Source of the DNA: Ochrobactrum chromiisoli
GTDB taxonomy: Bacteria > Pseudomonadota > Alphaproteobacteria > Rhizobiales > Rhizobiaceae
DNA length: 64,000 nucleotides
Direction of reading: 5' to 3'
Assembly (NCBI RefSeq): GCF_026241335.1
Contig: NZ_JAPHAV010000006.1
Span: forward strand, 62,001 to 126,000
Both the position numbers and the translations under genes were made by a program. The notes under the pieces were generated by a model. It did no database searches, was not told where the DNA came from, and saw only the letters and a program-made list of their open reading frames with translations. Shown here in pieces: positions 1 through 64,000 of this stretch (position 1 is its first letter; every line of letters begins with the position of its first letter).

Positions 1-37
1 AAAATGCTGATTGCGGCATAATCCCGAGGATCATAAC

Positions 38-67
38 AAAACCCGCGCACTCAGAACGCGGGTTTTT
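38..67 (+). terminator. Rho-independent terminator of a gene left of the window
   Basis: The 8-base arm AACCCGCG (40-47) pairs with CGCGGGTT (57-64) and is followed by a run of T. It ends a plus-strand transcript whose gene lies before base 1. Confidence 0.75.
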
Positions 68-264
68 CTTTTAAATCATAGTGATAGCCCTGCGTGATGA
101 ATCAAATCATCAACATGGAGCCACGATCTACCCTTCACGCACCAGCGCCATTTTGCAACGAAGATGTTTCGGTCGTCTCGTGCCGTGATTATGTCGTAGA
201 ATGACAATTGTGGGCCGGGCGCAGCCACTATGATTCCATCAAATACAAAATGGGATCGCATGAA

Positions 265-2826
265 ATGGCAGAGTTTCCTAAAAAGGCAAAAGTGGTCATT
301 GTCGGGCTTGGTGGAATTGTCGGAGCATCCGTCGTCCACCACCTGATCGAACGGGGATGGGACGACATTGTCGGCATCGACAAATCCGGCATCCCCACGG
401 ACATTGGTTCCACCGCACACGCATCTGATTTCTGCTATGCGACAAGCCATGATTTCCTGTCATGCTGGACGACGCTCTATTCCATCGATTTCTATGAAAA
501 AATGGGCCATTACGCCCGCGTCGGCGGTATTGAAGTTGCCCGCGTCGGCGACGATGCCCGAATGGAAGAGCTCAAGCGCAAGGTCGCATCCGGCAAAGCC
601 TTTGGTACGCGGGCTCGCCTGATGGAGCCATCCGAAGTCAAAGAAAAATTTCCACTGATCGAAGAAAGCCTTGTTCAAGGCGGTTTGTGGGACCCGGATG
701 CAGGCCTTGTTATTCCACGCTCGCAAACAGTTGCAGGCAGATTGATTGATCAGGCGGAAAATGCGGGAAAGCTTAAAAGCTTTGCAAACACACCCGCTCA
801 GTCGCTCATCGTTGAAAATGGACGCATCAAGGGCGTTGTCACCCATCGTGGTACAATCGAAGCCGACTATGTGGTGGTTTGCGCCGGTCTCTGGGGCCGG
901 CTGATTGCCGAAATGGTTGGCGAAGACCTGCCCGTCATGCCCATTGATCATCCGCTGACCTTCTTCGGCCCCTATAATGCGTTTGCCGGAACCGGCAAGG
1001 AAATTGGCTGGCCACTTTTGCGCGATCAGGGCAATTCGGCCTATATGCGTGACACCGGCGACCCAAAGACCGCCGAAGGTGGTCAAATTGAGTGGGGCTA
1101 CTACGAGGAAACCAATCCGCGCCTCTGCCACCCGCGTGACCTTCTTGAAAAACATGAAGCCCGTTTGTCGCCATCACAGCGTGATCTCGACATGGAGCAG
1201 GTTCTTGAACCACTCGAACGCGCCATCGAACTAACCCCCATTCTCGGCGAGCTGGGCTATAATGAAAGCCATTCCTTCAATGGTTTCCTACAGGTAACAA
1301 CCGATGGCGGACCTTCAATCGGCGAAAGCCAGAAAGTCCGTGGCCTCTGGTATGCGGTTGCAATCTGGGTCAAGGACGGCCCCGGCATGGGTAAACTCAT
1401 TGCCGACTGGATGACCGATGGTCGTACAAAAATCGATCATCACGCCATCGACTATTCGCGCTTCTATCCGCACCAGATGACCGAGCAATTCATCTGGGAT
1501 CGCTGCACCGAAACCGCAATGAAGGTTTACAATCCGGCGGTGCATCCGCGTGAGCCCTTTTCCAAAGGCCGCAATATTCGCCGTTCACCGTTCTATGAAC
1601 GGGAAAAGGAACTGGGTGGCCACTTCATGGAACTGGGTGGCTGGGAGCGTGCGCACGGCTATGCAGCCAATGAGCATCTGCTGGAAAAATATGGCGACCG
1701 TATTCCGGTGCGGGAAAATGAGTGGGACAACCGCCATTTCTGGCGCGTTTCCAATGCCGAGCACCTGGCATTGAGTGAAGATTGCGGCATCATCAATCTC
1801 TCGCATTTTGCGATGTACGACATAGAAGGCCCGGATCATGTCGCGCTGATGGAGTGGCTGTGTGCTGCAAAAATCGGCGGTGACGCCAATATCGGAAAGG
1901 GCATTTACACCCACTTTCTCGATGATGAAGGCATGGTGCGCGCCGATTTCACCGTAATGCGCATGGCTGACAGTATGCGTATGATCAACGGCGCCGATGC
2001 CGGTCCCCGCGACTTCCATTACATGCGCCGCGTTGCTGAAGATAAGGGTTTTGATGTCACCATCACCGATGTTACAGAAAAATACGCCACCATCGGCATC
2101 TGGGGACCAAACGCCCGCGATAATCTCAAGAAGGTTGTCGAAAATCCGGAAGGTCTTGATATTGACAACTTTGCCTTTGCCGCCATCAAGCCGATCCGTA
2201 TTGCGGGCAAGGATGTAACCGCCTTCCGCATTTCCTATGTCGGTGAACAGGGTTGGGAATTGCACATGCGCTATGAAGACGGCCTCGCCATATGGGATGC
2301 GCTGCGTTCAACCGGCGCAATTGCGGTTGGTGTTGAAACCTATGCCAATAGCCGCCGGATGGAAAAAAGCCTGCGTCTCCAAAATGCGGATCTGCTCACC
2401 GAATATAATCTTCTTGAAGCGGATCTCGCTCGCCCAAAGGTCAAGGAGGCAGACTTCCGCGGCAAGGCAAAGCATCTGGAGTATAAGGCCCGCGATCATC
2501 AACCAGCCATGCTCTGCACGCTGGTTATGACAGAAAATGTCGATTCCAAAGGCGTCAAACGCTATCCGGTCGGCATTCTACCGGTCCTTGATCCTGAAAC
2601 GGGAGAAACGCTGATCGATGAACTCGGTCGCCGGTCCTTCACCTCGTCCATCGCCTACGGCCCGAGCATCGGCAAGAACATCGCGCTTGCTTATCTGCCT
2701 TGGTCCTATTGTCAGCAAGGGCGAAAGCTGAATGTCGAATATTTCGGCGAAACGTATCCGGTGGAGGTTGTATCGATTGGCTATAAGCCACTCTACGATC
2801 CAGAAAATCTCAAGCCGCGAAGCTGA
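265..2826 (+). CDS. FAD-dependent oxidoreductase with GcvT-type folate-binding domains (dimethylglycine/sarcosine dehydrogenase family)
   Basis: 853 aa from this start. The N-terminal half is a DAO-type FAD domain with a dinucleotide-binding loop GLGGIVG at residues 14-20. The C-terminal half has the layout of the glycine cleavage T protein (aminomethyltransferase fold plus C-terminal barrel), as in dimethylglycine and sarcosine dehydrogenases, which oxidise N-methyl groups and pass the one-carbon unit to tetrahydrofolate. The exact substrate cannot be read from the sequence. The frame is open upstream to 208, with another ATG at 250. I chose 265 because homologous FAD domains begin shortly before the GxG loop, but no strong ribosome binding site decides it. 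The gene stands alone between two terminators. Confidence 0.85.
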   Translation: MAEFPKKAKVVIVGLGGIVGASVVHHLIERGWDDIVGIDKSGIPTDIGSTAHASDFCYATSHDFLSCWTTLYSIDFYEKMGHYARVGGIEVARVGDDARMEELKRKVASGKAFGTRARLMEPSEVKEKFPLIEESLVQGGLWDPDAGLVIPRSQTVAGRLIDQAENAGKLKSFANTPAQSLIVENGRIKGVVTHRGTIEADYVVVCAGLWGRLIAEMVGEDLPVMPIDHPLTFFGPYNAFAGTGKEIGWPLLRDQGNSAYMRDTGDPKTAEGGQIEWGYYEETNPRLCHPRDLLEKHEARLSPSQRDLDMEQVLEPLERAIELTPILGELGYNESHSFNGFLQVTTDGGPSIGESQKVRGLWYAVAIWVKDGPGMGKLIADWMTDGRTKIDHHAIDYSRFYPHQMTEQFIWDRCTETAMKVYNPAVHPREPFSKGRNIRRSPFYEREKELGGHFMELGGWERAHGYAANEHLLEKYGDRIPVRENEWDNRHFWRVSNAEHLALSEDCGIINLSHFAMYDIEGPDHVALMEWLCAAKIGGDANIGKGIYTHFLDDEGMVRADFTVMRMADSMRMINGADAGPRDFHYMRRVAEDKGFDVTITDVTEKYATIGIWGPNARDNLKKVVENPEGLDIDNFAFAAIKPIRIAGKDVTAFRISYVGEQGWELHMRYEDGLAIWDALRSTGAIAVGVETYANSRRMEKSLRLQNADLLTEYNLLEADLARPKVKEADFRGKAKHLEYKARDHQPAMLCTLVMTENVDSKGVKRYPVGILPVLDPETGETLIDELGRRSFTSSIAYGPSIGKNIALAYLPWSYCQQGRKLNVEYFGETYPVEVVSIGYKPLYDPENLKPRS

Positions 2827-2850
2827 TATAATCATTTAAAAGGTGCAAAA

Positions 2851-2875
2851 AGCCGGGGCAAACCCCGGCTTTTTA
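2851..2875. terminator. Bidirectional terminator between convergent genes
   Basis: AGCCGGGG (2851-2858) pairs with CCCCGGCT (2863-2870), flanked by A on the left and T on the right. It can serve the oxidoreductase on the plus strand and the small exported protein gene on the minus strand. Confidence 0.8.
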
Positions 2876-2891
2876 TCAACGTAATCTGAAC

Positions 2892-3182
2892 TTATTGAAA
2901 CGATGCCTTGCCGCCAGAAATAACGATCTTTTCATCGCCCTTCAGCGCCTCACGGTCACCGTTCGGGAAGGTCACAAAGCAACCACCATCGCAAAAATCG
3001 ACTGTTTCGGCTGGTGCTATCAGCATTTCACGCTTTGACGCGCCTTCAGTGACGACGATGGTCTGAGCGGCGCTATCATTGTTCGATACGGTTGCAGCAT
3101 AAAGGCCTGGCATGGAAAACGAAAGTGCGAGCACCGCACCAAGCGCAACCTTGCCAGCATAATTGACCTGAGTTCTGTTCAT
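2892..3182 (-). CDS. Small exported protein of unknown function
   Basis: 96 aa. Residues 1-30 form a signal peptide: basic start, hydrophobic core, then LYA-A as a likely cleavage site. The mature part of about 66 residues is polar and carries two cysteines in CDGGC, close enough to be a redox pair or a metal site. No family is recognised. It is convergent with the FAD oxidoreductase and downstream of the MscS-type channel gene on the same strand, with about 130 bases between them, so cotranscription is possible but not shown. The signal peptide and clean reading frame between signals support a real gene. Confidence 0.65.
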   Translation of the reverse strand: MNRTQVNYAGKVALGAVLALSFSMPGLYAATVSNNDSAAQTIVVTEGASKREMLIAPAETVDFCDGGCFVTFPNGDREALKGDEKIVISGGKASFQ

Positions 3183-3311
3183 ATCGTTTCAGCGCTTCCG
3201 CTGCTCCCGCTATAAGCCGAAAATTCGGCCCCCTTGCTCTGAGACAGTTCAACTGCCTCTTTTCACGACCACTTATAAGACTTCAAAGCTGAACTGCAAC
3301 TGAACGCACCT

Positions 3312-5891
3312 TCATACCTTGTCGTCATGCTGCGGCTTATCACCCTCGCCCGGCTTGTCCTTGCGCAGTTTTGCGCCGCGTGATCTGTCCTTCTCGATAA
3401 TCTCGGAAACTCTTTCGATTTCAGAAACGCCAAGCACCAGATTGGTTGCAGACGACGAAAATGGAATTCCTTCAGCATGAAAACGTTCGACAATCTGGAA
3501 TCGCAACTCGTTCTTGATGGAACCCGTAGACGTAATATCTGCGACATGCGCATAAACGTCGAAAATCATTAATGAATCCGTCACACTCTGAAAGGCCACA
3601 AACGGCTCCGGATTTTTCAAAATGGACGGATGACCGCGAATAATTTCAGACAGAAGTGCGTGAACACGGCGAGGATCGTCAGTGTAAGCGGCCTGCACAT
3701 TGATATCAATGCGACCAAGCTTGTTGCGTAGCGTCCAGTTACCGACATTACCGTTGATGAGCGTAGAGTTTGGAACAACAATCGACTGCTTCTGGAAAGT
3801 TTCCACTTCCGTTGCGCGAACGCTGATTTTCTTGACAATACCGCTGACGGTACCCGCCTCGACCCAGTCACCAACCTTAAAAGGGCGCTCTGCAAGAAGA
3901 ATAAGGCCGGAAACAAAATTCTGCACGATGTTCTGAAGGCCAAAACCGATACCAAGCGAGAGACCGCCGGCGATCAGGGCAAGGCTTGAAAGATTAAAAC
4001 CCGCAGCCGACACTGCAATCAGCGCCGCCAACACCAACCCGACATATCCGACAACAGTACGGATCGAGTTACGGACGCCCGAGTCAACACGTCCACGCGC
4101 GAGAACTTTGCTATCCAGCCAGTTCTGAAACCAGTGGGTCAATAGATAGACGATGAAGAACAAGGAAATCCCGGTCAAAATCCCCATAAGTGATATGGAA
4201 ATGCTGCCGATCTGGAAACCCGTCATCCAATGATAGAACGTGTTCTTAAGCTCGGACCACTGGAATCCGAACTGCATCAACACCAGCGGAATGCCAATCA
4301 GCGCCACCGCGAGATTGATGAGGATACCAACAACAAGACCGAGTTGGTCAAGCTTTGCCTCATCAAAATGAAACCGTTCGCGCAAAATCCGCCCAATGGG
4401 GCTGGATGCGAAAGCCTGCTCTTCGGAAATGGCGCGCCCCGTGAGAAAACCAAGATACATCGTCACAAGAAATGCGCCGGTAACCACAATCTGTTGCGCC
4501 ATAAACCGGGCCAGGCCGATAAAGCCAAGTCCGGCCGCAACAATTGGTACAAGACCAAGAAGCAACAGAAATATCCTGAATGCTTTAGGCCAGGGACGAA
4601 CAGCTTCTCCGGGGATCTTCTCAATCGGCTTGAGAAACGCAATAACCAGTATCAATACGCCAATAACAACAGTCGAAAGCAGGCTTTTCGCCATCGTCAG
4701 TGACAAGGGTGACGACAGCACCTGATTAACTTTGCTGAAAAACGAATCCAGCCCATTGATCAGTGCTATGCCGGTAATCAGCCAGACCAATGCCCGGCCC
4801 GGACGCGGAGCGATAGGCACCAAACGCCATGCAGGCGTATAAGGACTGATACACGCAAATGCCAACCGGCTGATAAAGAAGACAATGCCCAAGACGATAA
4901 ACAGCGATTGCAGGAGTGCACCAATATCAGGTCTGAGCACATTAAAATAATCGAGACAAAAATAGGTCGTTGCAAGAAAAACAGCGACCGCCCCCGAAGG
5001 GATAGCGGTGGACCAGAAGGCAACCGATAAGCGGCTCAGATAAGAAGGGGCTTCATTGTTGACGTCACGTTCATAAAGCGAACCCAGAGCCCGCCGCGCG
5101 CCAAGCTGAATAATCAACGCCGCGATGAGCGCAAAGAACGCGGCAGCCAGAAATGAATTCAGCTTGAAGGTAAAAACGAAACGCCACCATGATTTCACGA
5201 TGCTCCACAGCGAAATCATCTGATTCCCGGCAGCGGAAGACACTTCGGAGCCGAGTGTAAGATCAAGGTTGACACGCTGGGACAATGTTTGCGTGAAAAG
5301 ATCACGCCGCATATTGCTGATTTTTGCCGACATCTGATTGACGGCCAGCGATGCATCTTCGGTTTCACCGATAACCGCGTTGATTTCGGCCTTTTCTGCA
5401 ACCAGTCGCGCCCGCTCTTCAGCAACGATTGCAGGCTCTGCCGGTTGATCGCCGGAAGGTGCGGCACCCAGTTGCTCAAGACGTGTGTTGATTTCCGTCA
5501 GGCGAGGACGAAAAGCGACACCGGCATCAAGCAACTTCTTCGAAAGCGCATCGAGCTGAAGCTTAAAATTCGCAAGCGATTCATCGTTGGTTGCAGATTT
5601 CTGCAACTGATCACTGATCGTCTTCGTCTGCTGTTTCAGATCATTGATAACAGGCTTTTGCTGCTGAACGACACTGGATACAGGTGCACCACTATCCACC
5701 GTAGGGGCGGATGCGGGTGCGGACGATGGTGCCGTTTCGGCCTGCTCCGCTTGCGGCTGTTGCAGCTTGCTATCCTGAGCAAGAGCGTTATCGAACGCCC
5801 CAAGCAGAAAGGCAACACCAGTCACGGCAAAGGCAAAAGCACGGAACGTCGATAAATATGCCAATTTAGAACTCTGCTGTTTTACAAACAC
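3312..5891 (-). CDS. Large MscS-family mechanosensitive channel with N-terminal periplasmic domain (DUF3772 type)
   Basis: 859 aa, much longer than the small-conductance MscS. The N-terminus is a signal-like segment ending ALAQ. About 190 residues follow that are rich in Gln, Ala and Glu with coiled-coil character (DUF3772-type periplasmic part), then about ten membrane segments. The conserved MscS pore helix and beta domain lie near residues 640-740, including the Gly/Ala-rich stretch LGIGFGLQNIVQNFVSG and PFKVGDWVE. The tail is very basic and charged. Proteins of this kind open under membrane tension and protect against hypo-osmotic shock. The start is a GTG with no clear Shine-Dalgarno sequence, so the N-terminus is uncertain. 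Confidence 0.88.
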   Translation of the reverse strand: MFVKQQSSKLAYLSTFRAFAFAVTGVAFLLGAFDNALAQDSKLQQPQAEQAETAPSSAPASAPTVDSGAPVSSVVQQQKPVINDLKQQTKTISDQLQKSATNDESLANFKLQLDALSKKLLDAGVAFRPRLTEINTRLEQLGAAPSGDQPAEPAIVAEERARLVAEKAEINAVIGETEDASLAVNQMSAKISNMRRDLFTQTLSQRVNLDLTLGSEVSSAAGNQMISLWSIVKSWWRFVFTFKLNSFLAAAFFALIAALIIQLGARRALGSLYERDVNNEAPSYLSRLSVAFWSTAIPSGAVAVFLATTYFCLDYFNVLRPDIGALLQSLFIVLGIVFFISRLAFACISPYTPAWRLVPIAPRPGRALVWLITGIALINGLDSFFSKVNQVLSSPLSLTMAKSLLSTVVIGVLILVIAFLKPIEKIPGEAVRPWPKAFRIFLLLLGLVPIVAAGLGFIGLARFMAQQIVVTGAFLVTMYLGFLTGRAISEEQAFASSPIGRILRERFHFDEAKLDQLGLVVGILINLAVALIGIPLVLMQFGFQWSELKNTFYHWMTGFQIGSISISLMGILTGISLFFIVYLLTHWFQNWLDSKVLARGRVDSGVRNSIRTVVGYVGLVLAALIAVSAAGFNLSSLALIAGGLSLGIGFGLQNIVQNFVSGLILLAERPFKVGDWVEAGTVSGIVKKISVRATEVETFQKQSIVVPNSTLINGNVGNWTLRNKLGRIDINVQAAYTDDPRRVHALLSEIIRGHPSILKNPEPFVAFQSVTDSLMIFDVYAHVADITSTGSIKNELRFQIVERFHAEGIPFSSSATNLVLGVSEIERVSEIIEKDRSRGAKLRKDKPGEGDKPQHDDKV

Positions 5892-6326
5892 GGGGGAACA
5901 AAAAGCGTGCGATCGTGGAAGCGATACTAATGCATAATCCGACCGAAGTGAAACAAGGATCGATAAGATTATGCATCAAATAAAAGGGTTTAGAGCGCCG
6001 ATTTGATTCAATCGACCAAACGCGCTCTCAAGCATGCATGCCCAAAGTGAGAACCGTTTTGGAACAAAGATATGCAAAAAACAAAAGCCAAACCGTGTCA
6101 TCTTATCACCATAAAATACGGCGCGGATTGGGCCTTATAAAGAGTATGGCATTGGGCAGAAACAGAAAAGGATTCCAATTTGTGAAACGATGCTGTAGTT
6201 GTCTGGGCGAAGTCCCCAAAAGTCGGCAGACTTTTCAGGGTTGAGATTTACGGTAAAGCCGCTCCGGCACCAGGTCATTTTTGCGGAAAGACTTAAAGGG
6301 AAAGTCCAGGCATTTTGATAAAGGGC
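5892..6326. other. 435-base gene-free stretch with two palindromic elements
   Basis: ATGCATAATC (5930-5939) is repeated inverted as GATTATGCAT (5967-5976). Just after it, a second element has arms GAGCGC/GCGCTC around 5993 and 6022, enclosing TTGATTCAATCGACC. The second resembles the element at about 16330-16376 and looks like a Brucellaceae intergenic repeat. I see no convincing gene here. Confidence 0.5.
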
Positions 6327-6746
6327 ATGAAGAACAGGATTGAGCATATTGATCGTTACAAGCAGCATGGCTTCATGCTATTTGTAACGTGTGTCCTGTC
6401 ATTTACTGCCTTTATTTTTGCTGTGGACCTCTCAGCGCTCGCCGATGACGCGGGGCAGAATACGCCAAAAAGCATGGCAGCACAGCAGGTTGCAGACGCA
6501 CCTGCCATACCCACGCGCCAGCAATCGACGCCGGCGCCGCAGCCGATGCGCGCTGTCCTTGCTCAAGCAGCCGCGGCAAAAATTAAAGCAGCCCATTCCA
6601 GCGGCAAAAGCGCAGCGCTAGCGGCTCAGCCAAACCAGCTGGCCTTTTTTGACGCAAAACCCGTCGAAGCTGCAAGCGCCTCCAAGTTTTTAAGACTTTC
6701 ACGAAGCACATATTCCCAAGTGCGCGCGCCACCACAAAGCGCCTGA
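6327..6746 (+). CDS. Unrecognised Ala/Pro/Gln-rich ORF upstream of secDF
   Basis: 139 aa from this ATG. A basic N-terminus is followed by a hydrophobic segment (about residues 16-34) and then by a low-complexity Ala-, Pro- and Gln-rich region. That is consistent with a signal-anchored or secreted protein, but composition alone can mimic this. No family is recognised; in particular it is not YajC, the usual neighbour of secD. The AAAGG before the ATG is too close to be a good ribosome binding site, and an ATG at 6375 is an alternative. It is read toward secDF, 115 bases away. Confidence 0.35.
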   Translation: MKNRIEHIDRYKQHGFMLFVTCVLSFTAFIFAVDLSALADDAGQNTPKSMAAQQVADAPAIPTRQQSTPAPQPMRAVLAQAAAAKIKAAHSSGKSAALAAQPNQLAFFDAKPVEAASASKFLRLSRSTYSQVRAPPQSA

Positions 6747-6861
6747 AAACCATCATGGCGATTGGCAATATCCAATCCTGAATCATTTACGAAGAAATGC
6801 GCGCTAGGCTTTTGTATTCTATACGAAATTTACACGTGCTCAATATCTGGAATTTCAACTC

Positions 6862-9396
6862 ATGCGTACTTCTAAATGGGTCGCTGTGCTTTATGGCCTG
6901 ATCGTTTTGATCGGCGTCATCATCGCCTTGCCCAATTTCTTCACAAAGCCACAACTTGAGGCGTTGCCGTCGTGGTTCCCAAAGCGGCAGGTGACGCTTG
7001 GTCTCGATCTGAGTGGTGGCTCCTATCTCGTCCTTGAAGTGGATGCGGCCAGCCTCAAAAAAGATCGTATGCGGGCGCTGCTCGACGATGCACGCAGCAA
7101 GCTGCGCGCTGAACGCATTCAACCACAATCGATCCGTGCCGTTGGTGATGCGGTTATTGTCACAATCCCTGATGCCGATCAGCGTGCAAAAGCCGATACA
7201 GCGCTTAAAACACTGATTTCACAGGTCAACACCACAGGCTTCGGAACTGCGATCAACGATATTGATGTTACCACCAGTGACAATCAAATCCGCCTGACGC
7301 TGACAGAGGCCGGCTTCACCTATCGTCTTGATGCGGCATTGCAGCAGAGCCTTGAAATCATTCGTCAGCGTGTGGATCAGGTCGGTGTTGCCGAACCTTC
7401 AATCCAGCGCGTTGGCTCTGACCGTATCGTTGTTCAGCTTCCGGGCCTGCAGGACCCGGCCCATCTTCGTCAGCTTCTTGGAAGCACTGCGAAGATGAGC
7501 TTCCATATGGTCGCGGACGTCAATCCGAATGATCCGCCACCACCCGGTGTCACCATTCTGCCGGATTCCAAAGACCCGAACATCAAATACCCGATCGAAG
7601 ATCAGATCGCACTTTCTGGCGAACGCCTGACCGATGCGCGTGCAGGCTTTGATCCGCGCACCAATGAGCCAATCGTGTCGTTCCGCTTCGACAGCCTTGG
7701 CGCGCGTCAGTTTGCGGACATCACGACCAAGAATGTGGGCCGTCCATTCGCCATCGTTCTTGACGACAAGGTCCTGACCGCACCGCGTATCAATGAGCCG
7801 ATCACCGGCGGTTCAGGCCAGATTACCGGCAATTTCACGGTTCAGGACAGTGTCGTTCTGTCGGCGCTGCTGCGTGCAGGTGCTTTGCCTGCTCCGCTGA
7901 CCGTGATTGAAGAACGCACCGTTGGTCCTGACCTTGGCGGCGACGCCATCAAGATGGGGCTTGTTACGGGCATCATCGGCTTCGTCCTCGTAGCCGTCTT
8001 CATCCAGCTCCTCTATGGCGTCTGGGGCACCATCGCCAACGTAGCACTGCTGCTCCATACCTTGTTGACGTTCTCGGCATTGAGCCTGATCGGAGCGACG
8101 CTGACACTGCCGGGTATCGCAGGTATCATTCTGGGTATCGGTATAGCGGTCGACGCGAACATTCTGATTAACGAACGCATACGAGAAGAAACACGCAGAG
8201 GTCTGGGCGCTATGGCGGCCCTCGACAAGGGCTTCCATGCGGCTTTCTCAACCATTGTGGACGCGAATGTCACCTCGCTGATCTCTACCGTGCTTCTCTT
8301 TACATTCGGCACAGGTCCGGTACGCGGTTTCGCGGTTACCATGATGCTGGGTATTGCGATTTCCATGTTCACCGATGTGACGCTCGTTCGCATGGCGATG
8401 GCCTGGTACGTTCGCAAACGTAAGCTCAAGACCCTTGTCATCGAACCATTCCTGAAATTCGTTCCTGAAAAGACGAATATCAGCTTCATGAATGCGCGTT
8501 TTATCGGCATCGCAGTCTCTATCGTGCTTTCGATTGCTTCCATTGGCCTGTTTTTCAAGCCGGGGCTCAATTACGGCATCGACTTCAAGGGCGGTATTCA
8601 GGCTGAAATCGTAACCTCTCAGCCAGCCAATCTGGCACAGTTGCGTGAAAAGCTCAGCGCACTCGGACTGGGCGAAGTTGCCCTTCAGTCTGCGGGAACT
8701 CCGAATGATGTCCTGATCCGCATCCAGCGTCAGGATGGTGGCGAAGAAGCGCAAACCGTTGCAGTCAACAAAATGCGCGATGCTGTGATGGAACTGGACC
8801 CTGGCACAAAGATCGAACGCAGTGAGGTTGTCGGACCGAAAGTCTCCGGTGAACTGGCACGTTCCGGCTTTATTGCCGTGATCTTGTCAGCGCTTGGAAT
8901 GCTCGTCTATCTTTGGTGGCGCTTCGAGTGGTTCTTTGCGATGGGTGCGATCATCACGCTTATCCTCGACACCACAAAAATGGTCGGTTTCTTCGCGCTG
9001 TTCCAGCTCGATTTCAACCTGACGGCCATTGCAGCGCTTCTGACAGCGATCGGTTACTCGGTAAACGATAAGGTCGTGGTTTATGACCGCATGCGTGAAA
9101 ACATGCGTCTTTATAAGTCAAAGCCTCTGCGCGAAATCGTTGACATGAGTATCAATCAGGTGCTGGTGCGCTGTGTTTATACCTCGATGACAACATTCCT
9201 GTGTATGCTCCCGATGGCAATCTGGGGCGGCAGCGCCGTTCATAATTTTGCCGTGCCTATGCTGTTCGGTATCTTTATTGCGACTTCATCGTCGATCTTC
9301 ATCGCAGCACCAATCCTGCTGTTGCTCGGCAACTGGTGGCAGCATCGTCAGCACGCCCATCAGGCGATTGAAGACAGCGCCACAGCGCAGAAATAA
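6862..9396 (+). CDS. secDF: SecDF, fused protein translocase subunit
   Basis: 844 aa, with SecD and SecF joined in one chain. The SecD half opens with one membrane helix (residues 5-27) and the P1 domain (GLDLSGG), followed by the periplasmic head and five helices including GIGIAVDANILINERIREE. The SecF half starts near residue 534, with FKPGLNYGIDFKGG and a second set of helices with the matching motif IGYSVNDKVVVYDRMRE. Both motifs carry the Asp/Arg residues linked to proton-driven pulling of exported proteins through SecYEG. Separate secD and secF are the commoner arrangement; a fusion is known in several lineages. A hairpin follows the stop codon. Confidence 0.97.
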   Translation: MRTSKWVAVLYGLIVLIGVIIALPNFFTKPQLEALPSWFPKRQVTLGLDLSGGSYLVLEVDAASLKKDRMRALLDDARSKLRAERIQPQSIRAVGDAVIVTIPDADQRAKADTALKTLISQVNTTGFGTAINDIDVTTSDNQIRLTLTEAGFTYRLDAALQQSLEIIRQRVDQVGVAEPSIQRVGSDRIVVQLPGLQDPAHLRQLLGSTAKMSFHMVADVNPNDPPPPGVTILPDSKDPNIKYPIEDQIALSGERLTDARAGFDPRTNEPIVSFRFDSLGARQFADITTKNVGRPFAIVLDDKVLTAPRINEPITGGSGQITGNFTVQDSVVLSALLRAGALPAPLTVIEERTVGPDLGGDAIKMGLVTGIIGFVLVAVFIQLLYGVWGTIANVALLLHTLLTFSALSLIGATLTLPGIAGIILGIGIAVDANILINERIREETRRGLGAMAALDKGFHAAFSTIVDANVTSLISTVLLFTFGTGPVRGFAVTMMLGIAISMFTDVTLVRMAMAWYVRKRKLKTLVIEPFLKFVPEKTNISFMNARFIGIAVSIVLSIASIGLFFKPGLNYGIDFKGGIQAEIVTSQPANLAQLREKLSALGLGEVALQSAGTPNDVLIRIQRQDGGEEAQTVAVNKMRDAVMELDPGTKIERSEVVGPKVSGELARSGFIAVILSALGMLVYLWWRFEWFFAMGAIITLILDTTKMVGFFALFQLDFNLTAIAALLTAIGYSVNDKVVVYDRMRENMRLYKSKPLREIVDMSINQVLVRCVYTSMTTFLCMLPMAIWGGSAVHNFAVPMLFGIFIATSSSIFIAAPILLLLGNWWQHRQHAHQAIEDSATAQK

Positions 9397-9402
9397 ACAA
9401 CG

Positions 9403-9432
9403 TGCCGGGCATGGTCTCAATCATGCCCGGCA
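9403..9432 (+). terminator. Stem-loop after secDF
   Basis: A perfect 11-base inverted repeat, TGCCGGGCATG (9403-9413) with CATGCCCGGCA (9422-9432). No T run follows, so it may stabilise the 3' end or work only partly as a terminator. Confidence 0.5.
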
Positions 9433-9474
9433 TCTTGCAAAGCTTAATCAAACTGAAACCGCAAAGACATTCCT

Positions 9475-11265
9475 ATGCCCCATGACACGCCTTTGATTGC
9501 AGCAATTGTCATCGGGTTATGTCTGGCATTTCTTTTCGGCACGATTGCCACGCGTCTTAAAATTTCTCCTCTCGTCGGTTATCTGCTGGCCGGTATTATT
9601 GCCGGACCCCATACGCCCGGCTTCGTCGTCGATCAGGATCTCATTCTTCAACTGGCCGAAATCGGCGTTATTCTGCTGATGTTCGGCGTGGGCCTGCATT
9701 TTTCCCTCAAAGATCTGCTTTCGATAAAGGCCATAGCGGTGCCCGGTGCGCTGGCACAAATCGCGACAGCCGCAGCCCTTGGGACCGCTCTTGGTTTAGC
9801 ACTTGGCTGGGATGTAAAAGCCGGACTGGTTTTTGGCCTGGCCCTTTCCACTGCCAGCACTGTGGTGCTTTTACGCGCCATGCAGGACATGCGTCTCATC
9901 GATACAGACCGGGGCCGCATCGCAGTCGGCTGGCTGATTGTTGAAGACCTCGCCATGGTTCTGGCGCTGGTGCTGCTGCCAGCACTTGCCAGCTTAAGCA
10001 GTGAACAAGGTCACGCAGTCGCCAGCGATCCCATCGCCCAATGGCTGGGGCTCGGCATCACCGGCATCATTGTCTTCACCATTGCCAAGGTCGCGGTGTT
10101 TGTCGCTCTCATGCTGGTGGTTGGCCGCAAGGTCATTCCATGGCTGCTGAATGTCATTGTGCAGACCGGATCACGCGAATTATTTCGCCTTGGTGTTCTT
10201 GCAATAGCCCTCGGCGTTGCTTTTGGTGCGGCACATCTGTTCGGTGTGTCTTTTGCACTTGGCGCATTTTTCGCTGGCATGGTGATGAGCGAATCCGAAC
10301 TCAGCCATCGCGCTGCCGAAGAATCCCTGCCTTTGCGCGATGCGTTCGCCGTTCTGTTCTTCATTTCAGTGGGTATGCTGTTTGATCCAATGAGCCTCAT
10401 TCGCGATCCCCTGCCCCTGATCGCGACTCTTGCCATCATTCTGGTGGGTAAATCGGTTGCAGCTTTCTTTATCGTACGCGCGTTTCGCAGGCCAATCGGA
10501 ACCGCCTTGACCATTTCTGCAAGCCTGGCCCAAATCGGTGAATTTTCTTTCATTCTGGCCGGATTGGGTGTCAGCCTCAATCTGCTGCCGCCCGATGCCC
10601 GTGACCTGATCCTTGCCGGTGCAATGCTTTCGATCTTTCTCAACCCATTGATGTTCATTGCTGCGGAGCGTATGCGGCCATGGCTTGAAAAGCGGCTGGG
10701 TGGAGAAATAGCTCATGACGAAAGCGTCCCATCCAGCGGCGATACGGATCGCTCCGAACCCCGGCCAATAAGCCCCCTCAAAGGGCATACGATCATCGTC
10801 GGCTATGGCCAGATCGGCAAACACATCGCTTCAAGTTTACAGGAAAGGCAGTTACCTTTCCTCGTTGTCGAAAATTCGCCCAAGATTTATTACAAATTGA
10901 AAGAAATCGGCATTGAAGCTATTGCGGGAAATGCCTCGGATGCTGAAATATGGGAAACGACGAATCCGGAATTCGCTCAACATATTGTCATTGCAATAGC
11001 CAATGCCTTTGAGGCAGGACGCATAACAAGTCTTGCCCGATCCGCGAATCCCGGCATCCGTATCATTGTGCACGTCTGCTCACCAGCAGAAGCGAAATAT
11101 CTGGAGGACCTGGGTGCAGATGAGGTTATTCTAGGGGCTGCAGAAATTGCCAGCGCCATGGAACGCGCGATAAGCAGCGAGGCCAGCGCCACGCGGAAGC
11201 AATCGGTTAGGACACAGTCCGACGCCACGACAGATTTGAATGGGAATGCACCGGAACTGTCCTGA
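9475..11265 (+). CDS. ybaL: Kef-type cation:proton antiporter with TrkA-N domain (YbaL-like)
   Basis: 596 aa. The first 400 residues are a CPA2 antiporter domain with about twelve membrane segments; the opening (TPLI, then KISPLVGYLLAGIIAGPHTPGF, then GVILLMFGVGLHFSLKDL) matches E. coli YbaL closely from memory. A linker leads to a TrkA-N (RCK) nucleotide-binding domain from about residue 437, with GYGQIGKH as its glycine-rich loop. The family exchanges K+ or Na+ for H+ across the inner membrane, and the RCK part gates it through bound NAD(H) or another ligand. The next gene follows 61 bases later on the same strand. Confidence 0.9.
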   Translation: MPHDTPLIAAIVIGLCLAFLFGTIATRLKISPLVGYLLAGIIAGPHTPGFVVDQDLILQLAEIGVILLMFGVGLHFSLKDLLSIKAIAVPGALAQIATAAALGTALGLALGWDVKAGLVFGLALSTASTVVLLRAMQDMRLIDTDRGRIAVGWLIVEDLAMVLALVLLPALASLSSEQGHAVASDPIAQWLGLGITGIIVFTIAKVAVFVALMLVVGRKVIPWLLNVIVQTGSRELFRLGVLAIALGVAFGAAHLFGVSFALGAFFAGMVMSESELSHRAAEESLPLRDAFAVLFFISVGMLFDPMSLIRDPLPLIATLAIILVGKSVAAFFIVRAFRRPIGTALTISASLAQIGEFSFILAGLGVSLNLLPPDARDLILAGAMLSIFLNPLMFIAAERMRPWLEKRLGGEIAHDESVPSSGDTDRSEPRPISPLKGHTIIVGYGQIGKHIASSLQERQLPFLVVENSPKIYYKLKEIGIEAIAGNASDAEIWETTNPEFAQHIVIAIANAFEAGRITSLARSANPGIRIIVHVCSPAEAKYLEDLGADEVILGAAEIASAMERAISSEASATRKQSVRTQSDATTDLNGNAPELS

Positions 11266-11326
11266 AAGGTACAACCGATGCGCCAAAAGGGGATGACATG
11301 CGAAATAAAGGTGCGGTGGCCAGTTA

Positions 11327-12274
11327 ATGAAGTTTAAGGATTATATCTGGCCAATAATAGGCATTTGTGCAGTCGCTATTTCAGCATGGCTTCTCTATCG
11401 TGAATTGCGCAGTATCTCGCTTGATGACGTTCTGGACAGCCTTTACGCGATCCGCGCTCATCATTGGCTTCTTGCAACCGCCGCAGCACTCCTCGCCTAT
11501 AGCTCGCTCGCTGGCTATGACCGCATCGCACTTCTTCATCTGCGCAGAAAAATATCCTGGCTCTTCATCGCGCTGTGCTCGTTCACAACTTACGCCTTAT
11601 CGCACAATATCGGAGCCTCCGTTGTGTCTGGCGCTGTCGTGCGCTACCGCGCCTATTCCTCGCAGGGCATGCCCGGCAGTGAAATCGCCGTCCTCATCGC
11701 TTTCTGCTCTTTCACATTCGTGCTGGGCGTCATCATCACATCAAGCATCGTGCTTCTGCTCGAACCGCATATTCTCATGCGTTTCAACGAAGACCTGACG
11801 CCGACCGTTTCCACCATCATTGCTTTGCTGATGCTGGCATTCGTGTTGCTCTATATTTTTGGTAGCTGGCTCCAGCTTCGCCCATTGCAGATCGGTAAAT
11901 TCCGTCTGGAATATCCGCGCCTTCCCGTGGTCACACAGCAGCTTATAGTGGCGCCACTCGAACTCATCGGCGCTGCAGGCATCATCTATTTTGCACTCCC
12001 AGAAGCGGGCAATCCCGGCTTTCTGATCATCCTTGGCATCTTTCTGGTATCGTTCTCGGCGGCGCTTATTTCGCATGCACCCGGTGGGCTTGGTGTGCTG
12101 GAACTGGTGTTTCTCACCGGCTTGCCGGACATGAATCAGGCTGATGTTCTCGCCGCACTGATTGTTTTCCGTCTCCTCTATCTGCTGATCCCTTTTGCCA
12201 TCTCGCTCTTTGTGGTTCTGATTTTCGAAAAATCACAATTCGTATTGCGGTGGAACGAAAAGCAAAAGAAGTGA
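11327..12274 (+). CDS. UPF0104 / LPG-synthase-like integral membrane protein (YbhN type)
   Basis: 315 aa with seven or eight hydrophobic segments. The pattern SHNIGASVVSGAVVRYRAYS, an Arg-rich loop and the late motif SHAPGGLGVLELVFL are typical of the UPF0104/COG0392 family, related to the membrane half of lysyl-phosphatidylglycerol synthase (MprF) but without the catalytic domain. Its function is not established; a role with lipid-linked substrates is only inferred. It is likely cotranscribed with the antiporter before it. The ribosome binding site is weak. Confidence 0.8.
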   Translation: MKFKDYIWPIIGICAVAISAWLLYRELRSISLDDVLDSLYAIRAHHWLLATAAALLAYSSLAGYDRIALLHLRRKISWLFIALCSFTTYALSHNIGASVVSGAVVRYRAYSSQGMPGSEIAVLIAFCSFTFVLGVIITSSIVLLLEPHILMRFNEDLTPTVSTIIALLMLAFVLLYIFGSWLQLRPLQIGKFRLEYPRLPVVTQQLIVAPLELIGAAGIIYFALPEAGNPGFLIILGIFLVSFSAALISHAPGGLGVLELVFLTGLPDMNQADVLAALIVFRLLYLLIPFAISLFVVLIFEKSQFVLRWNEKQKK

Positions 12275-12436
12275 GACAGCGAGGCGGGTATAATTTTTAC
12301 ATATCCGCCTCAAATTGAATTCATTTTTCTTAAAAATAGGCATAATCACCCCTATCTTGGAAATTGCTTCGCATAACCTCCCAATGCAAAAGCAGAAACA
12401 GCCTTATCCCAAGGCACTTCCAAGAGGAACTTACGC

Positions 12437-13000
12437 ATGCCTGCGACATTGATCATCCCCGGTTACAAGGGATCGGAAGCAGGCCACTGGCAGCGCCAAT
12501 GGTTGCATGACGATCCGTCAGCAGTGCTTGTCGAACAGGACGACTGGCACTATCCGGTGCTATCCGACTGGATGCACGCGCTCGAAGCCAAACTCGCCGA
12601 GAATCCCGGTGCGGTTCTGGTTGCCCATAGTTTAGGTTGCATTCTTGTTTCGCATCTCGCAAGCCGTCCGGCTGCAGCTCACGTTGCTGGCGCACTTTTA
12701 GTCGCCCCGGCAGACGTTGAAACCATGTCCCGCCGCGACAGCCGCTTTGAAAGCTTTGCGCCGCTGCCGCGTCATGAACTGACTTTCCCGTCCATCGTCG
12801 TTGCCAGCCGCACTGACGACTATATGAGCTTTGCCAAGGCGGAAGCCATCGCCAATGTCTGGGGTGCAGGCTTTGTCGACATGGGTGACGCCGGACATAT
12901 CAATGTGGAAAGCGGCTTCAGCCGCTGGCCGGAAGGCGCGATCCTCGCCTCGTCCCTGCATCGTGAACCCATAACACACACGCTCTCCCAAGCAGCGTGA
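12437..13000 (+). CDS. RBBP9/YdeN-type alpha/beta hydrolase
   Basis: 187 aa, the usual length for this serine hydrolase family. The start has the characteristic IPGYKGSEAGHWQ. The nucleophile elbow is AHSLG with Ser65. The acid is probably in TDDY (Asp127 or Asp128) and the base is His154 in AGHIN, so the catalytic triad is complete. The substrate is unknown. GAGGAA lies eight bases before the ATG. The gene ends at a strong hairpin shared with the convergent sulfate operon. Confidence 0.9.
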   Translation: MPATLIIPGYKGSEAGHWQRQWLHDDPSAVLVEQDDWHYPVLSDWMHALEAKLAENPGAVLVAHSLGCILVSHLASRPAAAHVAGALLVAPADVETMSRRDSRFESFAPLPRHELTFPSIVVASRTDDYMSFAKAEAIANVWGAGFVDMGDAGHINVESGFSRWPEGAILASSLHREPITHTLSQAA

Positions 13001-13004
13001 CCGC

Positions 13005-13042
13005 AAACCGCCCGCTTTTTTATAAGTCGGGCGGTTTCTTTT
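13005..13042. terminator. Bidirectional terminator, hydrolase / cysW
   Basis: AAACCGCCCG (13005-13014) pairs with CGGGCGGTTT (13028-13037), followed by TCTTTT on the plus strand. It also lies directly after the cysW stop on the minus strand, so the sulfate operon seems to end here. Confidence 0.8.
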
Positions 13043-13874
13043 AACTATGCTGTCTGCGTTCCAGCCAGACTTTAAGAACGAGCGTCAACAACGCAATGCC
13101 CGCCAATGTCGAAGCCGCAGCAAAAGCCCCGGCAACATTATAATCGTTGAACAGAAGTTCAACCTGCAAAGGCAGCGTATTCGTCTTACCGCGAATGGCA
13201 CCCGATACAACGGACACAGCGCCGAATTCACCCATCACGCGTGCATTGCAAAGGACTGCGCCATAAAGCAGCGCCCATTTGATATTGGGAAGCGTGACAT
13301 AAAAAAATGTCTGCCACGCATTGGCTCCAAGCGTCAGAGCCGCTTCTTCCTCATCACTGCCCTGCACTTGCATCAATGGAATGAGTTCGCGCGCCACAAA
13401 GGGCGATGTCACAAACAGGCTCACCAGAAAGATGGCTGGAACGGTGAACATGATCTTGATGTCATACGTTTCAAGCAGCGGCCCGAGCAGCCCTTGCGAG
13501 CCATACAAAAACAGATAGGTCACACCCGCAACGATAGGCGACACGGAAAACGGGATCTCGACGAAGGTAATCAGCAGCCTGCGCCCGGGAAAGCGGAATT
13601 TCGTGACCAGCCATGCAACACAAATGCCGAATGCCATATTGATCGGCACAACGACAATTGCGGTCAAGACCGTCAACCACACTGCATGCAGCGTATCAGG
13701 CTTGAGGATTTCTCCAAAGAAGACATCCACGCCCTTGCTGAAAGCATAGGAGAAGATGACGGCCAGCGGCGCGCCAATGCAAATTGCCGACAGAATTGCA
13801 GCAAGCCCGATCAACAGGCTGCGCACAGGACCCGGCGCATTGCGCGCCTGTAAACTCGCACTACCGCTCTGCAT
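13041..13874 (-). CDS. cysW: Sulfate/thiosulfate ABC transporter permease CysW
   Basis: 277 aa, six membrane segments and the EAA-loop of binding-protein-dependent permeases (EEEAALTLGANAWQTFFYVTLPNIKWALLYG, quoted in part), which contacts the ATPase. CysW pairs with CysT in the inner membrane to form the sulfate channel. It overlaps the end of cysT by 14 bases, which indicates translational coupling. No cysA-type ATPase follows; a terminator comes directly after the stop. Confidence 0.93.
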   Translation of the reverse strand: MQSGSASLQARNAPGPVRSLLIGLAAILSAICIGAPLAVIFSYAFSKGVDVFFGEILKPDTLHAVWLTVLTAIVVVPINMAFGICVAWLVTKFRFPGRRLLITFVEIPFSVSPIVAGVTYLFLYGSQGLLGPLLETYDIKIMFTVPAIFLVSLFVTSPFVARELIPLMQVQGSDEEEAALTLGANAWQTFFYVTLPNIKWALLYGAVLCNARVMGEFGAVSVVSGAIRGKTNTLPLQVELLFNDYNVAGAFAAASTLAGIALLTLVLKVWLERRQHS

Positions 13875-14682
13875 AACGAAGCTGCCTTGCCTGAATGAGG
13901 TTGGTTATGAGCAGCATGAAAAACGCCATCACCAGCATAACAAAAGCAAGTGCGGCGGCTGCCGGATAGTCATATTCATCCAGCCTGATAAAAACGAGAA
14001 GCGACGTCACTTCCGTTTCAAAAGGCAGGTTGCCGGAAATGAAGACGATAGAGCCAAATTCTCCAAGACTACGTGCAAAGGACAATGATGCGCCGGCCAG
14101 AAAAGCGGGAAAGATCGTCGGCCAGATAATAAGCGAAAAAATCTGCCAGGGTGTAGCGCCAAGACTGCGCGCCGCCTCCTCCACATCCGCACTCATGTCC
14201 TCAAGCACCGGCTGCACCGTACGAATGACAAACGGAATACTAGTGAAAAACATGGCAATCATGATACCAAGCGGCGCGTAAGCAACTTTAATACCGATGG
14301 GTTCGAGAAAACGTCCAAACCAGCCATTTGGGGCAAACAATGTCACCAGTGCCAGACCGGCAATCGCCGTTGGCAGCGCAAAAGGCAAATCAACTGCCGC
14401 ATCAATCAACCGCTTACCCGGAAACTGATAACGCGACAAAACCCACGCCAGCAGCAAGCCGAAAAGACCATTCAACACGGTGGCCACCGCTGCGGCACTG
14501 ATTGTGATGCGAAACGTCGCCAGCGCACGATCGGAGGTAACAATTCTCCAGAAATCGCTCCAGCCGAGGCTGGCAGTTTTCAGAATCATAGCCAGAAGCG
14601 GCAAAGCGACAATGACCGCCAGATACAGCAAAGCGCAGCCGAGGGTCAGCCCGAACCCCGGCAACACCGAATTGCGTTTCAT
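13861..14682 (-). CDS. cysT: Sulfate/thiosulfate ABC transporter permease CysT (CysU)
   Basis: 273 aa from this ATG. It has six membrane segments and an EAA-loop (DVEEAARSLGATPWQIF). The start MKRNSVLPGFGLTLG lines up with the E. coli CysT N-terminus. In-frame GTG (14697) and TTG (14709) codons lie just upstream; the GTG has GGAAAA seven bases before it, so the true start may be slightly earlier. Middle gene of a binding protein-cysT-cysW operon for sulfate uptake. Confidence 0.92.
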   Translation of the reverse strand: MKRNSVLPGFGLTLGCALLYLAVIVALPLLAMILKTASLGWSDFWRIVTSDRALATFRITISAAAVATVLNGLFGLLLAWVLSRYQFPGKRLIDAAVDLPFALPTAIAGLALVTLFAPNGWFGRFLEPIGIKVAYAPLGIMIAMFFTSIPFVIRTVQPVLEDMSADVEEAARSLGATPWQIFSLIIWPTIFPAFLAGASLSFARSLGEFGSIVFISGNLPFETEVTSLLVFIRLDEYDYPAAAALAFVMLVMAFFMLLITNLIQARQLRYAER

Positions 14683-14750
14683 GCTCAGAAGCGACACTGG
14701 ATTTTCCAAATGAAAGGCGAGCGCTGACTGCTCTCGCCGGATAATTGTTT

Positions 14751-15758
14751 TTACTTGGCAGTAAAGAGCTTATCGAGCACACCGCCTTCGGCGAAATGAT
14801 CTTTCTGAACCTTCTCCCAACCGCCAAAAGCATCTTCAACCGTTACAAGACGCACATCTGGATAAATATCCTTGTGCTTTGCAATCACGTCCTTGTCATG
14901 CACACGATTAAAGTTCTGCGCAAGAATTTCCTGCCCTTCCGGCGAGTAAAGGTAATTCAGATACGCTTCGGCAATCTTGCGTGAACCGCGCTTATCGACG
15001 ACCTTATCAATCACTGTCACCGGAAACTCAGCAAGCAGGCTGACTTCTGGCACAACCACATCATATTTATCTGCACCCAGAACCTTCTCAGTGCCGCGGG
15101 TTTCCGCTTCAAACGTCACCAGAACATCGCCAATGCCGCGTTCGGCAAAGGTCGTCGTTGCACCACGACCGCCCGTATCAAACACTGGAACATTCTTGAA
15201 GATTTTACCGATGAATGCGTGAACCTTTTCCTGATCACCCTTGAACGCTTCATTGGCATAGGCGGTGGCTGCGAGATAAGTGTAGCGCGCATTGCCGGAG
15301 GTCTTAGGGTTAGGGAAGACTACCTTCACATCGTCGCGAGCCAGATCGTCCCAGTTCTTGATGCCCTTTGGATTGCCTTCACGCACCAGAAACGCCGGGA
15401 ATGAATAATAAGGCGAGGAATTATTCGGCAAACGCTTCTGCCAGTCAGCGGGGATCAAACCACCCTTGTCATGGAGAACCTGCACATCGGTTACCTGATT
15501 AAAGGTCGCAACGTCCGCTTCAAGGCCTTCCAGAATGGAGCGTGCCTGCTTGGATGAACCGGCATGAGACTGATTAACGGTGAGATCTTCCCCCGTCTTG
15601 GTTTTCCAGTCAGCCACAAAGGCCTTGTTCACCTGCTCATAAAGCTCGCGCGCAATGTCATAAGAAACATTGAGAATATCATGAGGCTGCTCTTGTGCCT
15701 GAACCGGGGCAGCACCCAAACCAAGCGCAACCGCCGCATATAGAATAATTTTCTTCAT
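14751..15758 (-). CDS. sbp: Periplasmic sulfate-binding protein
   Basis: 335 aa. Signal peptide at residues 1-21 ending VQAQ. The mature protein starts ILNVSYDIARELYEQVN, the hallmark of the Sbp/CysP family, and has NQSHAGSSKQARSILEGLEADVATFNQ, which forms part of the sulfate pocket. The start is set by GGGAGAAGGG nine to eighteen bases before this ATG; an upstream in-frame codon is less likely. First gene of the operon with cysT and cysW. It delivers sulfate, possibly thiosulfate, for cysteine synthesis. Confidence 0.93.
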   Translation of the reverse strand: MKKIILYAAVALGLGAAPVQAQEQPHDILNVSYDIARELYEQVNKAFVADWKTKTGEDLTVNQSHAGSSKQARSILEGLEADVATFNQVTDVQVLHDKGGLIPADWQKRLPNNSSPYYSFPAFLVREGNPKGIKNWDDLARDDVKVVFPNPKTSGNARYTYLAATAYANEAFKGDQEKVHAFIGKIFKNVPVFDTGGRGATTTFAERGIGDVLVTFEAETRGTEKVLGADKYDVVVPEVSLLAEFPVTVIDKVVDKRGSRKIAEAYLNYLYSPEGQEILAQNFNRVHDKDVIAKHKDIYPDVRLVTVEDAFGGWEKVQKDHFAEGGVLDKLFTAK

Positions 15759-15973
15759 AATCCGCACCCTTCTCCCTTTGCGTACACAAAGGACCCATAA
15801 CTCGGTCTTTATTGGGAAATAAATCTACATGGAGAAGAGCAATAAGCAACCTAAATCATTGATTTAAATATATAAACTACTTTTAAAACCATTCTTGGAA
15901 ATCTTGCCTCTATGCAAAAAACGCATGAGAAAAATTTTCCATGAAAGCAACAAGAGGCGAAACAGAAATAGAG

Positions 15974-16000
15974 AAGCCGGAAGCTTTCGCCTCCGGCCTT
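15974..16000 (-). terminator. Hairpin with GAAA tetraloop, minus strand
   Basis: Read on the minus strand, GCCGGAGGC and GCTTCCGGC form a nine-pair stem (one G-U pair) closed by a GAAA tetraloop, then TTCTCTATTTC. On the plus strand the G-U pair becomes A-C, so the minus strand is favoured. It lies 77 bases after the stop of the small ORF at 16074 and could end its message. Confidence 0.5.
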
Positions 16001-16073
16001 CGAAATTTTTTCTTGGTTGAGAGCGCATCTGAGCCAAGGACTGTTTCACACTTTTCGGGATCTGCTCTCAATC

Positions 16074-16262
16074 TCACCAAAAACCGCGATGCTGCCAGCA
16101 CCACAGAAAACTTTGCTCCCCGCGGTCAAGGCGATGGCGACGGCGTTCAGCAATTTCCTCAGCATTCAACTTCATCTTACCCCAGGGCTGTGCGAGACCG
16201 GCCGCCACGCCCAGCACAGCATTTTCTAAGCTTTGAGCCAGCAAGTTTAATTTGCGCTTCAT
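16074..16262 (-). CDS. Possible small protein gene, unrecognised
   Basis: 62 aa with no family recognised. The start is supported by GGAGG four bases before the ATG, the best ribosome binding site in this gap. The protein is basic, with an amphipathic opening (MKRKLNLLAQSLENAVLGVA) and a charged helix AEEIAERRRHRLDRGEQ. A minus-strand hairpin with a GNRA-type loop lies 77 bases downstream. The last third (FLWCWQHRGFW) is odd and may be non-conserved. It could equally be chance. Confidence 0.35.
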   Translation of the reverse strand: MKRKLNLLAQSLENAVLGVAAGLAQPWGKMKLNAEEIAERRRHRLDRGEQSFLWCWQHRGFW

Positions 16263-16329
16263 AAATCCTCCAGTTCGCGCCCATTTCGCGAGCAGCTATT
16301 CAAAGCAGCGACTTGGAACTTACGTCCTA

Positions 16330-16376
16330 TCCGAACGAAGCGAAGATCTGATTCAATCAGATCAAATCGCGCTCAA
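16330..16376. repeat. Palindromic intergenic element
   Basis: It contains GATCTGATTCAATCAGATC, a near-perfect palindrome, followed by AAATCGCGCTCAAG. The opening CCGAACGAAGCGAA resembles CCGACCGAAGTGAA at 5940-5953, and the TGATTCAATC core and CGCGCTC end match the element near 5993-6030. It is probably a dispersed repeat of the Brucella/Ochrobactrum group. Confidence 0.5.
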
Positions 16377-16507
16377 GCCGCAACAATGAACAATGTGTTA
16401 ATTTTGAAGGCTTGCGCATTAAAGTCAATATCATACTGATTTTATCGGAGTTTACAGAACGAAATATTTTGCAAGCATCGCGAGGATGCCCGCAAAATTA
16501 TTCCGGC

Positions 16508-18076
16508 TTACAGCGTATAATCGTCAACCGGCCTGATCCGTACTTTCTCGATGTGCCGCCCCGTCATGGCTTCAATAGAGAACTCATATCCATCTGCCAC
16601 AAAATGTTCACCGCCAAGCGGCAAATGACCAAGGTGCCAGAGAATATAGCCGGCAAGCGTGGTGTAACGATCGCTGTCATCAACGAGATCACGCTGAAGT
16701 ATGCTGCTAAGGCGGCGAATATCGGTAAAGCCATCAACAAGATAGCCGCCCATTCCGTCCGATTCCGCCACCGCGGCTTCCTCGTCCTCATCAGGGAATT
16801 CACCCGCAATGGCTTCCAGCACATCGGTCGGTGTCACCACGCCTTCGAACGAACCGTGCTCGTCGACCACCACGGCCAACTGGACCGGCGAAACACGAAG
16901 CTGCTCCATAACCCGAAGCACATTGGCATTTTCATGCACAACAAGCGGCTGCTTGACCACATTGTCCCAATTGATTGGCTTGCGATCGCTCATGTCGAGC
17001 AGCAAATCTTTCACCAGCACCACACCAACAAATTCATCGACCTGTCGGCGCGCCACCACAACACGCGAATGCGAAAGTCCACGGATCGCCTGATGCAGTT
17101 CATTTTCGTCTTCATCCAGATCAAGCCATTCGACTTCATTGCGCGGCGACATGATCGAGCGCACGGGACGATCAGCAAGATCGAGAACACCACGGATCAT
17201 TTCCTTCTCTTCGGGCAGGAAAACGTCACTGGCAGCCGTTTGCTGGGCGATGACATCGACCGTATCCGAGAGCGGATTGTCATCGCGCTGACCCCCGAGC
17301 AGACGAAGCACAGCACCAGCGGTTCTCTCACGCAAGTCGTTGGTTGTCACCAGCTTCTCGCGGTTCTTGCGTGCCATCTGGTTGGCGGCCTCAATCAGCA
17401 CCGAGAAGCCAATAGCGGCATAGAGATAGCCCTTTGGAATATGGAAGCCGAAACCTTCGACAACGAGGCTGAAACCGATCATCATCAAAAAGCCGAGACA
17501 GAGGATGACAACGGTCGGATGCTTGTTAACGAAATCCATAAGCGGACGCGAAGCCAGCATCATCACACCAATAGCGATAACAACGGCAATCATCATCACC
17601 GGCAAATGCTGCACCATACCAACAGCGGTGATCACGCTATCAAGCGAGAAGACGGCATCAAGCACGACGATCTGAACGATAACCTGCCAGAAGATCGCAT
17701 GCACAACACGCGTATTCTTCGGACCATGCGCGCCCTCAAGCCGCTCATGCAGTTCCATTGTGCCCTTGGCGAGCAGGAAAAGACCACCAATAAGCATGAT
17801 AATATCGCGACCGGAGAAAGAAAGCTCCATTACGGTAATCAATGGCTCGCGCAGCGTCACGATCCAGGAAATGGATGCAAGCAGCACAAGGCGCATCACA
17901 AGCGCCAGCGTGAGGCCGACAATACGCGCACGATTGCGCTGATGCGGCGGAAGTTTATCGGCCAGAATTGCGATAAAGACGAGATTGTCGATGCCAAGAA
18001 CAATTTCAAGCACCACCAATGTCACCAGACCTATCCAGGCATTGGGGTCGGCAATCCAGTCCATGGACCAGTCCAT
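16508..18076 (-). CDS. TerC-family membrane protein with CBS pair and CorC/HlyC domain (YegH/YoaE type)
   Basis: 522 aa. The N-terminal 230 residues are a TerC domain with seven or so helices and the acidic motifs [12 protein letters not shown] and [14 protein letters not shown], thought to bind a divalent metal. After a linker come two CBS domains (about residues 300-425, starting [17 protein letters not shown]) and a C-terminal CorC_HlyC domain. E. coli YegH and YoaE share this order. A role in metal export or membrane metal handling is inferred from TerC relatives such as the Mn exporter Alx/MeeF. AGGAG lies ten bases before the ATG. The 5' leader is structured and has its own terminator (see 18097-18295). 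Confidence 0.9.
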
Positions 18077-18096
18077 GATGTGTCGGCTCCTATAAA

Positions 18097-18190
18097 ATCA
18101 ACGAAAAGAAAAAAGAGAAAAAACGCCGCATGCATTTCCCTTCCGAACCGCTGAAACGCAGAACGGTATGAGGAAATTGCAAACGGCGTG
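18097..18190 (-). terminator. Terminator within the leader of the TerC-family gene
   Basis: On the minus strand, 18172-18188 (CGCCGTTTGCAATTTCC) pairs with 18124-18140 (GGGAAATGCATGCGGCG) with a few mismatches, enclosing a small inner hairpin. The stem is followed at once by TTTTTTCTCTTTTTTC. It stands between the structured element at 18205-18295 and the start codon at 18076, so it would stop transcription before the coding region. Confidence 0.7.
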
Positions 18191-18204
18191 AATAAGTTCA
18201 AAGC

Positions 18205-18295
18205 CTTTTAGGTCCGATGCTCCCGGAATGGGAGCGGGACTTCGTGAAGACGAATCGTCAGGACTGTCGCCGGGCATAAAGCGCGATGAACCTTT
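18205..18295 (-). promoter_or_regulatory. Structured 5' leader element, candidate riboswitch aptamer for the TerC-family gene
   Basis: Three nested pairings are seen on the minus strand: AGGTTC (18293-18288) with GGACCT (18215-18210) closing the element, a hairpin TTCGT-CTTC-ACGAA (18254-18241), and a hairpin GCTCCC-ATTCC-GGGAGC (18235-18219). G-U pairs fit the minus strand and not the plus strand. TerC genes often carry the Mn-sensing yybP-ykoY riboswitch, but its hallmark GGGGAGUAG is not visible. From memory, a separate alphaproteobacterial candidate motif called terC has been described; whether this is that motif needs a covariance-model search. Confidence 0.6.
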
Positions 18296-18402
18296 TAAAA
18301 AGACATGAACCGGACACGTTGCGTGCCCCTCAATGCCATGTTGTCATTTGAACGTATGAGCGCTGTATTATGCAGACACAAAGCGCGCACGCAAGACCAT
18401 AT

Positions 18403-19065
18403 CTATTCAGCAGGAGAAACCTGCACGCCACGCTTACGTTCACGGCGTGGACGCGCCTTGAAGAATCGCATCCCGATCACCGTCGCGACAATCGTAACGG
18501 CGGTGATGCCAATAACGAACCAGAACATATGGTCACGGTCCATTTTGGCAAAAATACCCATTCCACGACCAGCCAGCCAGCCCGGCAGAAACATGAGCGG
18601 AGCCCAAACCATCGCAGAAAGCACATTCGCCGTCTGAAAACGTTTCTGATCCATCGACATCATGCCCGCCACCATCGGAACGGTACAACGCACGGGGCCA
18701 AAGAAGCGCCCAAGGAACACGGCAGAGAAACCATAGCGGCGGAACAGCAAACGCGCACGCGCAACACCGCTGCGGTGTTTATTCAATGGCCACTTATGAA
18801 TAACACTGCGACCAAGCCACCAGCCAAGAAAATAGGAAACAATATCACCAATTACGGCACCGATGATTGCACCGATGATGATTGGCCAGGGTTCGACGAT
18901 ACCAGCGCCAACCAGACCGCCAATTGCGAGCATGATTGGCGTGGCCGGAATGAACATTCCAATAATAGCGAGAGACTCGCCGAAGGCTATCACGCCCACG
19001 ATCGGACCCGCCCATACCCGATGATCGGAAATGAACTGTCCGAGATCGCTAATTATGCTTTCCAT
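18403..19065 (-). CDS. DedA-family membrane protein
   Basis: 220 aa from the ATG at 19065, which has GGAC/GAGG just upstream; the frame is open further but the extra residues look non-coding. It has the SNARE-associated/DedA fold with five or six hydrophobic segments, the family motif FLGRFFGPVRCTVPMVAGM (key Arg and Gly-Pro residues) and GDIVSYFLGWWLGR. DedA proteins act in the inner membrane, and some are lipid flippases needed for envelope homeostasis. It precedes the TerC-family gene on the same strand with about 330 bases between them. Confidence 0.9.
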   Translation of the reverse strand: MESIISDLGQFISDHRVWAGPIVGVIAFGESLAIIGMFIPATPIMLAIGGLVGAGIVEPWPIIIGAIIGAVIGDIVSYFLGWWLGRSVIHKWPLNKHRSGVARARLLFRRYGFSAVFLGRFFGPVRCTVPMVAGMMSMDQKRFQTANVLSAMVWAPLMFLPGWLAGRGMGIFAKMDRDHMFWFVIGITAVTIVATVIGMRFFKARPRRERKRGVQVSPAE

Positions 19066-19571
19066 TCCGTCCTCAAAATGCCGCGAACCGGATTTTGAAG
19101 CACGCCCCGATCTTGGGGGCACTTCGAGTTTTCTGAAACGAGGATAACCCGGTGCATGAACCCCTCGCCTGCCTGCGCGTCACAAACGCTTTCGGCATTT
19201 TGCTCAATGATAAAAATCATATCAGTCAATCAAGTCTTTTATATCCTTAAGCATCCAGACAAACATCAAAAATTGATGACATACGTGCGACATTTGCAGC
19301 GAAAATCATGCCTGTTCTGCTTTTGAATAGCCAGATTGAGCCTTGTGGATATGGAAACTCCGCAGCGACGTTACAACGCCCGATCAAAAAAATGTTTCAA
19401 AACAGAATCATAACCAAATTGATTCCGCATAAAAGTCCGCTTTCAGCAATCAAGGCGATTGTTTATCATCTATACGCGAAATACGTGTAAGCCTAACCGA
19501 TCACAAAACCGCGCATTTCCGGGCTTTCTAAAACCAAACCAATTTTTTTTCGATTTTTTTCGATTGAAGGC
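19066..19571. other. About 500 bases without a recognised gene
   Basis: AT-rich stretches and short open frames only. I see no ribosome binding site, family match or strong hairpin before the tRNA promoter. Confidence 0.4.
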
Positions 19572-19600
19572 TAGACACAGACAAAAGCGGCCTTTATAGA
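19572..19600 (+). promoter_or_regulatory. Likely promoter of tRNA-Lys
   Basis: TAGACA (19572-19577) and TATAGA (19595-19600) are separated by 17 bases and lie about 41 bases before the mature tRNA, as expected for a sigma-70-type stable RNA promoter. Confidence 0.5.
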
Positions 19601-19641
19601 ACCGCTCACCTCACCGGGGCCGCTGCCTCGGAGAAGCGAGT

Positions 19642-19717
<76 letters not shown>

Positions 19718-19778
19718 TTTTCTCCTCTTCTTTCAAAGAGTTACCGCTGATTACTTAAGTCACGAAAGTGTCTGAAGG

Positions 19779-20060
19779 TCATACTGTCGGAGCGCTACTC
19801 CCCTTTATATTTCTCGTTCTATATTCGTTATCCAGCGCCCCCTGAACCACGACCTCAGCCAGGCCTGCTTCCACAGCCATGGCAACAAGATCGCCAGAAA
19901 TTCGAATTGATGGTTGAAACACGTCATTATCCAAAGCTCGCATGGAACCAGATCTGCCCGCAATCTTTTGCTTCCAATGAACAATTATAGGGCATGCACC
20001 TTTCGGCGCGATGCTATCAAGGAATACAGACGCGCCGGACACGAGCAGTCGTATCGACAC
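19779..20060 (-). CDS. Unrecognised ORF, possibly a gene fragment
   Basis: 93 aa with no family recognised. The middle is compositionally protein-like (SMRALDNDVFQPSIRISGD, then LVAMAVEAGLAEVVVQGALDN), but the ends look ragged and there is no signal peptide or membrane segment. It sits directly after tRNA-Lys in a patch with a decayed transposase, so a truncated remnant is a fair alternative to an intact small gene. Confidence 0.3.
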   Translation of the reverse strand: MSIRLLVSGASVFLDSIAPKGACPIIVHWKQKIAGRSGSMRALDNDVFQPSIRISGDLVAMAVEAGLAEVVVQGALDNEYRTRNIKGSSAPTV

Positions 20061-20195
20061 TTTTCAACGCCTCACGCAATCCGCCAGCGAACAGTCCGCT
20101 GTGGTCGAAAGGTGGATTACAACAATTAGCCAGCTCGCCACCAAACGTATAAATTGAGCATTTCAAATAATTCAAAAATAATAAAACGTACTTAC

Positions 20196-20249
20196 TTAAA
20201 ACATAAACTTATCGACCCCCATTTCACTCTGGCAAGACTTATGTTTTAA
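20196..20249. promoter_or_regulatory. Inverted repeat upstream of the NRAMP gene
   Basis: TTAAAACATAA (20196-20206) is repeated inverted as TTATGTTTTAA (20239-20249) in AT-rich DNA, 60-110 bases before the transporter start. It could be an operator or a stem. It does not match any metal-regulator box I know. Confidence 0.35.
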
Positions 20250-20311
20250 AATTGCACGTCCACTGTTTTCACCCCAAAAATGCGCTTTAGCGCCACACAA
20301 GCAGAGTCCAC

Positions 20312-21598
20312 ATGGAGCAGCAAAACTCAGCCCCTTGCGATGATCGGCATCCGAACCAGCCGGCCAGTTTTCTGCGCGTTTTGGGGCCGGGACTGGTAAC
20401 AGGGGCAGCAGATGATGACCCAAGCGGGATCGCAACCTATAGCCAGGTAGGGGCACAGTTTGGCTATTCACTCGGATGGACCATGTTGTTCAGCTATCCT
20501 TTAATGGTTGCAATGCAAGGTGTGAGTGCAGGTATTGGCGTTGTCACCGGACAAGGCGTTGCGCAAAACTTGCGCCGACATTATTCGCCGTGGCTATTGC
20601 GTGGCGCAGTTATGTTATTGTTCGTCGCAAATTTCATCAACATTGGGGTGGACCTTGCAGCGATGGGAGCCGCTGTCCGGCTGTTTGCCGATGGCCCCGA
20701 GATCCTCTACACTTTGGCTTTCGCAATTCTATGTGTAACGCTCGAAGTATTTGTGAGTTACAGGCACTACGCATCCGTTCTCAAGTGGCTGACGCTCTCA
20801 CTGTTTACATACGCCGCTGTCGTAATGACGGTGAATGTACCGTGGACAACTGCCCTGCAAGGTGTACTCATTCCCCGATTTGTTTTCGACAAGGAGCATG
20901 CGATGGCTCTTGTCGCGATATTTGGTACAACGATCAGCCCTTACCTGTTTTTCTGGCAGGCGGGGGAAGAAGTTGAGGAATTGCATCGCAGACATGTCCG
21001 GCGGTTGATTGTTTCACCCGACACTGCTCGCACCGAACTTACCAGGATCAAAACCGACACTTTGATCGGAATGGCGATCTCCAATATCGTTGCGTTACTC
21101 ATTATTGTAGCCACGGCATCCACACTCAATGCCAGCGGTATCACCAAGATAGAAACGTCTGCCCAAGCTGCGGAGGCCCTGCGACCCATCGCGGGAGAGC
21201 TCGCATTTGTCGCCTTCGCGATTGGTATTATCGGCACCGGATTGCTCGCAGTTCCCGTACTGGCTGGCTCCGCCGCCTATGCCGTTGCGGAGATGTTTCG
21301 ATGGCCGGAGGGGCTGGATCGTCGGCCTCGCGAGGCAAAGGCATTTTACAGCACGATCGCGGTTGCAACGATCGGCGGTGTCGTTCTCAGTTTTAGTGCA
21401 ATCGATCCGATACGCGCTTTATATTGGGCTGCATTTATCAACGGAGTACTGGCTACGCCACTGATGATAATTCTGCTGGCAATGGCTACCAACCGACGCA
21501 TTATGGGACGACTGACAGCCCCCTTATGGATGGTTAGTCTGGGATGGCTGGCGGTTGTGGTTATGTCATTGGCGACAATCGGATTTCTGCTGCTATGA
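20312..21598 (+). CDS. NRAMP-family divalent cation transporter, divergent subgroup
   Basis: 428 aa, about eleven membrane helices. It belongs to the NRAMP/MntH superfamily, but the two metal-site helices differ from classical MntH. In helix 1 the usual DPGN is replaced by DDPSG (residues 35-39), and in helix 6 the usual MPH is replaced by ISPY (208-211) followed by an acidic EEVEE. NRAMP relatives lacking the helix 6 methionine have changed metal choice, some taking Mg2+, so the substrate here should not be assumed to be Mn2+. It stands alone on the plus strand within the accessory patch after tRNA-Lys. Confidence 0.85.
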   Translation: MEQQNSAPCDDRHPNQPASFLRVLGPGLVTGAADDDPSGIATYSQVGAQFGYSLGWTMLFSYPLMVAMQGVSAGIGVVTGQGVAQNLRRHYSPWLLRGAVMLLFVANFINIGVDLAAMGAAVRLFADGPEILYTLAFAILCVTLEVFVSYRHYASVLKWLTLSLFTYAAVVMTVNVPWTTALQGVLIPRFVFDKEHAMALVAIFGTTISPYLFFWQAGEEVEELHRRHVRRLIVSPDTARTELTRIKTDTLIGMAISNIVALLIIVATASTLNASGITKIETSAQAAEALRPIAGELAFVAFAIGIIGTGLLAVPVLAGSAAYAVAEMFRWPEGLDRRPREAKAFYSTIAVATIGGVVLSFSAIDPIRALYWAAFINGVLATPLMIILLAMATNRRIMGRLTAPLWMVSLGWLAVVVMSLATIGFLLL

Positions 21599-21736
21599 TC
21601 CGGTTTACCATTTCTGTCTTGAAGACGGCCGGTTTTTCATTGAGCAGGCACAAATTGCCACAACCGTGGGGCAGCCGCGAATAGGTGTTCATTCCGGCGT
21701 CGCCTGCCCCACCATGAAAAACTGCCAGTTCCAGAG

Positions 21737-22516
21737 TTAGCCGATACCAGTCCAGTTACGATATAGGATATATGCGGCGACGATGAAGATTACCGCGGCG
21801 AATATGCGATTCAAGATGTTCCTGTATGCACTCAATCGCGTGGCAAGCATCATCCCAAACACCCCTCCTATAACGCCACCTCCAATAAACTCGGCGGCAA
21901 GCCACCAGTCCACCAGACCGGAACTGGCATAGTTCAAAGCCGTGGCCAGTCCGAAAGCACCTACCGAGAGAAGCGATGTTCCGATTGCATTGATCATCGG
22001 CATACCCGTTGCCAGCATCAGACCGGGCACAATCAAAAAGCCGCCGCCGATACCAAAGAAGCCGGATGCCGCACCGGAAGCGAGCGCTATGGCTGCCGTG
22101 ACGAGGCACATTCTTAAGTCTATCGGACGGCTTTCAACGTTTGCTTTCTTTTTGGGCTTCAGCATGAATAGCCCAACAACGATCATGAGAATACCGAACA
22201 GAAAGATCAGACGATCGCCATCCAGCGCCTTGCCAAGGCTGGAACCTATCAGTGCACCGATGACGCCGAGCATGGAAAAGACGAGGCCGCAACGCCACCA
22301 GACATGCCCTTTTAACGCATGGCTCACAAAATTCGCGAATGCGTTGACGGAGACAGCAAGGGCACCGGTGCCAATGGCCACATGCGGCTGGCTTACACCA
22401 ACAACATACAGGAGCAACGGCGTTGCAAGGATAGAGCCGCCGCCACCGAGCAACCCCAACATAAAGCCGACAACGCCACCGGAGCCTACTGCCGCAAAGA
22501 TAGAATTACTCAACAT
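21737..22516 (-). CDS. TauE/SafE-family sulfite/organosulfur exporter-like membrane protein
   Basis: 259 aa from the ATG at 22516, chosen because GGGAG lies a few bases upstream; seven extra codons are open before it. It has eight hydrophobic segments and the two family repeats GFMLGLLGGGGSILATPLL and SGFFGIGGGFLIVPGL (Gly-rich). Family members export sulfite, sulfoacetate or related anions or take up organic anions; the substrate here is unknown. It is convergent with the NRAMP gene. Confidence 0.85.
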   Translation of the reverse strand: MLSNSIFAAVGSGGVVGFMLGLLGGGGSILATPLLLYVVGVSQPHVAIGTGALAVSVNAFANFVSHALKGHVWWRCGLVFSMLGVIGALIGSSLGKALDGDRLIFLFGILMIVVGLFMLKPKKKANVESRPIDLRMCLVTAAIALASGAASGFFGIGGGFLIVPGLMLATGMPMINAIGTSLLSVGAFGLATALNYASSGLVDWWLAAEFIGGGVIGGVFGMMLATRLSAYRNILNRIFAAVIFIVAAYILYRNWTGIG

Positions 22517-22539
22517 ATGCGCTCCCGATTCTGTCACGC

Positions 22540-22885
22540 ATGATCAGGTCTGCTTTTTCTTGTCTGCGCAGAAGATTTCAAAAAGGCAGACGACCAATTG
22601 CGCTGCCTTTTCTTCTGTGAGCCGATAGCTTCCCGGATATTGCGGTGATCGACATTTTTTCTACAATATATAATTATATAAAATATAATAATTTATAATA
22701 TTGGACTTTTCAACCCCACCCTAAAAGATTGTTTCCATGCCCTTCCCCGAAACGTTATCGAGAAGAATGAGGCGCTAGGTCATGATAAAGAATTAACTAT
22801 TTGATTCAAACAACGATAACAGCGAGTCTGTCACGCAGAAGCGTCTATATCATAACCCCTGCCTGCCAACACAGCATTGGCCTCA
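22540..22885. other. AT-rich spacer without a recognised gene
   Basis: About 345 bases with a run of TATAATTATATAAAATATAA near 22665-22700, unlike the neighbouring gene-rich DNA. I see no ORF worth calling. It lies between the TauE gene and the decayed transposase. Confidence 0.4.
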
Positions 22886-22889
22886 ATAC

Positions 22890-23341
22890 CGCCCGCCGAT
22901 AAGAGCGTGAGCGAAGGCAACATCATTACACTGGCCGGAACCTGCGATCAGGCGGATGGGAAGGCCTGGCGCTTCGGTGGTGAGACGTAGGTTTTGGTGC
23001 TCAAGCCTCCGCGAGACCGCCCCAGACCCCGCGCATCCGTCCCCGACTTTTGATCTTGCATGAGCCGCCGCGTGCAGGTGAGTGCACACGATAGTGCTAT
23101 TGATCATCGGCCATTCATTCCAGATCGGTTTCTTGGGCAAGGGCTGAGAGCATATTGTCCAGAACAACCATCTAAATCCAGCGATAATAGCGCCGCTTTG
23201 CCGAACGCTATCCTCACCCAAACACGCCATCCCATAAAGAGCGTCCAGAAACGTTCGATTGTCAGTGCGGGAGCCACGCCTACCTTTTGTTCTGCCCGGC
23301 ACAAAACCTTTGATCCGGTCCCATTGGGCACCACGATGCAC
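22890..23341 (-). pseudogene. Decayed IS5-type transposase
   Basis: The minus strand encodes recognisable pieces of an IS5/IS427-type DDE transposase: WDRIKGFVPGR and DNRTFLDALYGMACLG at the N-terminus, MINSTIVCTHLHAAAHAR in the middle, and LTTEAPGLPIRLI and ALIGGRY further on. The catalytic region reads MINST where intact elements have MIDST, so the Asp is gone. The segment between (RFGKAAL and beyond) continues only in another frame, showing at least one frameshift. Terminal inverted repeats were not found. It is a relic, not an active element. Confidence 0.75.
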
Positions 23342-23432
23342 GCAATTCCATCTTTAAAATGTAAACCAAAATAGAAGCAGCCGCGCGTAAATAGACATGG
23401 CGAAAACTGCGCTGTGGTATTATGAGTGCCGC

Positions 23433-24302
23433 ATGACATCCAAAAGCCTCGGCTACACATTCACGCTTCTCGCGGTCACCATCTTTGCGACGCAGGATGG
23501 TATCTCGAAATATCTTGGAACACACTACTCGCCCATTTTCATAACGATGGTGCGGTATTGGGTGTTTGCGGCTTTTGTGATTCTGATTGCTATGCGCTCC
23601 GGAGGCATCGCGCGCGCGACATCAACCAAACACCCATTCCTGCAAATCCTTCGTGGGGTTTTGCTCGCGGCCGAAATTGTTATCCTTGTCTATGGCCTCA
23701 GCCGCGTCGGCATGGCCATGACGCAGTCCATCTTTCAGGCAGCCCCTCTGTTGATCACAATGCTCTCTGTGCCGCTGCTTGGCGAAAAGGTTGGCTGGCG
23801 CCGCTGGGTCGCCATCTTCGTCGGCCTGTTTGGCGTTATGCTGATTATCGACCCGACCCATGTCGAGTTTGGGTGGGAACTCATGCTCCCGATAACCGCT
23901 ACGATCATGTTTGCTTTTTATGCCATCGCGACGCGTGCCGTAAGCAAAACGGACAGCTCGATGACCAGCTTCTTTTACACAGGCGTAGGCGGAGCGACTG
24001 TTCTGACCATGGTCGGTATCTTTCATATGGAGCCGCTTGCACCGCACGACTGGCCATGGATGGCTGCCCTCTGCGCCTGCGGTATGGCGAGCCATTACTG
24101 CCTCATACGCGCCTATGACATTCTGGAAGCGGTTGAAGTACAACCGCTCACCTATTTGCAGCTCGTTATAGGTGCTTTGATTGCTGTCGTCGTCTTTCAT
24201 GAGAAGCTGAGCTGGAACATCATCGTAGGCGCGAGCATCGTCGTGGCAGCAGGCCTCTTTTCCATGTTCAGGGAAAGACTGCGTTCAAAGCGAGCATCAT
24301 AA
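23433..24302 (+). CDS. DMT-superfamily (EamA) transporter
   Basis: 289 aa from this ATG, ten predicted membrane helices in two EamA repeats (about residues 5-140 and 150-285). The first repeat opens with TIFATQDGISKYLG. The family exports or imports small metabolites, and the substrate cannot be predicted. The open frame reaches back to an ATG at 23397, but the added residues lack similarity and membrane character. It borders the transposase relic. Confidence 0.85.
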   Translation: MTSKSLGYTFTLLAVTIFATQDGISKYLGTHYSPIFITMVRYWVFAAFVILIAMRSGGIARATSTKHPFLQILRGVLLAAEIVILVYGLSRVGMAMTQSIFQAAPLLITMLSVPLLGEKVGWRRWVAIFVGLFGVMLIIDPTHVEFGWELMLPITATIMFAFYAIATRAVSKTDSSMTSFFYTGVGGATVLTMVGIFHMEPLAPHDWPWMAALCACGMASHYCLIRAYDILEAVEVQPLTYLQLVIGALIAVVVFHEKLSWNIIVGASIVVAAGLFSMFRERLRSKRAS

Positions 24303-24410
24303 CATTACGAATTATTAATTGGCCTGTTCACATCCAGTTCACCTAATATACCTCACATTACTCACACGCCAATCAATGGTGTTAAGTATAGAGTAATGGA
24401 GTCAAAAAAC

Positions 24411-24914
24411 ATGAAATCGAAGACATTGTATATCGCAGTAATTGCTTCTGCATTGCTTTCCACATCTGCCTTCGCTCAGGAAAAAGCAACAGAGGCGACA
24501 GACACGTCCGCGATGGATACTTCCATTACACAGAATGATGGACCTAAAGGCAAGCGCGAGCCTATCGACTTTGAAAAATTCTCCCGCATGGACGAACTGA
24601 AAGCTGCCGACACCAATGGCGACGGCGTGCTCTCGCGTGATGAAATCGAAGCGCTTGCGCTCAAGCGTATGGTCAGCCGTGCAGCTGATCGTATGGAGCG
24701 CCGTCTCGACGTCAATGGTGATGGAAAGATAACGCTCGAAGCCGTTGAAAAGCAGCGCCAGAAGGAATTTGCCGCTTTGGACCGCAACGAAGATGGCAAA
24801 CTGGATCGCAAAGAATTGCGCGCGGCCAAGAAGTTCAATCATCATGGCCCCAAAGGACCGCATCATCACGACAAGGGCAAGATGGAGCACCATCAGCCCA
24901 AGCCACAGCAATAA
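24411..24914 (+). CDS. Exported EF-hand calcium-binding protein
   Basis: 167 aa. Signal peptide at residues 1-23 ending AFAQ. The mature protein has three EF-hand loops: DTNGDGVLSRDE, DVNGDGKITLEA and DRNEDGKLDRKE. The second ends in Ala where position 12 is normally Glu, so it may bind Ca2+ weakly. The C-terminus is rich in His, Lys and Pro (HHHDKGKMEHHQPKPQQ), which could bind transition metals. GGAG lies ten bases before the ATG. A strong bidirectional terminator follows. Confidence 0.88.
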   Translation: MKSKTLYIAVIASALLSTSAFAQEKATEATDTSAMDTSITQNDGPKGKREPIDFEKFSRMDELKAADTNGDGVLSRDEIEALALKRMVSRAADRMERRLDVNGDGKITLEAVEKQRQKEFAALDRNEDGKLDRKELRAAKKFNHHGPKGPHHHDKGKMEHHQPKPQQ

Positions 24915-24930
24915 AATAGCCATTAACAAA

Positions 24931-24956
24931 AGCCCCGCATTGCGGGGCTTATTTAT
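24931..24956. terminator. Bidirectional terminator, EF-hand gene / rbsD-fucU type gene
   Basis: AGCCCCGCA (24931-24939) pairs with TGCGGGGCT (24941-24949), flanked by A and T runs on both sides. Confidence 0.8.
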
Positions 24957-24962
24957 TTTCAG

Positions 24963-25385
24963 TTACGAGCGAATAACGCCCTTCTTGAAAATGATATTGC
25001 CGTACAGGCGCTTTTCACCGGAACGAATGACGGCATAAGCACTGCTCGCACGGTCGTAAAAAGCAAAACGTTCAATCGGATCGACTGCAATCTTACGACC
25101 TTCAGCCTTTTCAATGATAGCCTCAAACTCGCTAAAGATCGCAGGCGTTTCGTTCGGTGCCTGCATCACGGCTGCTGGCTTATCAACAAAATCATCAAGC
25201 GGCAGAAGCGAAAGCACAGCCTCCGCCACATCGGTAGCGCTGATACCTGGAAGGTCGATCACTTGCACGCCGGAAGCCTGTGCAGGGTAATTGGCGTCAA
25301 CAATCACCAGATCGTCGCCATGGCCCATATCCGCGAGCACTTCAAGAAGCGATCCGGTCAGCAATGGATTTATGTTTTTAAGCAT
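24963..25385 (-). CDS. RbsD/FucU-family mutarotase
   Basis: 140 aa, normal family length. It starts LKNINPLLTGSLLEVLADMGHGDDLVIVDANYPA, including the catalytic His and Asp seen in FucU, and ends with YGNIIFKKGVI. FucU interconverts the alpha and beta anomers of L-fucose, and RbsD acts on ribose. The DANYPA form and length fit FucU better. No sugar operon surrounds it here, so the physiological sugar is not known. Confidence 0.88.
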   Translation of the reverse strand: MLKNINPLLTGSLLEVLADMGHGDDLVIVDANYPAQASGVQVIDLPGISATDVAEAVLSLLPLDDFVDKPAAVMQAPNETPAIFSEFEAIIEKAEGRKIAVDPIERFAFYDRASSAYAVIRSGEKRLYGNIIFKKGVIRS

Positions 25386-25452
25386 TGAATGAATTCCGAA
25401 TGATGGAGTTTTAAGAACTTTACCCTATCTGAAAACATTCAGAAAATGCAAA

Positions 25453-25474
25453 CGCCGGCTGAATTCAGCCGGCG
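25453..25474. terminator. Perfect 22-base palindrome downstream of the 676-codon ORF
   Basis: CGCCGGCTGAA is followed immediately by its own inverted copy TTCAGCCGGCG. It lies 29 bases after the stop of the minus-strand gene at 25503 and could form a stem at its 3' end; only short T runs follow. Confidence 0.55.
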
Positions 25475-25502
25475 CTTTGTTTCTATCAAATGCAAAAGAC
25501 TG

Positions 25503-27536
25503 TTAGTCAGCCTTAGCTTCGATATCGATCTTGTCGAGGATTGAAAATGGGTCTTGAGAAATCGCGACCATTTCCAGCGCACCAATTCCTCTCTCAGACT
25601 TTGACTTCGCGCTCATTTCAAAGACATTCGGTTTCGCAATGAATGCGTTAAGCGCTGTGACCACCGCATCCAGCTTGGGTTGATCAGCGGCCAATTCCTG
25701 CAAAACCGCACTCGCGATCAAAGTCAGCGTGCTACGTGCTTCTTCAACAGTCATGTTGTTTTCATCAGCGTAGAATTTAAGGCTCTTTTCAGCGAGGCCT
25801 TCATTTTCAATCTTGAGCTTCACTTCACGTGCCTTGAGACCAAGAAGTGCAACCTGGGCCAGCACCTTGTCACCGGAGAAAAACTCCTTGGTAAAGCCTC
25901 CCATCAGCCCGGACATAGTAACCTTGCCCATATCTTTGCCACTTAGCGAGAGATCCTTGATAATGAGGCTCTGACTCGCCTCGTCCCAATTGGCTTCAAG
26001 GTTGGATGAAAGCGTCACACGATCATAACCAAGCTTGCGCAGCTTCTGATAGGCCTCTTCGTTGCTGTCTGTAGGAACAGGCAAGGATACGTCTTCATAG
26101 GCAATGCGTATATCGGTTGGAATGCCGTTATAAGGATTTTTGAGCGCAAGCTCATAGCTCTTCAGACCAAACTTCAAGCGATGCGGCAACCCATCAGGCT
26201 TAGGCGCAGGATTGCCATCCTCGTCGGTGATGTCAATGTCATCATTGACATTGTTGTCATAGGGAAGATCGGCATCAATGCCTTTCAAGACCATTGTGCC
26301 GAATTCAGGCAACATGGTCGTGAATGGAAAGCTTTCCATTTCTTCCCTGCTAAGGCTGGCAAACTTTTTAAAGGCTTCAGCGGAAGGCGCCCAGTTGAAG
26401 CCTTTGAGTGAAAACTCGTCCAGCTTCACATAATCAGTGCCATTGCCCGCAGAAAATCCGTTCAAAGTCATATCGAACGTCTTATTATCGAACAGCATCG
26501 ACATCTTTTCGATGTTGCTTTCACCCTTCTCAGGATCGCTCGGTTGAATCTTCATGCCGAGCAGTTCGACATCGCCCTTGCCGATCATATCAAAGATGCC
26601 GATCAGACTTGCAAAAAACTCTTTCCGCTCTTCAAGCGGAAGGGCATCGAGATCCTGTGTCGTCTCCAGCTTGCGCAATGTTTCCGTAAACGACTGCGCA
26701 GGCAGGCGCATCGTAAAGCCATTGCTGCGAACCTCATCATAGCTAAAGCTCGAATTGGTTCCCTTCACGACGATGTCTTTGGCAAAAAACGGCCCGTAAA
26801 CCGGCTTCGCTTCGGAATCATTTGAACCTGCGGCCTCGGTATAAAGGCGGGCCATGAAAACGCCGTCGATATCCTTGCCTTCTGAAGTGCCTATGGTTCC
26901 CACCATACGCTCTTCCTTTATTTCCCCATTTTCACCGGGCAGCGAAAGATCGAGATCAAAGGTTGCGCCGCTCGAAGCATAGCGGGAAACATGACCATTC
27001 ACGATATCTTCCAGTGTGACATCCTTATAAGACGTCTTCTGTTCCTTATCGTTCAATGTCTGAACAACATTGATTTCAGGAACTGAAACGCGCTTTGCGG
27101 AAAAACGGCCAACGCGCTCTGCAAGGGTCAGCTCACTATTACCAAACGTATCGCGCAGCATGCCGATATCGAAATTTGCATCCTCAATGCGCACACTTGG
27201 AAGCGCAATTTTGAACTGTGCAATCTCGGTCTTGACGTCCTTGGCATTCAACATACCACTCAGGAACAAAATTTTCGGGCGACCTTCAATCGAGCCAATT
27301 GTAATATTGGTGCCATCTTTCAACGGCAGAACAACGTCGGTCAGTTGAATATGGCCAAGAAAATCAGCATTAACAGAAGCCGCCTTTCCGCCACGTCTTT
27401 CAAGCTGAGCATTAACCGTCTTCTCGAGTGTGATCTTATATCCAACTGCACCTGCAGCGGCGATGGCGATGAGCGCTACAGCTGCCCAAAGCGCTTTACG
27501 TCCGCCTTTGCGTTTTCCGCTCGTTGCTTGCTCCAC
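25503..27536 (-). CDS. Large single-pass exported protein of unknown function
   Basis: 677 aa from a GTG start with GGGTGAG upstream. A Lys/Arg-rich opening is followed by one membrane helix (about residues 14-33) and then a long soluble part. The soluble part is dominated by alternating hydrophobic strands (for example IQLTDVVLPLKDGTNITIGSIEGRP and MTLNGFSAGNGTDYVKLDEFSLKGFNW), which suggests a beta-rich domain. That is reminiscent of AsmA-like or DUF945-like envelope proteins, but I cannot assign a family. It stands alone, between the FucU gene and the btu operon. Probably located in the periplasm, anchored in the inner membrane. Confidence 0.75.
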   Translation of the reverse strand: MEQATSGKRKGGRKALWAAVALIAIAAAGAVGYKITLEKTVNAQLERRGGKAASVNADFLGHIQLTDVVLPLKDGTNITIGSIEGRPKILFLSGMLNAKDVKTEIAQFKIALPSVRIEDANFDIGMLRDTFGNSELTLAERVGRFSAKRVSVPEINVVQTLNDKEQKTSYKDVTLEDIVNGHVSRYASSGATFDLDLSLPGENGEIKEERMVGTIGTSEGKDIDGVFMARLYTEAAGSNDSEAKPVYGPFFAKDIVVKGTNSSFSYDEVRSNGFTMRLPAQSFTETLRKLETTQDLDALPLEERKEFFASLIGIFDMIGKGDVELLGMKIQPSDPEKGESNIEKMSMLFDNKTFDMTLNGFSAGNGTDYVKLDEFSLKGFNWAPSAEAFKKFASLSREEMESFPFTTMLPEFGTMVLKGIDADLPYDNNVNDDIDITDEDGNPAPKPDGLPHRLKFGLKSYELALKNPYNGIPTDIRIAYEDVSLPVPTDSNEEAYQKLRKLGYDRVTLSSNLEANWDEASQSLIIKDLSLSGKDMGKVTMSGLMGGFTKEFFSGDKVLAQVALLGLKAREVKLKIENEGLAEKSLKFYADENNMTVEEARSTLTLIASAVLQELAADQPKLDAVVTALNAFIAKPNVFEMSAKSKSERGIGALEMVAISQDPFSILDKIDIEAKAD

Positions 27537-27699
27537 GATTTCTCACCCTTTCAGCGCAATTTCAACAGTATCTGATCGCTGATTGGTTAATCACAAGAAA
27601 TTGTAAGAGCAAGCAGGTTTGATTAAAATTTGAGCTTTTTGGCTGTTCGGTGGAAAAACCCCACAGTTCCAAAAAGTTTTTGGAAAAAAATAGAGAGAA

Positions 27700-28473
27700 C
27701 TAACGCATACGCTTGCGTGTGTGCAGCACAAATTCATCGTCTATCTTCATCAGTTGCGCATCGATTCCATAAACATCTTTCAGAAGTGAGCGATTGAGAA
27801 CCTCTTCCGGCGCACCATCGGCAACAAGCTTGCCCTGATTAAGCACGATCAACCTTGTGCAATATTGCGCAGCCAAACCAAGATCATGCAACGAGGCGAT
27901 CACTGTCTTCTTCTCGTTGGCCAATCCGGCAAACAGTTCCATCAATTCCAGCTGATGGGCTGGGTCCAGACCGGCGACCGGCTCATCGGCAAAGATGACG
28001 GGCGTGTTTTGCGCCAATACTCGCGCAATCAAAGCGCGCGCTCTTTCACCACCCGATAATTCATTGGCAGGACGCGACGCGAGCTCAACCAAGCCCATGC
28101 GCTGCATCGCGGTCTCAACCGCAGCTTCATCATCATGATCCAGCGCTACAAACACGGGCTTCAGTGCTGAGCGTCCAAGCGACACCAGCATTCTAACCGT
28201 TACCGGCCACGCCACATCGCGTTCCTGCGGCAGATAAGAGATTGTTTTGGCGCGATGCGCGACATGCATTCTTCTGAGGTCAGAGCCATCCAACAAAACA
28301 TTGCCTGTTGAAGACGTCAGCCCCAAAAGCGCGCGCAGCAGTGTTGTTTTGCCTGCACCGTTCGGACCGATCAGACCAATAAATGCGCCCTCACCTGCCT
28401 CAAAACCAACGGCTTCAAGAATGGTTTTTCGCCCCAACGACACATCAAGATTGTGGACTGAAAGTGTGCTCAT
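27700..28473 (-). CDS. btuD: Vitamin B12 ABC transporter ATPase
   Basis: 257 aa. Walker A GPNGAGKT at residues 36-43, signature LSGGERARALIAR, Walker B VIFADEPVAGLDP. It belongs to the FecE/BtuD/HmuV group. The start is set by a four-base ATGA overlap with the permease stop; the frame is open for 88 more codons upstream but those overlap the permease. Last gene of the riboswitch-led btuB-btuF-btuC-btuD operon, so the cargo is very likely cobalamin rather than heme or siderophore. Confidence 0.9.
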   Translation of the reverse strand: MSTLSVHNLDVSLGRKTILEAVGFEAGEGAFIGLIGPNGAGKTTLLRALLGLTSSTGNVLLDGSDLRRMHVAHRAKTISYLPQERDVAWPVTVRMLVSLGRSALKPVFVALDHDDEAAVETAMQRMGLVELASRPANELSGGERARALIARVLAQNTPVIFADEPVAGLDPAHQLELMELFAGLANEKKTVIASLHDLGLAAQYCTRLIVLNQGKLVADGAPEEVLNRSLLKDVYGIDAQLMKIDDEFVLHTRKRMR

Positions 28474-29471
28474 ACCAGCCGCCTCCGATATTTGAAGACC
28501 AGCCCCAGGAAGAAGGGAGCCCCGATAATGGCCGTGAGAACACCCAGCTTCAACTCGCGCCCCGGCATCAATATCCTGACAAAAACATCGGCTGCGAGCA
28601 AAAGAGCTGCCCCGCCAAAGCCACTTGCAATCAGCAATCGCGATGGTCGCGCACCGACCAGCGGACGCAGAAGATGCGGCACCACAAGCCCAACAAAACC
28701 GATAGCACCCGCCACAGCCGTTGATGCGCCAACGCAAGCCGCAGTTCCCAGCACCGCCAGCATCTGCACGCGTGAAAGATTAACCCCCATACTGGCCGCG
28801 GCATCAGCCCCCAGTGTCAGGCTATCAAGCGCACGGCCGAGCGCCAACAGCATGACCCAGCCAATCAGAATGAAGGGGGCCGCAAGCCACACATGCGTCA
28901 TCGAGCGATCCGCAAGCGAACCAAGCATCCAGAAAACAATTTCCATCGCGGCAAAAGGATTGGGCGAGAGATTAAGCGCCAATGCCGTCAGTGCGCCCGC
29001 AAGACTGGTAACGGCAACACCGGCCAGAATGACCGTCAAGGTTCCGGCATGACGTCCGGCAAGTGTCTTCACCAGGAACACCGAGATAAAAGCACCTATC
29101 AGTGCCAGCAACGGCAACGCCAAGGGAAAAACCTGCGAAAATCCGGTATAGATCGCAATCACAGCGCCCAGCGATGCCGAAGAACTCACGCCAAGCAAAC
29201 CCGGTTCGGCCAGCGGATTGCGCAGATATCCCTGAAGAGCAGCCCCTGAAAGCCCCAGTGACGTACCGATCAGCAATGCGAGAATTGCACGTGGCAAGCG
29301 GATTTCACGCATCACCAGCACGATCACATCGCCCTGCCCCGTTAACAGCGCCTTGATGCTCTCGCCCACACCGATGGATGCTGGACCAATCAGCAACGAC
29401 ACGACAAACAATGCTGCCACCAACAAGCCAAGCAAAAGCAGCAGGAGATAAAAGCGAGCATTTTCAGTCAC
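28470..29471 (-). CDS. btuC: Vitamin B12 ABC transporter permease (FecCD/BtuC type)
   Basis: 333 aa, about ten membrane helices in the FecCD fold. It has [35 protein letters not shown] (quoted in part), the canonical family signature, and [12 protein letters not shown]. The start is a GTG that overlaps the end of the binding-protein gene by eight bases, and its own stop overlaps btuD by four, so translation is coupled. It forms the inner membrane channel for B12. Confidence 0.9.
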   Translation of the reverse strand: [333 protein letters not shown]

Positions 29472-30309
29472 GCGCAGCCTCCGAAAGCTCTGTCACCGCA
29501 TCAACGCTGAATGGCCCACCGCAGACTGTCAGATTATCGTTCAATGTTACGATTCTCGTCTCTTTCTCCAGAGCCCGCAAAGCCGGATGTTCAAAATTCT
29601 CAAAGGCCAGTGCGGGTGGTCGCCCGCGTGATCCCCGGACCAGAATATCTGGCTTATTCATGATCAGCATTTCCAAAGGCAGCATGCCAGAACCACGAAT
29701 ACCAGCTTTGTCTGCAAGATTATCAAGACCCGCAAGGCGTATAGCTTCGTCGATCAACGTGCCACGCCCCGACGTATAGCTATTGGCATAATAGAGGGCG
29801 ACCGTTTGCCGATGCGCAGGCTTTGGAACTTCTGCCAAAGCGGCATTCATGGCCGCAATCTGCCTATCCGCCTGCTCTTCCCGGCCCAACAATGCCCCCA
29901 TCCGCTTCATATGCGCGCGAATATCTTCAAAAGACCGTGCAGGGGCAAATTCCTCAACCCGAACACCCAGCTCGCGCAACAGTCCAACAGTCGCGCGCGA
30001 GGAAAATGTGCCTGCCAGCACCAGATCGGGTTTCGCAAGAAAAACCTCTTCCGCCTGTCCGTGATTGACCGGCAATTGCTGCGCTTTCGCGGTCATCACC
30101 GACAGAAGCGGATCACGCGAAAGATAGGATACCGATTGCAACTGCGTATCATCCGCCAGCAACATGGCGAGCTGATCTGTGCAAACATTGATCGACACCA
30201 CGCGCTTGGGCTTCTCCTGTGCCAACGCCGGATGAAGGCCAGCCAGAAACAGGCCGGCCAACAGACCGAGCCTGATTTTCGATGCCAATAGCCGTTTATT
30301 CGCCCACAT
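29464..30309 (-). CDS. btuF: Periplasmic cobalamin-binding protein (BtuF type)
   Basis: 281 aa. Signal peptide at about residues 1-31 ending ALAQ. Family start RVVSINVCTDQLAMLLAD, then KPDLVLAGTFSSR, typical of class III periplasmic binding proteins with a rigid connecting helix. ATG 30309 was preferred over a TTG at 30318 that directly follows the btuB stop. It delivers cobalamin from BtuB to the BtuC/BtuD importer. Confidence 0.85.
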   Translation of the reverse strand: MWANKRLLASKIRLGLLAGLFLAGLHPALAQEKPKRVVSINVCTDQLAMLLADDTQLQSVSYLSRDPLLSVMTAKAQQLPVNHGQAEEVFLAKPDLVLAGTFSSRATVGLLRELGVRVEEFAPARSFEDIRAHMKRMGALLGREEQADRQIAAMNAALAEVPKPAHRQTVALYYANSYTSGRGTLIDEAIRLAGLDNLADKAGIRGSGMLPLEMLIMNKPDILVRGSRGRPPALAFENFEHPALRALEKETRIVTLNDNLTVCGGPFSVDAVTELSEAARD

Positions 30310-30318
30310 GATCCGCAA

Positions 30319-32175
30319 TCAGAAATTCCGCGTCAGGCCAATAGTAAGGCTGCGCCCCGGTGCATTGTAACCCGACGTCGTCTGATAATCCTTGTTAAAG
30401 ATATTTTCGACCGAAACTTTAAGCTGAGACTGGGTATCGATGTCATAGAGTGCGATGAAATCTCCCGTCACATAAGGATCAAGCTTTTTGGTATTCGCGG
30501 CAGTTGTGTAGCGCGAGCCACCATAAAGCAACCGAGCCGTCAGATCGAGCTTGTCGATGGGCTTGAAATTCACTTCGGCTGTTGCTTTGACACGCTCACG
30601 ATATGGCAGATCGTTGTCGGTATCCTCATCAATTGGCTTCTTGAGGTCGAGCGAGCCTTTCACCGCCCAAACCTCGTTAAAACGATGAGACAGTGCCGCT
30701 TCAAACCCCGTCACTTCTGCACGCGCGATATTGTAGGGCAGATAAGACGGTGCCGTGCTCATAATCGCATCGCGCAGCCATGTTTGATAAAACGCCATAT
30801 CAACGGTTGTTTTGTCTGTGACCTGCCAGTTCAGACCAACCTCGTAAGAGCGGGATTTTTCCGGTTGCAAATCGGGATTGGCATAGCCGGGATAATAAAG
30901 CTCATTAAATGTCGGCGCACGGAAACCCGTACCGAATGATGAGCGCAGCACCAGATCAGGCACAATTTCGTAGCTCGCGCCAAGATTATAAGTGACGACA
31001 TCACCGAACTGCTCATTGTGATCGTAGCGAACACCACCATCAAACCGCAGCGCATCATATTCCAGCGAATATTGCCCAAAGACTGCCGCCAGGTCTCGGC
31101 TGGTTTCAGCATAAGACACGGTTGCATTGACATCCTCGCGATAAGCTTCAACGCCGCCCGTCAGGGTATGGCTAAAATCACCCGTTTCAAACTGCTTTTC
31201 CGTCGAGACGTAAACACCGTAGCGCGTGGTTTCAAACCGATCAGAACCACTCACACCTTTGCGAAAATTCCGGCTGTGATCGAGCCCGGAACTGACTTCA
31301 ATCGTTGATGACCAGTCATCCGTATGATCAATGCGCACTCCGATCTTGCCATTGAAAGCCGTGGTATAGGCTTCGTTGAAAGACGGCGCTTTTCCATCAT
31401 ATTGATTGCGCCCGCGGCTCAACAAACCATCTGTATAAATCCTGCCCCAATCGAAATCTTTGGAGAGCGCGAAATTAAACGCGCCCTGCAGAAAACCATC
31501 GCGGTCCGGCTCATAGCCAAAAGCTTCAGGCGTCGTGAAATTATATCCCTGTGTACCGGTCACAACGGCACCAAAGGCATAGTCGATACCGTCTTGGCTG
31601 CGTCCCTGCAGCGAAGCAGATGCATATCCACCCCATGGATGGGTAACGCCCGTGCTCACACTCCCACAGAAGGAACGTTCGCCACACGCGCCGCCCTGTT
31701 TGGTGATGATATTGATAACGCCGCCCATCGCATCCGCGCCATATTGCGAAGAATGCACACCTTTGGCAATCTCAATGCGATCAATAGACATCAATGGAAT
31801 ATTGGCCAGCGCTGTTGCGCCAGTTGTGGCGGAGGCCGTGCGTACACCATTGACCAGCACCACCGTCTGCTTGGACGACATGCCGCGTATATAGAGGCTG
31901 GATGACGAACCCTGCCCGCCATTGGTGGTAATCGAAATACCCGGATAATATTGCAAAAGGGATTGCAGATCAGGGGCTGCGGATCGTTCGATATCAGCTT
32001 TATCGATCACCGTCACAGAGGAGGTTGAGCGTTGCAGCGACGTCGCCCTGCGAAGCGGTGTAACCACAATCGTATCGAGCACAATCCCGTCTTCATTGTC
32101 TTGTGCTCTTGCATCAAGTGGCATGGCAAACAGAAGACCCGATGCGAGAAACGCCGATAATTTGAGAGTTTGCAT
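30319..32175 (-). CDS. btuB: TonB-dependent cobalamin receptor BtuB
   Basis: 618 aa from the ATG at 32175, which has AGGAAG eleven bases upstream. Signal peptide ends ARAQ (about residue 25). The TonB box region DTIVVTP and a plug domain (SVTVIDKADIERSAAPDLQSLL) are followed by a 22-strand barrel ending in the required terminal aromatic GLTRNF. The substrate assignment rests mainly on the cobalamin riboswitch directly upstream and the btuFCD genes downstream. Outer membrane uptake of vitamin B12. Confidence 0.93.
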   Translation of the reverse strand: MQTLKLSAFLASGLLFAMPLDARAQDNEDGIVLDTIVVTPLRRATSLQRSTSSVTVIDKADIERSAAPDLQSLLQYYPGISITTNGGQGSSSSLYIRGMSSKQTVVLVNGVRTASATTGATALANIPLMSIDRIEIAKGVHSSQYGADAMGGVINIITKQGGACGERSFCGSVSTGVTHPWGGYASASLQGRSQDGIDYAFGAVVTGTQGYNFTTPEAFGYEPDRDGFLQGAFNFALSKDFDWGRIYTDGLLSRGRNQYDGKAPSFNEAYTTAFNGKIGVRIDHTDDWSSTIEVSSGLDHSRNFRKGVSGSDRFETTRYGVYVSTEKQFETGDFSHTLTGGVEAYREDVNATVSYAETSRDLAAVFGQYSLEYDALRFDGGVRYDHNEQFGDVVTYNLGASYEIVPDLVLRSSFGTGFRAPTFNELYYPGYANPDLQPEKSRSYEVGLNWQVTDKTTVDMAFYQTWLRDAIMSTAPSYLPYNIARAEVTGFEAALSHRFNEVWAVKGSLDLKKPIDEDTDNDLPYRERVKATAEVNFKPIDKLDLTARLLYGGSRYTTAANTKKLDPYVTGDFIALYDIDTQSQLKVSVENIFNKDYQTTSGYNAPGRSLTIGLTRNF

Positions 32176-32327
32176 ATATTTATTCTTCCTGCGCGCAAGC
32201 TTTGACTCACCGCAAGCGCCAGAAATCAGGGTGCCCCCCTTGTCTGTGTCCCACGGCAACATTTCACAATGTCACCGCTACGGACGGCCGCGACTGAACA
32301 CCCCTCGTGTCAGCCATGGGTGACTGG

Positions 32328-32518
32328 ATATGGCAGGTCTCCTGACTTCCGGGTCTTCATCGAACCTCCACCTTCCCAAAGCCTGAAACTTCAGTGGCTG
32401 TATCATGATACAAATCATGAGAGGACGACTCTCCGGTCACAGTTGCGGGGGCAGTCACGGCATTGATCGCAAGATCTCACCGTGTTCCCTTTTCATCCGC
32501 CGTGAAGGCGGAACCATG
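32328..32518 (-). promoter_or_regulatory. Cobalamin riboswitch
   Basis: Read on the minus strand: GGGAACACGGTGAGA, then GCCGTGACTGCCCCCGCAAC, CTGTGACCGG, the B12 box GCCACTG, and GAAGTCAGGAGACCTGCC, in the order and spacing of the AdoCbl riboswitch. It lies about 150 bases before btuB. Binding of adenosylcobalamin normally shuts off the uptake genes behind it. Confidence 0.95.
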
Positions 32519-32627
32519 TCCTTTAAGAGCGATAGCAAGGCCGCAGTAAATTATCAACTGCAACAATGTGCCCCTTCTGAATCACATTCGGAGCAAAGCG
32601 ATTGAGATGGTTGAATTATATAGATTT

Positions 32628-33740
32628 TTATCTCAGAAAATCGCGGAAACGACGAAGCGCAAAGAAGAAAAGAACGCTTCCGATGACAATCATAGCCAGC
32701 AATTGCGGCCATACGACACTCAGTCCCGCACCGCGGAACAGCACCGATTGCGCTAACATCACGAAATACGTATTGGGCGCTGCCAGCATGATATTCTGGA
32801 TAATTTCCGGCATGCTTTCGCGCGGCGTTGTACCACCGGAAAGCACCTGAAGAGGCAACAGAACCAGCATAAGCAAAAGCCCGAACTGCGGCATGGAACC
32901 GGCAATCGTTGCAAGAAAAATGCCAAGGCTGGTGGTTGCAAAAAGCTGCAACGCAGCACCCGCTAAAAACAGCGTCAGCGAGCCATTAATCGGCACGGCC
33001 AGAATACCCTGCACAACCACAATAAGCGAAAAAGCCGTTGCCACCAGCACCACCATCCCCATCGACCATATCTTGGAGATCATGATCTCAAGTGGCGTCA
33101 CCGGCATAACCAGCAGATGTTCGATTGTGCCATGCTCGCGTTCCCGGATAAGAGCCGCACCAGTCAGGATGATCGAAAGCATGGTCACTGATGAGATGAC
33201 ATTGGTGATCGCACCAAACCAGCCTTTGTTCAGATCCTGATTGAAGCGCGCACGTAAGTTAAGTCCAACTGGCGTTTGCGTGTCGCCACGATAGCGATTG
33301 AGAAACTCGTTCACTTCACTTGAGACAATCGACTGAACATAACCGCCGCCGGTGAAGGCCTGACTCATGCGCGTTGCATCGATATTCAGCTGGATCGTCG
33401 GCGAACGCCCGGCAAGCAGATCGCGCTGAAAATTTGGCGGAATATTAAGCGCGAACGTATCAAGCCCTGTGTCCATCCGCTTATCCATCTCATGCGATGA
33501 GATGAGCTTTGGAGGCACAAAATACGGCGGATAAAATGCAGTCGTAATACGTCCCGAAATCGGCGATTGATCCTCATCAACAATTGCGATCGCTGCATTG
33601 TTGAGATTTTCCGGCATGGCTTTTGCAGCCGTGTAAATCGCAAGCGTGAAGGCATAGACAATGAGCAGCAGAAGCATAGGATCGCGCGCCAATCCGCGCA
33701 GTTCTTTGATGCCAAGCTGGAATATATTGGAAATTCGCAT
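32628..33740 (-). CDS. ABC-2 type export permease (YhhJ-like)
   Basis: 370 aa. One N-terminal membrane helix, a large periplasmic loop (about residues 50-180), then five helices of the ABC-2 fold with the motif REREHGTIEHLLVMPVTPLEIMISK. The start at 33740 lies directly after the stop of the fused ATPase-permease gene. Together with the HlyD-type gene it forms a three-gene unit matching E. coli yhiI-rbbA-yhhJ in order and type. Substrate unknown; drugs or other amphiphiles are possible. Confidence 0.88.
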   Translation of the reverse strand: MRISNIFQLGIKELRGLARDPMLLLLIVYAFTLAIYTAAKAMPENLNNAAIAIVDEDQSPISGRITTAFYPPYFVPPKLISSHEMDKRMDTGLDTFALNIPPNFQRDLLAGRSPTIQLNIDATRMSQAFTGGGYVQSIVSSEVNEFLNRYRGDTQTPVGLNLRARFNQDLNKGWFGAITNVISSVTMLSIILTGAALIREREHGTIEHLLVMPVTPLEIMISKIWSMGMVVLVATAFSLIVVVQGILAVPINGSLTLFLAGAALQLFATTSLGIFLATIAGSMPQFGLLLMLVLLPLQVLSGGTTPRESMPEIIQNIMLAAPNTYFVMLAQSVLFRGAGLSVVWPQLLAMIVIGSVLFFFALRRFRDFLR

Positions 33741-33741
33741 C

Positions 33742-36519
33742 TCAGCCCGCCTGCTTCTTGAGAAGTACAATACCGAGAACGGTCAGAACCGGTATGGCGA
33801 TCAGCAGCGGCAGGAACGATCCGGCAAGATCAGAGAAGCCGAGCGCTTTTGAGAAAGTCCCGCGCGAAATCGTCACGAAATACGTTGTCGGATATATCTT
33901 GCCGATGAAGGCGCCTGCTCCCTGAAGAGATGACACCGGATCGATAATGCCGGAATATTGCACTGCCGGAATGAGCGTCAACAATGCCGTACCGAAGATT
34001 GCCGCAATCTGGCTATTGATAAAGGTCGAAATCACCAGCCCCATACCGGTGGTGATGATGACATAAAGAAGCGCTGCCGTGGCATAGGTCAGGAAACTGC
34101 CCGTGAATGGCACGCGGAAGATGAAAACCGCAAACGCCGTCAGCATCAGGAAGTTAATAAAGGCAAGCGCGATATAAGGCAGCTGTTTGCCCAGCAGAAA
34201 CTCGAACTTGGTCACCGGCGTCACATAAAAATTAATGATCGAGCCAAGTTCCTTCTCGCGCACGACACTGAGAACCGCCAGCATGGCCGGGATCATCAGC
34301 AAAAGCAGCGGAATAACCGCTGGCACCATGGCCACTAGGCTCTGCACGTCGGGATTATAGCGATATCGAATTTCCAGATTGAAATTCCCGACAGCGGCAG
34401 CATTTCCATAAAGCTCGCGCGCCTTTTGCGTCAGCCAATTGACATGCATACCCTGGACATAACCACGCACAGTTTCCGCACGCATCGGCATGGCACCATC
34501 GATCCAGGCACCAATTTCGACAGAACGACCATGCGCGACATTGCTGCCGAAATTCGGTGGGATTTCAATCGCCAGACTGATTTCACCTTCCCGCATACGC
34601 CGATCAAGATCATCATAATCAGTAATGGGTGTTTTTTCGATAAAATAGCGGGAACCGGCAAGTTGCTGCGTGTAATCCCGGCTGATTGTCGTATCGTCAC
34701 GATCAAGAACCGCGAATGTCAGATCCTCGACATCAAGATTGATACCATAACCGATAACGAACATCAGGATGACAGTGCCCAGAATAGCCAGTGTCGCGCG
34801 GATCGGGTCGCGCTTGAGCTCCAACGCCTCGCGCCGCGAGAACGCCAGCATCCGCCGCGGATTTGGTAACCAGCTGGAGCTTGGCCTTTTGTCATTCTCA
34901 ACCTTTTCAGGCTGAACCTTCGCCGCTTCCTGAACGTCTTTCTTAGGCGCTGTTTCGCCAATTGCTTCTTCGAGATATGCGATGAAAGCGTCTTCAAGTG
35001 TCGCTGCGTTGCGGCTTTCGGTGATGGCTTTTGGCGTGTCGCTGATCAACACCTTACCGGCATGCATCAAAGAGATCCGGTCACACAGTTCCGCCTCATT
35101 CATAAAATGGGTCGACACGAAAATCGTGACATTGTCGTTGCGTGAAAGATCGGCAAGGATTTGCCAGAATGCATCGCGCGCAACCGGGTCAACGCCTGAA
35201 GTAGGCTCATCGAGAATGAGAATATCCGGCGCGTGGATCAGCGCCACAGCCAGCGACAGGCGCTGGCGGATACCGAGCGGCATCGAGTCGGGTAAAACAT
35301 CCAGAACTTCAGCCAAATCAAACCTTTGGGCCAGTTCCTTGATTCTGCTTTTGGTCTTGTCCTCGGACATGCCAAACAGCTTGGCGTGAAGCTCCAGATT
35401 TTGATGAACTGTGAGTTCGGAATAGAGCGAAAACGCCTGCGACATGTAACCAACATGACGGCGTATATCGATATCCTTTGGGTCGACCTCACGCCCAAAC
35501 AGCCTTGCCGTGCCTTCACTTGCAGGCAAAAGCCCGGTCAAAACCTTCATCGTCGTCGATTTGCCGCAGCCATTGGAACCGAGAAATCCAAAAATCTCGC
35601 CGCGCGGAATGCGGAAACTCACATTGTCGACAGCCGTGAAATTGCCAAATCGCACCGTGACATGCCCGGCTTCGATAGCGATGTCACTATCTGACTGCAT
35701 ATTGCGCGGTGGCATCACAACTTCGCTGTGCCCCTGTCGAAGCTCCTCAGGCAAAAGCGCTATGAAAGCCGCATCAAGATTGGGTGTCTGGGTTTTCTCA
35801 AGCAACTCCTGAGGCGAACCAGTTGCCAGAATCTGGCCGTCATTCATCGCAACCAGCCAGTCAAAGCGTTGCGCTTCTTCCATATACGCTGTCGAAACAA
35901 TAACACTCATCCCCGGACGATCCTTGCGGATATCGTTAATCAGTTCCCAGAACTGACGACGCGACAAAGGATCGACGCCCGTTGTCGGCTCATCAAGGAT
36001 CAGCAGATCAGGATCATGGATCAGCGAGCAGCAAAGGCTCGTCTTCTGTTTCATGCCGCCGGAAAGCTTACCCGCCGGACGATCTACAAAAGGCGACATG
36101 CCCGTTCGCGCCAGAAGGTCTGCAATGCGGCGTTCGCGCTCGTGCTTGTCATGGCCAAACAGCCGTCCAAAGAATTCGATGTTCTCGAAGACAGAGAGCG
36201 TTGGATAAAGGTTTTTTCCCAACCCTTGGGGCATAAAAGCAATACGTGGAAAAGCCGCCTGACGATGACGCTTGTCAGCAATGTCGCCACCCAGCACTTC
36301 GATTCTGCCCTTCTGCATAACGCGAGCGCCAGCGATCAGTGACAGAAGACTGGACTTGCCCACACCATCAGGCCCAATCAGTCCGACCATACAACCGGCA
36401 GGCACGTTGAGCGAAATATCGCGCAAGGCTTCCGTCGATCCATAAGAAAGCTTCACACTGTCAGCGCGGACGACAAAACTGTCGCCGCTGAGGCCAGTCT
36501 GTATCGAAGCCATACTCAT
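33742..36519 (-). CDS. Fused ABC ATPase-ATPase-permease (RbbA/YhiH-like)
   Basis: 925 aa. Two nucleotide-binding domains in tandem and a C-terminal ABC-2 membrane domain. Domain 1: Walker A GPDGVGKS, signature LSGGMKQK, Walker [14 protein letters not shown]. Domain 2 (from about residue 285): Walker A GSNGCGKS and Walker [14 protein letters not shown], but the signature is [10 protein letters not shown] instead of LSGGQ. A membrane part with [21 protein letters not shown] follows from about residue 560. E. coli RbbA was described as a ribosome-associated ATPase, but here the neighbours point to export. ATGA overlap with the HlyD gene sets the start. Confidence 0.88.
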
Positions 36520-37583
36520 TTTACGGTTTCCGCAAGGTTCTTCGGCCACTCCACATTTGGATCAAGCTTGACATAAGCCATACCCGGAAGCCCGGTTTTG
36601 ACCTGCTGAATATATTTCTGAAGCAATTCCTGCGGAATTTTGGCTTTAACGCGGAACATGAGCTTCTGACGCTCTTCTTCAGTTTCAACTGATTTTGGCG
36701 TGAATTGCGCGACATCGGCCACGAAGCTGATTTTGGCAGGGATCACATATTGCGGTGCGGCATCAAGAACGATCCGCGCGTCTGCGCCAATGGCCACCCG
36801 TCCGGCCTGCGAGGTCGGCAGGAAAAAAGTCATATAGACATCGCTGACATCAACCAGATTAAGCACGCGTCCGCCAGCGGAGAGCACTTCGCCCGGTTGT
36901 GCAACGCGATATTGCACTCGGCCCGGCTTTGGCGAACGCAAGGTGGCATCGTTGATATCCGTATCGATGGTGGCAATCGCAGCCTTTGCCGCCTCAACGG
37001 CCGCTTCAGCATCAATAACTTGCGCCTTAGCCGCACTGATCGCCGCAGCGGTCGCGGCCAATTGCGCTTTGGCAGCGCCGACGGCTGCTTCAGCGCCCTG
37101 AGCAGTTGCACGATCGTCATCCAGCACCTGCTGGGAAACTGTGCGTGATTCTGTCAGCTGTTGCGAGCGAGCCAGACGGCGATTGGCGGCATCCAGCTGC
37201 GCTTCGCGTTGCGCGACAGTAGCCGCAGCCGCAGTTTGCTCGGCTTCACGCTGAGCGACCAGACTTTTGGCTGTTTCAATGCTGATTTCAGCGCGTCGAA
37301 GCTGCGCTTCAGCTTGCCTGCGCTGGCTTTCGAGCTGGTCCGTATCCATGCGCGCTAAAACGGCATTGGCTTCAACAAACTGCCCCTCATCAGCCAGAAT
37401 TTCGCGGATACGCCCTGGGCTTTTGGTGGATACGTCGATTTCGACGGCTTCGATGCGGCCATTTCCACCAGCAATGCCTTCCGGCAACCCCGGGTTGCTC
37501 AGCGCTTTCCAGGCATAGTAGCCTCCGACTGCCAGAGCCACAACAACACCAGTCACAATCCACTGCTTGCGATCAAACCCCAT
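36516..37583 (-). CDS. HlyD-type membrane fusion protein (YhiI-like)
   Basis: 355 aa. One N-terminal membrane helix (about residues 7-24), a lipoyl half-motif [18 protein letters not shown], then a long coiled coil from about residue 75 to 195 made of Ala, Gln, Glu and Arg repeats, a second lipoyl half ([18 protein letters not shown]) and a beta-barrel. It links the inner membrane export complex to an outer membrane partner, which is not encoded here. GAGGA nine bases before the ATG chose this start over a TTG three codons earlier. First gene of the export operon. Confidence 0.9.
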
Positions 37584-37738
37584 ACCCAACAATCCTCTGC
37601 GTCATCATTTCTCTGGCCGCACAGTAAGCTCATACTCAACCAATCACTTTCAGATAGAAATATCTGTATTTTGCTTGAGAGTACGTACCTTGATTAAAAT
37701 CAACTATACGCAAATGACCCACGATTCCATGCGATAAA

Positions 37739-37853
37739 TCACATCAGAGCATAATTCCTGAAGCTTGGGTTTGTTGCGGTTAAATTATGCTCTGATTTTA
37801 AAGCGTTAGAGCGACCTTTGCGCATCCAGGAGGATGCGCAGCGCTCCAAAGCA
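37739..37853. repeat. Composite palindromic repeat (two hairpins)
   Basis: CAGAGCATAATT is repeated inverted as AATTATGCTCTG about 40 bases later, then TTAGAGCG and CGCTCC flank TGCGCATCC-AGG-A-GGATGCGCA. Such units are scattered between genes in Brucella and Ochrobactrum. The remaining DNA from 37854 to 38129 holds no gene I recognise. Confidence 0.55.
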
Positions 37854-38129
37854 TGAGAAAATTCGCGGGTGCCGATTTTGAGAGATGGAGGGCAACGTTG
37901 ACAGCACCCGCTGGCTGTCGACCGTACAACATTGCAAAAAGATCGCGCTACTGCGCTCGACAGATTCCTGAATGGGAAAAACTTAGCCGGGACGTTGCTT
38001 TGTTTGGGCCACAACGCCCCGGATCGCCGGATCTGGTGGACCCCGGCAACGCGCGATCAATAGCACCGGTTAGCGGGCGCTTTCTTTGATTTAAATCAAT
38101 TAGATAATAATTATATGCGATTATGCGCT

Positions 38130-39335
38130 TTATTTTTTAGCGCGGCACTTGCTTCGGCTCTGACCCCAATTCTTTTTGAGATAATCAGACACGCTTTTCA
38201 ATTTGGGATCAGATAAAAATCCCTGCCGAAAAAGAATACTGCCCTTCACCTCCGGCAGCGCAGTGTTCAACTCAAGCTGGCGCCTGATTTCATCGACCCC
38301 ATTGCCGGAAAGCCATTCCGGTTCAGACCTGCTTGCCGATCCTGCCCGATAAAGCGCCATACCAATATAGAGGTCAGTTTTTGTGCCGCGCACCGTATCC
38401 GCCCACCATCTGACGATTGGACCATAGGGCACATCCTTGTGTCCTGAAGACCAGTAAACCTGTGGCGCGATATAGTCGACCAGGCCATCCTTGACCCAAG
38501 CGCGCGTATCGGCAAAATCGCCATCATAATTGGTCTTGCCAGCCCGCGTCGGCGAGCCACGCGGATCGTCAAGCTGGTTACGCCACACACCACCGGGACT
38601 AATCCCAAAGCGGACATGAGGCTTGATCGCTTTGATCCTGTCGGAAATTTCTTGCACCAGCGCGTACGTGTTATAGCGTCGCCAGTCATATTTATTGGAA
38701 AATTTTGTCCCGAAACGCTTGTAGGTCTTGTCGTCCTTGAGCGGCGAGCCTTGCGTTTCATAATAAAAATAATCGTCGAACTGGATGCCATCGACATCAT
38801 ATTTCTGGACCACTTCAGCGGTGATATTTGTCACCCACTGGCGCACCGCCGGAATGCCCGGATCAAGAACATACCGCTCTGCGGAAATCCCCACCCATTC
38901 CGGCTTCGTTTTATAAACACTTGCCGGAGAATCGCTGGACGCGTTTTTCAGTTCTTTTCGCGTTGCCGGTCGCACATCCATCGAAACACGATAAGGGTTG
39001 AGCCATGCATGAAGCTCAATCCCGCGCTTATGCGCTTCAGCAATCGCAAAACGCAGCGGATCAAAGCCCGGATCTTTTCCAAGCGTCCCCGTCAGATAAG
39101 ATGACCACGGCAGATATTCTGATTTGTAAAAAGCATCGGCAGCAGGCGAAACCTGAAAGATCACGGCATTGATACCGTGTTGCGATGCTTCGTCAAACAT
39201 GCGCACCAGTTCCTGTTTCTGGCGCTTTACCCGTTCTGAATCATTTTCAATCTGTGTCGATGCTTTGGACGGCCAGTCCAGATTAAGAACGGTTGCAACC
39301 CAGCTTGCATGAAACATATCGCAATCAAATGCCAT
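38130..39335 (-). CDS. GHL10/DUF187-type glycosyl hydrolase-like protein
   Basis: 401 aa. TIM-barrel family near GH10, as in E. coli YddW and B. subtilis YngK: WVATVLNLDWPSK, HGINAVIFQVSPAADAFY, GIELHAWLNPYRV and DVDGIQFDDYFY are all family marks. Homologues are usually exported, but this frame has an in-frame stop two codons before the ATG and no signal peptide. Either it is cytoplasmic or the 5' end of the gene has been lost. Substrate unknown, possibly a cell wall glycan. Confidence 0.85.
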   Translation of the reverse strand: MAFDCDMFHASWVATVLNLDWPSKASTQIENDSERVKRQKQELVRMFDEASQHGINAVIFQVSPAADAFYKSEYLPWSSYLTGTLGKDPGFDPLRFAIAEAHKRGIELHAWLNPYRVSMDVRPATRKELKNASSDSPASVYKTKPEWVGISAERYVLDPGIPAVRQWVTNITAEVVQKYDVDGIQFDDYFYYETQGSPLKDDKTYKRFGTKFSNKYDWRRYNTYALVQEISDRIKAIKPHVRFGISPGGVWRNQLDDPRGSPTRAGKTNYDGDFADTRAWVKDGLVDYIAPQVYWSSGHKDVPYGPIVRWWADTVRGTKTDLYIGMALYRAGSASRSEPEWLSGNGVDEIRRQLELNTALPEVKGSILFRQGFLSDPKLKSVSDYLKKNWGQSRSKCRAKK

Positions 39336-39439
39336 GGATTACACAATTCCCATTGTATACTTATAGTGAGGCTATATTAGGTCTAGTATGACCAACTCAC
39401 GACCTCTTTTAAAAGCGTATAAAGTCAAAGCGAGGGCAC

Positions 39440-39883
39440 ATGTATAAAAATATCCTGATCACCACCGATGGTTCAGAGTTTGCAGAACGCGGTCTTGTTC
39501 ATGGCTTTGATACAGCCAAGGCCATGGGCAGCAAAGTTACTGTCCTCACCGTAACCGCGCCCTATTCGCTTTCCGGGCTGCCCGGTGGCTTTACCGACAG
39601 TCCGACCTTTATCGAGCGTTATGAAGAAGAATGGAATGAGTACGCCGATGCAGCCCTGGCGCGCGCGCGTGAACTGGCAAGCGAAGCGGGTGTTGAAATC
39701 CACACATTGCACGTCGTGGCGCAGCACCCGGCCGCATCGATTATCGATACGGCAAAAGAACTGCAAAATGACCTGATCGTCATGGCATCTCACGGTCGGC
39801 GTGGACTGAAAGGCATGTTACTCGGCAGCCAGACCTATGAAGTGGTTACGCGCAGCACGATTCCTGTTCTGGTCGTTCGTTAG
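39440..39883 (+). CDS. Universal stress protein, UspA family
   Basis: 147 aa. It starts [18 protein letters not shown] and has the ATP-binding signature [32 protein letters not shown], so it belongs to the nucleotide-binding UspA class. GAGGG lies five bases before the ATG. The end overlaps the convergent flavoprotein gene by four bases. Confidence 0.93.
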
Positions 39884-40323
39884 CCATCAACACCGGCCTG
39901 ATGCCCAGTGGCGCTTTCAATATCAACGCGGAAGAAAACAGGTTCGAGTTTGCGTTGCGCACCGCCACTGGTGATGGTCTTGGTATAGGCAGGCTCCCAC
40001 CAGGTCGGCTCATTGGCCAACATATTGACGATTGCTGCCTTTTCGTCTTCCCGGTCAATTTCACGATAATGGCCATTCACAACCACACTGCGCCACTTTG
40101 TTTTCGAAACGATGTCGTCAAAGAGCACGCAGACGGCATCGTTCTTGCGCATGGCCTCGGTCTTCTGGCCGTCCGTTGTGAAAGAATAAAGTGACCCGCC
40201 GTTAAACCGGAACCCAAGCGGAACAACATAAGGACGGTTATTCAGAACATAACCCAACCGCCCGATCTGCGTATGCTGGATCATATCACGAATGTCATAT
40301 TCCGACATTTCCTTGATTATCAT
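39880..40323 (-). CDS. Pyridoxamine 5'-phosphate oxidase-like flavin-binding protein
   Basis: 147 aa, split-barrel fold. [34 protein letters not shown] matches the flavin-binding half of the PNPOx-like family (COG3467 type). It likely binds FMN or F420; the substrate is unknown and it should not be called PdxH. The gene tail-overlaps uspA by four bases on the opposite strand. Confidence 0.85.
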
Positions 40324-40362
40324 GGCAACCGTCCTTCGTTCTTTATATCCGTTAAGCTTCGG

Positions 40363-41289
40363 TCAGACGAACAGGCGTCCTTCGGCAATCTTGACTGCCG
40401 TGCCGCCGATGCGCGCACTGGTCAGCATCTGCTTGGAAACATCCAGTTCAAGCCGGATACGTGATGGGCGCCCCATTTCCATACCCTGCTCTATCCACCA
40501 CTGCGAACTGCCGTCCACCGGCTTATCCTTGGCAAGGATCATACCAGCAAAAGCCGCCGCGGCGGAACCGGTTGCCGGGTCCTCGTAAACATTGGAGCCC
40601 GTCACAAACATGCGCGCATGATAATTGCTGTCGAACAGAATGGTTTCGCGGCAATAAACATAAATCGGCAAAGGCCGGTCAGCGACATGCGGCAGGGTCT
40701 CGCTTACATACACCGGATCGATCGATACTTTGGCGGCAGCAATGAGATTATGCACCGGAACAAGAAGATAAGGCGTTCCAGCACTCCAGACAGCGGGCAC
40801 GTGATTCTCAAAGCCGATTTCATGCGTACCAAGCCCGATGGCTGCGGCCGCTTCTTCTTTCTCGATCTTGATATCAAGTTTTTCCGGCAGGCGCGGCAGA
40901 TCAAATTCTGCAAAGGCGCTGTTGTCGCCAAGAATAACGCCGCAGCGAACAACGCCGACTTTCTCTTCCAGCGTTACAAGCCGGTCCGACTCATCACCCG
41001 TCCTGCGATGACGCGCCAGCGACACAGCCGCGCCCACTGTTGGATGTCCAGCAAAGGGAAGTTCATAATCCGGCGTAAAAATCCGAACAGCAGCCTCGTG
41101 CACCGGGTTTTCAGGCGGAAAGATGAAAACCGTCTCGGACAGATTAAACTCGCGCGCAATGGCTTGCATGCGCGCATCCGTCAGCCCCTCACTGTCGTGG
41201 ACAACAGCCAACGGATTCCCAGCCAGAGCCTTATCGGCGAAAACGTCGAAAATCTCATAATATCGGCCGGAACCGGCAGCTTCGGTCAT
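40363..41289 (-). CDS. PhzF-family isomerase/epimerase-like protein
   Basis: 308 aa from the ATG at 41289, with GAGAGGG just upstream; the frame is open further but without homology. It has YEIFDVFADKALAGNPLAVV with the catalytic-type region NLSETVFIFPP, PFAGHPTVGAAVSLA and EDPATGSAAAAFAG, which bind and isomerise the substrate in PhzF. No phenazine genes are nearby, so the natural substrate is unknown. It stands alone between the flavoprotein and NUDIX genes. Confidence 0.9.
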   Translation of the reverse strand: MTEAAGSGRYYEIFDVFADKALAGNPLAVVHDSEGLTDARMQAIAREFNLSETVFIFPPENPVHEAAVRIFTPDYELPFAGHPTVGAAVSLARHRRTGDESDRLVTLEEKVGVVRCGVILGDNSAFAEFDLPRLPEKLDIKIEKEEAAAAIGLGTHEIGFENHVPAVWSAGTPYLLVPVHNLIAAAKVSIDPVYVSETLPHVADRPLPIYVYCRETILFDSNYHARMFVTGSNVYEDPATGSAAAAFAGMILAKDKPVDGSSQWWIEQGMEMGRPSRIRLELDVSKQMLTSARIGGTAVKIAEGRLFV

Positions 41290-41417
41290 CTTTACCCTCT
41301 CCCTCACAACACTCAGCAAACAGCACCAAAACACAATGCGCTCAATGCGGCGCATTGAATATTTGTCCGTGCGAGCATAGTCAATTTCGCGCCGCTGTCA
41401 TCTGTAAGAAACAACTC

Positions 41418-42131
41418 TTAATGTTGATTTTGAAAATGCCAGTCTGCAAAGGCCCGAACATAGGACGGCGTTGCCTGTCCCATCATACCGGCCTTTGTGA
41501 TGGGAATGATTTCACTCAGCTCCGGTTGCGTCTGTGCAGCAAGGTTGGCTTCGATCTGCTCAAGAATCTCTGCGGTCGAAAGATCAAAATAATAACGGCG
41601 GAAAAGCGCAATGCTACCATCAGCTGTCACGAGATGGAATTTCGGCTCTGCTTTCGCCTTGCCAAGATCGATCCCGGTCTCTTCGCGCACTTCGCGGGCC
41701 ATATTGGCTTCATAATCGGCACGGTCTCCGACAATATCATTGTCATCAATAGAACCGGCTGGAAAATAAACGCGACCCGCAACGGCGTTATGCGCGCCCA
41801 TACGCGCTGCAATCAGATGGTCTTCAGCCGACACGATCACCCCAACACCAAAGATGTGCCATGGCCTTTGCGATGCCCGGTCATGCCGCCAATACATCAG
41901 CGTTGCAAAACTCGTGCGTCTGAAACCGGCCTCCAATACGCCTTCATCAAAATGCGCCTGCGGTGCAAGATAAATCTCACCATCAAAAAGCATCGGATTG
42001 GCAGCCACCGCCCGTTGCCAGTTGGCAGCAATCGCTTGTCTGTTTGCCTCGCTATAGGAAAGCGCACCCGGCAAAACCCGGACATCAACGCGGTCCATCA
42101 CGTAGACCGTGTTTTCTTTCACATTTCGCAT
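41418..42131 (-). CDS. NUDIX hydrolase
   Basis: 237 aa. The NUDIX box lies near residues 127-155 as GSIDDNDIVGDRADYEANMAREVREETGID. The catalytic REVREETGI part is intact, but the loop after the first Gly is longer than the classic GX5EX7 spacing. About 95 residues precede the domain and have no assignment. Hydrolyses a nucleoside diphosphate linked to another group; substrate unknown. It is followed by the EEP nuclease gene on the same strand, 14 bases upstream. Confidence 0.85.
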   Translation of the reverse strand: MRNVKENTVYVMDRVDVRVLPGALSYSEANRQAIAANWQRAVAANPMLFDGEIYLAPQAHFDEGVLEAGFRRTSFATLMYWRHDRASQRPWHIFGVGVIVSAEDHLIAARMGAHNAVAGRVYFPAGSIDDNDIVGDRADYEANMAREVREETGIDLGKAKAEPKFHLVTADGSIALFRRYYFDLSTAEILEQIEANLAAQTQPELSEIIPITKAGMMGQATPSYVRAFADWHFQNQH

Positions 42132-42145
42132 CAGCAGCCTCTATT

Positions 42146-43255
42146 TCAGACGATATTCAACGTGACGGCCACAGGGCAGTGGTCGCTGGCTTTTGGTCGG
42201 TCCCATCCCGTGCGCGGATAACGATCAACATCCTGCCCCGGCGGGAAAATGGTCCGCCACGGCTGGCCGCGCCGAATAATCTGCGGAATGGCGCGCTCAT
42301 TTTTATGCGCCAGCGATGGCGAGGCCAGAATGTAATCAAGCTGGCAAAGATGGCGTTCCTGTGGACCACGCGTGTGATAAAGCGTCCAGCGATCCATGAC
42401 AGGGCGGCGCTCAACCAGATTGACGGCAAAACCATCACTCAGCAGCACATCCAGCGCGCTTGTCTCTTCCGAAGTCGGCGTAAACTGATAGCCATTCCAT
42501 TCATCGCCCTCAATGACGATCCGCTCGCGATAATCATTGAAATCCCCGCAAATAAGCCAGCGCTTGTCTGCCGTACGACCGATGCCGAATTTTTCTTCGA
42601 TAATGTGCCGAATGGCCCGCGTTTCCGCCTGCCGCACCGGCAGAGAAGCAGTCCGCCCGTCAAAACCATTGCGGGCACCGCTCATCGATTTGAGATGAAC
42701 CACAAACAAAGACAAAGGCTTGCCATCGATGCGCAAATCGAGATTGAGGCAATCACGCTTAAAAATACGATCATGCGGCTCAAGTCCCAGTTCAGCCAGT
42801 ACGGGCTGATAAAGGTCCAATTCCTTGTAGGTGAGATGCGCATGGCTTGTGACTTGCATCACTTCAATGCGTTGACCATGGCGCGTCGCATCTCGTGCCA
42901 TAACAGCCACATCAATGCCGCGGCTGTCATTGCCATCAATCAAATATTTGTTGCGATAGCCCTGCCCGACCATCTTGAACAGATAGCCATATTCAAACGC
43001 ATTCAGCGCAGCGAGATTATCGACCTCTTGCAGGCAAAGCACATCGGCCCGTGTTTCTGCGATAGCAAGAGCAGTCAACTGACGTGTGTCATCCGTATGG
43101 GCAACAGCACGCGACTGCTCCAACAAACGATATTGCGCTTCATCGCCAATCTCAAAAAGTTTAAGCGAACGATCCTGATGTAATTCATTGCGAAAGCCGG
43201 AAAAATCAAACCGGCGCATCAGATTTTCGACATTAAATGTGGCTATCGTAAACAT
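42146..43255 (-). CDS. Endonuclease/exonuclease/phosphatase (EEP) family protein
   Basis: 369 aa. It opens TIATFNVENL (metal-site Asn) and has LCLQEVDN (catalytic Glu), VVHLKS and WLICGDFNDY (Asp and Asn), and ends KASDHCPVAVTL with the conserved Ser-Asp-His. This is the full DNase I-like metal-dependent active site. The substrate may be DNA, RNA or a phosphoester; it cannot be decided here. It is probably cotranscribed with the NUDIX gene. Confidence 0.9.
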   Translation of the reverse strand: MFTIATFNVENLMRRFDFSGFRNELHQDRSLKLFEIGDEAQYRLLEQSRAVAHTDDTRQLTALAIAETRADVLCLQEVDNLAALNAFEYGYLFKMVGQGYRNKYLIDGNDSRGIDVAVMARDATRHGQRIEVMQVTSHAHLTYKELDLYQPVLAELGLEPHDRIFKRDCLNLDLRIDGKPLSLFVVHLKSMSGARNGFDGRTASLPVRQAETRAIRHIIEEKFGIGRTADKRWLICGDFNDYRERIVIEGDEWNGYQFTPTSEETSALDVLLSDGFAVNLVERRPVMDRWTLYHTRGPQERHLCQLDYILASPSLAHKNERAIPQIIRRGQPWRTIFPPGQDVDRYPRTGWDRPKASDHCPVAVTLNIV

Positions 43256-43375
43256 GCCTGCGCAATCTCGCGGCTTGCGTCATGATTGGCAAGGGCTTCT
43301 TTTTAAAATTGCACAGCTGCGCTGGTTTTGATCGCAAATACCACCATATAATGTCTGCAAACCGGGATACCGAAA

Positions 43376-43792
43376 ATGCTTGGAAAGATAAGACGCATCG
43401 CACTTTGCTCAGGTCTGTTCGCGGTAAGCCTTGCAGGTAGCGCTGCGGCGGTCGATCTGAACACGCCTTACGTGCCGTCTTTGCGCCCAAGCACGCCCCC
43501 TATCGCTGGCGGGTTGCCGCGAACTTATCAACCGCAAGCAGGATCAGGTAAGTGTTATGGTGTGGGCTGCCGTGACAGCGGAAACTACATCTCGCCCGAA
43601 GGCATCCCGATCTACAAAAATGGCGACCCGCTTCAGGTCCGCCCATCGGATCGCACAGCTGTTAAAACTCTCGGTCCAAGCAGCAACCATATTTCATGGT
43701 GCTCCAACCGTTATCGCAGCTATCGCACTTCGGACGACACCTATCAGCCTTTTGCGGGGCCACGCACAAACTGCAATTCACCGTTTCAATAA
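43376..43792 (+). CDS. BA14K-like exported protein
   Basis: 138 aa. Signal peptide ends at about residue 25 (SAAA-VD). A Pro-rich middle carries one CYGVGC pair. The C-terminal pattern ISWCSNRYRSYRTSDDTYQPFAGPRTNC resembles the BA14K domain (WC-RYRSY-D-TY-GxRxxC) of the Brucella 14-kDa immunoreactive lectin-like protein. Function unknown; probably a periplasmic or surface protein. A strong hairpin follows directly. Confidence 0.75.
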   Translation: MLGKIRRIALCSGLFAVSLAGSAAAVDLNTPYVPSLRPSTPPIAGGLPRTYQPQAGSGKCYGVGCRDSGNYISPEGIPIYKNGDPLQVRPSDRTAVKTLGPSSNHISWCSNRYRSYRTSDDTYQPFAGPRTNCNSPFQ

Positions 43793-43795
43793 TGA

Positions 43796-43822
43796 AAAAG
43801 CCGGACGATGTCCGGCTTTTAA
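43796..43822. terminator. Bidirectional terminator, BA14K-like gene / aminotransferase
   Basis: AAAAGCCGGAC (43796-43806) pairs with GTCCGGCTTTT (43810-43820). It is short-looped and flanked by A and T, and ends both convergent genes. Confidence 0.85.
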
Positions 43823-43827
43823 ATATT

Positions 43828-45060
43828 TTATGCAGCTTCCGATTTGGAATGCGTGCGGATCAAACGTCCAAGACGCATGATACCTTCGTCAATCATTTCG
43901 TCATTGGCGCATGAATAGCTCAAACGCAGGGTATTCGCGCCCGTACCATCGGCAAAGAACGCCTTACCCGGAACAAAGGCCACCTTCTCGCTCTCAATTG
44001 AGGCTGCGAGCAATGCAGCACCGTCCATGCCCTTTGGCAACGTGACCCAGATGAACATGCCACCTTCCGGCTTTGTCCATTCCGTGCCTTCCGGCATATA
44101 CTTGGCAAGCGCTTCCAGCATCTTATCGCGGCGATGCTTGTAAACGCCATGCAGTTTAGCGACCTGTTTGTCAAAACCGCTTGAGGCGACGCGATGAACA
44201 ACAATCTGGTTGATTGTTGAAGAGTGCAGATCAGCAGCCTGCTTCATCAAAACCAGTTTGCGGATGACTGACTGCGCAGCAACGACGTAACCAACGCGCA
44301 GGCCCGGTGCGAGGGTCTTGGAGAAGGAGCCGCAATAGATGGTACGGGTCTTTTCAATGTCGCCATCATGACGTGCGATATCCAGCGACAGGATCGGCGC
44401 AATCGCTTCGCCATTGTAACGCAGATACTGATAGGCCGCATCTTCGATGATCGGAATATCAAGTTCATCAGCTTCTGCAAGCAGCTTTTGCCGGCCGGCG
44501 AGACCAACCGTTTCTCCGGTCGGGTTGCTGAAGTCTGCGGAAAGATAAGCAAACTTGACCTGCCCGCCAGCGCTTTCCGCAGCCTGCTTATAGGAATCTG
44601 GTGTGCGGTTGCCGTTCAGCGAGAGCGTGTCGTAAGTCGGTTCATAGGCATTGAATGCCTGCAAGGCGCCGAGATAGGTCGGAGCTGTCACAAGAGCTGT
44701 GTCATTTGGCGAAATGAAAAGCTTACCGAGATAATCGAGCGCCTGCTGCGAACCGGACGTAATGAACACATTGTCCTCGGTGCAGGGAATACCGATCTTG
44801 GCAAGCTCACCCACCAACCAGGTGCGCAGCGGCTTATATCCTTCCGACACGGAATATTGCAGAGCTGCATTGGCTTCAGGACCACCAAAAATGTCCTGAT
44901 AGGCGCTCTGGAATTCGGCATGCGGAAACAGCGCCGGGTCGGGAATGCCGCCAGCAAAGGAAATAATATCCGGACGTTCCAGCAATTTCAGAAGTTCACG
45001 GATTTCCGAAGCGCGCATGCGTTTCGAACGCGTTGCAAATACAGTTTCCCAGTCCAGCAC
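43828..45060 (-). CDS. PLP-dependent class I aminotransferase (2-aminoadipate/MocR-like group)
   Basis: 410 aa from a GTG at 45060. GAGGAG stands seven bases before this codon, while the ATG at 45111 has no such site, so I moved the start downstream. It begins DWETVFATRSKRMRASEIRELL, then ISFAGGIPDP. The PLP Lys lies in YCGSFSKTLAPGLRVGYV. The family includes alpha-aminoadipate, kynurenine and branched-chain transaminases; proximity to ilvC suggests branched-chain keto acids but does not prove it. Confidence 0.88.
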   Translation of the reverse strand: MLDWETVFATRSKRMRASEIRELLKLLERPDIISFAGGIPDPALFPHAEFQSAYQDIFGGPEANAALQYSVSEGYKPLRTWLVGELAKIGIPCTEDNVFITSGSQQALDYLGKLFISPNDTALVTAPTYLGALQAFNAYEPTYDTLSLNGNRTPDSYKQAAESAGGQVKFAYLSADFSNPTGETVGLAGRQKLLAEADELDIPIIEDAAYQYLRYNGEAIAPILSLDIARHDGDIEKTRTIYCGSFSKTLAPGLRVGYVVAAQSVIRKLVLMKQAADLHSSTINQIVVHRVASSGFDKQVAKLHGVYKHRRDKMLEALAKYMPEGTEWTKPEGGMFIWVTLPKGMDGAALLAASIESEKVAFVPGKAFFADGTGANTLRLSYSCANDEMIDEGIMRLGRLIRTHSKSEAA

Positions 45061-45296
45061 CGGAAATCTCCTCAATTCGTTTGAAGGCAAAGCCTCCTCA
45101 AACTTCACCATAGAAGGGTAAAGCGATAGCGCAAATTTCAGCCAACGAGAACACCTCTTTCCATGTTCACATGGAATAAAGATATTCCGAATTGTTTTGG
45201 CTCAACCACGCACAAAACATAAATTCAAAAGGCGTTTGACGATCTTTTCGTGCGGGATAGCTTGCACTGAAAAACCAAATCATTGCCATGTATTAA

Positions 45297-45325
45297 AGGG
45301 GCGTAAGAAACGCCCCTCTTTTTCT
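45297..45325. terminator. Hairpin with T run downstream of ilvC
   Basis: AGGGGCGT (45297-45304) pairs with ACGCCCCT (45310-45317). The better T run, CTTTTTCTC, is on the plus strand, where no gene precedes it closely. On the minus strand TTTAATA follows, so it may also end ilvC about 165 bases away. Confidence 0.6.
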
Positions 45326-45485
45326 CTGATCGGAAAGCACCTAAAATCTGATGGAGTTCAGACTTATCGCCTGGCGAAAATGGTGCTTTGCGAGAACCGG
45401 AGCGGAGCATACATAAAGGACGTACGCACTCGAAACGGAACAAAGCGCCATTGGCAGACGGCCAGAGCCTGAATATCGCAGATTT

Positions 45486-46517
<1,032 letters not shown>

Positions 46518-46558
46518 TCATTCAGATTTCCCTGCGGCTTCCTCGTATCCGCAGACGA

Positions 46559-47200
46559 TTATGCCCCGTAAAGAGCGAAAAACTGCTTTGTGGCGCGCCG
46601 GGCGTCCCGGATAACCACTTCGTCAGTCAGTTCCAGCCGATCGCCAAGCAGCAACCGGATCTGCATGTCCCGGACGACAAGTCCGAAAAATGCACGAAAT
46701 GCTTCGTTAATGTCGTCAAAAGCCAGCAGCTTTGCTTCCTGACCAATTTCAAGAATGGGCTTGAGACGCTTTGCCATCGCAACCGGACCATTGGCAAGAA
46801 CGATATCACCCAAAGCCGACTTGCCTGATGCTGTATGACTGACCGCCAGACGGTTCAACGCAATGGACGTCGGACCAGAGAGCACGAGCAGCCAATCGCG
46901 CGCAAAATGCTCAAGGCTGGAAAAGAGCGATTCCGCATCTAGCTTTTCGCGCGCAACAGGGACAACACGAACCTTCGACGCCTGCCAGCGAACCATTGCG
47001 GTGAGCAAACCGTCGCGATCGCCAAACCATTTATAGAGGCTTTCTTTGGAGCAATTGGCGGCGCGCGCAATGCTTGCCGTTGTCAAAGCGCGGTCACCGC
47101 CCTCAACAAGAAGACGCAACGCCTGCTCCAGAACTTCGTTCTGACGCGGCGAGAAAGACGGCTGCTTCTTAGCCTGCAATTCGTCGCTTTTATCAGTCAC
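46559..47200 (-). CDS. TetR-family transcriptional regulator
   Basis: 213 aa. N-terminal helix-turn-helix ALTTASIARAANCSKESLYKWFGDRDGLLTAMV (about residues 37-70). The C-terminal ligand domain is not assigned. A perfect 14-base palindrome lies 20 bases before the start codon and suggests autoregulation. It is read toward ilvC, with 53 bases between, so it could be in the same transcript; no ilv regulation by this protein is shown. Confidence 0.9.
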   Translation of the reverse strand: MTDKSDELQAKKQPSFSPRQNEVLEQALRLLVEGGDRALTTASIARAANCSKESLYKWFGDRDGLLTAMVRWQASKVRVVPVAREKLDAESLFSSLEHFARDWLLVLSGPTSIALNRLAVSHTASGKSALGDIVLANGPVAMAKRLKPILEIGQEAKLLAFDDINEAFRAFFGLVVRDMQIRLLLGDRLELTDEVVIRDARRATKQFFALYGA

Positions 47201-47219
47201 GGATCAATCCCTCCACTTT

Positions 47220-47233
47220 GTACCGTACGGTAC
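47220..47233. promoter_or_regulatory. Palindromic operator candidate before the TetR gene
   Basis: GTACCGTACGGTAC, a perfect 14-base palindrome, with a further overlapping GTACGG to the right. It sits between the TetR gene start and the end of kup, where an autoregulatory operator would be expected. Confidence 0.6.
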
Positions 47234-47362
47234 GGTTCCGTTTATTAATCCCAGCTTGGATGACCGTCAAGCAGGATTTTTCACAACCAGGAAAGATTTT
47301 AGAATTGTCCTCCGGCCCATGTTTTGGGCAACAGGAAAGAAGCGAGCAAAATCAAAAACAAA

Positions 47363-47396
47363 GGGCGCATTCCAGAATCAAATTCTGAAATGCGCC
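47363..47396 (-). terminator. Terminator of kup
   Basis: On the minus strand, GGGCGCATTTCAGAAT pairs with ATTCTGGAATGCGCCC with one mismatch, and TTTGTTTTTG follows. It lies 24 bases after the kup stop. Confidence 0.8.
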
Positions 47397-47419
47397 CCGC
47401 AAATTGAAACCCGTAAAGA

Positions 47420-49393
47420 TCAGATATTAACCTGCGTTCCGATCTCGACAACACGCCCCGTTGGTATCTGGAAATATTCTGTTGCATCCGATGCGGTACG
47501 CGCCAACAAAATAAACAGCTTATCCTGCCAAAGCGGCATGCCGGAATGCGCTGATGCTTTCAGCCAGCGGCGCGACAAAAAGAAAGACGTTGTCATAATA
47601 TCGAACTTCCAGCCAAGTTTCCGGCATAAGCCCAACGCACGCGGAATATTGGGTTGCTGCATATAGCCAAAAGTCAGCGTCACCAGCATGAAGCGCTCAT
47701 TATATTGCGAAACGCGCGCGCGATCCGCACTGGAAACCCATGGCTTTGAGGCCGTAACCACCGTGAGGATCACGTTGTTCTCGTGCAGAACCTTATAATG
47801 CTTGAGACTGTGCATCAGCGCTGTCGGCGCACTTTTCGGATCACCGGTCAGAAACACCGCAGTACCCGGCACAATGGTTGGCGGACGCTTGTTCATTTGC
47901 TCGACGATCAGATCAAGCGGCACTTCTGCCTTACGCGTCTTCTGGAACAGGTGTCGGGTGCCGCGCACCCATGTCCACATGATGATCACCAGAATGGCGG
48001 CAAACAGAATAGAGGCCCAGCCGCCCTCATGTACTTTGATGATGTTCGCGCTAAAAAACAGAAGATCAACGATAAAAAACCCTGCGATAACCGGCAAGGC
48101 ACGGCTGACACGCCAGTTCCAGATACGTGTCATGACGAAATAAAGAAGACCGGTCGTAACCAACATATTGCCGGTAACAGCAATGCCATATGCAGATGCC
48201 AGATTGTTGGATTTCTCAAAGCCAAGCACCAGAATAATAACCGTCAGACCGAGCAGCAGATTGACGCGCGGGATATAAATCTGTCCGTGCAGTTTTTCGG
48301 ACGTATGCTGGATTTCCAGACGCGGCAGAATATTAAGCTGGACAGCCTGGCGTGCAACAGAAAACGCGCCACTGATAACCGCCTGACTGGCAATCACCGT
48401 CGCAGCCGTTGCGAGCAAGACCATCGGCCACAGTGCAAATTTCGGCATCATCTCGAAAAATGGCAGCGCCGCAGCTTCACCGTGCGAAAGCACGAATGCA
48501 GCTTGTCCGAAATAATTGAGCAGCAAGCTGGGAAAAACGATCCACAGCCAGGCCCGCACAATCGGCTTTCGTCCAAAGTGCCCGAGATCGGCATAAAGTG
48601 CCTCTGCACCTGTCATGGCAAGAAACACGGCGCCAACAGTGATAAAGGCAACACCGGGGCTAACAGCCAAAAAGCGCACCGCATAATAAGGATTAAGGGC
48701 GGCCATAACTGTGGGATCATCAAAGATGTGCCAAAGCCCCAATGCACCAAGCGCCAGAAACCACACGGCCATAATCGGCCCGAAAACAATCGCAACCTTG
48801 CCTGTTCCGTATTTCTGGATTGAGAAGAGAACAACAAGAATGACGAGGGTAATCGGCACCACGAAGGGCGTCATGTGAGGTGCTACAATCTGAACCCCTT
48901 CAACAGCCGAAAGCACCGAAATGGCTGGCGTAATGACCGCATCACCAAAAAAAAGCGCCGCACCGCAAATCCCTGCCCCCAGAATAAGATCAGGCCGCCC
49001 TTTCAGGACAGACCGCACCAGTGCCATCAAAGAGAGAATGCCGCCTTCACCGTTATTGTCGGCGCGCAATACAAAGATCACATATTTAACCGTCACAACG
49101 AGCAGAAGCGCCCAGAAGATCAGCGAAACGACCCCGAGAATATCGGACCGCGAGAGAATACCATCCGAAGTTGCCGCATGCAGCGCCTCGCGAAAAGCAT
49201 AGATCGGGCTGGTACCGATATCGCCGTAGACAACGCCCAGCGCTCCAAGCAGCAGCATTTTCATGCTGTCGTGTGAATGATCGTTTTCTTCCGAAACGGT
49301 GTTGTTCTCAGGAGAGATGCTAACGGGCAGCGTATTCGTCTCTATCGCATCGCCTGCGGATGAAACGCTCTTATCTGTATTCTCGCTGCTCAT
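47420..49393 (-). CDS. kup: Kup-type low-affinity K+ uptake protein
   Basis: 657 aa, twelve membrane segments after a polar N-terminal stretch of 43 residues, then a C-terminal soluble domain of about 150 residues. The family mark GALGVVYGDIGTSPIYAFREAL stands at about residues 50-71, and SGAFSVARQAVQLNILPRLEI further on. It imports K+ with H+ across the inner membrane. Single gene with its own terminator. Confidence 0.95.
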   Translation of the reverse strand: MSSENTDKSVSSAGDAIETNTLPVSISPENNTVSEENDHSHDSMKMLLLGALGVVYGDIGTSPIYAFREALHAATSDGILSRSDILGVVSLIFWALLLVVTVKYVIFVLRADNNGEGGILSLMALVRSVLKGRPDLILGAGICGAALFFGDAVITPAISVLSAVEGVQIVAPHMTPFVVPITLVILVVLFSIQKYGTGKVAIVFGPIMAVWFLALGALGLWHIFDDPTVMAALNPYYAVRFLAVSPGVAFITVGAVFLAMTGAEALYADLGHFGRKPIVRAWLWIVFPSLLLNYFGQAAFVLSHGEAAALPFFEMMPKFALWPMVLLATAATVIASQAVISGAFSVARQAVQLNILPRLEIQHTSEKLHGQIYIPRVNLLLGLTVIILVLGFEKSNNLASAYGIAVTGNMLVTTGLLYFVMTRIWNWRVSRALPVIAGFFIVDLLFFSANIIKVHEGGWASILFAAILVIIMWTWVRGTRHLFQKTRKAEVPLDLIVEQMNKRPPTIVPGTAVFLTGDPKSAPTALMHSLKHYKVLHENNVILTVVTASKPWVSSADRARVSQYNERFMLVTLTFGYMQQPNIPRALGLCRKLGWKFDIMTTSFFLSRRWLKASAHSGMPLWQDKLFILLARTASDATEYFQIPTGRVVEIGTQVNI

Positions 49394-49686
49394 ATGCAGA
49401 CACCTTCATAAATATCGAAATGGAATATCAGAGAGTGTAGGGGCGAATAAGCCGTCAACGGCCATGTGCCGCATGTATAAAAATCAAACTTTTCAAAGAA
49501 AAATATACTGAGCCAACGCCATAGCACGGAACAAGGACAGTGGAAAACTTCATGTATGCTTCCCTCAAACGATCCTGTGCACGCAGCGCATGATCTGTGG
49601 CGCGCGGTTTATATCTTGTCGCGTCCGCGCACAAACGCGAAATTCGCACGGCTTGATTAGCAGCCATGCGTTTTAGGAGCCCCTTT
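49394..49686. other. About 290 bases between kup and pdxJ without a clear gene
   Basis: A minus-strand frame of 83 codons covers 49455-49706 but overlaps pdxJ and shows no family, ribosome binding site or signal. I see no hairpin. Confidence 0.4.
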
Positions 49687-50427
49687 TTATCCCGCAAGCG
49701 CAGCAATATAACGGCTGACGGTCACTGGCATACCATACATTAACGCATCTGCAGTCAAGCCGTGGCCAATCGACACTTCACTCAATTGCGGTACACGTTT
49801 GACCAGCGCGGGGAGATTTTCAACTGTCAGATCGTGCCCAGCATTGATTGCAAGCCCGAGCGCTGTTGCAGCATCCGCAGCTTTGCCAAGACGATTTATC
49901 TCATGCGATGCAGCCGCGGGATCGTCATAGGTCGCCCCATAAGGGCCGGTATAAAGCTCAATCCGGTCAGCGCCGATAGACTTGGCCTTTTCATAGCCAA
50001 GCGGATCGGGATCAGCAAAAAGCGATACACGCATACCGTTTTCCTTGAGCCGCTGAACAATAGGCGCCAGAAAATCCGACTTTGTTTCAAAGTCCCAACC
50101 ATGATCGGATGTCGCCTGCATCGGATCATCAGGAACCAGCGTCACCTGTTGCGGCTGATGCTTTTCCACCAGTTCCAGAAAAGCTTCTGTCGGAAAGCCT
50201 TCGATATTGAACTCGGCCAGCGGGTATTCATCATCGATCAAAGCACGAATATCAGCAAGGTCGGAAAAGCGGATATGGCGCTGATCGGGGCGCGGATGCA
50301 CTGTCAAACCAGCGGCACCGGCTGCAAGCGCTGCACGTCCAAGGCCGATAACACTTGGCCAGGGGAGATCACGCCTATTGCGCAACATGGCGATGGCATT
50401 AAGATTGACGGACAGTTTTGCAGGCAT
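49687..50427 (-). CDS. pdxJ: Pyridoxine 5'-phosphate synthase
   Basis: 246 aa from the ATG at 50427, with GGGAG ten bases upstream; an open stretch of 58 codons before it is not conserved. It has [26 protein letters not shown] (catalytic His), [15 protein letters not shown] and [10 protein letters not shown]. It condenses deoxyxylulose 5-phosphate with 3-amino-1-hydroxyacetone 1-phosphate in vitamin B6 synthesis. Confidence 0.96.
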
Positions 50428-50621
50428 AGAGCGTGGCTCCCTCAAATAAGGATATGGCTTTATATCGTCCGTTGAGAAAAAATGTGAGTGTTTAAGACCG
50501 CATCTCACAAACAATTTCCAACAGCAGCCCGAATGGAAACTTTCATACGCTTTTTCGCAACTTTTGCCCCACCAGCAACGTTTTACCGAACAACAAAGCA
50601 TTCAGAAACTGGAGGTCACCA

Positions 50622-51020
50622 ATGCGCAATGAAGATATTCCGGTCATTCGACGCATTCCCACCAATCGCGAGGACGTCTTCGCTTTTGCAATCGAAGGGC
50701 ATCTGGATGATGCAGCGCTGGAAAACCTCTATGGCCTGCTTGATGCGGCCTATGAAGGTCATGAAGAAATCGACCTGCTTATCCGGCTGACTGGCTATGA
50801 AGGCGTTGACTGGGGAGCTGCTTTTTCCGAAAGCATGCTCTCCATGCGCGCAAAATCGTTGCGACATCTGCGTCGTTACGCGATTGTCGGCGGTCCTTTG
50901 TGGATACAGGCCAGCGTCACACTGATGCAGCCATTTCTCTCGATAGAAATGCGCACATTTGAATCGGATGATGAGCCGAAGGCGTGGGAATGGCTGGACG
51001 CCAAGCCACAAGAACAATGA
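50622..51020 (+). CDS. SpoIIAA-like (STAS-related) protein
   Basis: 132 aa. The pattern FAIEGHLDDAALENLYGLLDAAYEGHEEIDLLIRL and the late RYAIVGGPLW match the SpoIIAA-like domain (Pfam STAS_2) family of small alpha/beta proteins. Some bind hydrophobic ligands; no partner kinase or phosphatase is nearby. Start preceded by GGAGG about nine bases upstream. Function unknown. Confidence 0.8.
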   Translation: MRNEDIPVIRRIPTNREDVFAFAIEGHLDDAALENLYGLLDAAYEGHEEIDLLIRLTGYEGVDWGAAFSESMLSMRAKSLRHLRRYAIVGGPLWIQASVTLMQPFLSIEMRTFESDDEPKAWEWLDAKPQEQ

Positions 51021-51032
51021 TCACTTGAGCAA

Positions 51033-52154
51033 TCACTTTACAATCGTCAACTGCTCCGCAGCACGCGTGATGGCCGTATAAAGCCAGCGCTCGCGCGTGT
51101 CGCGGAATGCATAGCTTTCATCAAACAGCACGACATTATCCCACTGCGAACCCTGCGCCTTATGCACAGTCAGCGCATAGCCATAATCAAAATCATCAAA
51201 GCGTTTTTTGGTCTGCCACGGAATTTCAGCATCCGGGTCTTCAAACTGTGCCTTGAGCAATTTGATTTTGGCAACGCCACGATCTTCATCTTCCGGCGAC
51301 ACCAGAAGATTGATTCCGGGTTTCACGGTTTCCTTGGATGAGGTCATCACTTTCCAAAGAGATCCGTTCAGCAGCCCCTTGGCCGGATCATTGCGTAAAC
51401 AAACCAGCTTATCGCCAGCCTGCGGATAATCTGCGCTGAAACCTTTCAGCTCACGCAGCCGCTGATTATAGCGCTTACGTGTGCGGTTTGTGCCGACAAG
51501 CACCTGATCAGCCGCCAGAACCAGATCCTGATTGACTTGCGACTTGGAGATGACCTTCGCCCGGCCCTCATCGCAATAGCTCAACTCCCTGCCCTCACGC
51601 ACATCAAGCGCCATGCGGATAATGGGGTTATCACGTGCCTGCCGATGAATTTCAGTGAGCAGATAATCCGGCTCATGTTCGGTGAAGAACCCACCGCCGG
51701 AGATTGGCGGTAACTGGCCCGGATCGCCCAACACCAAAATCGGCGTACCAAATGTCATGAGATCGCGGCCGAGCTGCTCATCGACCATAGAACATTCATC
51801 CACAACGATCAGCGCCGCTTTGGCCACAGGGCTTTGACGATTAAGCGAAAAAGTCGGCGAAATAGACGTCTTGCCCGTCGTCTCGTCTTCAATCGCTTCT
51901 TCACCACGCGGGCGATAGATCAGCGAATGCAGCGTGCGGGCATTGTTCGCGCCCTTCGAGCGCAATACCTGCGCTGCCTTGCCGGTGAAGGCAGCAAACT
52001 GCACTTCGCCATCGACATGCTCGGCAAAATAACGCGCCAGCGTCGTTTTACCTGTACCGGCATAGCCAAACAGCCGAAAAATGGGCGAACGCCCTTCTTT
52101 CAGCCATTGTCCAACGGCCTTCAAGGCCTGATCCTGCTCTGGAGAAAACTGCAT
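51033..52154 (-). CDS. RecD-like superfamily 1 helicase
   Basis: 373 aa. Walker A GYAGTGKTT at about residues 29-37, motif II VDECSMVDEQ, then GDPGQLPPI, and the C-terminal UvrD_C_2-type LTVHKAQGSQWDNVV with YTAITRA. This is the COG0507 exonuclease V alpha-subunit-like family, but much shorter than true RecD, and there are no recB or recC genes here. A phage Dda-like helicase is the nearest functional model. Start uncertain; a GTG eleven codons upstream is possible. Confidence 0.85.
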   Translation of the reverse strand: MQFSPEQDQALKAVGQWLKEGRSPIFRLFGYAGTGKTTLARYFAEHVDGEVQFAAFTGKAAQVLRSKGANNARTLHSLIYRPRGEEAIEDETTGKTSISPTFSLNRQSPVAKAALIVVDECSMVDEQLGRDLMTFGTPILVLGDPGQLPPISGGGFFTEHEPDYLLTEIHRQARDNPIIRMALDVREGRELSYCDEGRAKVISKSQVNQDLVLAADQVLVGTNRTRKRYNQRLRELKGFSADYPQAGDKLVCLRNDPAKGLLNGSLWKVMTSSKETVKPGINLLVSPEDEDRGVAKIKLLKAQFEDPDAEIPWQTKKRFDDFDYGYALTVHKAQGSQWDNVVLFDESYAFRDTRERWLYTAITRAAEQLTIVK

Positions 52155-52202
52155 ATGCTGTTCAGACAGGATTCGCCGCCCAAACACAAGATCAAACCGT
52201 GA

Positions 52203-53174
52203 TCAAACCTTTTGGCTTACCAATGCCGCAAACTTATCAAGATCAACATTTCCGCCGCTCACAATCACGCCAACCCGCTTGCCCTTCAGGCTTGATGCGA
52301 TCTGTCTTGCACCGGCAAACGCCAGACAGCCGGTCGGCTCAACCACCATTTTCATACGGCTTGCGAAAAACTTCATGCCCTGCACAAGTTCATCGTCGCT
52401 GACACTCAAAATATCGCGAACAGTCTTACGGATAATAGCAAAGGTGAGCTCACCCAAAGCTTGTGACTGCGCACCATCCGCCAAGGTCTGCGGAACGTCA
52501 ATATGGACGATCTTGCCTGAGCGGAACGACTGCTGACCGTCATTGCCTGCTTCTGGCTCCACACCATAAACATCGCAGGAAGGGGAAAGTGCTTTGGCAG
52601 CCAAGGCTGAACCCGCCAGCAGTCCACCGCCGCCAAGGCAGACAAACAATGCATCCAGCGGGCCAACCTCTTCAATCAGTTCCTTTGCTGCCGTGCCCTG
52701 CCCTGCAATAATATCGGGATGATTAAACGGCGGAATAAGCGTCAGCCCACCCTCCTCGGCCAGCGTCTTCGAAAGAGCGTCGCGATCCTCAGTATAACGA
52801 TTATAGGTAACGACTTTTGCGCCATAACCCCGCGTTGCGTCGAGCTTGGCCGCTGGCGCATCTTCGGGCATGATAATCGTCGCACCAATATTTAATAATT
52901 TCGCGGCCAGCGCGATCGCCTGCGCATGATTGCCGGAAGAAAAGGCAAGCACGCCGCGCTTCTTCTGCTCATCTGAAAACCGCGACAAAGCATTAAACGC
53001 CCCACGAAACTTGAACGCGCCAATACGCTGAAAGTTTTCGCATTTGAAAAAGAACTCAGCCCCCGTTTCTCGATCAAGGATTGATGACGTGAAAACCGGT
53101 GTGTGATGCGCATGGCCTTCAATCTGTCTGGCAGCGGAGATCACATCGTCATAAGTGGGAAGTATGGACATCAT
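52203..53174 (-). CDS. Threonine/serine dehydratase-like PLP enzyme (possibly hydroxyaspartate dehydratase or serine racemase)
   Basis: 323 aa, fold type II PLP enzyme without the regulatory ACT domain of biosynthetic IlvA. The PLP Lys lies in FQRIGAFKFRGA, followed by SSGNHAQAIALAA and the Gly-rich phosphate loop CLGGGGLLAG. The length and sequence style match threo-3-hydroxyaspartate ammonia-lyase and serine racemase more than IlvA. The LysE-type exporter gene lies just upstream on the same strand with 16 bases between, so the two may be cotranscribed. Confidence 0.85.
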   Translation of the reverse strand: MMSILPTYDDVISAARQIEGHAHHTPVFTSSILDRETGAEFFFKCENFQRIGAFKFRGAFNALSRFSDEQKKRGVLAFSSGNHAQAIALAAKLLNIGATIIMPEDAPAAKLDATRGYGAKVVTYNRYTEDRDALSKTLAEEGGLTLIPPFNHPDIIAGQGTAAKELIEEVGPLDALFVCLGGGGLLAGSALAAKALSPSCDVYGVEPEAGNDGQQSFRSGKIVHIDVPQTLADGAQSQALGELTFAIIRKTVRDILSVSDDELVQGMKFFASRMKMVVEPTGCLAFAGARQIASSLKGKRVGVIVSGGNVDLDKFAALVSQKV

Positions 53175-53190
53175 TCACCTCTTCAACACG

Positions 53191-53790
53191 CTATTTCAGC
53201 ATTGGCCAAAGGCTCAAAACCAACAACAACGCCATGATTAAATTGAACCATTTCAATCGAACAGGATCGGAGAGCCAGTTGCGCAACAGCGTACCGAACC
53301 CCGCCCAGACGGAGACACTCGGCAGGTTAACCATCGCAAAAGCAGCACTCACCAGAAGAACGGCAACATAATAATTGTCGTGGTTTGCATAGGTCGCAAT
53401 ACCGGTGATTGCCATCACCCAGGCTTTGGGATTGACCCACTGGAAAGCCAGTGCCTGCAAAAACGACATGGGTTTTGTCTTGTCGCGTCTTTTAGACTCA
53501 CCGATGGAACGCGATGTGGCAATTTTCCACGCAAGATAGAGCATGTAAGCGCCACCCGCGAACTTCAGCGCCATATAGAACGACGGCACGGTTTCAATCA
53601 GCGCACCAAGGCCAAAACCCACGGCCAGCAACAGGATAAAAAACCCCACGCCAATGCCCAGCATATGCGGAATCGTGCGCCGGAAACCGAAATTCACACC
53701 GGATGCAAGCAGCATCAGATTGTTGGGACCGGGCGTGACCGACGAAACAAATGCAAAGACAACAAGCGCCAGAAATATTTCAAGAGACAT
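53191..53790 (-). CDS. LysE/RhtB-family amino acid exporter
   Basis: 199 aa from the ATG at 53790. Six membrane helices, family start ALVVFAFVSSVTPGPNNLMLLASGVNFG and the motif QWVNPKAWVMAITG. The family exports basic or neutral amino acids, homoserine lactone or threonine; the substrate is unknown. The adjacent dehydratase suggests a hydroxyamino acid. Confidence 0.88.
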   Translation of the reverse strand: MSLEIFLALVVFAFVSSVTPGPNNLMLLASGVNFGFRRTIPHMLGIGVGFFILLLAVGFGLGALIETVPSFYMALKFAGGAYMLYLAWKIATSRSIGESKRRDKTKPMSFLQALAFQWVNPKAWVMAITGIATYANHDNYYVAVLLVSAAFAMVNLPSVSVWAGFGTLLRNWLSDPVRLKWFNLIMALLLVLSLWPMLK

Positions 53791-53832
53791 AGTGATTTGA
53801 CCTGAATTGTAGCTACAAATTAGCTCAATAAA

Positions 53833-53864
53833 AAACCGGCACAATCGAAACATTGTGCCGGTTT
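53833..53864 (-). terminator. Terminator of the ilvIH operon
   Basis: AAACCGGCACAAT (53833-53845) pairs perfectly with ATTGTGCCGGTTT (53852-53864). On the minus strand TTTTTTATTG follows. It lies 32 bases after the ilvH stop and about 40 bases before the LysE start. Confidence 0.85.
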
Positions 53865-53895
53865 CAGCCGATATTGTCTCGATTAAGCTTGCTAT

Positions 53896-54468
53896 TTACA
53901 GCCCCTGAGGCCCACGGTTCATAGCAGCCACACCCGTGCGACAGATTTCAACCAGACCAAGCGGCTTCATCAGCGAAATGAACTGGTCGATCTTGGCCGT
54001 CTTGCCGGTAATCTCCACAATGAAATGCTCGGTCGTTGCATCCACAATCTTGGCATTAAAGGCATCGGTCAGGCGCAGGGTTTCAGCACGCGCCTCGCCC
54101 TTTCCTGCAACCTTGATCAGCGCAAGCTCACGCTCAATCGGACGTTCATGGCCAAGTTCAACGGCGCGGTAGGTCATATCAACCACGCGGTGCACCGGCA
54201 CGATGCGCTCCAACTGATGGCGGATCTGATCGAGAACATTTGGCGTGCCACGTGTCACAATCGTGATGCGCGACAGATGCTGCTCATGCTCGGTTTCAGA
54301 AACCGTCAGGCTTTCAATGTTGTAGCCACGGCCTGAAAACAGGCCAATGACACGGGCGAGAACGCCCGGTTCGTTATCAACGAGAACCGAAAGCGTATGG
54401 GTTTCCGGTGTCTGTGTATCCGCTGCAATAAAATATGCCGAGCCGGATGCTAGATTTTGTGCGTTCAT
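53896..54468 (-). CDS. ilvH: Acetolactate synthase small (regulatory) subunit
   Basis: 190 aa. N-terminal ACT domain HTLSVLVDNEPGVLARVIGLFSGRGYNIESLTV (about residues 24-57), then a C-terminal IlvH domain. It binds valine and activates the large subunit. GGAGTAAAGAAC precedes the ATG. It follows ilvI by 15 bases in the same transcript and is the last gene before a strong terminator. Confidence 0.96.
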   Translation of the reverse strand: MNAQNLASGSAYFIAADTQTPETHTLSVLVDNEPGVLARVIGLFSGRGYNIESLTVSETEHEQHLSRITIVTRGTPNVLDQIRHQLERIVPVHRVVDMTYRAVELGHERPIERELALIKVAGKGEARAETLRLTDAFNAKIVDATTEHFIVEITGKTAKIDQFISLMKPLGLVEICRTGVAAMNRGPQGL

Positions 54469-54483
54469 GTTCTTTACTCCGGA

Positions 54484-56289
54484 TCAGACTAGGGAACGGC
54501 CCTTGGCGTCAATGGCATTGGCAACAGCTTCATCGGTCGCTTCATCAGGCAACAGCATTTCATTATGTGCCTTACCAGATGGGATCATCGGGAAGCAGTT
54601 GGCGAGATTGGCAACGCGGCAATCAAAGATAACCGGCTTTTTGACTTCAATCATTTCCATAATCGCATCATCAAGCTTCTCTGGTTTATCGCAGCGAATA
54701 CCATGCGCACCATAAGCTTCTGCCAGCTTCACGAAATCTGGCATTGCTTCCGTATAGGAATGTGACAAGCGATTGCCATGCAGCAACTGCTGCCACTGAC
54801 GAACCATACCCATATATTGATTGTTCAGGATGAAAATCTTGATCGGCGCTTCATACTGGATGGCAGCCGACATTTCCTGAATGCACATCTGGATCGACGC
54901 ATCACCAGCAATATCAATGACCAGCGCATCAGGATGCGCAATCTGAACACCCAGAGCCGCAGGCAAACCATAGCCCATGGTGCCGAGACCACCCGAAGTC
55001 ATCCAGCGATTTGGTGCGTCAAAATCCATGAACTGTGCGGCCCACATCTGATGCTGGCCAACTTCGGTCGTGATATAAGTGTCACGATCCTTGGTCAGTT
55101 CATTCAAGCGCTGCAACGCATATTGCGGCATGATCACGTCTTTGTTCGGCGTATAGGCCAATGACTTTCGAGCACGCCAGCGGTTGATCTGATCCCACCA
55201 GGCAGCAATTGCGTTCTTTTCGGGCTTCTTTTCGGAAGCGCGGAACTGGCGAACAATATCTTCGAGAACATGCGCCACATCACCGATAATCGGCACATCA
55301 ACGCGAACATTCTTGTTGATCGATGATGGATCAATATCGATGTGAATCTTGCGCGAATGCGGAGCAAAGGCATTGAGACGACCCGTGATACGGTCATCAA
55401 AACGCGCACCAACGCACAGCATGACATCGCAATCATGCATGGTCATATTGGCTTCGTATGTGCCGTGCATTCCGAGCATACCCAGCCAGTTCTTGCCCGA
55501 TGCAGGATAGGCACCCAAGCCCATCAGGGTCGAAGTGATCGGGAAATCGCTGATTTCAACCAGCTCACGCAAAAGCTTCGTTGCAGCAGGACCGGAATTG
55601 ATAACACCGCCGCCCGAATAAATGACGGGCTTTTTGGCGCTCAACAACATTTCAACAGCCTGCGCGATGGCCGACTTGTCACCCTCGATCGTTGGGCGAT
55701 AGCTGGTGCGCGGTGCAGTCTGCGGCGGTGTATAAATACCGGTCGCAAACTGAATATCCTTCGGGATATCAACCAGAACCGGCCCCGGACGCCCTGTTGA
55801 GGCAATATGGAAAGCCTCATGCAAGACGCGCGAAAGATCGTTGACGTTGCGAACCAGCCAGTTGTGCTTGGTGCAAGGGCGGGTAATACCAACCGTATCG
55901 GCCTCCTGAAAACCATCAGAGCCAATGAGTGTGGTCGGAACCTGACCGGAAATACAGACCAGCGGGATCGAATCCATAAGCGCGTCCTGCAAAGGCGTGA
56001 CAGCATTGGTAGCACCTGGACCAGACGTAACCAGCATAACGCCAACCTTGCCTGTCGAACGCGCATAGCCTTCGGCCGCATGGCCTGCGCCTTGCTCGTG
56101 ACGAACAAGAATATGCTGAACCTTGTCCTGCTGGAACAGTTCGTCATAGATCGGCAGCACGGCACCACCCGGATAACCGAAAAGATGTTCCACACCATGA
56201 TCAATCATAGCCTGAACCACCATTTCCGCGCCGGTCATTTCGCGTTGCCCTGCGGAGATCGTCGCCGCCTCGCTTTTTGCTGCCGTCAT
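54484..56289 (-). CDS. ilvI: Acetolactate synthase large (catalytic) subunit
   Basis: 601 aa from the ATG at 56289, chosen because GGGAAG lies nine bases upstream; a GTG three codons earlier is too close. It is a ThDP enzyme with GYPGGAVLPIYDEL, HEQGAGHAAEGYAR (catalytic Glu), and the ThDP site GDASIQMCIQEMSAAI to NNQYMGMVRQWQQLLH. It makes acetolactate and acetohydroxybutyrate. The message carries a leader peptide and attenuator upstream. Confidence 0.97.
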   Translation of the reverse strand: MTAAKSEAATISAGQREMTGAEMVVQAMIDHGVEHLFGYPGGAVLPIYDELFQQDKVQHILVRHEQGAGHAAEGYARSTGKVGVMLVTSGPGATNAVTPLQDALMDSIPLVCISGQVPTTLIGSDGFQEADTVGITRPCTKHNWLVRNVNDLSRVLHEAFHIASTGRPGPVLVDIPKDIQFATGIYTPPQTAPRTSYRPTIEGDKSAIAQAVEMLLSAKKPVIYSGGGVINSGPAATKLLRELVEISDFPITSTLMGLGAYPASGKNWLGMLGMHGTYEANMTMHDCDVMLCVGARFDDRITGRLNAFAPHSRKIHIDIDPSSINKNVRVDVPIIGDVAHVLEDIVRQFRASEKKPEKNAIAAWWDQINRWRARKSLAYTPNKDVIMPQYALQRLNELTKDRDTYITTEVGQHQMWAAQFMDFDAPNRWMTSGGLGTMGYGLPAALGVQIAHPDALVIDIAGDASIQMCIQEMSAAIQYEAPIKIFILNNQYMGMVRQWQQLLHGNRLSHSYTEAMPDFVKLAEAYGAHGIRCDKPEKLDDAIMEMIEVKKPVIFDCRVANLANCFPMIPSGKAHNEMLLPDEATDEAVANAIDAKGRSLV

Positions 56290-56341
56290 CGTCTTCACTT
56301 CCCGTCTGCTTTACTTAATCAATTCGTTGATGTTCAGATAA

Positions 56342-56364
56342 CAAAAAAGGCCCCCGAGGGAGCC
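56342..56364 (-). terminator. Attenuator terminator of ilvIH
   Basis: On the minus strand, AGGCTCC and GGGGCCT form a seven-pair stem (one G-U) around CTCG, followed by TTTTTT. It is placed between the leader peptide stop and the ilvI start, as in a classical amino acid attenuator. Confidence 0.8.
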
Positions 56365-56372
56365 TGTCTTTC

Positions 56373-56425
56373 GCGCATGGGAGCTTTCGCCGGATGGTTA
56401 CACCATCCTGCCCATGCGCGTTCGT
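56373..56425 (-). promoter_or_regulatory. Pause/protector hairpins of the ilv leader
   Basis: CGCGCATGGG pairs with CCCATGCGCG at long range, enclosing a GGATGG-TGTAA-CCATCC hairpin that contains the leader stop codon. A stalled ribosome on the Leu-Ile-Val codons would change this pairing. The competing antiterminator was not worked out in full. Confidence 0.6.
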
Positions 56426-56454
56426 ACCACAAGAATAAGAGCTGTTCTGTTCAT
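56398..56454 (-). CDS. ilvL: ilvIH leader peptide
   Basis: 18 codons, MNRTALILVVRTRMGRMV. The cluster ALILVV puts Leu, Ile, Leu, Val, Val in a row, the codons expected to sense branched-chain aminoacyl-tRNA supply. The stop lies inside a hairpin and the terminator follows. There is no Shine-Dalgarno sequence before the ATG, which stands seven bases after a -10 box, so translation is probably leaderless. Confidence 0.85.
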   Translation of the reverse strand: MNRTALILVVRTRMGRMV

Positions 56455-56490
56455 GCCGGGGAGACTAATCAGCGAAAATCGCGGCGTCAA
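56455..56490 (-). promoter_or_regulatory. Promoter of the ilv leader
   Basis: On the minus strand, TTGACG (56490-56485), a 17-base spacer and TAGTCT (56467-56462), then seven bases to the A of the leader ATG at 56454. The A is therefore at the expected +1 position. Confidence 0.7.
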
Positions 56491-56547
56491 CGCGAAAATG
56501 CACAAAACACGATATTTTCTTATATAAAAGAGGCCATCTTGATAAGA

Positions 56548-57459
56548 TTATTGCCCTGACAAGGCTTCTTCAGCAGAGCCATACCTCTTCCAGCTCTCAT
56601 CAAGCTGGTTTCTAAACCATGTTGATTGCCGTTTCGCATATTGGCGCGTGGCGATAACGGAAAGCTCTATGGCTTCTTCGCGCGGTATTTCGCCAGAAAA
56701 AAATGCTGAAATCTCACGCACGCCGATCGCTTTTAAAGCCGGCAGTGCAGGATCAAGATTCAGAGCCATTAATGCACGGACTTCATCGAGCGCGCCCTGA
56801 TCCCACATGAGTTTGAAGCGCCGCTCAATCCGCTCGCCCAACCATTTGCGATCCGGCAACAACACGATTTTGCGCGCGCTCGCATTATCGATCAGTGCCG
56901 TTCCGGTATTCCTCTGCCAATGCAACAGAGACTTGCCTGTTCCCTCAAACACTTCCAGCGCACGCACAATACGCTGGCTGTCTGTGGGGCGCAACGTGGC
57001 TGCAATCTCCGGGTCTCGCTCTGCAAGCAATCTATGAAGGGCCTCTGCGCCCTCCTCGCTCATTTTGTTGCGCCAATGCTCACGCACATCAACAGCCACT
57101 TCCGGCATCTGCGAAAGCCCGCCCAACAGCGCGCGGAAATAAAGCCCTGTACCACCGACAAAAATCGGTGTGCGCCCTTTCAGATCATCCCGCGCCAGCA
57201 CAATTTCAACATCGGCAAACCATTTGCCCGTCGAATAGGAAACGGATGGAGCCACATGGCCATACAGAAAATGATCAGCTTCACGCAGTTCGTCAGCCTG
57301 CGGCCGTGCACTCAAAAGGTCGAGCACATCATAAACCTGCATGGAATCGGTGTTGACGATAAAGCCGCCTGTCTCCTTTGCCATATGAAGCGCAAGAGCC
57401 GACTTGCCGCTGGCCGTCGGTCCAGCTATCAGGATTGCACCCTTTACCGCTTCACTCAT
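56548..57459 (-). CDS. miaA: tRNA dimethylallyltransferase
   Basis: 303 aa. P-loop GPTASGKS at residues 13-20, then [19 protein letters not shown] and [16 protein letters not shown]. It adds dimethylallyl to A37 of tRNAs that read codons beginning with U. Divergent from serB with only 17 bases between the start codons. Confidence 0.96.
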
Positions 57460-57476
57460 CGCAGGAAATGTTCCTC

Positions 57477-58376
57477 ATGTCCCGATCCGCTTCCCTTATT
57501 GCTACACTGATTGCCAATCCGGCCAAAGCGTCGCTTATTCCATCTTTGGGGATTAAAGCCTCGGCGGCAGTCAATGCAACCGGACTTTACTGGCTGGCAG
57601 ACGGTATTGCCTGCGACATACCGCTTCCATCCACAATCGGGCATGAAGAAGCAGATCAGGCATTGCGCGCCGCCCTTGATGGCGCCCCAGTCGATGTCGT
57701 GGTGCAGGAACAGGACAGCCGACGCAAGAAAATTCTGATTGCCGACATGGATTCCACAATGATCCAGCAGGAATGCATTGATGAACTGGCCGAAGAAGCT
57801 GGCCTGCGCGAGCATGTTGCGGCGATTACTGCCCGTGCCATGAACGGTGAAATCGAATTCGAACCAGCATTGCGTGAACGCGTTGCTCTGCTCAAAGGTC
57901 TGCCGCTTTCGGTGATCGACAAGGTTATCTCCACCCGCATTTCGCTGATGCCGGGCGGCGTTGAACTGGTCCGCACCATGCGCAAGCACGGCGCTTACAC
58001 GGCACTTGTATCTGGTGGCTTCACATCATTCACAAAGCGCGTCGCAGAAATGATCGGCTTCAATGAAGACCGCGCCAATACGCTTCTCCATGATGGCGCG
58101 CATTTGAGCGGCACGGTTTCCGACCCTATCCTCGGCCGCGAAGCAAAAGTCGAAAAGCTCGTCGAAATTGCTGAGCGCCTCGGCCTCACCCCGCAGCATG
58201 CAATCGCCGTCGGCGATGGCGCCAATGATCTCGGCATGATTCAGCTTGCAGGCACAGGCGTAGCACTTCACGCCAAGCCAGCCGTCGCGGCACAGGCGAA
58301 GGTGCGCATTGATCATGGTGATCTCACCGCGCTCCTTTATATCCAGGGCTATCGAAAATCTGATTTTGTGGAATGA
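57477..58376 (+). CDS. serB: Phosphoserine phosphatase
   Basis: 299 aa from this ATG. HAD phosphatase: DMDST with nucleophile Asp90 and acid Asp92, SGGFTSF and GDGANDLGMI with the metal Asp residues. The N-terminal 80 residues are the extra domain of the longer SerB type. AGGAA fits this ATG better than the one at 57468. It makes L-serine from phosphoserine, the last step of the pathway. A strong terminator follows. Confidence 0.95.
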   Translation: MSRSASLIATLIANPAKASLIPSLGIKASAAVNATGLYWLADGIACDIPLPSTIGHEEADQALRAALDGAPVDVVVQEQDSRRKKILIADMDSTMIQQECIDELAEEAGLREHVAAITARAMNGEIEFEPALRERVALLKGLPLSVIDKVISTRISLMPGGVELVRTMRKHGAYTALVSGGFTSFTKRVAEMIGFNEDRANTLLHDGAHLSGTVSDPILGREAKVEKLVEIAERLGLTPQHAIAVGDGANDLGMIQLAGTGVALHAKPAVAAQAKVRIDHGDLTALLYIQGYRKSDFVE

Positions 58377-58433
58377 GGCCTTTCTGAATCATATTGAGAG
58401 CCAATGCGTGCAAGTGATTCAAACACCAAACAA

Positions 58434-58465
58434 AAAAGGCGTCGCAAATTCTGCGACGCCTTTTA
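58434..58465. terminator. Bidirectional terminator, serB / degP
   Basis: AAAGGCGTCGCA (58435-58446) pairs with TGCGACGCCTTT (58452-58463) with T and A flanks. It ends both convergent genes. Confidence 0.85.
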
Positions 58466-58485
58466 TTTTTATGTAAAATCAAAGC

Positions 58486-60075
58486 CTAATCGATGCGGAT
58501 CGTGACAAAACGCAGCTCGCCCGAACGTGACGCCAACATCAAAAGCGCATTCTTACGTCCTTCACGACGAAGGGCATCGATGCGCTTCTTCACATCCGCT
58601 GGCGTTTTGACCGTCACCTGCCCAACGTCAACAATCACATCGCCTGTTTCGATACGTTTTTCGCTGGCAGCAGAACCCGGAGTGACGTAAAGCACGGCCA
58701 CCCCTTCCACATCTTCCGCAATGCCGAACTCGCCACGCACATCATCATTGATCTCGGCAAGTTTCATACCCATGACTGCCGTCGTAGCAGTCTGTTCCTT
58801 CTGTTCTTTTTTCTGGGTATCAGACTTTGGTGCATCAGGTGCTGCTTCCCCGTCTTCCATATCCGGTGGCGGTGCCTGATCTTCAGTGGCGTCCTCGGTG
58901 CTCTTATCGTCTTCAACCAAACGACCGAGCTTGACCTTTACAGTCTTCTCTTCGCCGTCTCTGACCACAACGACTTCGACCTCATCACCGACAGCGCTTT
59001 CGGCCACAAGTCGCGGCAGATCACGCGCGCGCTCAACTGGCTTGCCGTCATACCGAATAACAACGTCACCCGGTTTAATCTCTTTGTTATCAACACCAGA
59101 GTTTTCGACGAGACCGGCAATCAACGCGCCTTTAGATTCTTTCAAACCGAGGCTCTGCGCAACATCATCGGTTACAGGCTGGATACGAACACCGAGCCAG
59201 CCACGGCGCACTTCGCCAAACTCTTTGAGCTGATCGATAACGCCAACAGCCATTTCAGCCGGAATAGCAAAACCAATACCAATCGAGCCACCCGATGGTG
59301 AATAGATTGCGGTATTGATGCCGATCACCTTGCCGTCCATATCGAACAGCGGACCACCGGAATTACCCCGGTTGATTGCAGCATCGGTCTGAATGAAATC
59401 ATCATAGGGGCCGGACTGAATGTCGCGTTTGCGCGCGGAAATAATACCGGCTGTCACCGTACCACCAAGACCAAATGGATTGCCAATCGCCAGAACCCAA
59501 TCGCCAATGCGTGCTTTTTCCGAGTTGCCAAACTCAACGGCCTTGAGCTTATGTTTCGTCGGATCAACTTTCAGCACCGCAAGATCGGTCTTTGTGTCCT
59601 TGCCAACCAGTTCCGCTTTCAGCTTGGAACCGTCAACGAAATTGACTTCGATCTCATCAGCATCGGCGATGACATGGTTGTTGGTGACGATGTAACCTTG
59701 TTTGGCATCAATCACAAAGCCGGAACCCAGCGACTGCACTTTGCGTGAATCGCTATTCTTGCCGCCATCCTTGTCATTGAAAAAATCTTTGAAGAGATCC
59801 TCAAATGGGGAGCCTTCCGGCACCTGCGGCATCGGCACGCCGCCGTCTTCCTCGCCATCGTCCTTGACGGTCTGCGATGTCGAAATATTTACCACCGCAT
59901 CCAATAGCCCTTCGGCCAAATCAGCCACAGAGCCGGGGCCCTGCCGGATCGGTGCAGTTTGCTGGGCGAACGAAGGCGTGGCGCCAATTGCAACTGTCCC
60001 CGTAAAACTCATCGCTCCAAGAGCGACGGTTGCCAGAAGAGTGCGAGTAAAACTCGCCTTGGGTGCAATTGCCAT
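58486..60075 (-). CDS. degP: DegP/HtrA-family periplasmic serine protease
   Basis: 529 aa from the ATG at 60075, which has GGAG nine bases upstream; an upstream stretch of 19 codons is less convincing. Signal peptide ends near residue 38 (SFAQ). Trypsin-like domain with triad His134, Asp164 and Ser239 (GNSGGPLF). Two PDZ domains follow from about residues 300 and 440, separated by an acidic, Pro-rich linker rich in Asp and Glu. It degrades or refolds misfolded envelope proteins. It ends the hflK-hflC-DUF2065-degP cluster. Confidence 0.95.
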   Translation of the reverse strand: MAIAPKASFTRTLLATVALGAMSFTGTVAIGATPSFAQQTAPIRQGPGSVADLAEGLLDAVVNISTSQTVKDDGEEDGGVPMPQVPEGSPFEDLFKDFFNDKDGGKNSDSRKVQSLGSGFVIDAKQGYIVTNNHVIADADEIEVNFVDGSKLKAELVGKDTKTDLAVLKVDPTKHKLKAVEFGNSEKARIGDWVLAIGNPFGLGGTVTAGIISARKRDIQSGPYDDFIQTDAAINRGNSGGPLFDMDGKVIGINTAIYSPSGGSIGIGFAIPAEMAVGVIDQLKEFGEVRRGWLGVRIQPVTDDVAQSLGLKESKGALIAGLVENSGVDNKEIKPGDVVIRYDGKPVERARDLPRLVAESAVGDEVEVVVVRDGEEKTVKVKLGRLVEDDKSTEDATEDQAPPPDMEDGEAAPDAPKSDTQKKEQKEQTATTAVMGMKLAEINDDVRGEFGIAEDVEGVAVLYVTPGSAASEKRIETGDVIVDVGQVTVKTPADVKKRIDALRREGRKNALLMLASRSGELRFVTIRID

Positions 60076-60193
60076 GAAGCTCTGCTCCGTTTCTGTCTGC
60101 GGTAAGAAATCGAATAGATTAGATCGCTGCAAATTACGGCCTGTTTACGGCCCCGCATAGGGTAGAGATCAGAAATATAGCGTTTGAACTGGC

Positions 60194-60379
60194 TTATCCC
60201 CTGACAAGCCAGACAATGAACACACCAATTGCAAGCGCGCAAAGCCCGGCAATGCGCAACATGCTTTCAGGCGCCTCAGACGCATCACGCGCAAGTCTTT
60301 TTGCAAAAAATGGAAAGCCGCCGTAGAGCAGCCCTTCGAAGACGAAGAGAAGTCCTACGGCGGCCAGAAAATCGCTCAT
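60194..60379 (-). CDS. DUF2065-family small membrane protein
   Basis: 61 aa with two hydrophobic segments (about residues 4-22 and 43-58). The loop GGFPFFAKRLARDASEAPESMLRIAGL is the family hallmark. DUF2065 genes often sit beside hflC; here the gap to hflC is 15 bases, so it is probably part of that operon. Function unknown. Confidence 0.85.
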   Translation of the reverse strand: MSDFLAAVGLLFVFEGLLYGGFPFFAKRLARDASEAPESMLRIAGLCALAIGVFIVWLVRG

Positions 60380-60394
60380 ATGCGATAGTCTCTC

Positions 60395-61297
60395 TTACTT
60401 TGACGGTGTCGGCAATTGACCACCGGCATCACGGAAGAACCTAAAGAACTCCGAATCCGGTGAAATGACCAGCGTTGTATCCGGTGTTTCGAGTGCTTTG
60501 CGATACGCCGCCATCGAACGATAGAAAGCGTAAAAGCCCGGATCTTTCTTGGCCGCTTCTGCGAAGATCGCACTGCGCTCAGCATCGCCTTCACCACGAA
60601 GGATTTCCGATTCCTTACGCGCTTCAGCAAGCGTTTCGACAACCTGACGATCTGCAATAGCACGGATACGCTGTGCCGCTTCACGACCACGCGCGCGCAA
60701 ACGCTCAGCTTCAGCAAGACGCTCGGCTTTCATGCGCTCATAGGTCTGCTGCGATACTTCTGCTGTCAGATCCGTGCGGCGAATGCGAACGTCTTCAATG
60801 GTGATACCAAGCGAATTCGCATCAGAACGAAGCTGGTTGGCAACTTCACGCATCATTTCACCACGCTCTTCCGAAAGCGCTGCCTCGAAGCCACGCTGAC
60901 CGTAGACACCGCGCAATGCAGCATCAAGACGCGTGCGCAGACGCTGCTCAGCAAGGATCGTGGAACCGGAGACCGTTTCACGGAACTTGCTCGGATCAGT
61001 GATGCGATAAACGAGGAAAGCATCCACGTCGTAGAACTTACCGCCAGAAACCTGAACACGAATGTCATCAAGGTCAAAGCGCAAAAGGCGATCATCGATC
61101 AGCTGAACCGAGTCCGCATCCATGAAACCAAACGGCATTTTGAAATAGATACCCGGTTCGGTTTTCACGTCGACAATCTGACCAAAGCGCAGGACGATTG
61201 CCTGCTGACGTTCATTGACGATGAAAACCGAGGAATACAGAACGAAAGCCAGTACGGCGATGATACCGACAATAAACGGAAGCCTATTATTGGCCAT
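60395..61297 (-). CDS. hflC: HflC, regulator of FtsH protease
   Basis: 300 aa. N-terminal membrane helix (about residues 5-26) followed by an SPFH/Band-7 domain (VNERQQAIVLRFGQIVDVKTEPGIYFKMPF) and a coiled-coil tail. With HflK it forms a large complex around FtsH that controls membrane protein turnover. Starts two bases after hflK ends. Confidence 0.95.
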   Translation of the reverse strand: MANNRLPFIVGIIAVLAFVLYSSVFIVNERQQAIVLRFGQIVDVKTEPGIYFKMPFGFMDADSVQLIDDRLLRFDLDDIRVQVSGGKFYDVDAFLVYRITDPSKFRETVSGSTILAEQRLRTRLDAALRGVYGQRGFEAALSEERGEMMREVANQLRSDANSLGITIEDVRIRRTDLTAEVSQQTYERMKAERLAEAERLRARGREAAQRIRAIADRQVVETLAEARKESEILRGEGDAERSAIFAEAAKKDPGFYAFYRSMAAYRKALETPDTTLVISPDSEFFRFFRDAGGQLPTPSK

Positions 61298-61299
61298 GA

Positions 61300-62460
61300 T
61301 CAGTTACCTCCGCTATTCGTCGTTGCATCGGCAGCACCTGAACGCGGCTGCTGGCGCATAAGTTCACTTAATGGAAGGTATGGAACAACATCCTTCCCCG
61401 CTTCCACGATAACCTTCTTGGTGCCGGCCAGCACCTCTTCCATAGTTTCGAGGAACAAACGATTACGCGTTACTTCGGGCGCATTCTTATATTCAGCGAC
61501 AACCGAATTGAAGCGCTGCGCTTCACCGGTGGCATCCTGAACAACGCGGTTTTTATATGCAGCGGCCTCTTCGCGAAGCTGCGCTGCCTGACCACGTGCC
61601 TGACCAAGCCGCTGGTTTGAGTATTGATTGGATTCTTCTACGAAGCGATCTTCATCCTGCTCGGCACGCTGCACTTCATCGAACGCATCAGCCACTTCAC
61701 GCGGCGGAGCTGCATCCTCAATGGAAACGGCATTGATCTGAATACCGGCATTGTAACGATCAAGTGTGGACTGAATGATTTCACGAACGCTCTGCGCAAT
61801 TTCGGCACGATTGTCACGGAAAACATCCTGAGCCGGTCTGCGTCCGACGATTTCGCGGATCGCACTCTCGGAAACCTGCTGCACCATGGCATCCGGGTTT
61901 TCGACATTAAACAGATAATCACGTGGATTCGAAACACGATACAGCACGGAGAACTGAACATTGACGATGTTCTGATCGCCAGTCAGCATCAGGCCTTGCG
62001 TAGCAGTACGCGACCCCTGCCCACCAATATTGATCTGCTTTTCGACGATCTGCGCCTTTTCAACGGTTTCAACCGGCCAGAAAAGGAAATGCAGGCCCGG
62101 TTCGGAAACTTCTGCCTTTGGCTTACCAAAGACCAGTTCAACCGCAAGCTCATCCGGCTGGACGGTGTAAACAGACTGAAACAGCCAGAAACCAAGAACA
62201 GCCGCACCAATCAGATAATAGAACGGGCGATTGCTGTTGCCTTTTCCACCACCGCCACCGCTACCGGGGAAAACCTTTTTCAGGCGATCCTGGCCTTTGC
62301 GCAGAATATCCTCGAGATCAGGCGGTGTGTTGGGTCCGCCACCACGCGGGCCTTTGGGTCCTTGACCCCACGGGCCGCCATTATTGGAACCGTTATTATT
62401 ATTGTTATCGCCGCCGCCACCCCATGGGCCACCGCCGCCGTTCTGATTACTCCAGGGCAT
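61300..62460 (-). CDS. hflK: HflK, regulator of FtsH protease
   Basis: 386 aa. The N-terminal 70 residues are very rich in Gly and Asn (GGGDNNNNNGSNNGG), as in many HflK proteins, then one membrane helix and an SPFH/Band-7 domain with VELVFGKPKAEVSEPGLHFLFWPVE. ATG 62460 has AGAGG five bases upstream; a GTG two codons earlier is less likely. First gene of the hflK-hflC-DUF2065 unit. Confidence 0.95.
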   Translation of the reverse strand: MPWSNQNGGGGPWGGGGDNNNNNGSNNGGPWGQGPKGPRGGGPNTPPDLEDILRKGQDRLKKVFPGSGGGGGKGNSNRPFYYLIGAAVLGFWLFQSVYTVQPDELAVELVFGKPKAEVSEPGLHFLFWPVETVEKAQIVEKQINIGGQGSRTATQGLMLTGDQNIVNVQFSVLYRVSNPRDYLFNVENPDAMVQQVSESAIREIVGRRPAQDVFRDNRAEIAQSVREIIQSTLDRYNAGIQINAVSIEDAAPPREVADAFDEVQRAEQDEDRFVEESNQYSNQRLGQARGQAAQLREEAAAYKNRVVQDATGEAQRFNSVVAEYKNAPEVTRNRLFLETMEEVLAGTKKVIVEAGKDVVPYLPLSELMRQQPRSGAADATTNSGGN

Positions 62461-62583
62461 CCTCACCTCTCGTCCGGGAGACTGAAAGTCTATTCAACTT
62501 CCTGTCATCAAATAATGTTACCGTTTTATAGGCATCGCGAGGGCCGCTTTCAACGTAAGGCAGCCAATTTCCTGCGTTATAAT

Positions 62584-63108
62584 TTACGCATTATAGCGTT
62601 CGTACTGAATATAGCGCGTCGGATGGCTGTCTTTTTCTCCTTGAGGCACATCTTCGCTCGAAACGGCGCGCCAGATTTGCGAATCGATTTCAGGAGAATA
62701 AGTATCGCCATCAATGGTGGCGAGAACCTGTGTCAAATACACTTTGTCGGCGAACGGTAGCGCCTGCGCATAAATCTTGCCACCCCCAATAATGCAGACT
62801 TCACCCACGCCAAGCTCAGTCGCAAGCCTGTGCCCCAGAGCGATTGCATCCTCAAGCGAGCCGATAATCTGCGCACCTTCCGCATGAAAAGCTGCATCGC
62901 GCGTTATCACGATGTTGGGACGCCCCGGCAATGGGCGACCAATGGACTCCCATGTCCGGCGCCCCATAATCACAGGCTTTCCAAGCGTCAGCGCCTTAAA
63001 GCGTTTGAGATCGGTCGAAAGCTTCCACGGCATGTCATTGTCGCGGCCAATCACACCATTTTCGGATGCAGCCACAACAATCGATAAAAACGGCTTCTGA
63101 TTATGCAT
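62584..63108 (-). CDS. folA: Dihydrofolate reductase
   Basis: 174 aa. SENGVIGRDNDMPWKLSTDLKRFKALT carries the catalytic-type acidic residue, followed by VIMGRRTWESIGRPLPGRPNIVITRD for NADPH binding and IIGGGKIYAQAL. It regenerates tetrahydrofolate after ThyA. It starts three bases after thyA stops, so the two are cotranscribed. Confidence 0.96.
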   Translation of the reverse strand: MHNQKPFLSIVVAASENGVIGRDNDMPWKLSTDLKRFKALTLGKPVIMGRRTWESIGRPLPGRPNIVITRDAAFHAEGAQIIGSLEDAIALGHRLATELGVGEVCIIGGGKIYAQALPFADKVYLTQVLATIDGDTYSPEIDSQIWRAVSSEDVPQGEKDSHPTRYIQYERYNA

Positions 63109-63111
63109 ATC

Positions 63112-63906
63112 TTACACCGCAATCGGCGCTTTGATCGTTGGATCGGCTTCATAACCGATAAGCTCAAAATCCTCGAAACGGAAAGCAAACAGATCCTTCA
63201 CATCGGGATTAATACGCATGGTCGGCAATGATTTTGGCGTGCGGGTCAGTTGCAGACGTGCCTGCTCAAAATGATTGGAGTAGAGATGCGCGTCCCCGAG
63301 CGTGTGCACAAAATCACCCGGCTCAAGCCCGGCAACCTGCGCAATCATCATCGTCAAAAGCGCATAAGAGGCGATATTGAATGGAACGCCCAGAAAAATA
63401 TCCGCCGAGCGCTGATAGAGCTGACAGGAAAGTTTGCCATCTGAAACATAGAACTGAAACAGGCAATGGCATGGCGGCAAGGCCATTTCATCGACCAGCG
63501 CCGGATTCCACGCCGAAACAATCAAACGTCTTGAGTTAGGATTTTCACGCAACATTTTGAGAAGATTCGCGATCTGGTCAATATGGCGGCCATCTGGCGC
63601 AGGCCATGAACGCCACTGATAACCATAGACCGGACCAAGATCGCCCTTCTCATCCGCCCATTCATCCCAGATCGAAACGCCATTTTCCTTGAGATAGGCG
63701 ATATTGGTATCACCTTTAAGGAACCACAGCAGCTCATGAATGATGGAACGAAGATGCAGCTTTTTGGTGGTCAGAACCGGAAATCCCTCGGCCAGATTAA
63801 ACCGCATCTGATAGCCAAACACTGAGCGCGTGCCTGTCCCGGTCCGATCGCCACGGTCAGCGCCATTATCAAGCACATGCTGGAGTAGGTCGAGATAGGT
63901 GCGCAT
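63112..63906 (-). CDS. thyA: Thymidylate synthase
   Basis: 264 aa, the E. coli length. Nucleophile Cys146 in [27 protein letters not shown], and the folate and dUMP-binding region [25 protein letters not shown] stands nine bases before the ATG at 63906; the frame is open for 12 more codons but without homology. It makes dTMP and dihydrofolate, which FolA then reduces. Confidence 0.97.
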
Positions 63907-63950
63907 AGGGGATACTTTCCGGGTCGATTCGTCAAAGCCCAATATAGGAA

Positions 63951-63980
63951 AAACCCCGGCGTTATGACACCGGGGTTTCG
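63951..63980 (-). terminator. Terminator of a gene right of the window
   Basis: AAACCCCGG (63951-63959) pairs with CCGGGGTTT (63970-63978); TTTTTCC follows on the minus strand. It separates thyA from an upstream minus-strand gene beyond the window. Confidence 0.65.
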
Positions 63981-64000
63981 ATTTGCCTGTGGACTGAAAT

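What the first reader, a model, noticed from the sequence alone, without database searches (positions are those of the whole stretch)
56342..56490. Leaderless attenuator for ilvIH
A minus-strand promoter (TTGACG, 17 bases, TAGTCT) puts the transcription start on the A of an ATG. That ATG opens MNRTALILVVRTRMGRMV, whose ALILVV run would sense Leu, Ile and Val supply. There is no Shine-Dalgarno sequence. The leader is followed by nested hairpins and a terminator before ilvI. Rhizobial trpL is known to be leaderless; this looks like the same design for branched-chain amino acids.
Basis: partly seen in the sequence, partly recalled or inferred. Interest (0 to 1): 0.7.

Follow-up and report, generated by a model that had tools for sequence, protein, structure and literature searches.

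The report
Branched-chain amino acid attenuator before ilvIH
A short RNA leader in front of the genes for making leucine, isoleucine and valine probably senses their supply by the pace of a ribosome on a tiny peptide gene; the switch is of a known kind, but no sign was found of the alternative RNA fold that such switches usually need.

Summary
At 56454-56343 (-) lie an 18-codon ORF (MNRTALILVVRTRMGRMV), nested hairpins and an intrinsic terminator, ahead of ilvI-ilvH. The stretch matches Rfam RF02502 (Atu_C8, "sRNA") at 113 bits (cut-off 50). ILVV is kept in 35 of 35 same-genus genomes. A promoter spaced to start on the A of ATG is kept in 56 of 57 fetched Rhizobiaceae loci, none of the 56 with a Shine-Dalgarno-like motif; other families often have one, so leaderless initiation looks like a lineage trait. 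Control codons are rare synonyms (GTA 52% in leaders, 2% in ilvI). ilvIH attenuation is already in print for Sinorhizobium and Caulobacter. New here: over 46 diverse leaders two hairpins and the terminator co-vary, but nothing upstream pairs with the terminator as an antiterminator (mean z +0.38), while the same test finds one in His (-1.75) and Trp (-2.10) leaders. The last control codon is outside the hairpin's 5' arm in all 46. Verdict: real, probably leaderless, a known kind with an unusual switch. Transcription start and translation were not measured.

The parts
56485..56490 (-). -35 hexamer TTGACG
   Evidence: sequence; TTGAC at the same place in all 35 same-genus loci
56462..56467 (-). 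-10 hexamer TAGTCT, 17-nt spacer, 7 nt before the A of ATG
   Evidence: sequence; geometry in 56 of 57 fetched Rhizobiaceae loci
56454..56454 (-). predicted transcription start = A of the leader ATG (inferred, not measured)
   Evidence: promoter geometry; the Rfam RF02502 model begins two bases further in, at 56452
56398..56454 (-). leader ORF MNRTALILVVRTRMGRMV plus TAA
   Evidence: sequence; conserved ILV run
56425..56439 (-). control codons CTT ATT CTT GTG GTA (LILVV)
   Evidence: middle T of the last four codons invariant or nearly so over 46 leaders; rare-codon bias
56411..56420 (-). 5' arm (A) of the outer hairpin, CGCGCATGGG, inside the leader ORF
   Evidence: fold; co-variation
56392..56408 (-). 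inner hairpin around the stop codon
   Evidence: fold; swap test p 2.5e-11 over 46 leaders
56372..56381 (-). 3' arm (D) of the outer hairpin, CCCATGCGCG
   Evidence: fold; co-variation
56343..56365 (-). intrinsic terminator (7 pairs) and T run
   Evidence: swap test of its arms p 2.1e-9
56332..56452 (-). Rfam RF02502 Atu_C8 match
   Evidence: 113 bits, gathering 50
54484..56298 (-). ilvI, acetolactate synthase large subunit (in-frame ATG at 56289 is an alternative start)
   Evidence: NF006581 1220.7 bits
53896..54468 (-). ilvH, acetolactate synthase small subunit
   Evidence: NF008864 227.9 bits

Best explanation
A ribosome-mediated transcription attenuator of ilvIH whose leader mRNA most likely starts on the A of its own AUG. 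A 70S ribosome initiates on the 5' AUG and translates the leader peptide (inferred; 13-20 codons among the 46 leaders). If charged Leu-, Ile- or Val-tRNA is short, it stops on the ILV codons, which are chosen from rare synonyms (codon bias shown, stalling inferred). If supply is good, it runs through the outer hairpin to the stop codon inside it, and RNA polymerase stops at the terminator, releasing the ~110-nt RNA that Rfam calls an sRNA (inferred). Which RNA conformer lets polymerase pass in starvation is not established: two hairpins and the terminator are supported by co-variation, a classical antiterminator helix is not detected. The reading I prefer is that the outer hairpin, which a ribosome held on the control codons leaves nearly whole, is itself what spares the terminator.
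For: Rfam match 113 bits; element in 290 of 297 genomes of the family and 217 of 397 of the order. ILVV in 35 of 35 same-genus genomes. Second codon bases of the run invariant or nearly so in 46 leaders. Leaderless geometry in 56 of 57 fetched family loci, none of the 56 with an SD-like motif. Codon bias GTA 52% vs 2%, CTT 54% vs 9%, ATT 57% vs 19%, alike in leaderless-type and other leaders. Outer hairpin, inner hairpin and terminator pass swap tests. An ilvI homologue lies downstream in 111 of 122 elements. In print: ilvIH cis regulation in S. meliloti and ilvIH attenuation through a leader CDS in Caulobacter.
Against: No measured transcription start, ribosome footprint or response to amino acids was available for this genome. 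No antiterminator was found, so the switching step is missing. Folding gives a terminator probability of 0.80 or more at every ribosome position tried for the window (an equilibrium test, weak for a kinetic switch). The -10 hexamer is weak and the general promoter scan does not list it. The RF02502 model begins on the third base of the ATG, not the first. 10 of the 122 elements stand before something other than ilvI, at least most of them an MFS transporter gene.
Confidence: 0.8

Rival explanations
1. A classical three-hairpin attenuator: an antiterminator exists but is short, kinetic or differently placed in each lineage, so that the tests here miss it.
For: With the 5' end removed to the last ILV codon, the terminator's 5' arm has mean pairing probabilities of 0.91, 1.00 and 0.82 before its 3' arm is made in L077, L078 and L104. 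Own pairing reaches a win fraction of 0.88 or more over swapped partners in 9 of 46 leaders, where 5-6 are expected by chance. In the window GCUCCC (nt 71-76) can pair with the terminator's 3' arm at -12.2 kcal/mol.
Against: Over 46 leaders pairing with the terminator's 5' arm is no better than shuffled (z +0.38, p 0.99; limited to the stretch up to 12 nt past the stop: z +0.03, p 0.72, 5 of 46 at 0.05 or below) and with the 3' arm z is +0.51; for 17 Rhizobiaceae leaders +1.03. The same test gives -1.75 for 17 His leaders and -2.10 for 16 Trp leaders. The window's GCUCCC pairing is within chance (empirical p 0.13) and weaker in the Rhizobium leaders tried (-7.4).
Confidence: 0.35
2. The transcript starts a few to tens of nt upstream, so the leader is short-leadered or SD-less rather than leaderless.
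For: No start was measured. Gaps of 6-8 nt leave room for a start at -1 to -3. In many other families of the order the same leader has an SD-like motif (41 of 65 non-Rhizobiaceae elements with a loosely defined motif).
Against: The gap from -10 to ATG is 7 or 8 nt in 55 of the 56 passing Rhizobiaceae loci and 6 nt in the other, and none has an SD-like motif. The sRNA model RF02502 starts inside the ATG. Of 1853 ATGs in 29 loci 33 pass the same geometry test, 27 of them the leaders themselves by my count.
Confidence: 0.15
3. It is chiefly a trans-acting sRNA gene, as the Rfam label says, and the ORF and ilvIH position are incidental.
For: Rfam type 'Gene; sRNA'. The trp attenuator RNA rnTrpL and its peptide do act in trans in S. 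meliloti (PMC7298713, passages).
Against: Constraint falls on second codon bases of an ILV run and on rare synonyms. An ilvI homologue lies downstream in 111 of 122 elements. A role in trans could exist beside attenuation but does not explain these.
Confidence: 0.06

Closest known systems
Rfam RF02502 Atu_C8 (Rhizobiales sRNA)
   Same: The window element is a full-length member at 113 bits; same outer hairpin and terminator.
   Different: Rfam calls it an sRNA and starts it on the third base of the ATG; it is better described as the terminated ilvIH leader with a peptide ORF.
ilvIH cis-regulatory element of Sinorhizobium meliloti (PMC2573895 Table 3, citing Vitreschak 2004) and ilvIH leader CDS of Caulobacter (PMC4117421, Fig. 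6C legend)
   Same: Same operon, same kind of leader logic.
   Different: The passages read say nothing of leaderless initiation of this leader or of a missing antiterminator; Vitreschak 2004 itself was not held.
Leaderless trpL / rnTrpL of S. meliloti (PMC7298713, PMC10117765; passages)
   Same: sORF starts at the RNA 5' end; an attenuator-derived RNA accumulates.
   Different: For trp the paper describes mutually exclusive antiterminator and terminator; here no antiterminator is detected and the codons are Leu/Ile/Val. The two were not compared by a tool.
Trp_leader RF00513 and His_leader RF00514
   Same: Leader peptide with a run of control codons, hairpins, intrinsic terminator.
   Different: In these the terminator's 5' arm has a strong upstream partner (z -2.10, -1.75); here it has none. 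The last control codon pairs into the hairpin's 5' arm with probability above 0.5 in 8 of 20 Trp leaders and 0 of 46 here; the outer helix starts 3 nt or more after the start of that codon in 5 of 20 Trp leaders and 39 of 46 here.

Membership tests
Rfam RF02502 Atu_C8 | covariance-model score at or above 50 bits | tested here: met
   113 bits, full length 1-122
Classical ribosome-mediated amino acid attenuator (trp/his type) | short ORF with a run of codons for the pathway's product | tested here: met
   LILVV; ILV runs of 3-6 in 46 diverse leaders
Classical ribosome-mediated amino acid attenuator (trp/his type) | intrinsic terminator before the first structural gene | tested here: met
Classical ribosome-mediated amino acid attenuator (trp/his type) | antiterminator: an upstream segment that pairs with the terminator's 5' arm | tested here: not met
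   z +0.38 over 46 leaders; His and Trp controls positive; swap test p 0.52, which was itself underpowered on 11 His leaders (p 0.10)
Classical ribosome-mediated amino acid attenuator (trp/his type) | leader is translated and read-through rises on starvation | not testable with these tools
   needs Ribo-seq and reporters
Leaderless mRNA (rhizobial trpL type) | transcription starts on the A of the AUG | tested here: inconclusive
   promoter geometry only, 56 of 57 fetched family loci; no 5' end measured
Leaderless mRNA (rhizobial trpL type) | no Shine-Dalgarno before the AUG | tested here: met
   window sequence; 0 of 56 passing family loci
Trans-acting sRNA | regulates mRNAs encoded elsewhere | not tested
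   no target search was run

The most novel reading that the evidence does not exclude
The ilvIH leaders of this order are attenuators without an antiterminator. The control codons end a few nt before the outer hairpin, so that a ribosome waiting on any of them leaves the hairpin folded at its mRNA entry site, while a ribosome that passes opens it and parks at the stop codon inside. The folded hairpin then spares the terminator without pairing with it, for example by acting on RNA polymerase as put-type RNAs do (put comparison recalled), or its opening is what permits termination.
Probability: 0.3. Interest if true: 0.8.

Novelty: new variant of a known kind. Interest (0 to 1): 0.48.

Why it matters
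If the leader starts on its AUG, branched-chain attenuation joins trp as leaderless in Rhizobiaceae, and the order offers the same attenuator in leaderless and Shine-Dalgarno forms, even within one genome, a natural experiment on how initiation affects attenuation. If there is truly no antiterminator, textbook attenuation (two mutually exclusive folds) is not the only way a stalled ribosome can control an intrinsic terminator. It also suggests that an Rfam 'sRNA' family should be described as an attenuator leader, and it links a transporter of unknown substrate to branched-chain amino acids.

Tried and rejected
Rejected: chance ORF (conserved in 35 of 35 same-genus genomes). Rejected as sole explanation: trans-acting sRNA. 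Equilibrium folding with ribosome positions showed no switch for the window but is not a fair test of a kinetic mechanism; partial-transcript folding gave no consistent switch. The partner-swap test found no antiterminator, but on 11 His leaders it was itself underpowered (p 0.10), so I replaced it by a shuffle test with two positive controls. My first geometry count left out helices that start upstream of the last control codon, and its Trp counterpart did not; one search repeats both alike and is the one cited.

Rows dropped: of 122 elements with a leader ORF, 46 representatives below 0.80 similarity were used. His control: 4 of 30 loci had no His run, 9 of the other 26 were removed as redundant, leaving 17. 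Trp control: 22 of 30 fetched loci were given, 2 had no Trp run, 1 was too short, 3 redundant, leaving 16. The loci were mostly the best-scoring matches, not a random sample.

A same-clade trpL control failed: a promoter-plus-Trp-run pattern gave no match in the window's genome and matches in 9 of 121 family genomes, judged only from the printed strings, none looking like trpL. RF00513 gave only a weak hit in the window's genome (31.4 bits against 41), not followed. Paper search 'Atu_C8' returned one unrelated paper. Wilms 2012, Vitreschak 2004 and Melior 2019 were not held.

Full report
WHAT IS THERE. On the minus strand between miaA (56548-57459) and ilvI-ilvH (54484-56298, 53896-54468) the window reads TTGACG, 17 nt, TAGTCT, 7 nt, ATG (A = 56454). 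The ORF is MNRTALILVVRTRMGRMV-stop (56454-56398). Nested hairpins (outer nt 35-44 with 74-83, inner nt 47-63) and an intrinsic terminator (56365-56348 plus T run) follow.

IDENTITY. The stretch 56332-56452 is Rfam RF02502 Atu_C8, 'Rhizobiales sRNA', 113 bits against a cut-off of 50. The model starts two bases inside the ATG. That the family goes back to Agrobacterium RNA-seq (Wilms 2012) is recalled; the paper was not held. The family is found in 47 of 60 relatives, 217 of 397 genomes of the order at E 0.001 (72 over the cut-off), 290 of 297 genomes of the family and none of the 14 control genomes in each of these calls. The 7 family misses are genomes of 1.2-2.0 Mb. 'Rhizobiaceae' below means the window's family f1.

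THE PEPTIDE. All 35 same-genus genomes keep ILVV (L001-L030, L118 and L119; L240-L242). In an alignment of 46 diverse leaders the middle T of the run's codons is invariant (nt 23, 26) or nearly so (nt 20, 29), as expected for Ile/Leu/Val/Met/Phe codons, while other codon bases vary. Runs of I, L or V are 3-6 long. The run uses rare synonyms: GTA 52% of 103 Val codons against 2% of 1995 in the downstream ilvI stretches, CTT 54% of 72 against 9% of 1892, ATT 57% of 69 against 19% of 1693. The bias is alike in leaderless-type and other leaders, so it is not a by-product of leaderless initiation. Leaders share ancestry, so these are not independent counts.

INITIATION. A simple rule (at least 5 of 6 matches to TTGACG, 16-19 nt, TA...., 4-10 nt, ATG) is met by 56 of 57 fetched Rhizobiaceae loci (32 of them same-genus; seven are second copies in their genome), with 8 nt (35), 7 nt (20) or 6 nt (1) before the ATG and no Shine-Dalgarno-like motif in any of the 56. 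The remaining three same-genus loci (L240-L242) show the same spacing by eye. The exception, L115, has AAGG. The rule also passes 33 of 1853 ATGs in 29 loci, 27 of them the leaders themselves by my count. Outside the family 15 of 65 elements pass and 41 of 65 have a loosely defined SD-like motif, two of them both. In family f11 all 10 have the motif and none passes. In family f6 the 7 ilvI copies have GGAG (6 start with GTG) and none passes, while the 5 copies before a transporter all pass; five genomes carry one of each (G162, G294, G367, G392, G404; loci L048-L051, L054 and L066-L070). Leaderless initiation is therefore probably a lineage trait of an older attenuator. No transcription start was measured here.

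STRUCTURE. RNAalifold on the 46 leaders gives the outer hairpin and the terminator, 14 pairs, 10 of which show compensatory changes. In a scan of all column pairs the outer hairpin stands far above everything (helix z up to 17); the terminator follows (z 4.8), only just above unrelated, mostly non-canonical column sets (z 4.3). Swap tests give p 5e-9 for the outer hairpin, 2e-9 for the terminator and 2.5e-11 for the inner hairpin, but p 0.52 and 0.61 for pairing of upstream segments with the terminator's 5' and 3' arms. The stop codon is enclosed by predicted pairs in 46 of 46, and the innermost enclosing loop is 10 nt or less in 42. Compared with shuffled upstream sequence the terminator's 5' arm has mean z +0.38 (2 of 46 at or below 0.05) and the 3' arm +0.51; up to 12 nt past the stop only, the 5' arm has +0.03 (5 of 46). 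For 17 Rhizobiaceae leaders the 5' arm has +1.03. The outer hairpin as positive control has -3.56 (43 of 46). The same test on 17 His leaders gives -1.75 (p 8e-6) and on 16 Trp leaders -2.10 (p 1.5e-5), also when the arm is limited to the 11 nt nearest the loop. So the classical antiterminator is not detected. Against this: in L077, L078 and L104 the arm is mostly paired when the 5' part is removed (0.91, 1.00, 0.82), 9 of 46 reach a win fraction of 0.88 or more over swapped partners where 5-6 are expected, and duplex energies cannot see pseudoknots or short kinetic traps. The swap test on 11 His leaders was itself not significant (p 0.10).

GEOMETRY. With one rule for both sets, the distance from the start of the last control codon to the first base of the helix around the stop codon is 5-8 nt in 31 of 46 ILV leaders, 3 nt or more in 39, and 2 nt or less in 7; the window has 7. 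The last control codon is paired into the hairpin's 5' arm with probability above 0.5 in 0 of 46 (mean 0.04). For Trp leaders 5 of 20 have 3 nt or more (22-37 nt), 14 have 2 nt or less, 1 has no helix, and the codon is in the arm in 8 of 20 (mean 0.31). Counting only helices that start at or after the codon gave 5-8 nt in 42 of 46. With the last control codon in the A site the hairpin base lies near +11 from the P site, where the ribosome's helicase acts (recalled). Thus a ribosome held on any control codon leaves the outer hairpin nearly whole, and one that passes opens it. This polarity, hairpin folded in starvation, is inference.

MECHANISM. Supported by sequence: conserved peptide, rare control codons, hairpins, terminator, gene context (an ilvI homologue downstream of 111 of 122 elements), promoter spacing. 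Inferred: leaderless start, translation, stalling, read-through in starvation. Unknown: how the terminator is spared. I prefer a gate by the outer hairpin; the classical scheme with a missed antiterminator is the main rival.

LITERATURE. PMC2573895 (passages) lists 'ilvIH cis regulatory' in S. meliloti, citing Vitreschak 2004. PMC4117421 (passages and one section) has, in a figure legend, attenuation through an ilvL leader CDS at Caulobacter ilvIH, and reports 375 leaderless mRNAs. PMC3616915 (passages) gives 171 leaderless mRNAs in S. meliloti; no word beginning with ilv occurs in its main text. PMC10117765 and PMC7298713 (passages) describe leaderless trpL. In the listings of nine searches I saw no paper whose title or abstract start reports a leaderless ilvIH leader or an amino acid attenuator without antiterminator; most subscription papers are not in that library.

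VERDICT. Real, conserved, an attenuator of a known kind; the leaderless start is likely; the missing antiterminator is the point worth testing.

Noticed in passing
L037, L048, L049, L051, L054, L060, L062, L064, L065; R. etli IE4771 pRetIE4771d (L251), Rhizobium sp. Kim5 (L253): Second copies of the same attenuator, with Val-rich leaders such as MKIAMVLVVVIGRMGRMV, stand before an MFS transporter. Family search of four of them: Bcr/CflA type (TIGR00710) at 211 bits, over its 200.9 cut-off, for L051 and L054, and 173-179 bits, under it, for L064 and L037; the others were judged from the translation, and the two named records from their annotation next to a blastn match. This suggests a transporter tied to branched-chain amino acids, or one induced by slow ribosomes. 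12 of 297 family genomes show two RF02502 matches by my count.
   Followed up: partly
L061, L123, L150, L158, L182: In some Rhizobium a copy of the leader precedes another acetolactate synthase gene, about 60-66% identical to the window's IlvI.
   Followed up: no
L071, L072, L073: Family f11 genomes carry two ilvI genes about 2.7 kb apart, each with its own attenuator leader.
   Followed up: no
window 32315-32533 (-): Cobalamin riboswitch, RF00174, 121.3 bits.
   Followed up: no
window 19642-19714 (+): tRNA gene, RF00005, 73.5 bits.
   Followed up: no
L250 (S. meliloti Ak57, CP090106.1): Three annotated genes, one with a DUF87 domain, sit between miaA and the ilvIH leader, which directly follows miaA in the window; the record is named pSymB and is 3.7 Mb long.
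   Followed up: no
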